The position numbers and the translations under genes were made by a program. Source: Ruminococcus sp. Zagget11 (GTDB lineage: Bacteria; Bacillota; Clostridia; Oscillospirales; Ruminococcaceae). Taken from it: DNA of 64,000 nucleotides. Location: NCBI GenBank assembly GCA_001941135.1, contig MSHL01000024.1, forward strand, positions 47,713 to 111,712. Reading direction: 5' to 3'. The notes under the pieces were generated by a model. That model saw only the letters and a program-made list of their open reading frames with translations, had not been told where the DNA came from and made no database searches. Every line of letters begins with the position of its first letter. The first letter of the stretch is position 1. Of the stretch, positions 1 to 64,000 are shown in pieces.

Positions 1-213
1 TAAAGCCATACATGAGTCTCATCATCGGGTATTTAAAACCCTAAGGTAAGCCGTGCCGAGCAGCGCCCATTTGCACTGTATGGCAGATATGTCGATTTGC
101 CGCAATTACTTGCCGATTACTCCCTCATGGATATTAATTTATAATGATACCACATATTTTGATTATTGTCAAGAAAAATTTTTCCGATTGATACATTATC
201 CGAGAGTATTGTA

Positions 214-2213
214 TTATCCGATTTCGGACGCCTCTGTCAGGGTAATTCCGTTTTCACCGAGGGGTATTTCATGGTCAAGTCCCACAAATTTTCCGTCAGC
301 CTGCCAAAGCACCTCCTTGACAAATTCGTACTTTTCCTCGTCCCATGTTGTAAAATCGTCCAGAACCAAACCGCCTGTGTCACCCGAATTGGAGTTAAAG
401 CACCAAAATGTATGGTTAATTCTGTTTTCGGAAATAAACTGCCGCAGATAGGTCATCCACTTTAAATTGGGCTGTGTCATAATCCGCCCCATTCTCCGAT
501 AAGCAGGGGAGCAATGTCGTTTTCCTGTATGTAAAACCAGTTATCATGCCATACATCCTCGTAAAGGGATTCATAGGTGTAATCGCCGTCAAACCATGAT
601 TGCGCATATACCGTAGGACCGTAATCGTGGGGCGAATACACCAGCTTGTTCTGATATTTTCCTAAATCTACGGGATTATCCGCCACACCTCTTAAATTAC
701 CTCCCCACCAAGTGTAATAGTAATCAAAGGGGTTTTGTGAGGAAAAGTCGCCGTTTACGTCCGTATCTGTGGGATATATTTCTATTCCCTCAACAACTAT
801 TAAAACATTGGGATTTTCACCGAGTACGGCAGCTGCCGCCTTTTCGGCAATGTATTTCCAGTTATCGCTGTCTGTGGAATCGTCCCACTTAGCGCGAGGG
901 GATTCGTTTGCTTTTCCGTGGGGTTCATTTTTAAGGTCATAGGCTATAATAGTATCGTCCTGCGAATAACGTGCCGCTATCCATGAGAGGGCGGCAAGAT
1001 AATCCTCCTCGGTAATATCACCATTATACCACATATTGTAATTATGTCCCGATGCGTCCGTTTCGGCACTGTGAATATCTATCATTATCTTAATGCCGTT
1101 TGCGCGGCACTGTCCTATAACATAATCGAATATTTTCAGACTGTTAAGCCCGACTAAATAATAGTTGGTTGCTTGGTTGAAATTTGCGGTGGGGTAGCTG
1201 CCCTCCGACCATTCAAGGATCAGCTCCGCGGATATAGGTACACGAAGCAGATTAAAGCCTCTGTCTGCAATTGAAGATATTGATGTGTTAAGGCCACAGC
1301 TCCACAGACCGTCAAAGGTGTTCGTTCCGGTGTTATATCCGAACCAGTTAATTCCCGTAAGCCAAACCTCGTTACCGTCGTCATCATAGATTTTGCTGCC
1401 GTCGGTGTGCAGCCAGTCATCTGTAGTCGCTTCGGGAACGTCCTTTGCGGGAGTGTAGCTTACACCACTGTAATATGTATTTCCGCTTGAAGCTGATGCT
1501 GAAATAGATTGTCCCGAAACAGTTGCCTCAAAGCTGTCGTTTATATCCGCATTTTTCAGGATAATACCGAATGAAACGCTTTCACCGTCCGCTATCACAG
1601 AGTTATATTCCTCGGGAACAACGGTAATAATGCCGTTCTCCAGTGAAAGTGAGCAGTTCCAGTGCTGATCAACGGAAATACCGCTGCCTACCGTTATTTC
1701 GGCAGTCCATGAGCCGACCGATGTTCCCGAACAGCTTACTATACCGTTAAACTGGGCATAGCTGCTGCTGCCGTCGTTCCAGCTGTTTTCGGCTTTGAAT
1801 GTTATGGATATTCCCTCGGTAATATCAGGCGTTGTATCGGCAGTTACATCATTATTGCTTTCCGTTTTCGCTGAAGAAGCTGTTACGTCAGAGGCTTCTG
1901 TTTCTTTTGCCGATACCAATGTTTCCGTGGAATTAGTTACAGCGATCACCTCCACTGTGGTTTGTGCCGCCGCTCCGCCTTGCGAATAAGGGTCGTAATC
2001 GTCCGCAAAGGGGTCATATGAAGCACCGAAAAAATCACTTTCCTCTGTCTGCACATCATCGGTATTATCTTCCTCATCAACAGATGAATATGCAGTTGAA
2101 TCGGCTGTGGTAACGGCAGACTGATCTGTATCGCCGCCACATCCGACCAGCAGCGAAGCCGTCATTGCTGCACAGATTATAAGGGATAAAGATTTTCTTT
2201 TTATTTTATTCAT
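214..2213 (-). pseudogene. GH5-family endoglucanase, lipoprotein, with N-terminal CBM2-like domain; frameshifted near the C-terminus (ORFs 477-2213 and 214-492)
   Basis: Lipobox LLVGCGG; CBM2-like beta-domain (~aa 135-235); GH5 motifs NEPHG, IDIHS, GEWGG; reading continues in a second frame as [15 protein letters not shown]...[13 protein letters not shown]. Confidence 0.85.
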
Positions 2214-2302
2214 ATTATGTCCTCCAATTAAAATTGTAACTATTATTACAAGTATACCATGTTAGTTTACCGATTTCAAGTGATTTTCACATTTTTGCAA
2301 AG

Positions 2303-2337
2303 TAAACGGCGAAGCTTTTTTGCTCCGCCGCATTTTG
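2303..2337 (-). terminator. Rho-independent terminator of the ABC permease gene
   Basis: Inverted repeat cggcgaagc...gctccgccg. Confidence 0.5.
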
Positions 2338-5300
2338 TTATTCTATTGCTTTCATAGAAACCACCATATCGATTTTCTTCAGCTTAAAATGGAGAATTAC
2401 ATTCACTATCACCGAGAATAGAATCATCAGCGCCGCCGCCAATACAAAGACATAGGCGGGAATTTCAGGCGAGAACATTACAGCATCGACCTCCGATGTG
2501 CGTATAACAAAGCCCTCAAGGAAGATCCCCAGTATCAGTCCCGCCACAATTCCGATAAAGGTTGAAATAATGCTCTCTCGGTAAATATATGCATCGGTTT
2601 CATGGTCATAAAATCCAAGCACCTTTATGGTGGCAAGCTCTCTTTCTCTCTCATTCACGGTTATATTGGCAAGATTGAGAAGTATAACAAATGAAAGTGC
2701 CGCCGCAAATGCAACCACCACTATTACGATTAAATCCATACTGCTTACAAGATTTCTAAAGCTTTCCGCGCCGTCATAAAGGAATGTAACGGACAGAATA
2801 CCGTCATAAAGGAGCATTTCCCTTGAAAAGTCCTCCCGTACATCCTTTTCGGGAGTGCCGCCGGTATTTATCAGAATAACATTCTCATCTGCTGCACCGA
2901 ACATTTCCTCGTAAACGTCCATTGTGATATAGCAATAGTTGTAGGTATAGTTTTCGCAAATATCTGTTATGGTCAGCGGACGGTCACTGCCCTCAATATA
3001 GAGAGTATCGCCGATATCAGCGTCCAAAAGCCTTGACAGCTTCTCGTTAATAACACAGCCGTCATCAAGTATAATAGGTTCATCGGTGGTACGCTCTCTC
3101 AAAACGATATAGTCGTTTAATTCATCTAAAGAGGACGGAACAAAGACATATGCCTCAAAGGAGGTGCTTTCGGAGGTGATTTCCTTGGACTCCTGCACAG
3201 CAAAGGTATAGCCCTCCACAAGCTCGGAATTATCAAGATAGTCCAGATATTCCGCTATTTCCTCCTCATCGGCTGTGTCGTTGGGGATGGCTATTGCGTC
3301 ATATATAAATATCTCATCATACTGCAAATCCGCAATGCAGGATATGGAGTATTTAAGTCCAATACCTGCCACCATAAGGGCACAGCTTCCCGCAACTCCT
3401 ACAACCGTAACAAAAAATCTTGTTTTGTACCGCAAAAGATTTCTGAATGTAACCTTTGATGTGAAATTGAGCCTGTTCCATATAAAGTGAATTTTTTCAA
3501 GGAAAATTCTTCTGCCGTCCTTCGGTGGCTTTGGTCGTATAAGCTGTGCGGGAACGATGTTCAATGACTTGCTTGCGGTATATACCGTTGCAACTCCCGT
3601 GCAAAGTATCGAAACGACAATGCAGGCAAGCGCAAACGCAGGCCGGAACGGTGTTTCAAATATGGGATAGTTGTACATGGTACAGTAAGCAATGTATATT
3701 ATGTTGGGAAGCAGCTTAAATCCCAATGCAGTGCCTATAACTCCTCCTATTACGCTTGCGGAAACAGCGTAAAGCACATATTGCATAATTATGGCGGATG
3801 AGCTGTAGCCCAGTGCTTTGAGAACACCTGTTTCCGTGCGCTGTTCCTCAACCATTCTCGACATAGTTGTGGCACACATAAGCGCGGCAATTATTATAAA
3901 GAAAACAGGGAATACCTTTGCAATGGCGTCAACACGTTCAGCGTCCTCACCGTATGTAAGACAGCCGGGATTAAATTCATCTCTGTTCCATACATACCAC
4001 TTAGCCTCGTCGGCAGCATCCTCCAATTCCTTTTCCGCATCGCTTATTTCCTGCTCAGCATCCGCAATTTCGGATTTCCCATTTTCGATTTCTTCGGCAG
4101 CCTCGTCCAAGGTCTTTTTAGCGGATGCAAGCTGTGATTCCGCTTCGCCTATCTGCTGCAGAGTTTCATTAAACTGATCCTGAATCGAATCAACCGTCTG
4201 AATTTGCGTATCGGCAGTTGACATAGCCTGTGCCGCCGCGGCGTGTACAGTTTCATTTACCTGAGTTATAGCTGCCTTGGCAGTAGCCTTGCCTACAGGG
4301 TCTTTATCGGGATTGGTAATGATGTACACCGCAAGGTAATCGGCAATTTGAATGTCTAATCCGTACTTGTCATAAATTGTCTGAATTTCCTGTATATCCT
4401 CAAGTGTTGAATCAAACAGCTGCCGCTGGTACATCATATCATACTTTTCAATATAACCGTCAAGTATGTTACAGGTGGACAACAGCTCCGCAGACGCGGT
4501 TGAACCGTCATCAAGCTGTACAAGGGAGCTTTCATATTCGGCAACGGCATCCTCATATTGCTGTCGGGCATCTGCAACCTCCGCAGCATTGGCTGTATAT
4601 TCATCATACCCGTCTTGATATTCCTTTTCGGCATCCTCAAGCTCAGCCTTTGCGTCTTCGATTTCGGCTTTTACATCCTCTATTTCCTGTTTTGCATCGG
4701 CAAAGGCATCTGTTTTGCGAATTTCAAGCCGTTCATCAGCCAGTGCTTCAAGCTTATCCTCCTCATCCGCAACAATCTGATTGTATTCATCGGAAAATGG
4801 CTCTGCATCGGCAGCGCCGTTTACTTTAAGGTAAATATCCGTATAAACGTCTAAGCTGAAATCCTCGTCAGGTATGTAAAAAAAGGCACTAAGCGTACCG
4901 CTGCCCACAGTTGTGGATCCGCGTTCAAAGGAAACATACATAGGGGATTTACACAGACCGACTACTGTGTATTCGGTGACAGTAAGCGTATCGGATATAT
5001 CGTCATCTGTTGCTGATACAAAAGTGACGGTGTCACCAACGCTGTAGCTGAGAGGTGATTTGGCATCGGCATCTGCAAGACATTCGCCGCTGTTTTGAGG
5101 AAGTCTGCCCTCGGTAAGATAGGGAATATTCAGTGATATATCCTCGCTGTATGAAATAAGCTTAACAGGAATATTGCCGTTTTCATCGTCCACATAAACA
5201 TCGGCGCTGTATCCCGCATCACCTGTTTCAAAATTCCCGCACTCCAAAACAGCGTTAAAATCATCCTCCGTAAGACCCAAAGTAGACTTAACCTGAATAT

Positions 5301-5508
5301 CAGCCAGCTGCTGCATTTCATAATACTTCCAAGCCGAATTTTTCATATAGCCGCAGGAGGATTTCACTCCGACAAAAAAGCAGCAGCCTATGGCGATTAT
5401 AGACATGACGGCTATAAATCTTCCCGGTGACTTTTTAATGCCCCTCAGGGTATTCAGTGCAATTTTACTTTTCATATAAACATATCTCCTTGCCGGGCTT
5501 TTTACCAT
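2338..5508 (-). CDS. FtsX-like ABC transporter permease with long coiled-coil extracellular insertion
   Basis: 1056 aa; two FtsX-like TM blocks; Glu/Ala/Asp-rich heptad-like region (ADAKQEIEDVKAEIEDAKAELEDAEKEYQDG). Confidence 0.88.
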   Translation of the reverse strand: MVKSPARRYVYMKSKIALNTLRGIKKSPGRFIAVMSIIAIGCCFFVGVKSSCGYMKNSAWKYYEMQQLADIQVKSTLGLTEDDFNAVLECGNFETGDAGYSADVYVDDENGNIPVKLISYSEDISLNIPYLTEGRLPQNSGECLADADAKSPLSYSVGDTVTFVSATDDDISDTLTVTEYTVVGLCKSPMYVSFERGSTTVGSGTLSAFFYIPDEDFSLDVYTDIYLKVNGAADAEPFSDEYNQIVADEEDKLEALADERLEIRKTDAFADAKQEIEDVKAEIEDAKAELEDAEKEYQDGYDEYTANAAEVADARQQYEDAVAEYESSLVQLDDGSTASAELLSTCNILDGYIEKYDMMYQRQLFDSTLEDIQEIQTIYDKYGLDIQIADYLAVYIITNPDKDPVGKATAKAAITQVNETVHAAAAQAMSTADTQIQTVDSIQDQFNETLQQIGEAESQLASAKKTLDEAAEEIENGKSEIADAEQEISDAEKELEDAADEAKWYVWNRDEFNPGCLTYGEDAERVDAIAKVFPVFFIIIAALMCATTMSRMVEEQRTETGVLKALGYSSSAIIMQYVLYAVSASVIGGVIGTALGFKLLPNIIYIAYCTMYNYPIFETPFRPAFALACIVVSILCTGVATVYTASKSLNIVPAQLIRPKPPKDGRRIFLEKIHFIWNRLNFTSKVTFRNLLRYKTRFFVTVVGVAGSCALMVAGIGLKYSISCIADLQYDEIFIYDAIAIPNDTADEEEIAEYLDYLDNSELVEGYTFAVQESKEITSESTSFEAYVFVPSSLDELNDYIVLRERTTDEPIILDDGCVINEKLSRLLDADIGDTLYIEGSDRPLTITDICENYTYNYCYITMDVYEEMFGAADENVILINTGGTPEKDVREDFSREMLLYDGILSVTFLYDGAESFRNLVSSMDLIVIVVVAFAAALSFVILLNLANITVNERERELATIKVLGFYDHETDAYIYRESIISTFIGIVAGLILGIFLEGFVIRTSEVDAVMFSPEIPAYVFVLAAALMILFSVIVNVILHFKLKKIDMVVSMKAIE

Positions 5509-6203
5509 TCAATTTGTTCCACAGGCATAGGTGTCGGATTAAGCGAGATTTTCGCAACCTTACTGTTTTTTATCTTAATAACTCTGTCAGCCATAGGCAT
5601 AATAGCCGAGTTGTGGGTAATTACGATTACAGTCATACCCTTTTCGCGGCAGGTGGTCTGCAAAAGCTTAAGTATATTTTTTCCCGTGTTATAGTCAAGA
5701 GCGCCGGTTAGCTCATCACAGAGGAGAAGCTTGGGCGACTTGGCAAGTGCCCTTGCAATGGAAACTCTCTGCTGTTCGCCTCCCGAAAGCTGGGCGGGGA
5801 AATTGTTCATTCTGTCCTCAAGTCCCACTTGAATAAGCGTTTCCTTGGCATCGCACGGATCTTTGGCAATTTGTGAAGCAAGCTCCACATTTTCGAGAGC
5901 GGTAAGATTTTGTACAAGGTTGTAAAACTGAAATACAAAGCCGATATCGTATCTGCGGTATTTTGTAAGAGCCTTTCTGTCAAGAGCGGCTATATTTACT
6001 CCGTCAACATTAATTTCACCCTCATCGCAGGTGTCCATTCCGCCTAAAAGGTTAAGTACAGTGGTTTTGCCCGCACCGCTTGCGCCGGTTATAACAACAA
6101 ATTCACCCTTTTCAATATCAAATGAAACACCGTCTGATGCGGTAATTGTAACCTCACCCATTTTATAGCGCTTATATACATCCTTCACAGAAACATAGCT
6201 CAT
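5502..6203 (-). CDS. ABC transporter ATP-binding protein (MacB/LolD type)
   Basis: Walker A GASGAGKT, signature [15 protein letters not shown], Walker [13 protein letters not shown]; likely start [16 protein letters not shown] inside the longer ORF; overlaps the permease. Confidence 0.92.
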
Positions 6204-6305
6204 ATTATTACTCCTTTGCCGCAAAAGTAACCTAATTACAGATAATATAATTATATCACAGATTATGAACAAAAATATATAGACATATTTAACAAAGGTT
6301 ATATA

Positions 6306-6345
6306 AAAAACAGCCGCTGAATTGTAAAACAGCGGCTGCTTTTCA
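6306..6345 (-). terminator. Terminator downstream of ychF
   Basis: cagccgctgaattgtaaaacagcggctg flanked by A/T tracts. Confidence 0.7.
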
Positions 6346-6361
6346 CCTGATTATCACAAAT

Positions 6362-7456
6362 TTATACATTGAAACGGAAAAGAACGATATCTCCGTCCTG
6401 CATAACATATTCCTTGCCCTCGGAGCGCACAAGCCCCTTTTCTTTTGCGGCTGTCATACTGCCGCAGCTCATCAAATCATCAAAGGAAACAACCTCCGCG
6501 CGGATAAAACCCTTTTCAAAATCACTATGTATTTTGCCGGCTGCCTGGGGTGCTTTTGTGCCCTTGGTTATGGTCCATGCCCTTACCTCAGGCTTGCCTG
6601 CGGTGAGATAGGAAATAAGTCCCAACAAAGAATAGCCCTCCTTGATTATTCTGTCAAGACCCGACTGCTCAAGTCCCAATTCCTCTAAGAACATCTGCTT
6701 ATCCTCATCGTTCATGTTGGAAATTTCCGCCTCAAGCTGTGCGCAGATGGGGAATACGGCTGCCTTTTCCGCCGCCGCAATATCGCACACGGTTTTATAG
6801 TGGACAGATGTTGACAGATCACTCTTGAAATCGTCCTCGCTAAGGTTAGCCGCATATATAACGGGCTTAGCGGAAAGCAGGGGAGTGGAGGATATAATCT
6901 CTCTTTGCTCCTCGGTGTAATCAAATGAACGTGCCGAATGTCCATCCTCAAGATGTGCTTTAAGCGCTTCCAAAAACTCAAGCTCAGCCTGATATTTCTT
7001 GTCAGCCTTAATCATCTTTTTAGTCTTGTCAATACGTCTGTCCAGCAGCTCTATATCTGAAAAGATAAGCTCCAAATCAATGGTTTCTATGTCACGCCGA
7101 GGATCTATGCTGCCGTCAACGTGAATAATATTGCTGTCCTCAAAGCACCTTACCACATGGACAATAGCATCAACCTCTCTGATATTTGCAAGGAACTTGT
7201 TTCCCAATCCCTCGCCCTTGGAAGCGCCCTTTACCAGTCCCGCAATATCCACAAATTCCAAAACAGCGGGGGTAAATTTTTCGGGAGAATACATATCCCT
7301 AAGTTTGTCAAGACGGCTATCGGGAACAGAAACTATTCCCACATTGGGTTCAATCGTGCAGAATGGGTAATTTGCCGACTGTGCGCCCGCATTGGTAAGA
7401 GCGTTAAAAAGCGTGCTTTTTCCTACATTTGGAAGACCAACCATACCTAATTTCAT
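6362..7456 (-). CDS. ychF: Redox-regulated ATPase/GTPase YchF
   Basis: [21 protein letters not shown]; full-length Obg-family YchF with C-terminal TGS-like region. Confidence 0.95.
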
Positions 7457-7511
7457 ATCAGTGAAAATTCCTTTACTTTATAGTATAATTTTATATTCGC
7501 CGGACACGGCA

Positions 7512-7736
7512 TTACTCATCGTCAAAATCCAGATTATTCACATAATCGTCCGCATCAAAGTCATCGCAGCAGTCACATCCGCTGATTTTCTTGTGGCAGG
7601 CAATACCTGCGGCACAAACTCCCACAATAGCACCCACAAGGAACGAGCATACGGTGAGGAGAACAAGAGCGCCCTTGGAGAGCTTTACCTTTTCCTCGGC
7701 ACATTCTATAATATCATCTAACATTTCCTGAAACAT
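7512..7736 (-). CDS. Small membrane protein, hypothetical
   Basis: MFQEMLDDIIECAEEKVKLSKGALVLLTVCSFLVGAIVG; single TM helix and acidic tail. Confidence 0.6.
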   Translation of the reverse strand: MFQEMLDDIIECAEEKVKLSKGALVLLTVCSFLVGAIVGVCAAGIACHKKISGCDCCDDFDADDYVNNLDFDDE

Positions 7737-7985
7737 AAATATACCATCCTTTCCGATTAAAAATACAGCATTACGCAAGCAATGCAGTATACCATAAGGC
7801 TATTATACCCCATTGTGAATAAAATTTCAAGGGCTTTTATAAAAAAATATACATTTCTTATTCCGTATGCTGCTTGTAAACCACAATTATAACTTACAAC
7901 AGATGCCACTGTTTTTTTCATTAACGGAAACCATTGCATTGTACTTTTATTTGTGGTAAACTGAAAAATGCGGGGGTGATATCAT

Positions 7986-8602
7986 ATGCTGTATGATGAA
8001 ATATATGAGCGGTACAAAGATAGGATTTTATCCTATTGCAAAACACTTCCGAACGGTAATATTCACAATGCTGAAGATTGTACACAAGAAATTTTTCTGA
8101 AATTAAGCAAAATAAACAATATAATCGAGCTTGCGGAAAAATTTAAAGGCACATCGGTCTACAGTAAGGGTGCAATAGGGAATATTCTTGCAAGTACCGA
8201 TAAATATAAGTTGGACATTCAGTCTACAAATGCTTTTAGTGCTGAAGCGTACATAACTCCCGACAATACTACCAATGACAAATACACTATTGACTTCACT
8301 AAAAAAACCTGACCTCAGATGAATTATCGGTAAATTTATCCAAAAAATTTTATTTGTGTTACAATTCAAACAGGACAAACCCCACAGCGTATGCAAAAGA
8401 AGAAGAATATACATTTTTGCCATACGAGGAAAAGCAGTTTTCCTTTGATGTTGAAGCTGATTTATGGGGTACGGAGGATGATAAAGTAATATATGGTTCA
8501 TGTGTACTTGAAATAACAAACAGTGATAAATATGATTATTTCAATGTTTTAAGTGCAGAACCATACATTGTAGAAAGGATTAAAAATGAAGAAAATAATT
8601 AG
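7986..8602 (+). pseudogene. Chimeric ORF: ECF sigma region-2 fragment joined to an unrelated C-terminal beta-rich segment; frameshift in A7 (8301-8307)
   Basis: N-term YERYKDRILSYCKTLPNG..AEDCTQEIFLKLSK resembles sigma70 region 2; the frame breaks at FTKKT* and continues as NLTSDELSVNLSKKFYLCYNSNRTN... in the 8354-8602 frame. Confidence 0.6.
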
Positions 8603-8746
8603 CGGTACCTCGGTTAAGCAAAATGAATGATAATAGTAATTATATGGCAAGCACGCACAAGGTATAGACAAGCGGTAAGCTGTTTCGACGATTTTTCAGT
8701 AACTTGCCCTACTTTTACTTGACACATACATTTCCCTAAAAAATCT

Positions 8747-8775
8747 TTGACAAATGAAATATAATGTGATATAAT
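8747..8775 (+). promoter_or_regulatory. Consensus SigA-type promoter TTGACA-N17-TATAAT
   Basis: TTGACA at 8747-8752, TATAAT at 8770-8775. Confidence 0.75.
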
Positions 8776-8813
8776 AGGCTTATAATACTATCCCGTAAAG
8801 GAAATGATAATAA

Positions 8814-10529
8814 ATGAGCAATTTTAAACCTGCCGTAATTGTAAGCACTGCGGCTTTGATTGTGGTTATAATCACAATACTGGTATTGGCATTTGGCGGA
8901 AGTGATAAGGGACTTTATGTGCTTTCCGCATCCGGAGATGTTATATTGAGCAACTCCTCTGACGGAACCTCCGAAACCTTGTCAATTACCGCTGATTCCG
9001 ATGCTGTCAAGATGAAGAGCGGAGATGTTATCACCGTTAATACAGACGGTGAGTGTACCCTTGCATACCGTTCAAAAAATAACACTGATGACAAGAACTA
9101 TATTATCGTTGAACCATTGTCGCAGCTTTTTATTACGGAGGATTTTGACGGCAGCAAGGATGGTGAAATTTACCTTAACAGAGGTGCTATTATTGTATGC
9201 AGTCCCGAAAATATTACTCCGAATGTTGTTGTCAGGACAGCGAATTCCTCCTATACTACCGCAAGCAGTGTAACTCGTGTGGAATATGTGCTTGACGAGG
9301 AAAATACCGATTATACGGACGCAGCATCCTTTGGCGGGAATATAGATGTCACTATGTATAATGCTTTGGGCAGTGTTGTGACTATTGCCGAAACCCAGGA
9401 TAGCGGCGATGTTTCTCAGCTGTTGGGTTCGGGAAGATCCTCGAGAATAAGAACAGGCACAGATACGCCCTATTTTGAATTTCTGAACACGGAAATTGTT
9501 CTGACCGACTACAGTGCATACACTCTTTCAAAGCTTATGGAAATTTCCTCTCGGACGGATATACTTGCTTTTACATATACCGATTTAAATACCGCCTATG
9601 AAGCAGTTTCAGACGGTGAAGATAATGCATCCGAAGCGGATGAACAGCTTGAAGATGAAACAGCGGCGTCGGAAACCACTGCCTCCGAAGCTATACAAAC
9701 CGCTGTTCCAATTACTACTGAAACTGAGGCGGAAACTACCACCACAACAGCACCCCATACTGCATTGGTGACTACAGTGACCACTACAGCCGCTCCCGTG
9801 ACTACCACAGCGCAGCCTGCGACAACAACTGCCGCACCTGCAACCACGGCGGATTACGATGATACAGACGACGATGACATGGAGTATTGCACGGTAACTA
9901 TTATAATTGATGATGAAATAGTCGAGCAAATCGTTCCTTACGGCAGTGATGCGGAACAGCCCTCTGATCCCGTCATTGACGGTATGACCTTTGTAGGCTG
10001 GGACGGTTCCTTTACAAATATCACATCCGATGTCACAATTACCGCCCAATTCGTTGAGGACAGCACCGCTGCTGTGACTACGACGGCAGCTACGGATATA
10101 ACCTTTACCACTACAACCTCTGCAACCTCGTCAACAGCATATCATACAGTAACGATTGTAGTTGGCGATACTACATCCACGGTACTTGTAGCGGACGGTG
10201 AGGATGCGCCTCTTCCCACGGTTGATCTTGACGGCTATACCTTTGTAGGCTGGGACAACAGCGGAACGAATATTACAAGTGATATTACCATAACCGCACA
10301 GCTTATCTACACGGGTATATCTACAACAACAACCACTGCAAGCAGTGAGTATTATACAGTTACCTTTATAGTTGACGGAGTTTCATATCCCGTTACCGTT
10401 CAGGCAGGCACTGCGGCAACACCTCCTATTACCCCGACAACCGACCAATACGGCAACACCTTCACTATGTGGGTGGGTGATTATTCCAATGTCACAAGTG
10501 ATATGATTATTACCGCATTGTTCTCATAA
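8814..10529 (+). CDS. Membrane-anchored FecR-like protein with Thr-rich linker and three InlB B-repeat-like domains
   Basis: N-terminal TM, FecR-like segment, TTTTAAPVTTTA linkers, three repeats of the VTFxVDG...P..DGxTFVGWDGSxTNITSDxTITAQF type. Confidence 0.75.
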   Translation: MSNFKPAVIVSTAALIVVIITILVLAFGGSDKGLYVLSASGDVILSNSSDGTSETLSITADSDAVKMKSGDVITVNTDGECTLAYRSKNNTDDKNYIIVEPLSQLFITEDFDGSKDGEIYLNRGAIIVCSPENITPNVVVRTANSSYTTASSVTRVEYVLDEENTDYTDAASFGGNIDVTMYNALGSVVTIAETQDSGDVSQLLGSGRSSRIRTGTDTPYFEFLNTEIVLTDYSAYTLSKLMEISSRTDILAFTYTDLNTAYEAVSDGEDNASEADEQLEDETAASETTASEAIQTAVPITTETEAETTTTTAPHTALVTTVTTTAAPVTTTAQPATTTAAPATTADYDDTDDDDMEYCTVTIIIDDEIVEQIVPYGSDAEQPSDPVIDGMTFVGWDGSFTNITSDVTITAQFVEDSTAAVTTTAATDITFTTTTSATSSTAYHTVTIVVGDTTSTVLVADGEDAPLPTVDLDGYTFVGWDNSGTNITSDITITAQLIYTGISTTTTTASSEYYTVTFIVDGVSYPVTVQAGTAATPPITPTTDQYGNTFTMWVGDYSNVTSDMIITALFS

Positions 10530-10543
10530 TGAACAGTCAAAAA

Positions 10544-10582
10544 ATCGTAACGGCAGGAAGCTCAATGCTTTCTGCCGTTTTG
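10544..10582. terminator. Bidirectional terminator
   Basis: aacggcaggaagctcaatgctttctgccgtttt. Confidence 0.7.
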
Positions 10583-10600
10583 TGTATATAGTTATTTTTT

Positions 10601-11830
10601 TCAGTCAACCGCTTTTCTGATTATCGTTCCCTTGGGATAAATCCTGCCAGATGTATTTGGCATGGAGAAACGCATAGCCGCGTGACGTGTGTCCTCTATA
10701 GGCTCGCCATATTCATTGTATAGTGCATTGACCTTGTACAGATCAAATGTACATCCCGGAGAAAGTATTTCAAGGGTATCTCCAAGAAAAAACTTATTGC
10801 GCTGGACAGCGTAAATTCTTTCTTCGTCACAGCTCTCCACCACAGCGGCAGCATCATATTTCCTGATATACCCATTGTCACTGTAATATTGACATTCTGT
10901 AGGGTGTCCGAAGAAAAAGCCGGTGCAGTAATCCCTGTGGCTTACTTTGAAAACCTCGCTTCTGATTGATTGGGGCAATGTAAAGTCGTCAGGATTTTTA
11001 CTGAACAGATCCACTGCCATTCGATATGCATTTGTTATCACGGAAACGTAATATGCCGACTTTGCGCGTCCCTCTATCTTGAGAGATGTAACTCCCGTAT
11101 CTGCAAGCTTGTCGATATGATCAATCATACAGAGATCCTTGGAGTTAAGTATATACGTTCCCTTTTCGTCCTCAAAAACAGGGAAATACTGTCCCTCGCG
11201 CTTTTCCTCCATAAGATGATATCCCCAGCGGCAGGGCTGTGCGCATTGTCCTCGATTGGGATCCCTGTCGGTAAGGTAGGACGACAGCAGGCATCTTCCC
11301 GAAAATGAAACACACATAGCGCCGTGGACAAAAACCTCTATTTCCATTTCGGGCGGGCACTTGTCGCGGATTTCCGCTATTTCACCGATAGACAGCTCCC
11401 TTGCAAGTACAACACGCTTTGCGCCCATTCGGTAAAGCTCGCCCGCCGTGACATAATTCACTATGCCTGTTTGTGTAGACATATGGATTTCCATATCGGG
11501 TGTAAATTTTTTTACAAGCGACATAAGTCCTATGTCGGCTACAATTGCCGCATCAACTCCGCATTGGGCGGCAAAGCGGATAAATTCGCCGAATGGTTCA
11601 ATTTCATTGTTTCTCGGCAAGGTATTGCAGGTAATGTAAACCTTTATGCCTTTGGAATGACAAAGATCTACAGCTTTTTTCAGTCCATCGGCATCGAAAT
11701 TTTTTGGACCGGCTCTCATTCCGTAGGCTTTTCCAGCAAGATAAACCGCATCGGCTCCGAAATCAACCGCTGCTTGAAGTCTTTCCGCATCGCCTGCCGG
11801 AGCGAGAACCTCCGGTTTATTAAAGCGCAT
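10601..11830 (-). CDS. Peptidase U32 family protein
   Basis: PEVLAPAGDAERLQAAVDFGADAVYLAG; EVFVHGAMCVSFSGRCLLSSYLTDRDPNRGQCAQPCRW. Confidence 0.93.
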   Translation of the reverse strand: MRFNKPEVLAPAGDAERLQAAVDFGADAVYLAGKAYGMRAGPKNFDADGLKKAVDLCHSKGIKVYITCNTLPRNNEIEPFGEFIRFAAQCGVDAAIVADIGLMSLVKKFTPDMEIHMSTQTGIVNYVTAGELYRMGAKRVVLARELSIGEIAEIRDKCPPEMEIEVFVHGAMCVSFSGRCLLSSYLTDRDPNRGQCAQPCRWGYHLMEEKREGQYFPVFEDEKGTYILNSKDLCMIDHIDKLADTGVTSLKIEGRAKSAYYVSVITNAYRMAVDLFSKNPDDFTLPQSIRSEVFKVSHRDYCTGFFFGHPTECQYYSDNGYIRKYDAAAVVESCDEERIYAVQRNKFFLGDTLEILSPGCTFDLYKVNALYNEYGEPIEDTRHAAMRFSMPNTSGRIYPKGTIIRKAVD

Positions 11831-11860
11831 AGCAAACTCTTTTCATTATATATATTTGTG

Positions 11861-13123
11861 TTATGATGTAAGACCTGCCTCGACCAGATTCGCCTCATGC
11901 TCCTCGAGGGTTTCCGCATAGAACATTTCACCTGTTTCAAGGTTGGAGCAGAAATAGTAGTAGTTTGTTTCACGAGGATAAAGTACAGCCTCAATGGCAT
12001 CAGTTCCGGGGTTGCAAATAGCTCCGGGCGGCAGACCCGCACCTTGGTATGTATCATATGCGATGTACATTTCTTCCGAGGCTATGACTATATTAGGCTT
12101 TATTACATCTTCAACATAGTTGGTTGTAGGGTCGGACTGGAGCAGGGGATATTCCTCAGGATTATTCAGCCTATTCAAAAAGACGCTTGCCACAAGCTTC
12201 ATATCCGTTGAATAGGATGCCTCCGCCTGAACCATTGAAGCAAGTATAATAACCTCCTCCAGCGTCATATCCAAGTCCTCCATACGCTGACGATAATCTG
12301 GGGTAAACTTGTACTCAAAGTTGCGATAGATTTTTTTCACCACGTTTTGAGGATCCTCGTCAAGGTAGAAGGTGTATGTATCGGGGAAGCAATAGCCCTC
12401 CATCTTATAAAACTTATATTTTGTTACGGTTACTTCTTTCTCAAAGTCAAATCCAAAGCTTGAGGAGTTAAATGTCGTTATAAAATCATCTGCGGAGCAA
12501 ACGCCTGCTTCTTCAAGCTTTTCGGCTGCTTCAATAAGGGTAATTCCTTCTTGGAAAGTAACGTTGACAAATTCACGGTCATCAATAGGCTGTTCCTGCA
12601 AGGTTTCTATTATTTCACTGTATGTCATACTGGGAATAAGCTTGTGCGAGCCTGCCATATATGTACCGTCTGCATCCTGCAGCTTGGATATAATGCGGAA
12701 CATAGTCGCATTTCCTATAACGCCCTCATCTTCAAGAAGGGTTGCTATGTCCTCGGTGCTTGAATTTTCCTCAACCTCAACGGAAAGCTCTACATCGGAT
12801 CTTCCAAGTCCGAGTATTTCCTTGGCTGACGACAAAATCATTGCCGCAAGCAATATTGCAGCAGACACTATAACCGTTACCAAAATCAGTGCAAAGATAA
12901 ATCTTCCATGACCCTTTTTACGCCTCTTTTTACGTCGGCGTTCCTCTTGAATACGCTCACGCTCCGCAAGGAGATCCTCATCGCTGTAATCCTCCTCGTC
13001 AACGGTATCGGCTTCATCAGGCTCATTTTCCCGCAGATTTTCTTCGGCGCCTGCGCTTAACACCGCCGCGTCATTATCGGTATCATCACTGACAGCATTG
13101 CTCAGATTTTTGTCATCCACCAA
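11861..13123 (-). CDS. mltG: Endolytic transglycosylase MltG (YceG-like)
   Basis: Acidic N-term, TM, LASMVQAEA, VFLNRL, LQSDPTTNY, GLPPGAICNPG motifs. Confidence 0.92.
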   Translation of the reverse strand: MVDDKNLSNAVSDDTDNDAAVLSAGAEENLRENEPDEADTVDEEDYSDEDLLAERERIQEERRRKKRRKKGHGRFIFALILVTVIVSAAILLAAMILSSAKEILGLGRSDVELSVEVEENSSTEDIATLLEDEGVIGNATMFRIISKLQDADGTYMAGSHKLIPSMTYSEIIETLQEQPIDDREFVNVTFQEGITLIEAAEKLEEAGVCSADDFITTFNSSSFGFDFEKEVTVTKYKFYKMEGYCFPDTYTFYLDEDPQNVVKKIYRNFEYKFTPDYRQRMEDLDMTLEEVIILASMVQAEASYSTDMKLVASVFLNRLNNPEEYPLLQSDPTTNYVEDVIKPNIVIASEEMYIAYDTYQGAGLPPGAICNPGTDAIEAVLYPRETNYYYFCSNLETGEMFYAETLEEHEANLVEAGLTS

Positions 13124-13135
13124 AATAACCTCCTA

Positions 13136-13762
13136 TCAATCTTTTGTATTTTCCGTCTGCTCTGTCCTGTGGATATATTTTTCCGTAATAAGCATATCTG
13201 CGGATACATCAAATCTGCCGTGATGAAGTTCACTTACAGTACATGGGCAATAGCACAGTCCCACCTTGGTAAGTCGGGGATGTGCCGAAAGGAAACGGTC
13301 GTAGTATCCCTTTCCGTATCCCAGACGATAGCCTTTCATGTCAAAGGACAGTCCCGGAACAATACAAAGCGCTTTTTCATAAGCGTAAGCCTTGACACAC
13401 TTTGAGGGTATCGGTTCAAGTACGGAGAAAGTACCCTTTTCAAGATCGTCCATTGATTTTATAAAGTAGAAGTTCATGTCCCGTGTACCGTCTATGCACC
13501 GTGGAACGGCAACACGTTTTTTGTCGTCCATCGCTTTGTTAATAAGTGCACGGGTGTCTACTTCTATATCTGTCGAAACATATGTCAGCACAATATCGGC
13601 ATTTTTGTACGCATCAGTGGAAATAAGCCTTTCAAGGATAGCCAAGTCGCGCCGCTGCTTATCCGATTTTGACATATTTCTGCGAATGTCTTTGTATTTT
13701 TCCCTAAGCTTCCTTTTGTATTCCCTTATGTCGGGAATTGCATTCATTATTTTTTCTTCCAT
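13136..13762 (-). CDS. 5-formyltetrahydrofolate cyclo-ligase
   Basis: KRKLREKYKDIRRNMS; PGLSFDMKGYRLGYGKGYYDRFL. Confidence 0.93.
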   Translation of the reverse strand: MEEKIMNAIPDIREYKRKLREKYKDIRRNMSKSDKQRRDLAILERLISTDAYKNADIVLTYVSTDIEVDTRALINKAMDDKKRVAVPRCIDGTRDMNFYFIKSMDDLEKGTFSVLEPIPSKCVKAYAYEKALCIVPGLSFDMKGYRLGYGKGYYDRFLSAHPRLTKVGLCYCPCTVSELHHGRFDVSADMLITEKYIHRTEQTENTKD

Positions 13763-14301
13763 ACTATACTCTCGCTCAATTCCTTACTTTTCTTTTCGGA
13801 TGAAAGCGCCTTTATAAGCTCCTCCGAAAATTCCAGTGCCGCGCCCGCGCCCCTTGCTGTTATTATATTACCGTCCCTGACGGCAGGCTCGGTACACACC
13901 TCGGCACCCTTTAGAGCCACCTCAAATCCCGGATAGCATACAGCTCTTTTGCCTTTAAGCAGGCCCATTTCACCGATAACGGAGGGAGCGGCGCATATTG
14001 CACCGATAAGGATATTTCTTTCAACAGCCCTGTTTATGCATTTTTTCACACATTCCGATGCGGCTAAATTCTTTGTTCCGGGCATTCCTCCGGGGAGTAT
14101 AATAAGCTCGGCAGACTCCATATCGCACTCATCGGCTGAAATATCCGCTTTGACAGTTACCTTATGGGAGCTTGTAACCATTCTGTCGCTTCCCGCACCC
14201 ACAGCTGCAGTCAATACGTCAAAGCCGCATCTGCGCAGCATATCGATAGGGGTGATAGCCTCGGTTTCTTCAAATCCATCAGCAAGAAAAACATATACCA
14301 T
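13747..14301 (-). CDS. DJ-1/PfpI family protein
   Basis: VYVFLADGFEETEAITPIDMLRRCGFDVLTA; nucleophile elbow GAICAAPSV. Confidence 0.92.
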   Translation of the reverse strand: MVYVFLADGFEETEAITPIDMLRRCGFDVLTAAVGAGSDRMVTSSHKVTVKADISADECDMESAELIILPGGMPGTKNLAASECVKKCINRAVERNILIGAICAAPSVIGEMGLLKGKRAVCYPGFEVALKGAEVCTEPAVRDGNIITARGAGAALEFSEELIKALSSEKKSKELSESIVWKKK

Positions 14302-14319
14302 AAATAAAATCTCCTCTCG

Positions 14320-15204
14320 TTAATTAAACGTTATTGTGTACTTTTCTATCATCATTGCGGGATGATAGGATTTCTTTGCACGGCGTAAGCCTTCTATTCC
14401 CAGATCCTCCTCACGGTTGACGTAGCGGAAGCTCATAGCCTCTGCCCTGACAAATTCGTTGTTGATTGCGGGGTATGCGCCGTCAATCAGCGGATCAGCC
14501 TTTTCTATATGAACCCCAATGGTATCGGAATTTATCCTTTCTCCAATGGTAAAGCCTGCCGTTTTTCCGTCAATCCTCAAAATACCGCCCACAAGCTGCA
14601 TTTCATGATAGTGACTGAAATACATATTTATAGCATATTGCTCTGCGACAGCTGAATCGTTGGTATATCCTCCGGAATTATTGTAACTGTTCACAGCGAA
14701 AGTAATGCAGTCGTCAAAATCCTCCTCCGTAAGCGGTTTATAGTGATATCCCATGGATTGAATCTTCTTGAGATGATTTCTCTTTCCGTGATATTTACGT
14801 CCCGAAAGATTAATGAGATCCTCGGCAAGGTAGACATAATCCCAACCGCCCTCATCCGTGGAAACAGTGAATGCCGATTCTCCGTAAAGCTCCTTAAAAA
14901 CAGGTATCTGTGACGGTGTTACCGAGCCTATGATAAGGGGTTCGTTTCTGCTTTCGGAAAAGATCCTCATCTGCTCAAACACATCCCTGTAATCCCCGTT
15001 TCCTGCAGGAAAGGTAAATCTGACACCGCCCTTAAAGGAGCAGGATATATAGAAATTTTTGTATCGTGTTATCTTAGTTTCGTATAATCTGCGCCAAGCA
15101 AAATTATTTGCAAAGCAGTATTCGCAGCCTCTGAAATCCGAGGCGGCAAGCAGCTTGTCTATCCAAGACTTGTCCGAAAGCTCAATAACCTTGAATTCAA
15201 GCAT
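14320..15204 (-). CDS. DUF2156 / phosphatidylglycerol lysyltransferase-like GNAT domain protein
   Basis: SDFRGCEYCFANNFAWRR; KYHGKRNHLKKI; NREEDLGIEGLRRAKKSYHP. Confidence 0.88.
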   Translation of the reverse strand: MLEFKVIELSDKSWIDKLLAASDFRGCEYCFANNFAWRRLYETKITRYKNFYISCSFKGGVRFTFPAGNGDYRDVFEQMRIFSESRNEPLIIGSVTPSQIPVFKELYGESAFTVSTDEGGWDYVYLAEDLINLSGRKYHGKRNHLKKIQSMGYHYKPLTEEDFDDCITFAVNSYNNSGGYTNDSAVAEQYAINMYFSHYHEMQLVGGILRIDGKTAGFTIGERINSDTIGVHIEKADPLIDGAYPAINNEFVRAEAMSFRYVNREEDLGIEGLRRAKKSYHPAMMIEKYTITFN

Positions 15205-15208
15205 AAAT

Positions 15209-15880
15209 TTAAATTACCTCTCTGATAATGTCCATAATTTTTTCTGTAATGATATTTATCGGCAGGGGAGCGCTTTTATCCTCGTTACAGCAGTCAACAA
15301 CGCGCCAGCCCTGTTTTTTTGCCACATAAAGGGCAGCTTCGCGGCAGCGCTTCATATACGCTTTGTCAGCCTCGTGAATATCCTTTTTTTTCTCGTCGCC
15401 GCCGTATCTGCCCTCAAGCAGCTTTTGTGAAACCTCTGTGGGCATATCCAAGAAAACGACACTGTCGGGACGAGGTATTTTCATCTTTTCGTATTCGTAA
15501 TCATCGAGCCAGTCAAGAAAATTATCCCTTTCCCGTTGGTTAAGCTTGGCGGATTGATAGATAGCGTTAGAGCTTACATATCTCCCAGCAAGGATAACAG
15601 TACCGTTTTGGTAGTCGTTTTCCCAATAGAGCTTGTAGCTTGCATACCTATCAGCGGCATAGAAGGTAGATGCGGCGTAAGGATTTACTCCGTCGGGGCT
15701 TTTTGAAAAGTCGCCGTTCAAGTACATTTTTACAAGAGCAGAGGAGGGCTTATCGTATTCGGGAAAGCTGATAGCCCTTGTGGGACGCAAAGCACCGAGC
15801 TTTTGGGAAATAATATCAAACTGTGTTGATTTTCCACAGCCGTCAAGCCCCTCAAGGACAATCAAAGTGTTTTTGTTCAT
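15209..15880 (-). CDS. tmk: Thymidylate kinase-like protein
   Basis: LIVLEGLDGCGKSTQ P-loop; DRY-like AADRYASYK motif; LID region. Confidence 0.9.
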   Translation of the reverse strand: MNKNTLIVLEGLDGCGKSTQFDIISQKLGALRPTRAISFPEYDKPSSALVKMYLNGDFSKSPDGVNPYAASTFYAADRYASYKLYWENDYQNGTVILAGRYVSSNAIYQSAKLNQRERDNFLDWLDDYEYEKMKIPRPDSVVFLDMPTEVSQKLLEGRYGGDEKKKDIHEADKAYMKRCREAALYVAKKQGWRVVDCCNEDKSAPLPINIITEKIMDIIREVI

Positions 15881-15984
15881 CTTTAATGTTCCTTTCAAAG
15901 ATCATTACCTTAGTATTATAACATAGTTTTTCAATTTGTGCAACCCAAAATCGACTATTTTTCTGTATTTTGTATAGGTGCAAA

Positions 15985-16026
15985 AAAAAATCCGCCCTGC
16001 ATACATAATAAATGCAGGACGGATTT
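15985..16026. terminator. Intergenic terminator hairpin
   Basis: aaatccgccctgcat...atgcaggacggattt. Confidence 0.6.
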
Positions 16027-16142
16027 CTGTTTAATTTTAAGTTCATTACACACAAAAAAACACAATCCTTATTCAAATAGCTGTTTTTTGGCATTACCAT
16101 ATGCAGAACCGCAAGATTTCACAAAATATTTTGAAATGCCTA

Positions 16143-16171
16143 TTGACTTTATAGGGCGAATGTGTTATAAT
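16143..16171 (+). promoter_or_regulatory. SigA-type promoter of metK riboswitch transcript
   Basis: TTGACT-N17-TATAAT. Confidence 0.75.
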
Positions 16172-16190
16172 CACCCTGTAATTTAATAGC

Positions 16191-16355
16191 CTTATCAAGA
16201 GCGGCGGAGGAACTGGTCCTGTGAAGCCCGGCAACCTATCTGCATTTCCGTGCGGAGAAGGTGCTAATTCCTGCGGAAATTATTTTTCCGAAAGATGAGG
16301 ATTTTTCATCGAGTGAAGAAATATAAGGCGTCCAAGTACAGTGGGCGCCTTTTTG
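16191..16355 (+). promoter_or_regulatory. SAM-I (S-box) riboswitch with expression-platform terminator
   Basis: CTTATCAAGAGcGGcGGAGGaActGGtCCtgTGAAGCCCGGCAACC core; GGTGCTAATTCC; P1 closing ATAAG; terminator ggcgtcc...gggcgccttttt. Confidence 0.95.
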
Positions 16356-16392
16356 GCTGTTAAACGGAATAAAATATCAAGGAGGACGAAAA

Positions 16393-17574
16393 ATGTCGAA
16401 AATGTTGTTTACTTCCGAATCCGTTACCGAGGGACATCCCGACAAAATATGCGATCAGATTTCCGATGCTGTGCTGGATGCTATCCTTGCGGCTGATCCC
16501 AACGGAAGAGTTGCCTGCGAAACCATTACTACAACTGGATTCGTTATGTGTATGGGAGAGATTTCAACCTTTTGCTATGTGGATATACCTAAAATAGTAA
16601 GACAGGTTGTCATAGATATAGGCTACGACCGTGCAAAATACGGCTTTGACGGTCATACCTGCTCCGTTGTCACTCAGATAAATGAGCAGTCTGCGGACAT
16701 TGCTCTTGGAGTTGATGAAGCGCTTGAACACAAGGACGGCGCTGAAAGTGCCGATTATACTATCGGAGCGGGAGATCAGGGCATGATGTTCGGCTATGCC
16801 TGCAACGAAACACCGGAGCTTATGCCGTTACCGATTTCATTGGCGCACAAGCTGGCTAAAAAACTTACAGAGGTTCGCAAGACAGGCGTTCTGCCGTATC
16901 TCCGACCGGATGGAAAAACACAGGTTACCGTTGAATATGAGGATTCAAAGCCTGTGAGAGTTGATACGATTGTAGTTTCCTCACAGCACGCAAATGAAGT
17001 ATCCCTTGAAAGAATTAGGGAGGATATTATTGAAAAGGTTATAAAGCCTGTTGTTCCCGAAAACCTGCTTGTTGATACCAAGTACTACATAAATCCCACG
17101 GGACGCTTTGTTATCGGCGGTCCGCAGGGTGACAGCGGTCTTACGGGCAGAAAGATTATAGTTGATACCTACGGTGGATACGCTCGTCACGGCGGCGGAG
17201 CATTTTCGGGTAAAGACCCCACAAAGGTTGACCGCAGTGCCGCATATGCCGCAAGATACGTGGCAAAGAACATAGTTGCTGCGGGACTTGCGGATAAATG
17301 TGAGGTACAGCTTGCCTATGCAATAGGTGTTGCAAAGCCTGTTTCCGTAATGGTTGATACTTTCGGTACGGGTACGGTTTCGGACGATACTCTCGCCAAG
17401 GCTGTGGATAAGGTATTTGACCTTACTCCCGCTGCTATTATCAGGGAGCTTGATTTGAAAAAGCCTCAATACAGACAGCTTGCCGTCTACGGTCATATGG
17501 GCAGAGAGGATCTGGGAGTAGCTTGGGAGAAAACCGACCGTGTTCAGGTGCTTATAGACGCTGTAAATAACTGA
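16393..17574 (+). CDS. metK: S-adenosylmethionine synthetase
   Basis: [45 protein letters not shown]. Confidence 0.97.
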
Positions 17575-17584
17575 TTTCACTCTT

Positions 17585-17613
17585 GACAAAAGATAATGCA
17601 GATATTATAATAT
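17585..17613 (+). promoter_or_regulatory. SigA-type promoter upstream of glyQS
   Basis: TTGACA-N17-TATAAT between metK and glyQS. Confidence 0.65.
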
Positions 17614-17663
17614 AATAGAAAAGCCGATTTTATGGCATATTTCCCGAAAAGGTGGTAATTTTA

Positions 17664-19046
17664 ATGGCATTTGAAAAAACGATGGACAAGGTTGTGGCAA
17701 TATGTAAGGGCCGAGGATTTGTATATCCCGGAAGTGAGATTTACGGCGGCCTTGCAAATACATGGGATTTCGGTCCTTTGGGCGTTGAACTGAAAAACAA
17801 TATAAAGAAAGCGTGGCTTAAAAAGTTTGTACAGGAATCCCCCTATAATGTCGGTCTTGATTCCGCGATACTTATGAACCCTCAGACATGGGTTGCATCA
17901 GGTCATATCGGAGGATTTTCAGACCCTCTTATGGACTGCAAGGAGTGCAAAACCAGACACAGGGCTGACCAGCTTATCGAATCCCAGTCCGATGCAAACC
18001 CCGCAGGCTGGACAAACGATCAAATGGCTGATTATATTGAAACACACGATATTAAGTGTCCCAACTGCGGAAAGAAGAATTTTACCTCCATTCGCCAATT
18101 TAACCTTATGTTCAAGACATTCCAAGGTGTTACGGAGGATTCAAAGGCGGAGCTGTATCTCCGTCCCGAAACTGCCCAAGGTATTTTCGTAAACTTTAAC
18201 AATATCCAACGTACCACCCGTAAAAAGGTTCCTTTCGGTGTGGCACAGGTCGGAAAATCCTTCAGAAATGAAATTACTCCCGGTAACTTTATCTTCCGTG
18301 TAAGAGAATTTGAGCAGATGGAGCTTGAATTTTTCTGCAAGCCCGGTACTGATCTTGAGTGGTTCGCCTACTGGAGAAGCTACTGTAAGGATTTCCTCTT
18401 GGGTCTTGGTTTAAAGGAGGAAAATCTCAGACTTCGTGACCATTCTCCCGAAGAGCTTTGCTTCTACTCAAAGGCAACTACCGATTTTGAGTATCTCTTC
18501 CCCTTTGGCTGGGGTGAGCTTTGGGGCGTTGCCGACAGAACCGATTATGATCTTACACAGCATACGAAGACAAGCGGCAAGTCACTGGAATATTTTGATC
18601 CCGAAACCAACGAAAAGTATATCCCTTATGTAATAGAGCCGTCCCTCGGCGTAGAGCGCCTTTTCCTGGCAATTGTCTGCGAGGCATATGACGAGGAGGA
18701 AATAGGCGAGGGTGACAAGAAGGACGTAAGAACCGTTATGCATCTTCACCCTGCTCTTGCACCGGTGAAATGTGCGGTGCTTCCCCTTACAAAGAAGCTT
18801 CGTGAGCAGTCGCTGGAGCTTTATACCAAGCTTGCTAAGAAGTTTAACGTTGACTATGACGAGGCAGGTCAAATCGGTAAGAGATACCGCCGCCAGGATG
18901 AAATCGGAACACCTATGTGCGTAACCTATGACTTTGATACCCTTGAGGACGGTTGTGTTACCGTAAGAGATAGGGATACAATGGCGCAGGAGCGTGTTTC
19001 TTTGGATAAATTAGAGGAATATATCGCTGCGAAGATCGAGTATTGA
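17664..19046 (+). CDS. glyQS: Glycyl-tRNA synthetase (dimeric)
   Basis: [34 protein letters not shown]; class II motifs. Confidence 0.96.
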
Positions 19047-19064
19047 TGTAAGGAGCTGAGGGTA

Positions 19065-19745
19065 ATGGTATGCTTTGGTAATGATTGGGATGAAATCATG
19101 GCAGGGGAGTTTGATAAGGAATATTATCTTAAACTCCGTGAATTTCTTAAGGAGGAGTATTCCACCCACGAAATTTATCCGAATATGTACAATATCTTCA
19201 ACGCCATGAAGCATACCGCCTATAATGACGTAAAGTGCGTCATATTGGGACAGGACCCTTATCATGAACCCAATCAAGCTCATGGGCTGTGCTTTTCCGT
19301 ACAGAAGGGCTGTCCGCTGCCCCCCTCGCTGCAAAATATCTTCAAGGAGCTTAACAGTGATTTGGGCATTCCCATTCCAAGCTGCGGTGAATTATACCCT
19401 TGGGCGGATAATGGTGTGCTGCTGCTTAACACTGTGCTTACGGTAAGGCGCGGACAGGCAAACTCCCATAAGGGAAAGGGTTGGGAGATTTTCACGGATA
19501 ACGTGATAAAGAAGCTTAACGAGCGGGACAAGCCCATAGTATTTATACTTTGGGGTTCCAATGCCAGAAGTAAAAAGCAGTATATTACCAATCCGATTCA
19601 CTGCGTGCTTGAATCACCTCATCCCTCGCCGCTTTCGGCATATAACGGATTTTTTGGCTGCCGTCATTTCTCCAAGGCTAATGATTTTCTTATTTCAAAG
19701 GGGATAGAGCCTGTAGACTGGGGAAGTCTTAATTCCGTAAATTAA
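19065..19745 (+). CDS. ung: Uracil-DNA glycosylase
   Basis: [39 protein letters not shown]. Confidence 0.96.
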
Positions 19746-19756
19746 AAACAAAAATA

Positions 19757-19790
19757 TAACACCGTTGCTCTGCCGCAGCGGTGTTATCAT
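19757..19790 (+). terminator. Terminator after ung
   Basis: ataacaccgttgctctgccgcagcggtgttat. Confidence 0.6.
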
Positions 19791-19817
19791 ATTTATAGCT
19801 TTTTCGGTTTGCAAATC

Positions 19818-20983
19818 CTACTCTGACTTACTGTCCTCCCATACTCCGGTATACATGAAGTTGTATACGGCTGCTTTTTCATCCTCATCCTCAATGGGAG
19901 CAGGCTGCCAGTTGTTGGTTTCACCGGTATAGATGTAAAAGGGTATTATTTCCTCATCTGAACCTATGTAGCTGCCGTCAGCATCAAAGGAAAACGTTTC
20001 GGTTAGTATTATGGTACGGTTTTCGGGAGTTCTGTTGGCACCATAGCAGAAATTTCCCAGTGAATAGAATATGTCCGTGCCATTGTATTCCTCACAAGGG
20101 CGCAGTACGTGGGGTGTGATCCCACAATAAGGTCAACTCCCATATCGGCATATTTATGACAGAGATTTACAAGCCAATCCTCGGGGGTGTATTCCTTTTC
20201 CGTGCCGCCGTGAAAGTACAAAATCTGAACATCGCTGTTTTCCACAACTTCCTCAATTACCGGAGTAACCATAGGGTCGTAATTTTCGGTGGAAAGGTTA
20301 GTGCAGATTATACCAAAGGTGATGCCGTTTTTCTCAACATAGATAGGGTTATTGAGATCGCCCCAGGTGATATTCTCCGATTCAAGGGCATTTTTGGTAT
20401 CCACATATCCCTGTTCGCCGTAATCATAGGTGTGATTATTGGCAAGTGTAACTAAATCTATTCCTCCGCAGCGCAATATAGATGCAAAGGAAGTGGGGGA
20501 CTTAAACCAAAATGCCGTTCCGTCCTTATCAGACTTGGAAAGGGTGCTGTCACTCATTACAAACTCACAGTTTGCAAGCACAAAGTCGCTGTTTTTGTAG
20601 TAAGGCTTAGCCTTTTCAAAGAAATAATAATTGGACTGTGACTTAGCCGTTTCGATAAAAGTGCCCTCACGGGTATCGCCGTCATTGGATGAAAGAATAC
20701 AGTCACCCAGCACAGTAAACGATATGGTAAAGCCGCTGCTTTCTTCCTCCGAAATATTGTCGTCAGTGCTTTCATCGGACTGATATGGCTCGGTTTCGGC
20801 AGCTGACTGTGCCGCTGAAATCTGTTCGGGAGGCTCGGTAATATTGCTTTCCTCCACAACCACAGCACCGCTTTCTATGTCCCTGTTATAAAGGTAAAAG
20901 CAGCCGAACACCAACAGCACGGCAAATACGGCAAAACAGAACACAGCATTGAACACAGCTTTAAAAAGCTTCAAAATATTCAA
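19818..20983 (-). pseudogene. CapA-family (poly-gamma-glutamate synthesis-like metallophosphatase) protein, frameshifted
   Basis: ORF 20009-20983 reads VDLIVGSHPTYCALVRN*; the other frame gives VLRPCEEYNGTDIFYSLGNFCYGANRTPENRTIILTETF... to a stop at 19818. Confidence 0.82.
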
Positions 20984-21267
20984 CTCCGTTTCTTAAATTG
21001 TTCTTACGCTTAGACGATGTCTTGTATATATCTTCTGTACACCGCCTGCAAAAAATTGCTGTTAAAATACAGGCAAAATCCCACATATACATTATAAACC
21101 ACATCATAAACCACATCTAAGATACAGTCAATAGCTTTTGTGGTTACAATTTGGAAACACAGGCAAAACATTCTGCAAAAAATTGTGTAATTTAGTCAAA
21201 ATGTAATAAAATCGGGCGAAACATATAACGTTATTATGTAGCTTCTTAAAATAAAGAGGAAAAAGAC

Positions 21268-21296
21268 TTGACAAACATGATATTTAGCGGTATAAT
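21268..21296 (+). promoter_or_regulatory. Perfect consensus promoter TTGACA-N17-TATAAT
   Basis: Exact hexamers with 17-bp spacer. Confidence 0.8.
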
Positions 21297-21335
21297 ACAT
21301 TTTGCGGTGTTGTGTTTCAAGGGGAGGTTTTTGAC

Positions 21336-22004
21336 TTGTCAAGCTTGGTAACATATAAGTATATTAGGCAAAATCCGGATATTCGCACATATATAGAAAA
21401 TGCCGATGCTGCCGTTAAAGCGCAGGGGTATACGGAGCATTCCTTTGCCCACGTTGAAAAGGTGGCAGATACTGTCAAGATGATACTTGAAACTATGGGC
21501 TGTGATGAACGCAAGGTGGAGCTTGGCATGATAGCGGCATATCTTCACGATATAGGAAATGTTATAAACCGTGTTGACCATGCACAGAGCGGTGCGGTTA
21601 TGGCGTTCAGACTGCTCGATAATCTGAATATGCCCGCAAATGAGATTTATGACATTATTTCGGCTATAGGAAATCATGACGAAGCTACGGCACAGCCTCT
21701 CAATGCAATTACAGCGGCGCTTATTATCGCCGATAAAACGGATGTAAGGCGAAGCAGGGTAAGGAATATTGCCGATCTTGCGGGAGATATACACGATCGC
21801 GTTAATTTCGCCGTTGAAAAATCCGAGCTTTATTTCAGTGAGGATAAGAGCGAGCTTATACTTGATTTGACGATTGATAAGAGAATATCGTCGGTTATGG
21901 ATTATTTTGAAATATTTATGCAGAGAATGATACTCTGCCGAAAGTCTGCCGCATTTTTGGGCGTTACATTCAGAATGAGAGTGAACGGTGCGGACATGAT
22001 TTAA
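21336..22004 (+). CDS. HD-domain phosphohydrolase
   Basis: HSFAHVEKV...AAYLHDIGNV...GNHDEATAQP; start assigned at TTG. Confidence 0.85.
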   Translation: MSSLVTYKYIRQNPDIRTYIENADAAVKAQGYTEHSFAHVEKVADTVKMILETMGCDERKVELGMIAAYLHDIGNVINRVDHAQSGAVMAFRLLDNLNMPANEIYDIISAIGNHDEATAQPLNAITAALIIADKTDVRRSRVRNIADLAGDIHDRVNFAVEKSELYFSEDKSELILDLTIDKRISSVMDYFEIFMQRMILCRKSAAFLGVTFRMRVNGADMI

Positions 22005-22037
22005 CCCATTTTGCATAATTTTGGAGGCAAAATTATT

Positions 22038-22997
22038 ATGGATTCAATCTTTAAGACGATACCCTTTATTGAGCTGAGCTTTTATCAGATGTATCTTCTC
22101 TTTTGTATCTGGAGCTTTGTGGGATGGGTTATCGAGGTTTGCGATATGACATACGAAACCGGTGAATACCAAAACAGAGGTTTCCTTAATATGCCTATTT
22201 GTCCCATATACGGCTTTGGCGTACTTATGCTCACGGTTTTCTTCCGTCCTCTCAAGCCTTATCCGGTGGTGCTGTTCTTTGCTTGCGCAATACTTTGTAC
22301 TACCTTTGAGCTTGCTGTGGGTCTGCTTATGGAAAAGCTTTTTCACAGTACATGGTGGGATTATTCCAATAAAAAATTTAACTTTAAGGGATATATTTGC
22401 CTAGGCGTTACGCTTTTTTGGGGCTTTGGCGGCGCGTTTGTTGTAAAGGTTGCCGAGCCTGCTACGGAAAGAGCGGTTAATGCTCTCCCGCAAAATATTG
22501 GCGTAGGCATTATTATAGTAATGTCTGTACTTATACTTATTGATTTGATAGCGTCTGTGATGGCGGCATTGAAGCTGAATAAAAAAATCCAACGTCTTGA
22601 TGAGCTTTCACAGCTTATGCTTGCAGGCTCTGTAAGGGCCGGCAAGAAGCTGGCGTCCAGTACCATTAAGCTAATGGAGGTAAAGGATTCCACCGCAAAT
22701 AAGATACAGGATATTAGCAATGCGGGCTACGACAAGATGAAGGACGAGTACGATAAGCTGAAAGAGGAGTATGATAACCTTCTTTCCGAGAGAGATGCCC
22801 CCACCGATCGTCTTATAAAGGCTTTTCCGAGGCTTAAATCTACCATCTATCCCGAAGCGCTGGATCAGCTGAAGCTGAAAACATACGGCAAGGTGTTTAA
22901 AGCTGCGAGCGACAGCGATGATGAAAATATCGGCTCAGAGGACGAGAGCAGCGGCACTTCGGATGAGAATGTAAAGGAAAATTCTGCCGTTCATTAA
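22038..22997 (+). CDS. Putative ABC-transporter-permease-like membrane protein (CmpB/COG4905 type)
   Basis: MYLLFCIWSFVGWVIEV; RGFLNMPICPIYGFG; TWWDYSNKKFNFKGYICL. Confidence 0.85.
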   Translation: MDSIFKTIPFIELSFYQMYLLFCIWSFVGWVIEVCDMTYETGEYQNRGFLNMPICPIYGFGVLMLTVFFRPLKPYPVVLFFACAILCTTFELAVGLLMEKLFHSTWWDYSNKKFNFKGYICLGVTLFWGFGGAFVVKVAEPATERAVNALPQNIGVGIIIVMSVLILIDLIASVMAALKLNKKIQRLDELSQLMLAGSVRAGKKLASSTIKLMEVKDSTANKIQDISNAGYDKMKDEYDKLKEEYDNLLSERDAPTDRLIKAFPRLKSTIYPEALDQLKLKTYGKVFKAASDSDDENIGSEDESSGTSDENVKENSAVH

Positions 22998-23027
22998 AAG
23001 TTAATTATCTTTTTTACTGTGTAACGG

Positions 23028-23056
23028 TTGACATAGTAAATTGTTTGTGGTATAAT
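23028..23056 (+). promoter_or_regulatory. SigA-type promoter of pyr operon
   Basis: TTGACA-N17-TATAAT. Confidence 0.8.
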
Positions 23057-23104
23057 CAACATAGCGTTTGAGGAAATGTATAGAGATTTTCTCGGATATG
23101 TGTT

Positions 23105-23237
23105 CGACCTTTAAGTTAATCCCGTGAGATTGACAAGGCGGCTGATTGTGTGTGATGTGCCTTAGTGCGGCTTTTTTGCTGTGCCCTTGCATATGTGTAC
23201 TGTGCCTGTCTGTCAGTCTGACGGACAGGCTTTTTTT
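23105..23237 (+). promoter_or_regulatory. PyrR-binding RNA attenuator leader with terminator
   Basis: CCTTTAAGTTAATCCCGTGAGATTGACAAGG resembles the PyrR anti-antiterminator loop; terminator gcctgtctgtcagtctgacggacaggcttttttt at 23204-23237. Confidence 0.85.
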
Positions 23238-23254
23238 GTATGGAGGCGTTTATT

Positions 23255-23788
23255 TTGGTTCAGAAAGCGGTTATACTCGATGATAAATCCATGAAACGTG
23301 CCATAACCCGTATTTCTTACGAAATTGTCGAAAGAAATAAGGGCGCTGAGGGTCTTTGTTTTATCGGCATCATGTCAGGTGGTGAGTATATCGCTAAAAG
23401 AATTGCAGAAAGAATTAAGGAAGCAGAGGGTTTTGAACCGCCTGTGGGAAAGCTTGACATTACGGCTTATCGTGATGATGGCAGATTTGTCCCCGACGGC
23501 GACAGATCCTCTGTTTCTTTTGATGTCAGGGACAAGCAGATAGTCCTTGTGGACGATGTTATATTCACGGGAAGAAGCTGCCGTGCTGCTATTGATGCCA
23601 TAATGAGCAGGGGCAGACCGCGCAATATTCAGCTTGCCGTGCTAATAGACAGGGGACACAGGGAGCTGCCTATTCGTCCCGACTATGTGGGAAAAAACGT
23701 TCCTACATCCAGGGAAGAATCGGTAAAGGTCATGATGAGTGAAATTGACGGCTGTGACAAGGTCGTTATTATGAAAGCCGGTGTGTGA
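23255..23788 (+). CDS. pyrR: Bifunctional pyr operon regulator / uracil phosphoribosyltransferase
   Basis: [25 protein letters not shown] loop; [21 protein letters not shown]; likely TTG start preceded by ggagg. Confidence 0.95.
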
Positions 23789-25059
23789 TGAGTAAAATAC
23801 TGTTTAAAAATGCCGATATATATAACGAAAGCGGCGTAAGGACAGGTAATGATGTTCTTGCTGTTGACGGAGTTATTGAGGAAATAGGCGGGAATATAGA
23901 GTGTGACGGTGCGGAAGTGATAGACTGCACAGGACTTGCAATGCTTCCGGGACTTTGCGATATGCACGTTCATTTCCGGGATCCCGGACTTACCTATAAG
24001 GAGGATATAATAACCGGGTGCGCAAGTGCTGCGGCAGGCGGAGTTACGGCAGTTGCGTGTATGCCAAACACAAAGCCGGTATGCGATTCGCCCGAAACTG
24101 TCAGGTACATGATAGAAAAGGCAAAGCCGACAGGAGTTGCCATTTACCCCGTTGGCGCAATTACGCAGGGTATGTCGGGAGAAAAACTCACCGATTTTGA
24201 CGCCCTTAAAGCCGCAGGCTGCAGGCTTATATCCGATGACGGAAAGCCTGTGGAAGATGCCGCTCTTCTGCTTGAAACGCTTAAAGACACAAAGGATAAC
24301 GGCTTACTGGTTGTTTCCCACTGTGAAGATTTAAACATAATAAACGGCGGTATAATGCACAAGGGCAGTGTATCGGAGGAGCTTGGAGTTAAGGGAATGG
24401 ACAGAGCTTCCGAGGACTGCGTAACCGCGAGGGAAATTGCTCTTGCCGCATCATGCGGAGCAAGAGTTCATATATGCCATGTTTCTACAAAGGGCTGTAT
24501 AAACATGATTCGTGCGGCAAAAGCGGGCGGAGTAAGAGTAACCTGCGAAACCGCACCTCATTATTTTACATACACACACGAAAAGCTGCGGTCAAGAGAT
24601 GCGGATTACCGCATGAATCCTCCGCTTAGAGAGCAAAGCGATGTTGATGCGGTGCTTGAGGGAGTGCTTGACGGTACGGTGGACTGCATAGTTACCGACC
24701 ATGCCCCCCATGCGGCGGAGGAAAAGGCTGATTTTCTCACTGCACCAAACGGTGTGGTCGGATTGGAAACATCCTTTGCGGCAACTCTTACCCGACTTTA
24801 TCATACGGGACGCATGAGCATTGAGGGGATAGTCAAAATTATGTCGGCACAGCCCAGGAGAATACTTGGTATTGTCCCGCTTGAAATAAAGGTCGGCGAA
24901 AAAGCCGAGATAATACTTGCGGATCTTAACAGGGAATGGGTTGTAGATCCACAAAAGCTGAAATCTAAGGCACACAACACCGTTTTCAAGGGTGAACGCC
25001 TAAAGGGAAAGGTAGTTCTTACCTATGCGGACGGCAGGTTAATATATAGGGAGGCATAG
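23785..25059 (+). CDS. pyrC: Dihydroorotase
   Basis: [34 protein letters not shown]. Confidence 0.95.
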
Positions 25060-25061
25060 AT

Positions 25062-26012
25062 ATGGATAAAGTAATTGAGAATAATGCACGATCCTTTGAC
25101 ACGCTTATAGATAGGATAATTGAGCTTAAAAACCCCACTGTTGTGGGACTTGACCCGAAGCTTGACTATGTTCCCGAATTTATAAAGGACAAGTGCGTGG
25201 AAAAATACGGTGCTAACCTTAAAGCTGCGGCGGCTGCCATAAGAAAATTCAATGAGAAGATAATAGATGAGATTTGCGATATAGTTCCCGCCGTAAAGCC
25301 ACAGTCCGCATACTACGAGATGTACGGTTATTACGGAGTAAAGACGCTTTACAAAACTATTGAATATGCAAAAAGCAAGGGAATGTATGTTATCCTTGAC
25401 GGTAAAAGGAACGATATAGGTGCAACTATGGACGCCTATTCGGCTGCATATCTGGGCGAAACCGATGTATTCGGTCAAGGTGAGGTCGCTTTCGGCGCGG
25501 ACGCTCTTACCGTAAACGGTTACCTTGGAAGCGATTGCATTAATTCCACGCTTAATGTGATAAATGCGGGATGCGGCGGAATATTTGTCCTTGTAAAAAC
25601 CTCGAACAAATCCTCGGGTGAGCTTCAAGACAGGCACTTGTGTGACGGCAAGACCATCTATGAAACTATGGGGGATATGTGTGAGAAATGGGGTTCGGAC
25701 ACCATAGGCAAATACGGCTATTCTGCAGTTGGTGCTGTGGTTGGCGCAACCTATCCTCAGATGCTTTCCAAGCTTCGTCAGCGTATGCCGCATACATTTT
25801 TCTTAGTTCCCGGCTACGGCGCTCAGGGCGGCGGTGCCGAGGGTGTTGCAGGCGGATTTGATAAAAACGGTCTTGGTGCGATTGTCAATTCTTCAAGAGC
25901 CGTTATGTGCGCCTATAAAAAGGAAAACTGTCCCGAAAAGGATTTTGCCCTCGCCGCAAGGCGCGAGGCTATCCGCATGAGAGATGATATAACGGCACAT
26001 ATTGCCATGTAA
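25062..26012 (+). CDS. pyrF: Orotidine-5'-phosphate decarboxylase (type 2, long form)
   Basis: VVGLDPKLDY; VILDGKRNDIGATMDAYS; VPGYGAQGG. Confidence 0.94.
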   Translation: MDKVIENNARSFDTLIDRIIELKNPTVVGLDPKLDYVPEFIKDKCVEKYGANLKAAAAAIRKFNEKIIDEICDIVPAVKPQSAYYEMYGYYGVKTLYKTIEYAKSKGMYVILDGKRNDIGATMDAYSAAYLGETDVFGQGEVAFGADALTVNGYLGSDCINSTLNVINAGCGGIFVLVKTSNKSSGELQDRHLCDGKTIYETMGDMCEKWGSDTIGKYGYSAVGAVVGATYPQMLSKLRQRMPHTFFLVPGYGAQGGGAEGVAGGFDKNGLGAIVNSSRAVMCAYKKENCPEKDFALAARREAIRMRDDITAHIAM

Positions 26013-26030
26013 TATAAAGGAGGCTAACCA

Positions 26031-27143
26031 ATGTCTTTATTCAATATGGGCGATAAAGCCTATGTAATGTTGGAAAACGGCAGAATATTTGAAGGCTATT
26101 CCATGGGTGCAAAGGGTACGTCAATAGGCGAAATTGTATTTGCAACGGGAATGACCGCATATGAGGAAACACTTTCCGATCCCAGCTACTTCGGTCAAAT
26201 TGTTACGCAGACCTTTCCTCTTATCGGCAACTACGGCGTGAATGAGGAGGATTACGAATCAAAGGGCAGCTGTGTAAGCGGTTATATTGTCCGTGAATGG
26301 TGCAACACCCCTTCAAACTTTAGGTGCGAGGGCGATGTGGATGCCTTTCTGAAAAAGCACGGAATTATAGGAATACATTCCATTGATACCCGCTGTCTTA
26401 CAAGAATTATTCGTGAAAGCGGCGTTATGAACGGCGTTATCACCACGGAAAATGTTTACGAGAAAAAGGACGAGCTTATGGAGAGGATAAAAGCCTTTAC
26501 CATAAAAAATGCCGATGAAAGCGTTACAGTTTCCGAAAAGGAGTACTACAAGGCGGTAAACCCCAAATACGAGGTTGTGCTGTTTGATTTCGGCTATAAA
26601 TATAACATACGCAGGGAGCTTGTGAACAGAGGCTGTAATGTAACCGTTGTACCCGCAAGCACCTCACCCGATGAGGTTAAGGCATTAAATCCCGACGGAA
26701 TAATGCTCTCCAACGGTCCGGGAAATCCTGCGGAAAATGTGGAGATTATAGCTAATCTCACAAAAATCAAGGATTTCGGCATACCGATTTTCGGAATATG
26801 CCTGGGACATCAGCTAATGGCACTTGCCAACGGCGCAAAAACAGAAAAGCTTAAGTACGGACACAGAGGCGCAAACCAGCCTGTTATCGATTTGTCACTG
26901 GATAAGACCTTTGTTACTTCTCAAAACCATGGTTATGCGGTTGTAGGCGACAGCATCGATACGGCTGTGGGCGAGGTTTCGCATATTAATGCTAACGATA
27001 AAACCTGCGAGGGAGTACGTTACAAGAATTTCCCCTGCTTTACCGTTCAGTTTCACCCGGAGGCTTGCGGCGGTCCTCATGATACCGCATATCTCTTTGA
27101 CGAGTTTATAGATATGATTGACAAAGCAAAGGAGGATAAGTAA
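26031..27143 (+). CDS. carA: Carbamoyl-phosphate synthase small subunit
   Basis: ENGRIFEGYSMGA; GICLGHQLMALANGAKTEKLKYGHRGANQPV. Confidence 0.96.
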   Translation: MSLFNMGDKAYVMLENGRIFEGYSMGAKGTSIGEIVFATGMTAYEETLSDPSYFGQIVTQTFPLIGNYGVNEEDYESKGSCVSGYIVREWCNTPSNFRCEGDVDAFLKKHGIIGIHSIDTRCLTRIIRESGVMNGVITTENVYEKKDELMERIKAFTIKNADESVTVSEKEYYKAVNPKYEVVLFDFGYKYNIRRELVNRGCNVTVVPASTSPDEVKALNPDGIMLSNGPGNPAENVEIIANLTKIKDFGIPIFGICLGHQLMALANGAKTEKLKYGHRGANQPVIDLSLDKTFVTSQNHGYAVVGDSIDTAVGEVSHINANDKTCEGVRYKNFPCFTVQFHPEACGGPHDTAYLFDEFIDMIDKAKEDK

Positions 27144-27144
27144 T

Positions 27145-30100
27145 ATGCCGCTGCATTCGGATATAAAAAAGGTTTTGGTAATAGGCTCCGGTCCTATTAT
27201 AATCGGTCAGGCTGCGGAGTTTGACTATGCGGGAACTCAGGCTTGCAGAGCGCTTAAGCAGGAGGGACTGGAGGTAGTGCTTGTAAACTCCAACCCTGCA
27301 ACTATTATGACCGATAAGGCAATGGCGGACAAGGTCTATATTGAGCCGCTTACTCTTGATGTTGTAAAGAAAATAATCGAGATAGAAAAGCCCGACAGCA
27401 TTCTGTCCACTCTCGGAGGTCAGACGGGACTTACACTTTCCATGCAGCTTGCGGAGGAGGGATTTCTTGAGTCCCATAACGTAAAGCTGCTTGGAGCAAA
27501 TCCCGAAACCATTCACAAGGCCGAGGACAGACAGGCTTTTAAGGACACAATGGAAAAAATCGGCGAGCCTTGTATCCCCTCAAAGGTTGTTGAAACTGTC
27601 GAGGATGCTCTTGAATTTGCAAAGGTTATAGATTATCCCGTTATCGTTCGTCCTGCATTTACTCTTGGAGGAACAGGCGGCGGAATTGCCAATAATGAGG
27701 ACGAGCTTGCGGACATTGCAACAAACGGTCTGCGGCTTTCACCCATTACCCAAATTCTTGTGGAAAAGTGTATAAGCGGTTGGAAGGAAATAGAGTTTGA
27801 GGTTATTCGTGACAGAAAGGACAACGTTATAACCGTCTGCTCCATGGAGAATTTTGACCCTGTGGGTGTACACACAGGCGATTCCATAGTAATAGCACCT
27901 GCGGTTACACTTACAGATAAGGAATATCAGATGCTGCGTACTGCCGCACTGAATATTATTTCCGAGCTTAAGGTAGAGGGAGGCTGCAACTGTCAGTTTG
28001 CTCTTCACCCCACAACCTTTGAATATGCGGTTATCGAGGTAAACCCCAGAGTTTCCCGTTCATCAGCCCTTGCCTCCAAGGCAACAGGCTATCCTATTGC
28101 AAAGGTTGCGGCTAAAATTGCCATAGGATATACCCTTGACGAAATTATAAATGCCGTTACGGGAAAAACCTATGCCTGCTTTGAGCCTGCACTGGATTAT
28201 GTTGTAGTAAAATTCCCCAAATGGCCCTTTGATAAATTCGTATACGCTAAGAGAACATTGGGCACACAGATGATGGCGACCGGAGAGGTAATGGCAATTG
28301 GTACTTCCTTTGAACAGGCTATGATGAAGGCTGTACGCTCCATTGAGCTTGGACTGGATACCATGAATTTGAAAAAGCTTGCAAAGATGTCCGATGATGA
28401 AGTGCATGAAAAGCTCCATGACGTTGACGATGAGCGTTCATTCGTTGTTTTTGAGGCACTGAAAAGGGGAATATCCGTAGAGGAAATACATCGGATAACC
28501 ATGATAGACTGCTGGTTCATATCCAAGCTTAAAAACCTCGTTGAGCTGGAAAGATTCCTTGCAGAGGGAGAGCTTACAGCTGAAAAATATGATTTGGCAA
28601 AGCGTTACGGCTACCTTGACAGCACTATCAAGAGGATAAGCGGTCAGGATTGTCCAAAGCACAGCGATGCCGTATATAAAATGGTTGATACCTGTGCCGG
28701 AGAATTTAAGGCTGAAACACCTTATTTCTACTCCACATTTGACAGTGAGAATGAGGCTAAGCAGTTCATTGACAGAACCGATAAGGGAAAGAAAAGAGTA
28801 ATAGTTTTCGGTTCGGGTCCTATCAGAATAGGTCAGGGAATAGAGTTTGACTATTGCTCCGTTCATTGCGTGTGGGCACTAAAGGAATTGGGATATGATG
28901 CGGTAATATGCAATAATAACCCTGAAACCGTTTCCACAGACTTTGATACAGGCGACAGACTTTATTTTGATCCCCTTACCGCAGAGGACGTTGACTCTAT
29001 AATCGATACGGAACAGCCCTACGGCGTTGTTGTACAGTTTGGTGGCCAGACGGCTATTAAGCTAACAAAGCATTTAGCTGAAAGAGGAGTAAATATCTTA
29101 GGTACTTCCGCAGACAGCATTGATGCGGCGGAGGACAGGGAGCGTTTCGATGAGCTGCTTAATAAGTGCGGCATACCCCGTCCCGCAGGACATACGGTTA
29201 TGAACGTTGATGAAGCATTGGCAGCAGCCAAACAGCTTGGCTATCCCGTGCTTATGCGTCCTTCCTATGTGCTTGGCGGTCAGAATATGATAATTGCCCA
29301 TTCCGACCAGGATATAGTGGAGTATATGGAAATTATCACCAGAACAGCCTTGGAAAACCCTGTTCTCATCGACAAGTACATGATGGGCAAGGAGGTAGAG
29401 GTAGACGCTATATGTGACGGTACGGACTATGTTATCCCGGGAATTATGGAGCATATCGAAAGAGCGGGTGTTCATTCAGGCGACTCAATTTCCGTTTACC
29501 CTGCGCTTACACTTACCAAGCGTATCCGTGAAACAATAATCGAATATACACGCCGTCTTGCTATGGAGCTGCACGCTATAGGACTTGTAAATATACAGTA
29601 TGTTGTTTACAATAACGAGGTTTACGTTATTGAGGTTAATCCTCGTTCATCAAGAACAGTGCCGTATATATCCAAGGTTACGGGCGTTCCGATGGTTGAT
29701 ATTGCCACAAAGATAATGCTCGGACACTCTCTTAAGGAGCAGGGCTATACCAGCGGTCTTTACAAGGAAGCGGATTATATCGCAGTAAAGGTTCCTGTAT
29801 TCAGCTTTGAAAAGCTCCATGACGTAGATACTGCGCTTGGACCCGAAATGAAGTCCACCGGTGAATGTCTGGGAATTGCCAAAACCTTTGAGGATGCCTT
29901 GTATAAGGGACTTATCGCAGCAGGGTACAATATGAAAAAGGACGGCGGTGTCCTCATTACCGTAAGAGATACCGACAAGCAGGAGATTATTTACGTTGCA
30001 CAGAAGTTTGAACAGCTGGGCTTTGATATTTACGCTACAAGCGGAACAGCCTCCACTCTGAACAAAAATATGGTTGCTGCCAATGTTGTCAGAAAAGCGT

Positions 30101-30336
30101 CTGAGGAAAAGCCAAATGTTATGACGCTTCTTGACAGCGGAAAGATAAACTATGTAATATCCACTTCGGCAAAGGGACGTATCCCCGCCTTTGACAGCGT
30201 GAAAATACGCAGAAAAACCGTTGAACGTTCCATATGCTGTCTTACGGCTATAGATACAGCCAATGCTGTTGCCGATATTTTGGCAATGAATAAGAACATA
30301 GATAATATCGAAATGATAGACATTACAAAAATATAA
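27145..30336 (+). CDS. carB: Carbamoyl-phosphate synthase large subunit
   Basis: KKVLVIGSGPIIIGQAAEFDYAGTQACRALKQEG; duplicated ATP-grasp halves. Confidence 0.97.
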   Translation: MPLHSDIKKVLVIGSGPIIIGQAAEFDYAGTQACRALKQEGLEVVLVNSNPATIMTDKAMADKVYIEPLTLDVVKKIIEIEKPDSILSTLGGQTGLTLSMQLAEEGFLESHNVKLLGANPETIHKAEDRQAFKDTMEKIGEPCIPSKVVETVEDALEFAKVIDYPVIVRPAFTLGGTGGGIANNEDELADIATNGLRLSPITQILVEKCISGWKEIEFEVIRDRKDNVITVCSMENFDPVGVHTGDSIVIAPAVTLTDKEYQMLRTAALNIISELKVEGGCNCQFALHPTTFEYAVIEVNPRVSRSSALASKATGYPIAKVAAKIAIGYTLDEIINAVTGKTYACFEPALDYVVVKFPKWPFDKFVYAKRTLGTQMMATGEVMAIGTSFEQAMMKAVRSIELGLDTMNLKKLAKMSDDEVHEKLHDVDDERSFVVFEALKRGISVEEIHRITMIDCWFISKLKNLVELERFLAEGELTAEKYDLAKRYGYLDSTIKRISGQDCPKHSDAVYKMVDTCAGEFKAETPYFYSTFDSENEAKQFIDRTDKGKKRVIVFGSGPIRIGQGIEFDYCSVHCVWALKELGYDAVICNNNPETVSTDFDTGDRLYFDPLTAEDVDSIIDTEQPYGVVVQFGGQTAIKLTKHLAERGVNILGTSADSIDAAEDRERFDELLNKCGIPRPAGHTVMNVDEALAAAKQLGYPVLMRPSYVLGGQNMIIAHSDQDIVEYMEIITRTALENPVLIDKYMMGKEVEVDAICDGTDYVIPGIMEHIERAGVHSGDSISVYPALTLTKRIRETIIEYTRRLAMELHAIGLVNIQYVVYNNEVYVIEVNPRSSRTVPYISKVTGVPMVDIATKIMLGHSLKEQGYTSGLYKEADYIAVKVPVFSFEKLHDVDTALGPEMKSTGECLGIAKTFEDALYKGLIAAGYNMKKDGGVLITVRDTDKQEIIYVAQKFEQLGFDIYATSGTASTLNKNMVAANVVRKASEEKPNVMTLLDSGKINYVISTSAKGRIPAFDSVKIRRKTVERSICCLTAIDTANAVADILAMNKNIDNIEMIDITKI

Positions 30337-30431
30337 CACGATACCATGATATGGAGCAGAGAGTTTGGAATTCAAACTATTTAGGGTTTGTTTTTCTACT
30401 CTCTGTGCTTTATATAGGTTCGGAGGTAAAA

Positions 30432-31205
30432 ATGAAATACACACAAGGACTGTATCCTATTGTCGAAAAAAAATCAATAGCGGCGGAAATCTACGACTTG
30501 ACCGTTTTTTGTCCGGAAATTGCAAAAACCGCCGTATGCGGTCAATTTGTTAATATCAAGGTTGACGGCTTTATGCTGCGCCGTCCGATTTCCCTTTGCG
30601 GAATAGATGCCGAAAAGGGTACAATACGCATTGTTTTCCAGGTAAGGGGCAATGGCACAAAGGAGCTTTCAAACCTTTGCAAGGGACAGCTTATAGATAT
30701 GGTAGCACCGCTGGGCGGCAGGGGATTTACCCTGCTTGATAACGACAAAAGGACTGTTATAATCGGTGGCGGAATAGGCAATCCCCCCATGCTCCCGATA
30801 GCTAAGCATTACGGAAAAAATGCCACGGTTATAAGCGGGTTCAGAAATGCGGCAGCCGTTATTCTTCAAGAGGATTTCGCAGAAACCGGTGCAAGAACCG
30901 TGCTTTGCACCGATGACGGCTCGGTTGGAAAAAAAGGATTTGTCACAGCAGTCCTTTCCGAAGAGCTTAATACCATGAAACCCGATATTATTTACGCCTG
31001 CGGACCATCGGTTATGCTGAAGGGTGTAGTTGACATTGCAAGGGCGGCGGATATTCGGTGTGAGGTTTCCTTAGAGGAGAGAATGGGCTGCGGTGTCGGT
31101 GCGTGTCTTGTCTGTGCCTGCCGAACCGTCAAGGACGGAGAGGAATTTTATAAGCATGTATGTAAGGACGGCCCTGTTTTCAGCGGCGAGGAGGTTCTGT
31201 TTTAA
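30432..31205 (+). CDS. pyrK: Dihydroorotate dehydrogenase electron-transfer subunit
   Basis: FAD/NAD domain and C-terminal 2Fe-2S ligands CGVGACLVCAC...HVCKDGPVF. Confidence 0.93.
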   Translation: MKYTQGLYPIVEKKSIAAEIYDLTVFCPEIAKTAVCGQFVNIKVDGFMLRRPISLCGIDAEKGTIRIVFQVRGNGTKELSNLCKGQLIDMVAPLGGRGFTLLDNDKRTVIIGGGIGNPPMLPIAKHYGKNATVISGFRNAAAVILQEDFAETGARTVLCTDDGSVGKKGFVTAVLSEELNTMKPDIIYACGPSVMLKGVVDIARAADIRCEVSLEERMGCGVGACLVCACRTVKDGEEFYKHVCKDGPVFSGEEVLF

Positions 31206-32125
31206 TGATTGATATGTCAAGGCTTGGAGTGGACTTTGCAGGGGTGCATTTTAAAAACCCCATTATCCCCGCATCGGGTACATTCGGATATGGTAGGGAA
31301 TATGAAGAATTTTTCGACCTGTCGCTCCTTGGAGGAATATCTGTTAAGGGAACTACCGGCTCGCGGAGAAACGGTAATCTGCCGCCGAGAATTGCGGAAA
31401 CACCCTCCGGTATGCTTAACAGTGTGGGGCTGCAAAATCCCGGCATAGATCATTTTATCGGTGAGGAGCTGCCATATCTTAAAACAAAGAATACCGTAGT
31501 TATAGCGAATATTGCAGGTTCAAACGAAGACGAATACCGCACTGTTGCGGAAAAGCTGGATTCTACCGATGTGGATATGATTGAGGTAAATATATCCTGT
31601 CCCAATGTCAAGGCAGGCGGTGCGGCATTCGGAGTATCGTGCGATGGTGCGGCAAGGATAACACGGGTGGTGCGAAAGGCAACAAGCAAGCCTGTTATGA
31701 TGAAGCTTTCCCCTAATGTAACGGATATAACGGAAATAGCTAAGGCCTGCGAGTCGGAGGGTGCAGATGCCGTGTCCCTTATAAATACACTTTTGGGCAT
31801 GAGAATAGATATTCGTACAAAGCGCCCGATACTTCACAACAATGTGGGCGGACTTTCCGGACCGGCTGTGTTCCCCGTGGCGCTTAGAATGGTATGGCAG
31901 ACAGCAAATGCCGTAAAAATACCCGTTTGCGGCATGGGCGGCGTTTCCTCTTGGGAGGATGCGGTTGAAATGATGATGGCTGGAGCAGTGCTTGTTCAAG
32001 TCGGTGCGGCTCTTTTCAGCGACCCCAATTGCCCCGTAAAGATAGTTGAGGGATTGTCGGAATACTGCCGCAATCAAGGTTTATCGTCGGTAACGGAGCT
32101 TACCGGTTCCGTAAAGGTATGGTGA
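31205..32125 (+). CDS. pyrD: Dihydroorotate dehydrogenase (class 1B)
   Basis: FKNPIIPASGTFGYG; EVNISCPNVKAGG; GMGGVSSWEDAVEMMMAGA. Confidence 0.95.
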   Translation: MIDMSRLGVDFAGVHFKNPIIPASGTFGYGREYEEFFDLSLLGGISVKGTTGSRRNGNLPPRIAETPSGMLNSVGLQNPGIDHFIGEELPYLKTKNTVVIANIAGSNEDEYRTVAEKLDSTDVDMIEVNISCPNVKAGGAAFGVSCDGAARITRVVRKATSKPVMMKLSPNVTDITEIAKACESEGADAVSLINTLLGMRIDIRTKRPILHNNVGGLSGPAVFPVALRMVWQTANAVKIPVCGMGGVSSWEDAVEMMMAGAVLVQVGAALFSDPNCPVKIVEGLSEYCRNQGLSSVTELTGSVKVW

Positions 32126-32134
32126 GGACATAGC

Positions 32135-32560
32135 ATGAAGATAATGTCGGTTGATTTTGGCGACAGCAGAACAGGCATAGCGGTTTGCGACAAAAGCGAG
32201 CTGCTTGCCTCGCCCCTTACCGTTATATTTGAACGAAACTTTGACAGGTGTGCCGATGCGGTTTCACGGCTTGCACTTAAAGAAAAAGCGGAGCTTATAG
32301 TTGTGGGCTACCCTAAAAATATGAATAGCACAGTAGGGGAGAGAGCCGAAAAATGCATCCTATTTGCCGAGAAAGTAAAGGAAAGCTGCGGTATAGAAAC
32401 GGTAATGTGGGATGAGAGATGCACAACGGTATCGGCGCATAACTATCTTAATGAGGTAAACGTTCGGGGAAAAAAGCGAAAAAATGTAGTTGATGAGGTT
32501 GCAGCTGTAATCATACTTGAAAGCTATATGGGATACAGGAAGAATACAGCAGGAAAATAG
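32135..32560 (+). CDS. ruvX: RuvX/YqgF family Holliday-junction resolvase
   Basis: MSVDFGDSRTGIAVCD; VVGYPKNMNSTVGERAEK; WDERCTTV. Confidence 0.93.
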   Translation: MKIMSVDFGDSRTGIAVCDKSELLASPLTVIFERNFDRCADAVSRLALKEKAELIVVGYPKNMNSTVGERAEKCILFAEKVKESCGIETVMWDERCTTVSAHNYLNEVNVRGKKRKNVVDEVAAVIILESYMGYRKNTAGK

Positions 32561-32646
32561 CATTTGTTAAATTGCGCATATTTCCACTGAAATTTTGTGC
32601 AGAACGTAATTTTGACAAAAAATCAGAAAAAAATCATTAAATGCAC

Positions 32647-32675
32647 TTGACAAATTGATTTTCATATGATATAAT
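32647..32675 (+). promoter_or_regulatory. Promoter of tRNA-Ser
   Basis: TTGACA-N17-TATAAT. Confidence 0.75.
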
Positions 32676-32714
32676 TCAATAGTTGCTTGGGATTGCTTTT
32701 AAAGAAAGCAATAT

Positions 32715-32807
32715 GGAGAAGTCGCCTAGCCTGGTTTATGGCGCACGACTGGAACTCGTGTATGCGTTTATAGCGCATCGAGGGTTCGAATCCCTCCTTC
32801 TCCGCCA
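32715..32807 (+). tRNA. tRNA-Ser (anticodon GGA)
   Basis: Acceptor GGAGAAG/CTTCTCC, anticodon arm acgactGGAActcgt, long variable arm tatgcgtttatagcgcat, GGTTCGAATCC, encoded CCA. Confidence 0.93.
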
Positions 32808-32808
32808 T

Positions 32809-32847
32809 AAGTCCTGTAAACGTTTTGTTTGCAGGACTTTTTGTTTA
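32809..32847 (+). terminator. tRNA-Ser terminator
   Basis: agtcctgtaaacgttttgtttgcaggactttttg. Confidence 0.7.
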
Positions 32848-32867
32848 TCCGATTTTTTATACAACGG

Positions 32868-32904
32868 CAAAAACCCTGTGATTTTTTCACAAGGCTTTTG
32901 TCGT
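32868..32904 (-). terminator. Terminator for VWA lipoprotein gene
   Basis: ccctgtgattttttcacaagg stem-loop. Confidence 0.5.
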
Positions 32905-32924
32905 TTATGCCGTGATAACTATAT

Positions 32925-34538
32925 CTACTGATTTGTGTATTTTTTCAGATCAAGCAGCTTTACTAAGTAGATAAATTCCGTCTTGTATTCGTCATCGGAG
33001 TAGTCATAGTCGGAAAGCTGGCTGATTATGTCCTGCAAGCCAAAATCACCTATAAAGCTGCTTTCACGGAGAATCATACCAAATTCGGCAGCAGCCGATG
33101 CAAAGCACAGCTTTTCACTCATGGCGGGGGAATATATGTCCGCCTGCACAGGATAAGTAAGCAGTCTGCTTTCATCACCGTCAGGCATTTTGTAACGTAT
33201 GCTTAGGGTCAGCAGCTCGTTTGACAGCTCTGCAGTGTCGCTGTCGGAGTATTTAAGGTCGGGTTCGTTAAAGGACATATCGCTGTCTGCGGGAATAATT
33301 TCGTAAAGCACCGTAACTGAATGACCTGCGCCTACTTCTCCCGCATCCTTTGTGTCATCGGCGAAATCCTCATCTGCAAGGGCGCGATTTTCATAGCCTA
33401 TCAATCGGTAGCCTTTCACATTTTCGGGATTAAATTCAACCTGGAATTTCACGTCCTTTGCAACGGTAATCAATGTGCCGCTCATCTCCTTGACAAGTAC
33501 CCTTTCAGCCTCCCTTTCGCAATCAATATAAGAGTAGTTGCCATTTCCGTAATCGGCAATTGCTTCAAGTCTGTTATCCTTGTAATTACCCGTACCAAAG
33601 CCTAAAGCGGAGAGATACACACCATTTTCACGCTTTTCCTCAACCAATCGTATAAGCTCCGATTCGGAGGATATACCCACATTCAGGTCGCCGTCGGTTG
33701 CAAGTATAATTCTGTTGTTGCCTCCCTCAATGAAGTATTTCTCCGCTATTTCATAGGCAGTTGTTATACCTGCCGCACCTGCGGTAGAGCCGCCTGCCTC
33801 AAGGCTGTTGATAATTTCAAGTATTTTTTCCCTGTCGTTTCCGTCAGCACCCTCAAGCAGAACCGCATCACTGCCTGCATAGGTTACAATGGAAATCCTG
33901 TCGCTTGATGAAAGATTATCCGTCAGCATTGAAAAGGATTTCTGTACCAACGGTAGCTTGTCATCGGAATACATCGAACCACTCACGTCAATGAGGAAAA
34001 CAAGGTTCATAGGTTCCCGTTCCTCCATATCGATGCTTTCGGTATTTATACCCACCATAAACAGCTGTGTTTCCTCATTCCACGGGCAGTCGGCAAGCTC
34101 TGTGTATATGCCGAAGGGTTCATCCTCATTGGGGTCGTCATATCCGTAATCGAAATAGTTTATTATCTCCTCAATCCTCACGGAATCTATCGGAACATCG
34201 CTGTCGGACGTAATAAGGCGGCGTATATTGGTATAGGACGCCGTATCGACATCCGCCGAAAAGGTGGAGAGGGGAGATGTTCTTACCGAAAGAAATCCGC
34301 TTTCCTCTATGTAGCTGTATTCCTCATCATTCTGTTCAGAAATGTCTGCTGTTATTGTTTCTCCGTAGGATATACCTGCGTTTTCCGCAGCTTCCTCAGC
34401 CGCCACATCGTCACAGGCAACGCTGCTGTTATTGTAATATGTGTCGCTTTCCATGCTGCTGCCGCAGGCGGTTAGGGACGATATTGCCAAAACCGCCGAT
34501 AAAGCGGCTGCCGTGTATTTTCCTGCTGTTATATTCAT
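32925..34538 (-). CDS. VWA-domain lipoprotein (YfbK/DUF3520-type)
   Basis: Lipobox SSLTACGSS; MIDAS FLIDVSGSMYSDDKLPL; C-terminal DUF3520-like region. Confidence 0.88.
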   Translation of the reverse strand: MNITAGKYTAAALSAVLAISSLTACGSSMESDTYYNNSSVACDDVAAEEAAENAGISYGETITADISEQNDEEYSYIEESGFLSVRTSPLSTFSADVDTASYTNIRRLITSDSDVPIDSVRIEEIINYFDYGYDDPNEDEPFGIYTELADCPWNEETQLFMVGINTESIDMEEREPMNLVFLIDVSGSMYSDDKLPLVQKSFSMLTDNLSSSDRISIVTYAGSDAVLLEGADGNDREKILEIINSLEAGGSTAGAAGITTAYEIAEKYFIEGGNNRIILATDGDLNVGISSESELIRLVEEKRENGVYLSALGFGTGNYKDNRLEAIADYGNGNYSYIDCEREAERVLVKEMSGTLITVAKDVKFQVEFNPENVKGYRLIGYENRALADEDFADDTKDAGEVGAGHSVTVLYEIIPADSDMSFNEPDLKYSDSDTAELSNELLTLSIRYKMPDGDESRLLTYPVQADIYSPAMSEKLCFASAAAEFGMILRESSFIGDFGLQDIISQLSDYDYSDDEYKTEFIYLVKLLDLKKYTNQ

Positions 34539-34554
34539 AATGATACCTCCATGT

Positions 34555-35514
34555 TTATTGGGTTTCCTTGGCTGCTTTCCATGCATTAAAGAGGGATTCG
34601 AGAGCGGCTTCGCTTGTCAGGTTCATTCGGTCGTAAAAATAATCGTCCTTGTAAACCTGTGTGCAGCCGCTTACGGTTGCATATTCCTCCGATTCAAGGG
34701 AAGTCCAGCCATTGTGATATAGGATTTCTCTGTCAAGTGTAAATTCGATCTGCGGTGCATTTTCAAAGACTATCTGCAGCTTATCGTCCACTATTGCAAT
34801 AGGGAGAAGATATTCACGCCCTGTCAGCAGCATATAGCAGCTGCCGGAATAAACGCTTACTGTTTCCGGCAGGGATTCCACGGTGTCGGAAACAAGGTGA
34901 ATAACCGAGATTTCATACACAACTTCACCGCTGTCCGACATTTCGTAGGATTTCACACTTCCGTCAAGAAAAAGCTCTGTTTCCTTGAGAACGGCGGATT
35001 CCACAAAATATTCCTCCTCAATGTCGGCAGATGCCTTTGCGTTGTAGATTTCTCCGTTGGAATAGGCAAGTTTCAGGGTCTTGTAGTCAACATTTTCCCC
35101 TAATGACGCATTTTCGCTGTAATCCCATCCGCCAGAGGACAGAATAACACCGCTTTCCTCGGATTGAAGAGTGCTGTCGTCATTTTCGTAAAAAACCTCA
35201 TCTGCGGCAATGCTGTCACTGCTTTCGGAAACAGTTACAGTTTCGTTATGCATCATGGTTAAGGGCAGGACAATAATGACAATCACAATTGCGGCTGCAC
35301 AGGTAAGAAGTCTGCCACGATTTTTTTTGATTTTGGCTTTATGCTTTTCATCCTTTACACATTCCTCGTAGGCAGCCTCAAAGAGGGCGATGTCGGTATC
35401 CGAATTGCTGTCTGTGTCATCAGAAATGATTTTATCCCACAGCTTATCCATATCCAGCGAAAGGCTGTTCATATGGTCTATGTATTTTTCCGTAATGCGT
35501 TTATTGTCAGACAT
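34555..35514 (-). CDS. Anti-sigma-factor-like membrane protein
   Basis: N-terminal cytoplasmic helix, single TM RLLTCAAAIVIVIIVLPLTMM, located directly downstream of the ECF sigma gene. Confidence 0.6.
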   Translation of the reverse strand: MSDNKRITEKYIDHMNSLSLDMDKLWDKIISDDTDSNSDTDIALFEAAYEECVKDEKHKAKIKKNRGRLLTCAAAIVIVIIVLPLTMMHNETVTVSESSDSIAADEVFYENDDSTLQSEESGVILSSGGWDYSENASLGENVDYKTLKLAYSNGEIYNAKASADIEEEYFVESAVLKETELFLDGSVKSYEMSDSGEVVYEISVIHLVSDTVESLPETVSVYSGSCYMLLTGREYLLPIAIVDDKLQIVFENAPQIEFTLDREILYHNGWTSLESEEYATVSGCTQVYKDDYFYDRMNLTSEAALESLFNAWKAAKETQ

Positions 35515-36065
35515 TATAAATCAGCCTCCTCTTCATAGTATTTTTTCAACCGTCCCAAAGCGGTGCGGTAATGCCACGCGACAGTGCTTGGGGGAATTTT
35601 GAGAATATCCGAAATTTCGCCGAAGGTAAATCCGCCGTAAACCTTAAGATTTACAATTTCACGGTCGTTATCCTCTAAAATTGACAGAGCCTTTACCGTG
35701 GCAGCGGCAGCGATTGTGCTTTCCTCAAATTGCTTTGGGTCTGCTGTGGATGAAAGGGTACTTTTTTCATCTGAAATATCTTCGGGGACTTCTCGTGACT
35801 GCCTTTGAATGTAGTTAAGCGTAAGATTTCGCGCGGATACAGCCAACCATTTCTTGTGACCGCAGCCGCCTTTATACACCATCGCGGCTTTTTTCAGACG
35901 CATGAAGAACAGGCTTGTAATGTCCTCCGCCGTGTGTTGGTTTCGGCATATTTGCAGGGCAACGGAATATATCATTTTCCCGTATTCCGTGTAGATTTGT
36001 TTCAGACCGTTCATATCTCCCGACTGCACCAGCTGTATACAATCGGAAAAGCAGCTATCTGTCAT
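35514..36065 (-). CDS. ECF-type RNA polymerase sigma factor
   Basis: Region 2 TAEDITSLFFMRLKKAAMV; region 4 REIVNLKVYGGFTFGEISDILKIPPSTVAWHYRTALGRLKK. Confidence 0.9.
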   Translation of the reverse strand: MTDSCFSDCIQLVQSGDMNGLKQIYTEYGKMIYSVALQICRNQHTAEDITSLFFMRLKKAAMVYKGGCGHKKWLAVSARNLTLNYIQRQSREVPEDISDEKSTLSSTADPKQFEESTIAAAATVKALSILEDNDREIVNLKVYGGFTFGEISDILKIPPSTVAWHYRTALGRLKKYYEEEADL

Positions 36066-36295
36066 TTTTCGACCACCCCTTTTCGCCCTCATAATATATA
36101 CAAATAATAGGGACTGAATTTATAAGGATAATGTAATATATTTTGTAAACATTTTATGACGATATTATACCATACTTTTCTGTATATAGCAAGATATTGT
36201 AAGGAAAATATTGCTGACATTCAAAATGTATAACAGACACCCTCGCAGCCAATAATTTTACGGAGAGGAAATGTGGCAAAAGGGTTGTGTGAAAA

Positions 36296-37069
36296 ATGTA
36301 CTACAATAAGGTTAATATATGCGGAGTGGATACGTCAAAATTGGAGGTTCTCGATGAGAACGAGAAGATGGAGCTGCTGAAAAAAGCCCATAGCGGAAAT
36401 AAAGCCGCAAGGGAAAGGCTTATAAAGGGCAATCTGCGGCTTGTTCTCAATGTAATGCAAAAATTTATGAGCCGCGGTGAAAATCCCGACGACCTATTTC
36501 AAGTGGGCTGCATAGGTCTTATGAAAGCCATTGACAACTTCAATACAGAGCTTGACGTTCGATTTTCTACCTATGCAGTGCCCATGATAAGCGGGGAAAT
36601 ACGCCGTTATCTCCGTGGCTGCACACCTATAAGGGTAAGCAGAGGGCTGCGGGATCTTGCCTACAGAGCAATGCAGGCAAAGGAGGCTCTGACAGGTGAG
36701 CTTCAGCGTGAACCTACCATTGATGAAATAGCGGCACGTATCGAAATGCCTAAATCGGAGGTGGTTATTGCACTTGAAAGCATTACCGATCCGGTGTCTA
36801 TTTATGAGCCTGTTTATTCGGATTCGGGAGATACTCTATATGTCCTTGACCAATTAGGTGACAAAAGCGATTTTACCGACTGGATAGACGAGCTTGCCTT
36901 TCGGGACGCAATCGTGGGTTTGCAGGAGCGTGAAAAAAACATACTGTATCTGCGCTTTTTTCAAGGTAAAACTCAGGTTGAGGTTGCAAAGGAAATCGGC
37001 ATTTCCCAGGCACAGGTATCAAGACTTGAAAAAAATACTATTGATAAGATAAAGGGCTGTGTTAATTGA
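36296..37069 (+). CDS. sigG: Sporulation sigma factor SigG-like
   Basis: MYYNKVNICGVDTSKLEVL N-terminus typical of SigG; regions 2-4; KNILYLRFFQGKTQVEVAKEIGISQAQVSRLEK. Confidence 0.88.
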   Translation: MYYNKVNICGVDTSKLEVLDENEKMELLKKAHSGNKAARERLIKGNLRLVLNVMQKFMSRGENPDDLFQVGCIGLMKAIDNFNTELDVRFSTYAVPMISGEIRRYLRGCTPIRVSRGLRDLAYRAMQAKEALTGELQREPTIDEIAARIEMPKSEVVIALESITDPVSIYEPVYSDSGDTLYVLDQLGDKSDFTDWIDELAFRDAIVGLQEREKNILYLRFFQGKTQVEVAKEIGISQAQVSRLEKNTIDKIKGCVN

Positions 37070-37080
37070 CGATTTAAAAT

Positions 37081-37118
37081 GGAAGGCTGCACCGAAATCA
37101 TAACTCGGTGCAGCTTTA
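37081..37118 (+). terminator. sigG terminator
   Basis: ggctgcaccgaaatcataactcggtgcagctttatt. Confidence 0.6.
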
Positions 37119-37247
37119 TTAATAGGCAAATAATATTAGCTATCACATAAAAAATTCATAGATTGCCCTTGCCATAATAAAAAAAATGTTGTATAATGTA
37201 ACAGGTGTCAATAAATATGCTGAAAGGCGGTACATATTCTTATGATA

Positions 37248-38324
37248 ATGTCCAAGTACACAAACCTTATAGATCTCGATGATATGAGCAGCGAGCAGTG
37301 GCTGAAGATAATCAAGCTTGCAGCTGATATTTCCGAAAATCCCTCAAAATACTCAAAGGTGTGTGAGGGAAAGATTATGGCAACCTTATTCTATGAGCCC
37401 TCGACCAGGACGCAGATTTCCTTTCAGACAGCTATGCTGCGCCTCGGCGGAACTATAATAGGCTTCGATAACCCCGCCACATCCTCCGTTGCAAAGGGAG
37501 AAAACCTTAAGGATACCACAAAAATAGTGTCCTCCTATGCGGATATAATGGTTATGCGCCACCCGATGGAGGGTGCGGCTAAGGCAGCTGCACTTATGGC
37601 GGACTGTCCCATTATCAATGCAGGGGATGGAAGTCATCTCCACCCCACACAAACCCTTACGGATATGCTGACTATATATAAGGAAAAGGGGAGACTGAGC
37701 AATTTGACAATAGGTCTTTGCGGTGACCTTAAAAACGGACGAACCGTCCACTCCATGTGCAAGGCTCTTTCTGATTTTCAGGGAATTAAGTTTGTGTTTA
37801 TATCTACTCCCGAGCTTGGTATGCCTGCATATATCAAGGATATTTTAAAGGTAAAGAATTGTGAATTTACCGAAAATCCCGTATTGGAAAATGCCATAGG
37901 AGGGCTTGATATTCTCTACATGACAAGGGTTCAGAAAGAGCGCTTTTCCAGTGAGGATGAATATCTTTCCCTAAAGGATGCGTATTGCCTTGACAGAAGA
38001 AAGCTGTCAAAGGGAAAGAATGACCTGATTGTACTTCACCCACTGCCAAGGGTTGACGAAATTCCTATGGATGTTGACGATGACCCGAGGGCACTTTACT
38101 TCAAGCAGGCTAAAAACGGCGTTTATGTGCGTATGGCTCTGGTTATGTCAATTCTTGAAAGTCCAAATGCTTCCACACCGCTTTTAAAGGGCGAGGTTTA
38201 TCCCGATTTCAGGTGTCAGAATCCCGCCTGCATAACTCAAAAGGAGGATTATCTCCCAAAGAGCTTTACCGGCACGGAGGATATGTGCGTTTGCGAATAC
38301 TGCGATGCAAGGTCGCTGAGATAA
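37248..38324 (+). CDS. pyrB: Aspartate carbamoyltransferase with C-terminal PyrI-like zinc-binding module
   Basis: [47 protein letters not shown]-terminal CQNPACI...CVCEYC. Confidence 0.92.
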
Positions 38325-38328
38325 TAAA

Positions 38329-38364
38329 AGCAGGTGAGGGGCAGCTAAGCATCTCACCTGTTTT
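38329..38364. terminator. Convergent terminator hairpin
   Basis: caggtgaggggcagctaagcatctcacctgtttt. Confidence 0.55.
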
Positions 38365-38367
38365 CTA

Positions 38368-39049
38368 CTAATTATCTATTATATCCTTAATTTTCTGCAT
38401 GCGGTTATCCAAATCGGAGATAGTTTCTGCGCAGTCGGTAAGCTCCTCGGAAATTTGTGTCAATATGTCCGAATCAAGATCCTTCTTATAACGCAGTCTG
38501 TGTTCAAGGTTCGCCCAAAACTCCATTGCAATTGTCCTTAGCTGAACCTCCACACGCATAGGTTTTTTTTTCATCATGGAGAAAAATCGGTATTTCCACT
38601 ATAAGATGCAGATTTCTGTAGCCGTTTGGCTTAGGATTGGCTATGTAATCCTTCGTTTCCGGCAGCTTTATATCGTCCTGTCGTATAAGGCAGTCCGCAA
38701 GCATATATATGTCGTCAACAAAGGAGCAAATCACCCTTATTCCCGCAACATCGTTGAGATTCTTTTCAATTGAGGTAATGGAAACGGGCAGATTTTTCCT
38801 CGTCAGCTTTTCACTTATGCTTTCAAAGGATTTAAGCCATGTTTTAATGCTGTCAATGGGATTGCGTTCATGAAACAGGGAAAATTCCTCGTTAAGCACC
38901 TTAAATTTTGTTTCAGCCTCATATATAGCGCATTTATAACAGCTCATAAGCTCCATCATACGGTTATACATATCCTGCAATGATTCGTTGGTATTGTCGG
39001 AAATTAAAGTCATAATTTCCTTCTTGATATTATCCTGCAAGTCCTGCAT
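38368..39049 (-). pseudogene. RelA/SpoT-domain GTP pyrophosphokinase (small alarmone synthetase), frameshifted in an A9 tract
   Basis: ORF 38504-39049 (NLNDVAGIRVICSFVDDIYMLADCL; NPKPNGYRNLHLIVEI) continues in a second frame as KKPMRVEVQLRTIAMEFWANLEHRLRYK. Confidence 0.85.
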
Positions 39050-39070
39050 AATTTATTCCTTTCTGCTATA

Positions 39071-39107
39071 ACATCCCCTCCTTGCCTTTTGCGGCAAAGA
39101 GGGGATG
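39071..39107 (-). terminator. glgP terminator
   Basis: catcccctccttgccttttgcggcaaagaggggatg. Confidence 0.6.
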
Positions 39108-39125
39108 CACTTCACATTGTAAAGC

Positions 39126-41480
39126 TTACAGCATCCAAAGCTCCTCAGCGTATTGCCTTACGGTTCTGTCGGAGGAAAACTTTCCGCTTGCGGCAATATT
39201 CATCCAACACTTCTTTCCAAAGGTGTGTCTGTCCTTGTAATCGTACAGACAGCGCAGCTTGGTGTCGATATATCCCTCCAAGTCGGTAAGGAGGAAGTAG
39301 TTATCGGGACGATGCCAGCTGCATCCGTTGATAAGGCTGTTGAACAGCTCGCCGAACATACCTGTATCACCGTCATTGAACGTCCCGTCAACAAGGGTGT
39401 TAACCACTCTCTTGACTCTGTCATTCCTGTTGTAAATCTTCTCTCTCGGGTTATAGGTGGGGCGTACAATTGCAAGCTCTTCTACTCTTGCACCGAAAAT
39501 GTATTCGTTCTCCCAGCCTGCCTCCTGGACAATCTCGACATTTGCACCGTCGTATGTGCCCAGTGTAACCGCACCGTTAAGCATAAATTTCATATTGCCC
39601 GTTCCCGATGCCTCCAGTCCGGCAGTGGAAATCTGCTCTGATATATCAGCGGCAGGGAACAGCTTTTCACCGTAGGATACATTGTAGTTCTGAACGAATA
39701 TAACCTTAAGCTTATCCTTGGTATCCGGGTCATTGTTTACAAGCTTTGCTATCTCGTTAATATATTTGATAATTCCCTTTGCGCGTCTGTAAGCAGGCGC
39801 AGCCTTAGCGCCGAATATAAATACGGTCGGCTGGAGATCGGGCAGCTTATTCTCCTTAATCTGGAAATACAAATCCATGATGGAGAAAGCATTAAGGAGC
39901 TGTCTTTTGTATTCATGCAGACGCTTGCACTGGATATCGAATGCCCATTCGGGGTTAATTTCAATGCCCTCATGCTTTTTGATATAGTCGCACAGCTGCT
40001 GCTTTTTCTGCTTCTTAATTTCAAGGAACTGATTTATGGTAGCAGGCTCATCAACAAATTTTCTCAAATCCGAAAGCCTGTCAAGATCGGTTTCCCAGCC
40101 TGCACCTATCTTCGATGTAATCAGCGCTGAAAGCTCAGGGTTGCAAAGACCGAGCCATCTTCTCGGGGTGATACCGTTTGTCTTGTTTTGGAAACGTTCG
40201 GGGAAGATATCATACCACTGCTTTAAAGCATCATTTTTGAGAATATCGGTATGGAGTGCGGCAACACCGTTGGTATGTGCGGAGGCATATATAGCCATCC
40301 AAGCCATGTGTATTCTGCCATCCTTGACAATAAGCTTATCAGCCATCTGCTCCTCGGTCTGACCGATTCCCGCAAGGTATTTTTTCAAATGGTTGTTGAT
40401 AAGCAGTACAATTTCGTACACGGTAGGAATTACACTCTTAAACAGGTTAACATCCCATTTTTCGAGAGCCTCGGACATAACAGTGTGGTTGGTGTAATTG
40501 CAGGTCTTGCTTACAATATCAAATGCCTCGTTAAAGGACATGCCTTCCTTGAACATGAATATCCTGATAAGCTCCGGAATAGCTACCGTCGGGTGGGTAT
40601 CGTTAAGCTGAAGGGCATAACACTGTGCAAAATGTGAAAAATCATCACCGTACTTAGCCTTATAGCGTCTGACTATATCCTGTACGGAAGCGGACACAAA
40701 GAAATACTGCTGCTTGAGCCTCAGCCGTCTGCCCTTTTCGGTATTGTCGTTAGGGTAAAGCACATCGCTGATAGCTTCGGCAAGAACCTTATTTTCTGAA
40801 GCGCCCATATAATCTTGACTATCAAATCTGCCAAAATCAAAACCGCTTACGGATTCAGCCTGCCAAAGGCGAAGTGTGTTTACAGCCTTGCGGTTAAAAC
40901 CGATAATAGGGGTATCGTAAGGCACAGCCTTTACAGTTTGATCTGCAAATTCAACGATTACTGCGTCACTGTCGCAGCGAACGCTCCATGCATCGCCCCA
41001 GTCAAGCCAGGAATCGGCGGATTCCTGCTGGAAACCGTTACCGATAGACTGCTTGAACAAGCCATATCTGTAGCGTATGCCGTAGCCGTCAAGGGCAATA
41101 TCACAGGAGGCGGCACTGTCAAGGAAGCAGGCTGCAAGACGTCCCAAGCCTCCGTTACCGAGAGCGGCATCCTCAACCTCTTCAAGGCAAGCTATGTCAA
41201 CGCCGTTTTCAGCAAAGAGCTCCTTTGCCTCATCGAGAAGTCCCGCACAGTAAAGGTTATTGTAAACGGCACGTCCCATGAGAAACTCAGCGGAAAGGTA
41301 ATATGCGCGTCTGCCCTCGTTTCTGCGCTTTTCGGTGTCATTCCAAAGGGAAATGATATCGCTCATAGCTGCATGGCTTACAGCGTTATGCAGCTGCTTT
41401 ACATCAGCATGTGAAATATCGGTCCTGTATTCGGATAAAAGATTTTCGTTAATTTTCGCAAGAAACTGTTCCTTATCCAT
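39126..41480 (-). CDS. glgP: Glycogen/starch/alpha-glucan phosphorylase
   Basis: GNGGLGRLAACFLDSAAS; EASGTGNMKFMLNGAVTLGTYDGANVEI. Confidence 0.96.
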   Translation of the reverse strand: MDKEQFLAKINENLLSEYRTDISHADVKQLHNAVSHAAMSDIISLWNDTEKRRNEGRRAYYLSAEFLMGRAVYNNLYCAGLLDEAKELFAENGVDIACLEEVEDAALGNGGLGRLAACFLDSAASCDIALDGYGIRYRYGLFKQSIGNGFQQESADSWLDWGDAWSVRCDSDAVIVEFADQTVKAVPYDTPIIGFNRKAVNTLRLWQAESVSGFDFGRFDSQDYMGASENKVLAEAISDVLYPNDNTEKGRRLRLKQQYFFVSASVQDIVRRYKAKYGDDFSHFAQCYALQLNDTHPTVAIPELIRIFMFKEGMSFNEAFDIVSKTCNYTNHTVMSEALEKWDVNLFKSVIPTVYEIVLLINNHLKKYLAGIGQTEEQMADKLIVKDGRIHMAWMAIYASAHTNGVAALHTDILKNDALKQWYDIFPERFQNKTNGITPRRWLGLCNPELSALITSKIGAGWETDLDRLSDLRKFVDEPATINQFLEIKKQKKQQLCDYIKKHEGIEINPEWAFDIQCKRLHEYKRQLLNAFSIMDLYFQIKENKLPDLQPTVFIFGAKAAPAYRRAKGIIKYINEIAKLVNNDPDTKDKLKVIFVQNYNVSYGEKLFPAADISEQISTAGLEASGTGNMKFMLNGAVTLGTYDGANVEIVQEAGWENEYIFGARVEELAIVRPTYNPREKIYNRNDRVKRVVNTLVDGTFNDGDTGMFGELFNSLINGCSWHRPDNYFLLTDLEGYIDTKLRCLYDYKDRHTFGKKCWMNIAASGKFSSDRTVRQYAEELWML

Positions 41481-41516
41481 GGTAAAATACCTCCGTCTTT
41501 TTTTCTTTTTTAATAA

Positions 41517-41556
41517 TAAAGCCTAACGACAGAATTTCATCCGCCGTTAGGCAAAA
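41517..41556 (-). terminator. Terminator of rpsF-ssb-rpsR operon
   Basis: gcctaacgacagaatttcatccgccgttaggc; T-tract on the minus strand. Confidence 0.7.
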
Positions 41557-41567
41557 ACAGTCCGAAA

Positions 41568-41816
41568 TCAGTCGGGAACGTATGCAATAAGTGCCATATG
41601 TCTTGCTCTCTTAATAGCAGAGGCAAGCTCTCTCTGGTGATATGCGCAAGTACCGGTAACACGGCGGGGAAGAATCTTGGATCTTTCGGTCATGCACTTT
41701 CTAAGTCTTGCAACATCCTTATAATCAATCTTGTCAACTCTGTCAGCACAGAACTGGCAAACCTTTTTACGACCTCTTCTTGCACCTCTGGGTGATCTTT
41801 CTCTATCTCTTTCCAT
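41568..41816 (-). CDS. rpsR: 30S ribosomal protein S18
   Basis: [64 protein letters not shown]. Confidence 0.97.
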
Positions 41817-41857
41817 GGTTGAAACCTCCTTCATACATTGAATTGAAACAATTGAAA

Positions 41858-42370
41858 TCAGAACGGCAAATCGCTGTCGGATATAACCTCTTCAAAATCG
41901 GAGAAGTCATTCACGGTAGCAGCGGAGCTCTGGGGAGCAGGCTGCTGATAGGAGCCGCCTTGATTTTGGTAGGAATTCTGATTGCTGTAACCGCCCTGGC
42001 TGTAACCGCCGCCTTGAGAGGATTTTGTTTCACCGAAAGAAATTCTTTCGGCATACACCTCGCAGGTATAATGCTTTACATCGGGATGATTACGATCATC
42101 GTATGAGCCTGTTTTCAGGTTACCCTCAACGAGAATAAGTCTTCCCTTGCTTAAGTAGCGGCTTGCAAACTCGGCATTTTTATCCCATGCATTAACAGTG
42201 ATAAAATCAGTCATACGTTCATTGGTTGACTGGTTTGTACCTCTGTCTACAGCAACCGTGAATCTGCAGGTATTGGAACCGCTGGGGAGCTGTCTGAGTT
42301 CGGGATTTTGGGTAAGTCTGCCCATAAGAATGACTTTGTTTATTGCACAGGAATTAAGCACAACAATCAA
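41858..42370 (-). CDS. ssb: Single-stranded DNA-binding protein
   Basis: [33 protein letters not shown]; acidic C-tail [16 protein letters not shown]. Confidence 0.95.
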
Positions 42371-42381
42371 CCTCCATAAGT

Positions 42382-42672
42382 TTACTTTACAGTTACCAGC
42401 GAACGCATAACGCCGTCGGTGATGTTAAGAACACGCTCGATCTCCTTGGGGAAATCAGGGGAAGAAGTGAAAGTGTAAAGGGTATAATATCCCTCGGACT
42501 GGTAGTCGATCTCGTAAGCAAGTCTTCTCTTGCCCCACTCGTCAACATTTTCAAGAGTACCGTTTTCGGTAATCATGGTCTTAAATCTTTCAACCAGTTC
42601 CTTTACCTTTTCTTCGCCGTCCTTAACGCTGAAAATAACCATCAATTCATAGGTTTCATTCAGTTTTGCCAT
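42382..42672 (-). CDS. rpsF: 30S ribosomal protein S6
   Basis: NETYELMVIFSVKDGEEKVKELVERFK; DEWGKRRLAYEIDYQSEGYYTLYTF. Confidence 0.95.
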   Translation of the reverse strand: MAKLNETYELMVIFSVKDGEEKVKELVERFKTMITENGTLENVDEWGKRRLAYEIDYQSEGYYTLYTFTSSPDFPKEIERVLNITDGVMRSLVTVK

Positions 42673-42696
42673 TTAAAAGCACCTCCTCTTGGATTA

Positions 42697-42732
42697 CGCA
42701 CATAACTCTGCGGAGAAAACTCCCTATGTGCG
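42697..42732 (-). promoter_or_regulatory. Candidate S6:S18 autoregulatory leader hairpin of rpsF operon
   Basis: Minus strand CGCACATAGGGAGTTTTCTCCGCAGAGTTATGTGCG: outer stem CGCACATA/TATGTGCG, inner GGAG/CTCC with CCG. Confidence 0.5.
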
Positions 42733-42887
42733 AGGATAACAGATAAATTATACACTAAAATAAACAGCTTGTCAAGAGAAAAGGCAAAATTTTTTTATTT
42801 TTTTTAGCGAAAGCTCCGTATTTTCGGTATCATTCCAAATATTTCGTACAACTGCGGGAAATAATTGACTTATTTTGGTATATAGCA

Positions 42888-43445
42888 TTAATCACATATC
42901 TTCCTTGCAAGGCTCAATATTAAGGCTGTTTCCTCCTTGGGGTCGGCACGGTCGGGCGTGGTGACCCATTCCAGAATAAGTCGGAAAGCACCATATGTCA
43001 CAAAAGAAATTATCCCCTGCATCTTCTCGTCGTTCTCTACGTGACGCAGCCTTTCGTTGAGTAAATCGATTATTTTGGGCATGGTAAATAATCTTTGCAC
43101 AAAATCGTTACCCGTACAGTTTTTCATCAGCATCAGTGCAGCATCGGAATTTTGCACCATATATTCAAGGCAGGCGGTAACTCTATGCTCCGTTTCCTCC
43201 CTGTCGTCGGGAGAAATATCCTTAAGGCGTTCTTCCAAGCCGTTGAGAAAATTATCCGTCATTTCATTAAGCACATCGTATTGGCTGCCGAAATGCTTGT
43301 AAAACGTACTGCGATTGATTTCCGCCAAGCTGCAAAGCTCTGTTATGGAAATATTGTGGATATTTTTCCTATGCATGAGCTGTGTAAAGGCACTGAAAAT
43401 TTTGGATTTGGTTACAAAAACCTTTTGTTCATACTGTGATCTCAT
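42888..43445 (-). CDS. TetR/AcrR family transcriptional regulator
   Basis: TKSKIFSAFTQLMHRKNIHNISITELCSLAEINRSTFYKHFGSQYDVL HTH. Confidence 0.9.
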   Translation of the reverse strand: MRSQYEQKVFVTKSKIFSAFTQLMHRKNIHNISITELCSLAEINRSTFYKHFGSQYDVLNEMTDNFLNGLEERLKDISPDDREETEHRVTACLEYMVQNSDAALMLMKNCTGNDFVQRLFTMPKIIDLLNERLRHVENDEKMQGIISFVTYGAFRLILEWVTTPDRADPKEETALILSLARKICD

Positions 43446-43552
43446 CGTTACGCCTCCACGTTCAACAAATAGGGCAAATTTGTCGGTTGCATAATCAACA
43501 AATGTCGATTATAATTATATCATATTTATCCGATAAAAACAAGGTGATTTTT

Positions 43553-45069
43553 GTGGAGTATTTTTGGTATTTTATCGCTGCCTTAGGCGCAGGAATAGGT
43601 ACGGGTTTGGCAGGGCTTTCCGCCGCAACGGTTATGGTACCGATTTTAATTGTTCTTTGTCCCTCATTCAGCGGGGAACATGGAGCTTATCAGGCGACAG
43701 CCATTGCATTGGCATCCGATATTCTCGGTTCTGCCGCAGCTACGTCAATCTATGCAAAAAATAAAAAGATTGATTTAAAGCATGGCTGGATACTCATGTC
43801 CTGTATTATTGCTTTAAGCGCTGTGGGCAGCTACGTGGCATATCTTGCGGGAAATGTTGTTTTGGGGGGGATTTACACTGTTTCTCACGTTCTGTATCGG
43901 CATACGCTTTCTGGTCAAACCCGATACGTCAAAATCGGGAGCGGACAGCGCTAATGTCAGACTGAATCTAAAGGAGATAATTATATCCGTCTTTTTCGGA
44001 CTTACCATCGGGTTCGGTACCGGCTTTGTGGGAACAGGCGGCGGTATGATGATGCTGGTCGTTTTTACTGCCTTTCTCGGATATGACCTTAAAACAGCCG
44101 TGGGTACAAGCACGTTTATCATGACCTTTACCGCGCTTATCGGCTTTATCAGTCACGCCGTTATTCATCCCGCAATAGTGTTTGAACGCACCGATGCACT
44201 TATAATTTGCATAGTTACGGCAACAGTATCGTCATTGATTTCCGCGCGCTTTGCCAACCGTGTGAATAACAAAACAGTCGGACGTGTTACGGGTGTTATT
44301 TTGGTTGTTTTAGGTGCTTCTATGATTTACCTTAATTATTTTCACGATGCGGAAATTCCCGAACCTGTTTCGGAAATGCTGCATACCTTGGGAATATTGG
44401 TCGTCTTTTTGGCTGCGGCAGTATGCTTGGCACTGCTTGGATTTAAGCCGCTGCACATTGACGGTGAGGTGCGCCGCAAGATTCTCCATACGATAGCCTT
44501 TCTTATAATACTGGTTATCGTCATTGCTTCTGAGCATTGGTACATACCCTCCCTGCTTTCTGTAATATTTGCTGCGGTTGTATATCCTATTTTACGGGCT
44601 TTTGAAAATAAAACATTCTATTCCGCCTTATTTCGGGAGCGTTCTCACGGAGAGGTCAGAAAAAGCCTTATTTTGTTGTTTGGAACGGCGGCAATTCTTA
44701 TTACACTGTTTTGGGGCATATTAGGCTCAGAGCTTACGGTTATTGCGGCAATTCTCACTTGGGGAATAGGCGATGAGGCTGCAGCGTTGGTGGGAAAGCG
44801 CTTTGGAAAGCATAAAATCGGTTGGCGCTTTGTGGATAACCGGAAAACATACGAGGGAAGCATAGCCATGCTTTGTATATCTTATTGTGCGGTTTTAATT
44901 TCTCTGGCGATAGGGGGGGATTGAAATACCGGCGGCGTTAATAACGGGATTTCTCGCTGCAATTGTCGCAACAATTACGGAAGCAGTTACTAAAGGCGGA
45001 TATGATACCGTGTCTGTCCCAAGCGTGACATCGGCTGTAATTTACATTTCCCTAATGATTTTACAATAG
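43553..45069 (+). pseudogene. TauE/SafE (TSUP) permease fused to polyprenol/phytol-kinase-like domain; interrupted by two G7-tract frameshifts
   Basis: TSUP repeats GAGIGTGLAGLSAATVMVPIL and GFGTGFVGTGGGMMMLVVF; kinase-like LTWGIGDEAAALVGKRFGKHKIGWRFVDNRKTYEGSIAM; reading continues across 43864-43870 and 44913-44919 after removing one G in each. Confidence 0.78.
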
Positions 45070-45204
45070 TGGCAAAATACATAATTTACGCTGTTAAAAT
45101 GCAGTTTCATTTGTATATATTGCACATTGTAGAAATTGCAGTAATTTGATATAATATTAGATAAGGACAGCAGCTACGACTACAAGGAATAATATAAAAT
45201 CTCA

Positions 45205-45243
45205 TAAAAAATGAAGCTGCTTAAACCGAGTTTAAGCAGCTTT
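45205..45243 (-). terminator. tmRNA terminator
   Basis: aagctgcttaaaccgagtttaagcagctt, with T-tract on the minus strand. Confidence 0.75.
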
Positions 45244-45246
45244 GTT

Positions 45247-45601
45247 TGGTGGAGATGACGGGAGTCGAACCCGTGTCCGAAAACCTATCCACACGACTTT
45301 CTACGAGCGTAGTCTGTTATTTACATTCCCTCGCATAATTCCGAACAGACACGGCATTATGCTTGGTAGCCTGAAGTACATCATCGCGGCATAGGCAGTC
45401 CGAAATGACGTTCACCGTTAGTCGACGCCCGATGTCGGAGTCACGGTACTCTCCGAGCGGGCGAGCAGTGCGCTTAGGCAGCTGCTAATTCAAAATTATT
45501 GTTGTCGTCTAATTTTAAAACGAGTGCCGTTTAAAGAGAATGACACAATCCTCTGCCCGCTTATCCTGCTTCAAAATCCCCGTCGAAACCATTACATCCC
45601 C
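45247..45601 (-). ncRNA. ssrA: tmRNA (SsrA)
   Basis: 5' GGGGATGTAATGGTTTCGACGGGG; 3' GGGTTCGACTCCCGTCATCTCCACCA; tag ORF ending ...DDNNNFELAAA*; adjacent to smpB. Confidence 0.95.
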
Positions 45602-45650
45602 ATAATTAGGAGAGGTCAAACGGAAAAGAAGTGGGTTTTGCAAATTAACT

Positions 45651-46124
45651 TTAATGATTATGCTCCTTGAATGCACGTTCAATGTCGCGCTGTGCGGCTT
45701 TTGCCGCCATGTCATCGCGCTTGTCATGAAGCTGCTTACCCTTGCAAAGACCAAGCTGCATTTTTACTCTTGAGTCTTTGAAGTAAAGCGAAATCGGTAT
45801 CAAGGTAAGTCCCGTTTGCTTGACAGTACCGTAAAGCTTGTTGATCTCACGCTTATGCAGCAGCAGTCTGCGGACGCGCATCGGGTCACGGTTAAAGATG
45901 TTTCCATGGTCATAAGGGGATATATGCATACCCTTTACCCACAGCTCTCCATCCTCAACGGTACACCAGCTGTCCTTTAGGTTTACACCGCCTTGTCTGA
46001 TTGCTTTTACCTCTGTACCTACAAGCTCAATTCCTGCCTCATAGGTTTCAAGTATAAAGTAATCGTGACGTGCCTTGCGATTTTCGGCGATAGTCTTAAA
46101 ATTGCTTTTCTTTCCCTCCGACAT
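45651..46124 (-). CDS. smpB: SsrA-binding protein SmpB
   Basis: [40 protein letters not shown]. Confidence 0.96.
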
Positions 46125-46249
46125 TGCAGACACTCCTCTCATTTTTGGCGGGTATACTACATTATATCACCGCAATTTACGATTGTCAAGAGAAATTTGT
46201 AATATTTTTTCGTTTATTTTCGATAATAAATACAGAAAGGAAGATGTTT

Positions 46250-48862
46250 ATGAATATGCAGAAATTAACCAAAAAGAGCGTTGAAGCTATACAGGCTGCA
46301 CAGGATATTGCTGTAAATTATCAAAACAACAATGTGGATCAGCCTCATTTGTTTTATGCTCTGCTTACTCAGGATCAAGGACTTATCCCGCAGCTTATTT
46401 CAAAGCTTGGAAAGGATCCTGCTGCTCTTGCCGGTTCAGCCGAGAGGATTATCGCACGTCTGCCAAAGGTTTCGGGCAGCGGCAGGGAAGCGGGCACGGT
46501 GTATATTTCAAGCGCTCTTGACCGACTGCTGAACGGTGCCGAAGCCATTGCGAAAAGCATGAGTGACGAATATGTATCCGTGGAGCATATTATGCTGTCC
46601 TTCTTTGACAACGGCTCCGATGAAATGAAAAAGCTGCTTAACAGCTATTTCATTGAGAAAAATGATTTTCTAAAGGATTTGCAGGAAGTCAGAGGTAATC
46701 AGCGTGTAACCGGCGATTCCCCGGAGGAAACCTACGATGTTTTGAAAAAGTATGGTCAGGATCTTGTGGAGCTTGCCAAGGCAAATAAGCTTGATCCGGT
46801 AATCGGGCGTGACAGTGAAATAAGGAACGCCATTCGTATACTTTCCAGAAAGACTAAGAATAACCCTGTACTTATCGGCGAGCCGGGTGTAGGTAAAACC
46901 GCCATTTGTGAGGGATTGGCACAGCGTATAGTCAGGGGTGATGTTCCCGATAATCTGAAAGACAAGAAGCTGTTTTCCCTGGATATGGGTGCGCTTATTG
47001 CAGGAGCTAAGTTCAGAGGCGAGTTTGAGGAAAGGCTTAAGGCTGTTCTGAACGAGGTCAAAAAATCGGATGGAAATATTATACTCTTTATAGATGAGCT
47101 GCACACCATAGTCGGTGCAGGTAAATCCGACGGCGCTATGGATGCGGGAAATCTTCTCAAGCCAATGCTTGCAAGGGGAGAGCTGCATTGTATCGGTGCG
47201 ACCACACTTAACGAGTACCGTCAGTATATAGAAAAAGATGCGGCTCTTGCAAGACGTTTTCAGCCTGTAATGGTTCCCGAGCCTACCGTTGAGGATGCTA
47301 TTTCCATTTTGAGAGGACTTAAAGATCGCTATGAGGTTTATCACGGAGTAAAAATCCAAGACAGCGCGCTAATAACCGCCGCAACTCTTTCCGATAGGTA
47401 TATAACCGACAGATTTTTGCCCGATAAGGCGATAGATTTGGTCGATGAGGCTTGTGCGCTTATCAAGACAGAAATGAATTCAATGCCCACGGAGCTTGAT
47501 GATATTGCCCGAAAGATAATGCAAAAGGAAATTGCGGAAACCGCACTTAAAAAGGAAGAAGATAAAATTTCCCGCGAACAGCTGTCCGAGGTGCAGAGTG
47601 AGCTTGCGGATCTCAGAGAACAGTTCAACGAAATGAAGGCACGTTGGGAAAATGAAAAAACAAGCGTTTCAAGGCTTCAAAAGCTGAGAGAGGACATTGA
47701 TGCCGCAAATGCTCAAATTGCCGAGGCGGAGAGAGGCTATAATCTTGACAAGGCTGCCGAGCTTAAATACGGTAAACTGCCGCAGTTAAAGAAAGAGCTT
47801 GAGGAAGCGGAAAACGAAGCTGACGATTACGAAAAGCATACCCTTATCAGAGATAAGGTAACTGATGAAGAGATAGCGGAAATTGTAGGGCGCTGGACAG
47901 GAATACCCGTATCAAAGCTGATGGAGGGGGAACGTGAAAAGCTGCTTAATATGGAGGCTACCCTCCACAAGAGAGTTATCGGACAGGACGAGGCTGTGCA
48001 GAAGGTCAGCGAGGCAATTCTCCGTTCAAGAGCGGGAATACAAGACCCCAACAGACCTCTCGGTTCATTTATGTTCATGGGACCTACGGGTGTGGGAAAA
48101 ACGGAGCTTGCAAAGGCACTTGCACAGGCATTGTTCGACGATGAAAAGAACATAGTCCGTATCGATATGACTGAATACATGGAAAAGCACAGTGTCAGCA
48201 GGCTTATTGGAGCGCCTCCGGGATATGTCGGCTATGATGAGGGCGGTCAGCTTACTGAGGCAGTGCGTCGCAAGCCCTATTCGGTTGTGCTGTTTGATGA
48301 AGTGGAAAAGGCTCACCCCGATGTTTTCAATATTCTTCTTCAAGTGCTTGATGACGGCAGAATAACCGATTCCCAAGGCAGGACTGTTGATTTCAAGAAT
48401 ACCATTATAATTCTGACTTCAAATCTTGGCTCCGAATATATACTTGACGGTATAGATGAAAACGGTGAAATATCCGCAGAGGCAAGAGACAGTGTTGATA
48501 AGCTGCTGAAATCCCACTTCCGTCCCGAATTTCTCAACCGTTTGGACGAAATAGTATTCTATAAGCCTCTTACCAAAAAGGAAATTTATCCGATTATCGA
48601 CCTTATGCTGGCAAGCTTGAGAAACAGGCTGAAGGAAAAGCAGCTTGATATAGAAATTACCGAAGCTGCAAAGGAACTGGTGGTAAAGGAGGGCTACGAC
48701 CCTGTGTACGGTGCAAGACCACTTAGACGTTATATCCAGCGGACGATTGAAACTCTTATTGCACGAATGATTATTTCCGATGACCCGCAGCCCTATTCAA
48801 CTATTATTGTAGACAGTAATGGCAGCGGCTTTGAGCTTAGTTTGAGGGAAAATCATGAGTAA
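46250..48862 (+). CDS. clpB: ATP-dependent chaperone ClpB
   Basis: Two AAA+ modules [18 protein letters not shown] and [17 protein letters not shown]; middle coiled coil. Confidence 0.96.
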
Positions 48863-48895
48863 CCGCGTTTTATACCTCTAACCTATCTTACAGGA

Positions 48896-48940
48896 TAATA
48901 TCCGCTCCAAATCAATAATGGTTTGGAGCGGATATTTATG
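48896..48940 (+). terminator. clpB terminator
   Basis: aatatccgctccaaatcaataatggtttggagcggatattt. Confidence 0.75.
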
Positions 48941-49000
48941 TATTCATATAGCGAAAAAACTCATCATATTCTGTTTTTCAACACTTTTTCTACAAGAATA

Positions 49001-49029
49001 TTGACAAATTATCCGCATGATGATATAAT
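49001..49029 (+). promoter_or_regulatory. Promoter of ispD-ispF operon
   Basis: TTGACA-N17-TATAAT. Confidence 0.75.
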
Positions 49030-49116
49030 GTAACATGGTCTTGGATAGGCGGTAAGGTTATATTCGCTTCTGCCGAATAAACCCCTCTTACATTTATTGA
49101 TATTGGAAGGATTTTT

Positions 49117-49803
49117 ATGGGAAATGTTTCTGCGATAATAGCCGCAGGCGGAAATGCCGTAAGAATGAACGGCATAAACAAAATTACCGCACTCCTTTGC
49201 GAAAAACCGGTAATTGCTTATTCTATGCTCGCTTTTCAGGCTTTGGACGAGGTAAGTGAAATAATAGTCGGAGCAAGAGCCTGTGATATTTCCGTAATAT
49301 ATGAAATTGCGGAAAAGTATGCGATAACCAAGCTTTCCGGTGTCACCGATGCGGGGACTACTCGTCAAAAGTCAATTATTAACGCTTTAAAAACCGTGTC
49401 TAAGGACACCGAATTGATAGCTGTACACGATGGCGCGCGTCCGCTTGTCAATACCGAATATGTAAAACAGTGTATTCGGGATGCCGAGGTTTTCGGCGGA
49501 GCGGTACTTGGCGTACCCGTCAAGGATACAATAAAGGTAGTGGAGGGCGGATTGGTTACAGATACTCCCGACCGCAGAAAGCTGTACATCACTCAAACCC
49601 CCCAGATTTTCAAGAAAAAGCTGTATTTCGACGGCGTAAATTTTGCCCTTGAGCATGACTTGGATTTCGCCGATGATTGTCAGCTTGCAGAGGCTATGGG
49701 AATAAAAATTCATATGACCATGTCCAATTATAAAAATATCAAGATAACAACTCCCGAGGATTTGGCTATTGCACAGGCCATTTTGAAAGGAGCAGCTCAA
49801 TGA
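49117..49803 (+). CDS. ispD: 2-C-methyl-D-erythritol 4-phosphate cytidylyltransferase
   Basis: [36 protein letters not shown]. Confidence 0.93.
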
Positions 49804-50279
49804 TCAGAGTAGGTCACGGCTATGACGTACACAAGCTTGGAGAAAATCGCAGGCTTATTTTAGGCGGCGTTACCATTCCGTATGAAAGGGGACTTATCGG
49901 ACATTCCGATGCGGATGTACTTGTTCATGCAATTATGGACAGTCTTCTCGGTGCGGCGGCGCTGGGGGATATAGGAAAGCTTTTTCCCGATACGGAGGAA
50001 AAATGGCGCGGTGCGGACAGTATAGTAATGCTTCATCGGGTATGTGCCATTCTTGCCGAAAAGGGGTGGCGTGTTTCCAATATTGACAGCACTGTAATAT
50101 GCCAGTCGCCCAAGCTTATGCCTTATATAGAATTTATGAGAAATAACATTGCAGAGTCCTGCGGAATATCGGCTGATTGTGTCAGTGTAAAGGCAACAAC
50201 AGAAGAGCATCTCGGATTTACGGGCGCAGGCGAGGGAATTGCCGCACACGCGGTTTCACTTATAGAAAATAACAGTTGA
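49800..50279 (+). CDS. ispF: 2-C-methyl-D-erythritol 2,4-cyclodiphosphate synthase
   Basis: [63 protein letters not shown]. Confidence 0.96.
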
Positions 50280-51685
50280 GGGATGATTTTTTGTCGGATA
50301 ATAAGGAAAATAGAAAGGGATACAAATACAAGGGATTTATCATGAGCGGAATTTCCGTTGTTCTTGTTGCCTTTTTTGTTTTGTCGTATGCGTACGTCTG
50401 GAATAATTATTACAATATCAGGTTCAGCAGCGACCGTATAACGGCGGATTGGTTCGGTTGGAGGGGCAGTCTGCTTATGTATTGCATTTATGCCCTGCTT
50501 ATATACTTTTTTTCGGGTATATACAACGGTTTTAAAATAGGTACCCTGCGTGTCACGGATATTATTTATTCACAGACGCTTTCAATTGTTTTTATTAATC
50601 TTATAACTTATTTACAGTTGTGTTTGATTTCCCGTTATATCGTATCACCTGTCCCCATGTTGGTTATAACGGTTGTGGATTTTGCATTTATTGTCTTATG
50701 GGCATTTGTGGGAAACCGAATTTATTCAAAGCTGTATGCTCCAAGAAGAATGGTAATAATCTACGGGAGCAAGCAGGCTGTCCCCCTTGTGGAAAAAATG
50801 AGTGCCCGTGCAGACAGATTTATGATATGCAGGGCCATAAAAAGCGATGAGGAAATGGGACTTATCAGAGAGATGATAGCTGAGTACGATGCAGTGATAT
50901 TATGTGACGTACCCAGCCCCAAGAAGAACGATATAATAAAAATATGCTTTTCCATGTCAAAACGAATTTATATCACTCCAAAGCTCAGTGATATTATAAT
51001 AAGGGGTGCGGATCAGGTACATCTGTTTGATACGCCCTTGTTGGTATGTAAAAATTCGGGATTATCGACAGGTCAGCTTGCCGCGAAGAGAGTATTTGAC
51101 CTTGTAGTATCAATTCCCGCATTTGTGATAACTCTTCCTCTTATGATCATTATAGCTGCAGCCGTCAAGATATATGACGGAGGTCCCGTGTTTTACACGC
51201 AGGAGAGATATACCAAGGACAGGCGTATTTTCAAGCTGTATAAATTTCGCAGTATGCGTGTTGATGCAGAAAAGGACGGAATACCAAGACTTGCCGCTCA
51301 AAATGATGACAGAATAACTCCCATCGGAAAAATAATACGAATGGTGCGAATGGACGAGCTTCCCCAGTTTATAAATGTGATTAAAGGCGATATGTCAATA
51401 GTGGGTCCTCGTCCCGAACGTCCGGAGCTTGCGGAAATAAACGAGGTGAAAATGCCGGAGTTCGCATACAGACTTAAGGTTAAAGCGGGTCTTACGGGAT
51501 ATGCACAGGTTATGGGTAAATACAATACAACGCCATATGACAAGCTGCGCCTTGACCTTATGTATATTGAGCAATATTCATTTCTGCTTGACCTCAAGCT
51601 TATAATGATGACAATAAAAATCCTTTTTATACCTGAAAGTACGGAAGGCGTCCGTTCCGACATGGATCGATACAAGCAGCAATAA
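50276..51685 (+). CDS. Exopolysaccharide biosynthesis polyprenyl glycosylphosphotransferase
   Basis: Five TM helices; [58 protein letters not shown]. Confidence 0.93.
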
Positions 51686-51695
51686 GGTACGGCGC

Positions 51696-52796
51696 TTAAA
51701 TTCCGTTGATTTCCGCCTGCGGCATTCCTCGTATCTCGGAAATAAGCTTGTATGCAAGGCGGTTCAGCCCGTCAAAATCGGCATTCTCCGTGTATATGCT
51801 TTCCAGCTTTTTCTGCGTGTGCATTGCGGCTCGCAGCATTGACGCAGACTCGTCAATCAGCTCTGCTGTTGCTTTTTTGCCGAAACGCATACGCTTTTTC
51901 AGCTGAGGACTAACATCATAAACGGTATTATCATAAAAGCGCCGCAGATTAATGCTTTTCACAGCTTCCTCTACGCAAGCATCGTTTAGAAACCCGGTGG
52001 TAACAAATACAAGGGAAAGCTCCGGAACAATCATATGCTCAAGGATAGGGGAGTATGCCAATAAACATTCTCCGCATATAACGTCATATCCCTTGTTTAC
52101 AAATATCCCCGCCGCCGTTCCGATGAAGATATCCGATGCAGTCATGCTGTCGTCATCAATCAATACGATTTTGCAGCTGCTTGGAATGAAGGATTGATAG
52201 CCTTTGGGAGTCATAGCTGAAATACATCTGTATTCGGTTTTTCCCATAGGTAAGCTTCTTTGTGTACCCTTTGGAATAAATCGCTTCGCGGTTCTTATGG
52301 AAAAGGCAGTCAGCTTTTCCTTGTCCAAAATGGAATACGCCGTGGTTCGTATATCCTCGGCAACAGGTGCGACAGCCGCAAGGCACAAACGACAGCGCCT
52401 GTACAGACTAATGCTTTTGTCCGTCAAAGCTATTATTTCATCCTTTTTCTCTTGCAGGGCGGAGGCATTTATGTACGAACCCAGATCAATAATAGACTGA
52501 ACTCCCTTGGGATATGTGGGATCAATATCGTGAGGATATGTTCCATCCACAATCAGCAGGTGAATATCGCGGAAATAAAGTGCGTCTATTCTGTCGGGAT
52601 TTTCCGAACAGTAGAATATCTGCTTTGGCTTTTCCGGAAAGGAATCGCTGATTTTTTTCATAAGAGTTGATTTTCCGCTTCCCGGTACACCTTTAAGAAT
52701 ATAAGCGGTGTTAGACGTATCCGCAAGCATATCCTTGACTGCACAGGAGTATCCCCGTGAGGTGGAACAGCCGATAAAGTATTTTTCGTCAACCAT
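51696..52796 (-). CDS. P-loop ATPase of the PRK06851-like family
   Basis: YILKGVPGSGKSTLMKKIS Walker A; second half lacks an evident P-loop. Confidence 0.75.
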   Translation of the reverse strand: MVDEKYFIGCSTSRGYSCAVKDMLADTSNTAYILKGVPGSGKSTLMKKISDSFPEKPKQIFYCSENPDRIDALYFRDIHLLIVDGTYPHDIDPTYPKGVQSIIDLGSYINASALQEKKDEIIALTDKSISLYRRCRLCLAAVAPVAEDIRTTAYSILDKEKLTAFSIRTAKRFIPKGTQRSLPMGKTEYRCISAMTPKGYQSFIPSSCKIVLIDDDSMTASDIFIGTAAGIFVNKGYDVICGECLLAYSPILEHMIVPELSLVFVTTGFLNDACVEEAVKSINLRRFYDNTVYDVSPQLKKRMRFGKKATAELIDESASMLRAAMHTQKKLESIYTENADFDGLNRLAYKLISEIRGMPQAEINGI

Positions 52797-53237
52797 ATTA
52801 TACCACGCTCCTTAATAAAACATGACAACTGATTATCTCCCTTATACTATGCAAAATTCGGGTTTTAGTGAATTTTGAAATACCGATAAACAGCGTTTCA
52901 ATTTATTCTCGGTCAAGGATTTTCCGAAACGCTAATATGCTTTCTTTGTGCCTGCAGTATTTAATCAACTTCTTCTTAACAAGGCAGCGGGATTGGAAAA
53001 TATACACTTTAATCCTCTTATATTAAGGTGTTATTTTTGTATAAATTGTACTATAATAATTGCACTTTTCACGAAAATTGTGCTGTTTACACAAAAAAAC
53101 AGTTGCAAGTTCATGCACTTTTTTTGCTAATATTGGTTGCTGTTTTTTTAACAATATGTTATAATTGTAGTATATTAGGGCAAAGCTATAGGTTAGGACT
53201 ATACTTCTGCCATACAGAGAATTTGGAGGTTGTAAAT

Positions 53238-54308
53238 ATGGCTGAAAGCGGATTCCTCAAAACCGTCAACTTTGGCGGATTTGATAAGAAAGACGTCCTT
53301 AACTACGTCGATCAGCTCAACACGAAGATTTATACACTTGAAAATGAGTTGGAAGAGAAGAAGACTCTTCTTGAAACCAGCGGCTCCAATATGGAGGATA
53401 AGGACAAATACGAGAAGCTTCTTAGCGCCGATAAAGCTAAGATTACCGAGCTTCAGACGGCAAACGAATCCTTGAATTTGCAGATTAAGACCGCGCAGGA
53501 TGAGTCTGCTGCCAAGGATGCTGAAATTGCCGATCTCAAGAAGAAGCTTGCAGAGCTTGAAAATGAGCTTGTTGACGCTAAGAACAAGGTAGCGGCTGCG
53601 TCACCCACCGAGAACAGCGCAATGGATCTTTCCAACGTATTTATCGAGGCTCAGAGAACCGCGAATACTATCGTTACACAGGCTAAGGAAAATGCAAGAA
53701 AGATGGATGAGGATGCCAAGAAGCTGGCTAATCAGGTTGTCGATGATGCTAACAGCAAGGCTTCTACTATCGTTAAGTCCGCTGATGAAAAGGCATCGCA
53801 GATTCTCACCGATGCTAAAGATAAGTCATCCGATATGCGTACAGCAGCTGAAAACATGAAGGCTGTAGTTCTTGCGGAAATTACCGAGATTTCTGCTAAT
53901 ATCGATAAACTGAAAGAAGTTATGGGCGCTCTTACTACTGACAGCAATGCTAAGATTGAAGAAACATCCAAGCTTCTTACAAGCACCGAGGGCACCTTGA
54001 AGAAGGGCGGTATTCCCCAGTTTACCGCACCCGCAGGTGTAGCTGTTAAGCAAGCTCCTGTGAACAATGCTTCCAGACCTCAGGCAACACAACAGGTTCA
54101 GAAGCCTCAGCAGGCGCAAGCAGTTCAGCCTCAGGCTGCCGCGCAGGCTCCCAAGCCCCAGACCACACAGCAGGCTCCTCAGCAGCCCAAGCCCGTACAG
54201 AACAACAATGCACAGAAGCCTCAACCCAAGGCTACTCCCAAGCTTGCAGGCTTTGATATGAGCGAAATTGAGAAGCTGGCAAGTGCTATTGAAAAGAATG
54301 GCAATTAA
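53238..54308 (+). CDS. DivIVA-like coiled-coil protein with Pro/Gln-rich tail
   Basis: VNFGGFDKKDVLNYVDQLNTKIYTLENELEEKK; FIEAQRTANTIVTQAKENARKMDEDAKK; PQATQQVQKPQQAQAVQPQAAAQ tail. Confidence 0.8.
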   Translation: MAESGFLKTVNFGGFDKKDVLNYVDQLNTKIYTLENELEEKKTLLETSGSNMEDKDKYEKLLSADKAKITELQTANESLNLQIKTAQDESAAKDAEIADLKKKLAELENELVDAKNKVAAASPTENSAMDLSNVFIEAQRTANTIVTQAKENARKMDEDAKKLANQVVDDANSKASTIVKSADEKASQILTDAKDKSSDMRTAAENMKAVVLAEITEISANIDKLKEVMGALTTDSNAKIEETSKLLTSTEGTLKKGGIPQFTAPAGVAVKQAPVNNASRPQATQQVQKPQQAQAVQPQAAAQAPKPQTTQQAPQQPKPVQNNNAQKPQPKATPKLAGFDMSEIEKLASAIEKNGN

Positions 54309-54324
54309 TCTTATAAATACATAT

Positions 54325-54358
54325 TAGCGGTCAGATAGTTGTCTGACCGTTTTTTTTA
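54325..54358 (+). terminator. Terminator
   Basis: agcggtcagatagttgtctgaccgttttttt. Confidence 0.8.
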
Positions 54359-54753
54359 ATCATAGCAGTGGAGTTTATTTCTTTTACCTGTTGAGCCTGT
54401 ATTTATTTTACGTTGCAGGCAGTCTTTTTGCGGGGTAGATGATCACATAAAATGATAATGGCTTGGCTTGTGATATATTAACATATATTAGTACTTAATT
54501 CTATTAAATGTAATTAACTGCTTCCAAATTATGCTTTTACAAAGTAAATTTATAATTTCTGAGAAAAAATCCGAAAAAACACTTGCAATATTTCTGAAAA
54601 TAGTATATTATTATATTGTAGGGTGTTATACCGCGGGTATGACATCTCCGTGAGTGCGCAATTTTCCAAATTTACACACTTAACGGTTTCGGACGATATT
54701 GACAGTCGTCCGAGGAAAGATTAAATTATTCTTTATACAGGAGGAATTTTATC

Positions 54754-55791
54754 ATGTCAGTAAAAGTTGCAATCAACGGTTTCGGTCGTATCGGTCGTCT
54801 CGCATTCAGACAGATGTTCGGTGCAGAGGGTTATGAGGTAGTTGCAATCAACGATCTTACCAAGCCCTCTATGCTTGCTCACCTGCTCAAGTATGATACC
54901 GCTCAGGGCGGTTATTGTGGCAAAGTCGGCGAACAGCTCCACACTGTAACTGCTGATGATGAGGCAGGTACTATCACAGTTGACGGCAAGACTCTTAAGA
55001 TTTATGCTATGGCTAAGGCTGCCGAGCTTCCTTGGGGTGAGATCGGCGTTGACGTTGTTCTTGAGTGCACAGGCTTCTATTGCTCTAAGGAGAAGTCACA
55101 GGCACATATCGATGCAGGCGCTAAGAAGGTTGTTATTTCCGCTCCTGCTGGCAGCGACCTCAAGACTATCGTTTACTCTGTAAATGAAAAGACCCTTACC
55201 GCTGATGATACCATCATTTCTGCTGCATCCTGCACCACTAACTGCCTTGCTCCTATGGCTAAGGCTCTCAATGATTATGCTCCTATTCAGAGCGGTATTA
55301 TGAGCACAATTCACGCTTACACCGGCGACCAGATGATTCTTGACGGTCCTCACAGAAAGGGTGACCTTAGAAGAGCAAGAGCAGGTGCTGCTAACATAGT
55401 TCCTAACTCTACAGGCGCTGCAAAGGCTATCGGTCTTGTTATTCCCGAACTTAACGGCAAGCTTATCGGTTCTGCACAGAGAGTTCCTGTTCCCACAGGT
55501 TCTACCACTATCCTTACCGCTGTTGTAAAGGGTGCTGACGTAACCAAGGAAGGTATCAACGCTGCTATGAAGGCTGCTGCTTCCGAGTCCTTTGGATACA
55601 ACGAGGATCCTATCGTTTCTTCCGATGTTATCGGTATGAGATTCGGTTCTCTCTTCGATGCTACTCAGACAATGGCTGCTAAGATTGCCGATGACCTCTA
55701 TGAGGTTCAGGTTGTTTCCTGGTACGATAACGAGAACTCTTACACATCTCAGATGGTAAGAACTATCAAGTATTTCGCTGAAATCAAGTAA
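54754..55791 (+). CDS. gapA: Glyceraldehyde-3-phosphate dehydrogenase, type I
   Basis: [50 protein letters not shown]. Confidence 0.97.
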
Positions 55792-55812
55792 GTTATTGCG
55801 AATGTAAACCTT

Positions 55813-55846
55813 TGCCGCAGTTGTGTTACGCAGCTGCGGCTTTTTA
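55813..55846 (+). terminator. gapA terminator
   Basis: gccgcagttgtgttacgcagctgcggcttttt. Confidence 0.7.
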
Positions 55847-55986
55847 CCTATATTTAACTTGACAAATCTCAGCACATTATATATAATTATAGGTAAGAGG
55901 ACATAACACGACAAAATTCGCCTTTGCGCCGCGGTATAATATTGTCTGGTAATTTCAGCGCAAGCTTCTGTAAGGAATGATTTATA

Positions 55987-58095
55987 ATGAAAAGTTGCTA
56001 TGACAACCGTGAACTTAGCTGGCTTAAATTTAATGTGAGAGTATTGGAGGAAGCAACCGATCCCGGTGTGCCAACCTGCGAGAGATTACTATTTTCTTCT
56101 ATATATCAATCTAATCTCGATGAATTTTTCATGATAAGAGTTGGTTCGCTCTATGACAGGACGCTTGTCGATGACAATACACCGGAAAACAAAACCGGTA
56201 TGACACTGGCAGAGCAGCTTGTTGCTATCTATGATAAGGTCAAGGAGCTTACTCCGCTGAAGGATAATGCCTATTTTGATACAATGAAGGCACTGGCGGC
56301 ATCGGGAGTTGAACACGTAAGCTTTGATACCTTAGATGCGGAAAATCAAAACTACCTTAAGGTGTATTTCAATACGGAAATACGTCCGTTTATTTCCGCC
56401 CAGATTATCGATAAAAGACATCCTTTCCCATTTTTAAGGAATAAGGATATTTACGCTGTTGTCCATCTCGAATCTAAAAATTCCGTAAAGCTGGGAATAA
56501 TACCTGCAAATGGCTATTTCAAAGGCTGATAGTGCTTCCCGATAAGGAGAAGCTGCGGTTTATTCTTGCTGAGGACGTTATCCTGCACTATTGCAGCGAT
56601 GTTTTCACCAATTACAGAATACTTGATAAAGCGTTGATACGCATAACCCGTAATGCCGATATAAATATGGAGGAAGCGCTGTACGACCATGACGTTGATT
56701 TAAGAGATGTTATGGGGGAGCTTCTGAAAAAAAGAAAGAAGCTGTCGCCCGTCAGAATGGAGCTGTCAGGAAAGCTTGATGACAGTGCAATAAAATATCT
56801 TTGTGCCAACCTTGACCTTACAACAAATCAAATTATAGCTACAGAGGGTCCCCCTCGATATGGGATTTATATTCCCGCTTAGAAATCGTCTTGAGGAGAA
56901 CCACCCGGAGCTGTTTAATAAGCCTGTTTCACCACAGCGCCCCTCATCGGTTATTCACGGTGTACCCATGATAAGACAGATTTTGTCCCATGATATATTA
57001 CTTTCGTACCCTTACGAAAGCATACGCCCGTTTATTACTCTGCTAAATGAGGCGGCTAATGACCCAGATGTAGTTTCAATGAAAATAACCCTCTATAGGC
57101 TCGCATCAAACTCCAAGGTTGTGGAGGCGCTGATAAATGCTGCCGAAAATGGCAAGGATGTATTTGTACTGGTTGAGCTGAGGGCACGGTTTGACGAGGA
57201 AAACAACATTGAATGGTCAAAGCGACTTGAACGGGCGGGATGTAAGGTTATGTACGGTCCCGAAAGCCTCAAGGTTCACTCAAAGCTGTTGCTTATAACA
57301 CGGAAAAACGGCGAAAAGCTTGAATATATAACACAAATCGGAACGGGAAACTATAACGAAAAGACCTCGGAGCTGTACACGGATCTTTCCCTTATGACAG
57401 CAGATATGAACATAGGAGCAGAGGCAGGCACTGTCTTTAACGCTCTTTCAATCGGCAATCTTGTGGAAAATACCACCTACCTTATGGTAGCGCCGCTGTC
57501 GCTGCAGAATAAAATTATCAACCTTATTGATATGCAGATAGCGGAAGCTGCCTGCGGAAAGCCCGCATATATCGGACTAAAGCTAAATTCACTTACCGAT
57601 AAGGTACTAATCGATAAGCTTATCGAGGCTTCATGTGCCGGTGTCAGAATTGATATGGTAATCAGAGGAATATGCTGCCTTGTGGCAGGTGTTGAGGGTC
57701 AAACAGAAAACATTACCGTAAGGAGTATTGTGGGACGATATCTCGAACACTCAAGAATATATATATTCGGGGCAGGCGAGGACAGAAAGGTTTATATATC
57801 CTCTGCGGACTTCATGACGAGAAATACTCTGCGGAGAGTAGAGGTGGCAGCACCTATCAATTCACCCGAAATAAAAAAACGTGTGCTTGATATTTTCAGA
57901 ATACTTATGAGTGACAATACAAAGGCGAGAATCCAGCAGTCTGACGGTACATACCGCCGTGCAAGACCGCAGTCGGAGCATGATGAACCTATCTGCGCGC
58001 AGGAGTATTTCATAGAAGAAGCACAAAAGAACGCGGAGAAATCGGCGCAAAAAAAAGCCACCGCAGTAAAGGTCAGGATAAGACAGGTAAAGTAA
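55987..58095 (+). pseudogene. ppk1: Polyphosphate kinase 1, split by two frameshifts (ORFs 55987-56529, 56532-56882, 56860-58095)
   Basis: NRELSWLKFNVRVLEEA; SIYQSNLDEFFMIRVG; RLIVLPD continuation; GPLDM; HSKLLLITRKNGEKLEYITQIGTGNYNEKT; contiguous homology through all three ORFs. Confidence 0.93.
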
Positions 58096-58145
58096 GTATA
58101 TGGAAAAGAATTTTTGACTTTTTTCATAGGTCGGATAAGTAAACC

Positions 58146-58190
58146 GCATTTTAATGGTTACAGCCGTTAAAATGCGGTTTTTTCTGTGGA
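58146..58190 (+). terminator. ppk terminator
   Basis: ccgcattttaatggttacagccgttaaaatgcggtttttt. Confidence 0.75.
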
Positions 58191-58322
58191 AAAACTATAT
58201 TTTTTCTGTTTTGGTTGACAAGGGAAGTTTTTTGTGTTACACTTTAATAGTTATATATGTTCTTATCCTTATATAGATTGAATATACATATTAACAAAAA
58301 AACTGAAAGAGGGACAATTGAA

Positions 58323-59981
58323 ATGGATAAAACTGAAATATTAACGGAAGAACAGTCTGAAAATCAATCCGAGGCGGAAGCTAATGCCGAGGATGTAACC
58401 GATACAGAAATATCCGAGAAAACGGCTGAAAAAGAGGATATTGCCGAGAATGATACCAAGGCACAGGATAATGAGGTGTCGGAGGATGACTATTCCTTTG
58501 ACAGCGAAACCATGAGCCTTATTTCCTCCGCAATTGCACAGAAAAAGGAAAAAGCGGAGGAGGAACGCAAGGAGCAGCGCAGGAAAAAACTAAGGATAAT
58601 TGCCATATCCTCCGGGGCTGTCATTATTGTGCTTCTCGCAATTTATATCGGCGGATGGGCAGCCACTATGGGAGGATTTCTTCCAAATACATATATTAAC
58701 GGTATTTATGTGGGCAAAATGTCAATAGACGAGGCTTGTACGGCACTGGAGGATGAGTGCAGCTCGGTTAATATTACTGTTACGGGGCGAAACGGCTTTG
58801 AGCAGGTTATTACCGCACAGGAGTTCGATTATTCCTATGATGTGCGGAGAGAGGTTCAGGAGCTTTTCAGAAACGTCAATCATGCCGCGTGGATAGCGTC
58901 ATATTTTTCCGATACCTTCTATGAAACCGAAGCTGTACCCACATACAGCGAGGACAAGCTAAAGTCACTGCTGAAAACTGTTTCATGGGGCTCGGTTGAA
59001 ACGGAGGACGCACAGCTTATCCACGGAGACAGCGGTTATTATATAAGCGATGAGGTTTACGGAGATAAAGCCGATTCCGATAAAGCGGTGGAATATGTAC
59101 TTTCCCAGGTAAAGCAAGGAAATTTCGATATAGATTTGGAGGCAGGGGAGTGCTACAGTGAGCCGCAGGTTGTTGCGGCGGACTTGACCGAAAGGCTTGA
59201 ACTCCTTAATACACAGTTTAATTACGTTATCACCATAGATTTTGATTATACCAAGGAGGTTCTTTCCGGTTCGAGGGTTTACGAGTGGATGACCGATGGG
59301 GGAGAGCTTGACAAATCACAGGTGGAGGATTATGTAGGCTATTTGGCGGATAAGTATGATACCTTTATGACCGTGCGTAAATTCAATACCACAAACAGAG
59401 GCACTATTACCATTAACCAAGGAAGATATTCCACAGGTCAATACGGCTGGTGGATGGATCAGGAAAAGACAGTGAATAAGCTGCTGGAATGTATAGAAGA
59501 AGGGAAGTCTACGGATATTGAACCTGAGTATGTGGTTCTGGACACAGGCTATACATACAAGGGCTTTGAATCAGCACGTTTCGCTGATGGAGATATAGGA
59601 AATACATATATAGAGGTTGACCTGTCCGCACAGCATATGTGGTATTATGAGGATGGGGAAATAAAGTTTGAAACGGATCAAATTGTTTCGGGAAAAGCAA
59701 GCGATCCAAAGAGGAAGACTCCTGAGGGCATTTACAGCGTTTACACAAAGGAAACAGGCTATACAATGGTTGCCGCTGACGGTTCATATACATCATACTG
59801 CAGCTATTTTATGCGAATTAGCTTTGAGGGAATAGGCTTTCACGATTTAAGCCGTTCCGCATACGGCGGAAATATCTATCTCACCAACGGTTCACACGGC
59901 TGCATAAATATGAAATACGATGAGGTAAAGCAGCTTTATGAAATGGTTGAAAGAGGTACGCCTGTTATACTATATTATTGA
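58323..59981 (+). CDS. L,D-transpeptidase (YkuD) with PG-binding-4 domain, membrane-anchored
   Basis: Acidic N-term and TM; YIEVDLSAQHMWYYEDGEI; GFHDLSRSAYGGNIYLTNGSHGCINMKYDEVKQLYE (HXn-SHGCIN catalytic motif). Confidence 0.92.
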   Translation: MDKTEILTEEQSENQSEAEANAEDVTDTEISEKTAEKEDIAENDTKAQDNEVSEDDYSFDSETMSLISSAIAQKKEKAEEERKEQRRKKLRIIAISSGAVIIVLLAIYIGGWAATMGGFLPNTYINGIYVGKMSIDEACTALEDECSSVNITVTGRNGFEQVITAQEFDYSYDVRREVQELFRNVNHAAWIASYFSDTFYETEAVPTYSEDKLKSLLKTVSWGSVETEDAQLIHGDSGYYISDEVYGDKADSDKAVEYVLSQVKQGNFDIDLEAGECYSEPQVVAADLTERLELLNTQFNYVITIDFDYTKEVLSGSRVYEWMTDGGELDKSQVEDYVGYLADKYDTFMTVRKFNTTNRGTITINQGRYSTGQYGWWMDQEKTVNKLLECIEEGKSTDIEPEYVVLDTGYTYKGFESARFADGDIGNTYIEVDLSAQHMWYYEDGEIKFETDQIVSGKASDPKRKTPEGIYSVYTKETGYTMVAADGSYTSYCSYFMRISFEGIGFHDLSRSAYGGNIYLTNGSHGCINMKYDEVKQLYEMVERGTPVILYY

Positions 59982-60281
59982 ACATCATAATATTTAATTT
60001 GCAATTATTCAAACCAAAACACAAATAAATCAAACAAAAACACGGTTTTTCGCCTATTCAAAAGTAAATTTAGTTTGAATTGTGGGTTTAAATTTGAATA
60101 ATTAGCGGACAAATAAAGGACAGAAAAATGAAAAATAAAGGACAAAAAAACACACGCTACACACAGTAAATAAACGGTTTGAAAAGTTTGACCGTCATAA
60201 AAAAGGACAAACACAGCCGATTGAAAACACAACAGCCAGTAATTGACTGTTATAACCAAATTAAGAAAGGAAATTATTAAC

Positions 60282-60758
60282 ATGAAATATATTAACCAAA
60301 ACAACGATTTTTCGCACGAAATATTATTTTACAAGAACGTCAAAGACATGAACGAAGATATATTGACCCTATGTATGAAGTTTATGGATTTTGACAGCGG
60401 AGAATTAAAACCGACAAAAGACAGCTATGTTGAATTTTGCAATAAATGGCTTGCAATATCACAGGTTATTGATAGACTTGAATATATACAAGAACACCCT
60501 AATTACTATGTGTTTTTGATATATGACACAGGTATTAGATGTGTAACCGCTGACCTATACAGGGCAGATAAAACAATATCACAAGATATTGAATTTTTAC
60601 GCAATGAACAAGACTTTATTATGGAATTTAGAATTGACGCATTACACAGCAGTTTGCAACCGATATTAGATAACACATTCTTTGATGTTTTTGCAGAAAC
60701 TACAGGTATAGAGGGTGAAATACCGTTATTATGGGGTTTTGAAATTGTAACAGATTAA
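60282..60758 (+). CDS. Hypothetical protein in accessory segment
   Basis: 158-aa ORF with RBS aagaaagga upstream and strong terminator downstream. Confidence 0.6.
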   Translation: MKYINQNNDFSHEILFYKNVKDMNEDILTLCMKFMDFDSGELKPTKDSYVEFCNKWLAISQVIDRLEYIQEHPNYYVFLIYDTGIRCVTADLYRADKTISQDIEFLRNEQDFIMEFRIDALHSSLQPILDNTFFDVFAETTGIEGEIPLLWGFEIVTD

Positions 60759-60773
60759 AAGCACAAAGAAAAA

Positions 60774-60804
60774 AGGGTGTCGAAACTTTCGACACCCTTT
60801 TAAT
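60774..60804 (+). terminator. Terminator
   Basis: aaagggtgtcgaaactttcgacacccttttaat. Confidence 0.85.
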
Positions 60805-60969
60805 AGAAAAGGGTATAGCTGAAATGGTTATACCCTTATTTTTTACAAGTAGAATTTGAAAATAAAGGCATATTGCATAATGCAATTAACAATGAATTTT
60901 AATTTGCATAATGCACTTTTTAAATGAACATACCCCTATATATTATAATATAATAATTGAAATATAGGA

Positions 60970-61020
60970 TAATAATTGATATACTTGTAATTCAAGTAAT
61001 AATGTAAATAATTATAATAT
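60970..61020. repeat. Direct repeat copy 1 (51 bp, 85-bp period)
   Basis: taataattgatatacttgtaattcaagtaataatgtaaataattataatat. Confidence 0.9.
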
Positions 61021-61054
61021 TCTATATATAGGGTGTAATAATGTAAATATAGAG

Positions 61055-61105
61055 TAATAATTGATATACTTGTAATTCAAGTAATAATGTAAATAATTAT
61101 AATAT
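61055..61105. repeat. Direct repeat copy 2 (51 bp, identical to 60970-61020)
   Basis: Same 51-bp string; contains palindrome acttgTAATTcaagt. Confidence 0.9.
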
Positions 61106-61390
61106 GTTAATATAGGGTGTAATGTAAATATTTACAATAATATTCTATATATCATATTATTGTAATATTTAGATTATAATTCTATACACTAAAATTATAA
61201 TATTAACATATAAATAAAAATAGTTATACCACAAAATTTTGATTTTGTCAATAGTTTTTTAAAAATAATTGTAAATTTTTTATGAACAAAGTGCAGAATA
61301 TGTACAAGACAGCAGCAGAATACCGACTTTGATTGAAAACAATAATTGTAAACCGTAAAGGAGGTGGGGTGACTTTTCGGAACGTGACCT

Positions 61391-61552
61391 TAACCGCTGA
61401 CCGTATAAGGCAACATACACGCATTGTAACAGCTTGTAATGCAATAGGTAATATAAACACCCTACTAACAGCAACCACGCCATAGCACGCACGACAGAGG
61501 GCAACACAGACAACAGCAGGGGCAGAACATGGATAAGACATCAACTGCATAA
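61391..61552. repeat. 162-bp direct repeat, copy 1
   Basis: taaccgctgaccgtataaggcaacatacacgc...ggataagacatcaactgcataa; near-identical to 61852-62013. Confidence 0.92.
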
Positions 61553-61851
61553 CGTGTAAAGGCTACAGAATACCGACTTTGGTCTAAAAATGCCATAGTA
61601 CAATGGGAATTTTGACAGCGGAAAAGAAAAAAGGTAAAACTCGACAACATAAGCCTTGAAAAACACCGTTGTATTATGAGGAAAATTTGAAACCTATGCA
61701 TAGAACGTCAAATTAGAAAAGTTGTCAAAGAAGTAGCGTTGTATAAAACAAAGGGAATGGTCAAGGTAATATAAACACCCTACCGTCAACATAGGTGTTT
61801 GAATATGAACGTAGAGTTAAAGCAAAACATCAAAAACATAGCAATACACAT

Positions 61852-62013
61852 TAACCGCTGACCGTATAAGACAACAGACACGCATTGTAACAGCTTGTAA
61901 CGCAGTAGGTAATATAAACACCCTACTAACAGCAACCACGCCATAGCACGCACGACAGAGGGCAACACAGACAACAGCAGGGGCAGAACATGGATAAGAC
62001 ATCAACTGCATAA
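61852..62013. repeat. 162-bp direct repeat, copy 2
   Basis: Same length; only a few substitutions relative to 61391-61552. Confidence 0.92.
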
Positions 62014-62078
62014 AGGAGCTGGGGTCGGAATTTTCGACGTAACCTAACTAACAGCAACCACACCATAGCGATACACAT

Positions 62079-62129
62079 TAACCGCTCGCCATACAAGACA
62101 ACAGATACGCATTGTAACAGCTTGTAATT
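62079..62129. repeat. Partial third copy of the repeat (first ~51 bp), truncated
   Basis: taaccgctcgccatacaagacaacagatacgcattgtaacagcttgtaat. Confidence 0.8.
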
Positions 62130-62486
62130 AAGTGACCCCCTCACAAAAAGTTAGCACACCTGATTTGTAATAAAAGAACTTGAAAAAACAGTTTTGCACC
62201 CGTAATAATTTAATAACATAAACGCTAAATTATGGGGGTATAATACATTTTGGGAATAATTGTTGTTGCCTGAAAAGTGTTTAGGTGTTCATCATGCACA
62301 TAACGGAAAATGTAAAATTTTTATTAACAGCCGAAAAGGGCGAAAAAACGTTAGTAAAAAAGGTTGAAAACGATTGATAACAAAACGGTTTTGTGGTATA
62401 ATTGAGCTAATAGAAACCCTTTATTTTGTGCTTGTAAAGGGTCAATCATTATAAAAGCAACACCAATAAAAAGCGAGGTGAAAAGA

Positions 62487-62779
62487 GTGATAAAACTTGC
62501 AAGAGAAGAACGGGAAACAACTATTACATTTTTGGATTGTGACAATTTTGCAGATGTGTATAGTTGTGTACCAAGACACTTGAAAAATTGCAGGAGCTTG
62601 CAAAAAAATATCCTAATGATGTTAAACTTGTAGAGCAAGATAATTTTGGGGAAACATACAGACTACCCGAAAAGTGGGTTATAAACTTCAAGAAACCCGT
62701 TAATACATGGGATAGCTTGACAGATGAACAAAAGGAAAAAAGAAAAGCTATTGCAAAAGAAAATTTGAAAAGGTCTTAA
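62487..62779 (+). pseudogene. Small accessory protein split by frameshift in an A5 tract
   Basis: GTG-start frame IKLAREERETTITFLDCDNFADVYSCVPRHLK joins KLQELAKKYPNDVKLVEQDNFGETYRLPEKWVINFKKP if one A is added; RBS gaggtg upstream. Confidence 0.6.
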
Positions 62780-63169
62780 AGGGCGAAAAGGGCGAAAAAT
62801 CAAACACAATGCAACAATTTTCACAAAAATAATGATATAAGAATGAATTTATTTTTATGATTTTACGAGGTTTTAATTGATAATTATTTGCACATATTGC
62901 ACAACTATAACAGCGAAATTTGGTTAATTATGCACATATCATATGAACTATGCAAAATGACATATTTAATATTAAATAAGTGAAAACAACTATATCGAAA
63001 TAACAGCGAAAAAACGTGTAATTAAGTTAGAAAATAATAAGCAATTGTGAACTATATATTAACAATAAGTAAACAATCGAATCGTTCATTGACAAATAAA
63101 AACACTTGTGTTATTATTATAAGCGTGTAGTAGTGTTGTGTTTGAACGTCCTGTTAGGAGGTTGAAAAC

Positions 63170-63591
63170 ATGGCAACAATTAGAAAACGTAATGACTCGT
63201 ATCAAATCAGAGTTAGTACAGGTTATAACGCAAAAGGTAAACAAGTTGTAAGGTCTACAACATGGAAACCAAAGGAGGGAATGACTGAAAGACAAATCAA
63301 AAAAGAGTTAAACAAGCAGGCACAATTGTTTGAAGAACAATGCAAGCAGGGTGAAATTTGCAGTAGTGAAAAATTTCAAGTAATCGGTGAAATGTGGTTG
63401 AAAGACTACGCAAAAACGCATTTGAAAAAACTACATACAGTAATAATATTCAACTATCAAAAATTGTGTTTGCTGAACTGGGCAATTGTCGCATAAACAA
63501 AATTCAAGCCTATGACATACAAACGTTTATTGACTCTTTGAGTGAAGAGGGAGCTTATAAGAAAACGGGTAAACCCTATGCAACTTTGAAG
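63170..63591 (+). pseudogene. Tyrosine recombinase/integrase N-terminal part, frameshifted and truncated by IS insertion
   Basis: MATIRKRNDSYQIRVSTGYNAKGKQVVRSTTWKPKEG Arm-binding domain; core-binding region continues in the 63394 frame (YSNNIQLSKIVFAELGNCRINKIQAYDIQTFIDSL); sequence ends at the IS end. Confidence 0.8.
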
Positions 63592-64000
63592 TGCTCCCCT
63601 TTTGTTAGACAATGTGGTATAATATAAATATACCAATTAAAAGTCTAATGAAAGGGGATATTTTTATGCCTAAAGGAAAGCCAAACAAAAGGTATACACC
63701 AGAATTTAAAATCATGGTTGTAGAAACAATGCAAAAGGAAAAACTGAGCTACAAAGAAATAGAGAGAAGATTTGAATTGCCGCACAGACGAGCCGCCGAT
63801 TGGGAACGAATCTACCTTGAAGAAGGAAAAGAAGGACTCTATGTTGAAAGAAGAGGACGAAAGTCAACGGGACGCCCTCCAAAACTGAAGAAAGAGGTGG
63901 AGGAAGACCTCATCGCAGAAATGCAGCGACTTCGTGCGGAAAATGACTACCTAAAAAAATTGAATGCCTTGGTTGCCGAGAGGGTACGGCAAGAGAAAAA
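63592..64000 (+). mobile_element. IS3-family insertion sequence, left end (continues beyond window)
   Basis: Terminal TGCTCCCCTTTTGTTAGACA followed by an OrfA-like ORF. Confidence 0.75.
63666..64000 (+). CDS. IS3-family transposase OrfA (partial)
   Basis: MPKGKPNKRYTPEFKIMVVETMQKEKLSYKEIERRFELPHRRAADWERIYLEEGKEGLYVERRGRKSTGRPPK...AEMQRLRAENDYLKKLNALVAERVRQEK (HTH + leucine zipper); open at window end. Confidence 0.88.
   Translation, partial: MPKGKPNKRYTPEFKIMVVETMQKEKLSYKEIERRFELPHRRAADWERIYLEEGKEGLYVERRGRKSTGRPPKLKKEVEEDLIAEMQRLRAENDYLKKLNALVAERVRQEK

Follow-up and report, generated by a model that had tools for sequence, protein, structure and literature searches.

A TSUP permease and a kinase in a single protein

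The window, which is the whole 64 kb stretch of DNA analysed here, carries a gene that joins a TSUP (TauE/SafE) permease to a SEC59/VTE5-like kinase domain, and this TSUP–kinase fusion is a real architecture that is found in several families. Nine relatives of 503–545 amino acids encode both domains in a single uninterrupted frame (loci L006, L007, L073 and L105–L110), and their hosts are two congeners, members of three other families of the order and one Erysipelotrichaceae MAG. The congener fusions were obtained by a whole-genome search of relatives (a 541-codon frame in G003 and a 512-codon frame in G017), and the Erysipelotrichaceae fusion, L073, is an intact protein of 503 amino acids found in a scan of named genomes. 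Six further fusions, in three further families (G342, G405, G388, G411, G361 and G107), emerged when 394 genomes of the order were searched with the kinase profile, as did four standalone kinases. The initial annotation of this DNA had proposed a search for the same fusion in other genomes, and had held that the fusion would fall if the orthologues were always separate genes. The search yields nine intact single-frame copies, and the orthologues are not always separate, though those of G015 are.

The window copy itself is not in one frame, as might be expected if two neighbouring genes had been joined artificially by an error of assembly or gene calling. This explanation is refuted for the architecture by the nine intact relatives: one frame runs across the junction in nine independent genomes, and we give the artefact almost no credence. 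The architecture is independent of the state of the window copy. It joins two known kinds of protein in a way that is not found in the literature searched; we found no open-access paper on this TSUP–kinase fusion, although InterPro-type architecture tables may already show it. The earlier reading as a permease–kinase fusion therefore holds for the architecture, on the strength of the nine orthologues with an uninterrupted frame, the single clade of fused TSUPs and the conserved kinase motifs, and its functional labels have no part in that support.

Reading frames and G7 tracts in the window copy

In the window, the gene is spread over three frames of the forward strand that are split exactly at two G7 tracts. 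Frame 1 (43553–43954) encodes the N-terminal part of the TSUP permease; its start aligns with those of the relatives, with a GTG start codon at 43553 and AAGGTGA immediately 5′ of it. Frame 2 (43845–44924) contains the second half of the TSUP permease and continues through a linking helix into the greater part of the kinase domain. Frame 3 (44919–45069) supplies the final 50 or so residues (ITEAVTKGGYDTVSVPS...ILQ, stop codon TAG) and is matched by the kinase profile with E = 5e-7. Frame 2 had been singled out initially as joining the second TauE half to a kinase-like domain, and we indeed find 359 amino acids without a stop, a stop-free length with a chance probability of about 3e-10, at 51–54% identity to the single-frame fusions of G003 and G017. 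The TSUP/kinase junction of the window copy is in one frame, and both +1 shifts lie elsewhere in the gene. The two domains are connected by a hydrophobic segment (44349–44448, forward strand) that corresponds to helix 1 of the standalone kinases, as delimited from the alignment to these kinases, the hydropathy of L073 and the domain bounds. The SEC59/VTE5-like kinase domain follows on the same strand (44449–45066), with the motifs RRKILH, GE..S, WGxGDEAAA..G..FGKHK, K.YEGS and E...YDTV.

The first +1 frame change is at the G7 tract 43864–43870 (forward strand), where the relatives encode Val-Leu-Gly-Gly-Phe in a single frame, and the second, from frame 2 to frame 3, is at the G7 tract 44913–44919 (forward strand). 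These are the only G or C runs of at least seven nucleotides in the whole 64 kb, and the four C6 runs of the window are all inside long open frames. Dropping one G from each tract, for the analysis only, gives 504 codons with zero stops. The uninterrupted copies of this protein in nine relatives show that the repair suggested for the C-terminal end is correct. As written, the sequence yields no intact protein, unless the tract lengths are erroneous or variable, and the assembled window copy may lack function.

Either homopolymer errors or recent mutations may explain the frameshifts. G7 tracts coincide with breaks in other genes of the MAG too, which suggests that such tracts are hypermutable or subject to homopolymer errors. 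It is a serious possibility, although we lean away from it, that this particular copy has recently become a pseudogene, or that it is phase-variable and switched via its two G tracts. A G7 tract is present at both frame changes, and two such tracts within 1.5 kb are improbable by chance (about 3e-4, calculated post hoc), but seven nucleotides are short for phase variation and the tracts are absent from the relatives. The related L074 copy is likewise broken, yet the window gene runs for 504 codons without a further stop, and, with G7 breaks present in other, unrelated genes of the MAG, a homopolymer assembly error is equally likely. With the window copy frameshifted twice and L074 broken, the function may perhaps be dispensable in some hosts.

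The L074 fusion (725–2224), from a second Erysipelotrichaceae MAG, has two frame changes and a short deletion that break it at sites other than those in the window. Elsewhere in G000, the MAG of the window, G7 frame breaks are seen in genes that were named by eye as AraC-type (L027), HPt (L035), adenine-deaminase-like (L042) and sodium-symporter-like (L043, at about position 1501), and L050 contains a G12 tract.

The permease domain

Against Pfam TauE (PF01925; TC 2.A.102), for which the cut-off is 32.6 bits, the two halves of the window permease score 43.9 bits (frame 1, profile positions 1–98) and 65.6 bits (positions 98–237), and intact relatives reach 108.9 and 111.6 bits over positions 1–237. 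The domain thus resembles the TSUP/TauE–SafE family in both halves and in its approximately eight helices; the fusion differs from this family in its added C-terminal membrane enzyme domain and in forming a clade of its own. TSUP substrates are diverse and mostly uncharacterised, and the substrate of this permease cannot be read off the sequence. A PDB sequence search with the TSUP domain found no solved relative. Matches to Pfam TctB, DUF2946 and similar models were sub-threshold and were set aside. On contig 41 of G000, two adjacent half-size TSUP frames with an overlapping junction (L003, 1115–1851) are perhaps a natural two-gene permease.

The kinase domain

In an alignment of 16 kinase sequences the residues R, K, H, W, G, D, G, H, K and G are invariant, and the motifs R-K-x-x-H, WGxGD and GxH...K..EG are invariant or nearly so. 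Both the basic clamp and the acidic motifs of SEC59/VTE5/DGK1-type kinases are present, and the conserved motifs are placed on the cytosolic side by the hydropathy and positive-inside loops of L073. The read-through window protein scores 304.5 bits against the kinase HMM, a model that includes frame 2 among its 16 rows. SEC59, VTE5, the FolK phytol kinase, PfPolK and DGK1 share the RKxxH, WGxGD, GxH...K..EG and E...DT motifs with the fusion, as well as the multi-helix organization with a cytosolic active face. The kinase of the fusion differs from all of these in sitting behind a TSUP permease and in scoring below all Pfam and NCBIfam thresholds. PfPolK is a prenol kinase with a demonstrated CTP requirement, and its modelled Arg-Lys-His ‘charged clamp’ (PMC10849223) has the same spacing as the R-K-x-x-H triad of the fusion. 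On the basis of these motifs the domain presumably belongs to the SEC59/VTE5-like family, and it is presumably a CTP-dependent kinase of a lipid alcohol of the prenol type.

The kinase profile also reaches CdsA-like proteins of the cytidylyltransferase superfamily via GKH and KKTVEG motifs. With Pfam CTP_transf_1, one standalone relative reaches 21.8 against a cut-off of 24 and the fused copies have no match; none of the Pfam and NCBIfam models is reached by the fused kinase. A PDB sequence search with the kinase profile gave no match. The fusion does not match PF01219 (DgkA-type undecaprenol/diacylglycerol kinase), and a scan of the host genome of the window for PF01219 found none. Searched with the kinase profile, viral contigs contain no relative, phages none and plasmids one insignificant match. 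A predicted structure of the L073 fusion, from a six-row alignment, had a pLDDT of 36 and was set aside for the purpose of a fold search.

History of the fusion

In the TSUP tree, the ten fused TSUPs form one clade (100/100) that is separate from the genus's own standalone TSUPs. The TSUP of G015, the sole standalone member of this clade in the tree, is nested with those of G003, G017 and G411. The G015 kinase is found in the matching kinase sub-clade and is encoded on a different contig from the G015 TSUP. The single TSUP clade and these placements of the G015 TSUP and kinase are most simply explained by one fusion and a subsequent fission, and a single origin with later fission in G015 appears likeliest; taken by itself, the kinase tree would also be compatible with multiple fusion events. 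The window protein is 73–74% identical to those of G342 and G405, which belong to another family, and 70% identical to L073, compared with 54–56% for the congeners G003 and G017. Since identity is higher to other families than to congeners, the gene has probably moved between lineages. A standalone TSUP of G388 (L152, 1498–2412, contig 66), absent from the TSUP tree, resembles the fused clade; this genome also has a fusion.

A conserved TetR/operator arrangement

A TetR-family regulator of 185 amino acids, above the cut-offs of Pfam TetR_N and TetR_C_8, is encoded on the reverse strand at 42888–43445. Homologues with 48–57% identity are divergent from the fusion in L073, L105, L106 and L108, and L074 by reading has a divergent TetR-type gene too. 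An operator-like palindrome, TGTCGGTTGCATAATCAACA (43481–43500), is kept between TetR and the fusion in six loci: the intergenic TGTYGSTTGCAWAAWCRACA is present in the window, L073, L074, L105, L106 and L108 beside a TATAAT-like box, and its outer arms are palindromic in L105 and L106. The exact motif has a single site in each of six genomes; as the search pattern was derived from these same loci, the informative part of this count is the absence of other exact sites. G388 has an additional operator-like site, with one mismatch, directly before its standalone TSUP (L152). From the six-way alignment, a candidate promoter on the forward strand (TTGCAT–17 nt–TATAAT, 43487–43515) overlaps the operator-like site; its −35 box is weak (3/6 match) and a consensus promoter scan does not list it. 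The G003/G411 and G361/G107 fusions have neither the TetR gene nor the operator, and the contig of G017 is short. The arrangement of TetR gene and operator is kept across distant hosts, and we infer from it that the TetR protein would control the fusion promoter.

Standalone kinases and their transporter-like partners

Outside the fusions, most members of this kinase family in the class are encoded by a gene of their own. The strong matches to the kinase profile in 391 genomes of the class are standalone and mostly of about 220–300 amino acids, except for two more distant proteins of 444–448 amino acids without a TSUP part. A CDF-like gene is directly downstream of the kinase gene or overlaps it, on the same strand, for 15 of the 17 standalone kinases sampled (for example L133 3601–4242, L118 8551–9171 and L134 6586–7209, with 12 other loci), and all three CDF-like proteins tested score above the cut-off of Pfam Cation_efflux. 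The standalone kinases without a CDF-like gene, those of G015 and G185, are both in the kinase group that contains the fusions. The kinase thus nearly always has a transporter-like partner, CDF-like or TSUP, and this near-constant partner is the strongest argument for a functional link between kinase and transporter.

In the alignment, helix 2 of the CDF-like proteins carries the motif ADF(I/V/L)RR(S/T)xEL. CDF metal exporters usually have His or Asp where these proteins have Arg. The CDF-like partners, which are without the usual His/Asp ligands, possibly transport something other than metal ions. A MarR gene is upstream in four standalone-kinase loci. The resulting MarR–kinase–CDF-like cluster, in related genomes of the class, shares with the fusion locus a homologous kinase, a local regulator of the small-molecule type and a transporter-like membrane partner; it differs in that the genes are separate, the partner is CDF-like and not TSUP, and the regulator is MarR and not TetR.

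The two longer proteins represent a different extended architecture: in L142 (1572–2918) and L143 (1184–2518) a kinase-like domain opens the protein of 444–448 amino acids, L142 has no Pfam match, and the neighbouring gene, judged by eye, resembles that of a BtaA-type (betaine lipid) enzyme.

Possible function

The reading that we tentatively prefer, at somewhat less than an even chance, is that of a regulated membrane module in which the kinase would phosphorylate a lipophilic alcohol and the TSUP domain would move the product or a linked anion. In this reading, a full-length TSUP secondary transporter (approximately eight helices) would be followed by a full-length polytopic kinase (approximately 7–8 helices) with a cytosolic active site. 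At the inner face, the kinase domain would transfer phosphate from CTP to a lipophilic membrane alcohol (prenol, phytol or polyprenol type). The TSUP domain, the relatives of which carry sulfonate-type organic anions, would then carry either the anionic product or a linked anion across the membrane. Until the compound is present, a ligand-responsive TetR repressor would keep the promoter off. This model builds on the domains, the one-frame relatives, the TSUP clade, the catalytic-type motifs, the TetR/operator arrangement and the kinase–transporter pairing, and from these we infer the use of CTP, the substrate class, the direction of transport, the coupling and the function of TetR. The initial annotation proposed that an exporter is coupled to lipid-alcohol phosphorylation; this is plausible, and the other transporter-like gene that habitually accompanies standalone kinases lends it indirect support.

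The fusion could instead serve co-expression or co-localization only, with the TSUP domain exporting a small sulfur or organic anion, the kinase acting in isoprenoid or lipid salvage and no substrate in common. The two domains are full-length and separable, and they live apart in G015 (after fission, on different contigs), but one fusion clade persists across several families; and while the G388 standalone TSUP paralogue is under the same type of operator, the transporter-like neighbour kept by 15 of the 17 standalone kinases favours a functional link. We regard the absence of a common substrate as rather unlikely. Recycling of a polyprenyl-phosphate carrier, in which the kinase would act on undecaprenol and the TSUP or CDF-like partner would flip the lipid phosphate, appears improbable to us. 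It has a precedent in the DUF368 and DedA translocases, which occur fused to the C55-PP enzymes PAP2 or BacA (PMC9876793). These DUF368–PAP2, DUF368–BacA and DedA–PAP2 fusions likewise combine a membrane translocase with a membrane enzyme acting on lipid carrier phosphates; they differ from the TSUP fusion in their transporter and enzyme families and in having a phosphatase where the latter has a kinase. The absence of PF01219 from all eight fusion hosts of the order that were examined supports carrier recycling weakly, but PF01219 is found in only 93/197 of the whole order and its absence follows families. This order-wide control also weakens the idea of the fusion as a simple replacement for DgkA, and the Erysipelotrichaceae fusion host (the L073 genome) has DgkA. 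A housekeeping function would not be expected of a fusion that is rare and apparently under ligand control, and TSUP proteins are not known to flip lipids. A slightly longer shot still is a kinase–flippase, in which polyprenyl or prenyl phosphate would be made at the cytosolic face and translocated by the TSUP domain; TSUP and the CDF-like proteins without a metal site would then be unrecognized lipid-phosphate translocases, interchanged beside the same kinase.

Both TSUP permeases and bacterial kinases of the SEC59 type occur widely and are little understood. The stable fusion, together with the CDF-like pairing of the same kinase, points to a likely functional partner for each. Finding the lipid alcohol may reveal the cargo of these transporters, and the conserved TetR operator offers a route to the inducer.

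Surroundings of the gene

Downstream of the fusion, on the opposite strand, is a tmRNA gene (45247–45601) with the tag DNNNFELAAA, adjoined by an SmpB-like frame (45651–46142). At 60001–64000 the G+C content falls to 0.32–0.34 with a strong AT skew, so that this end differs from the remaining window.
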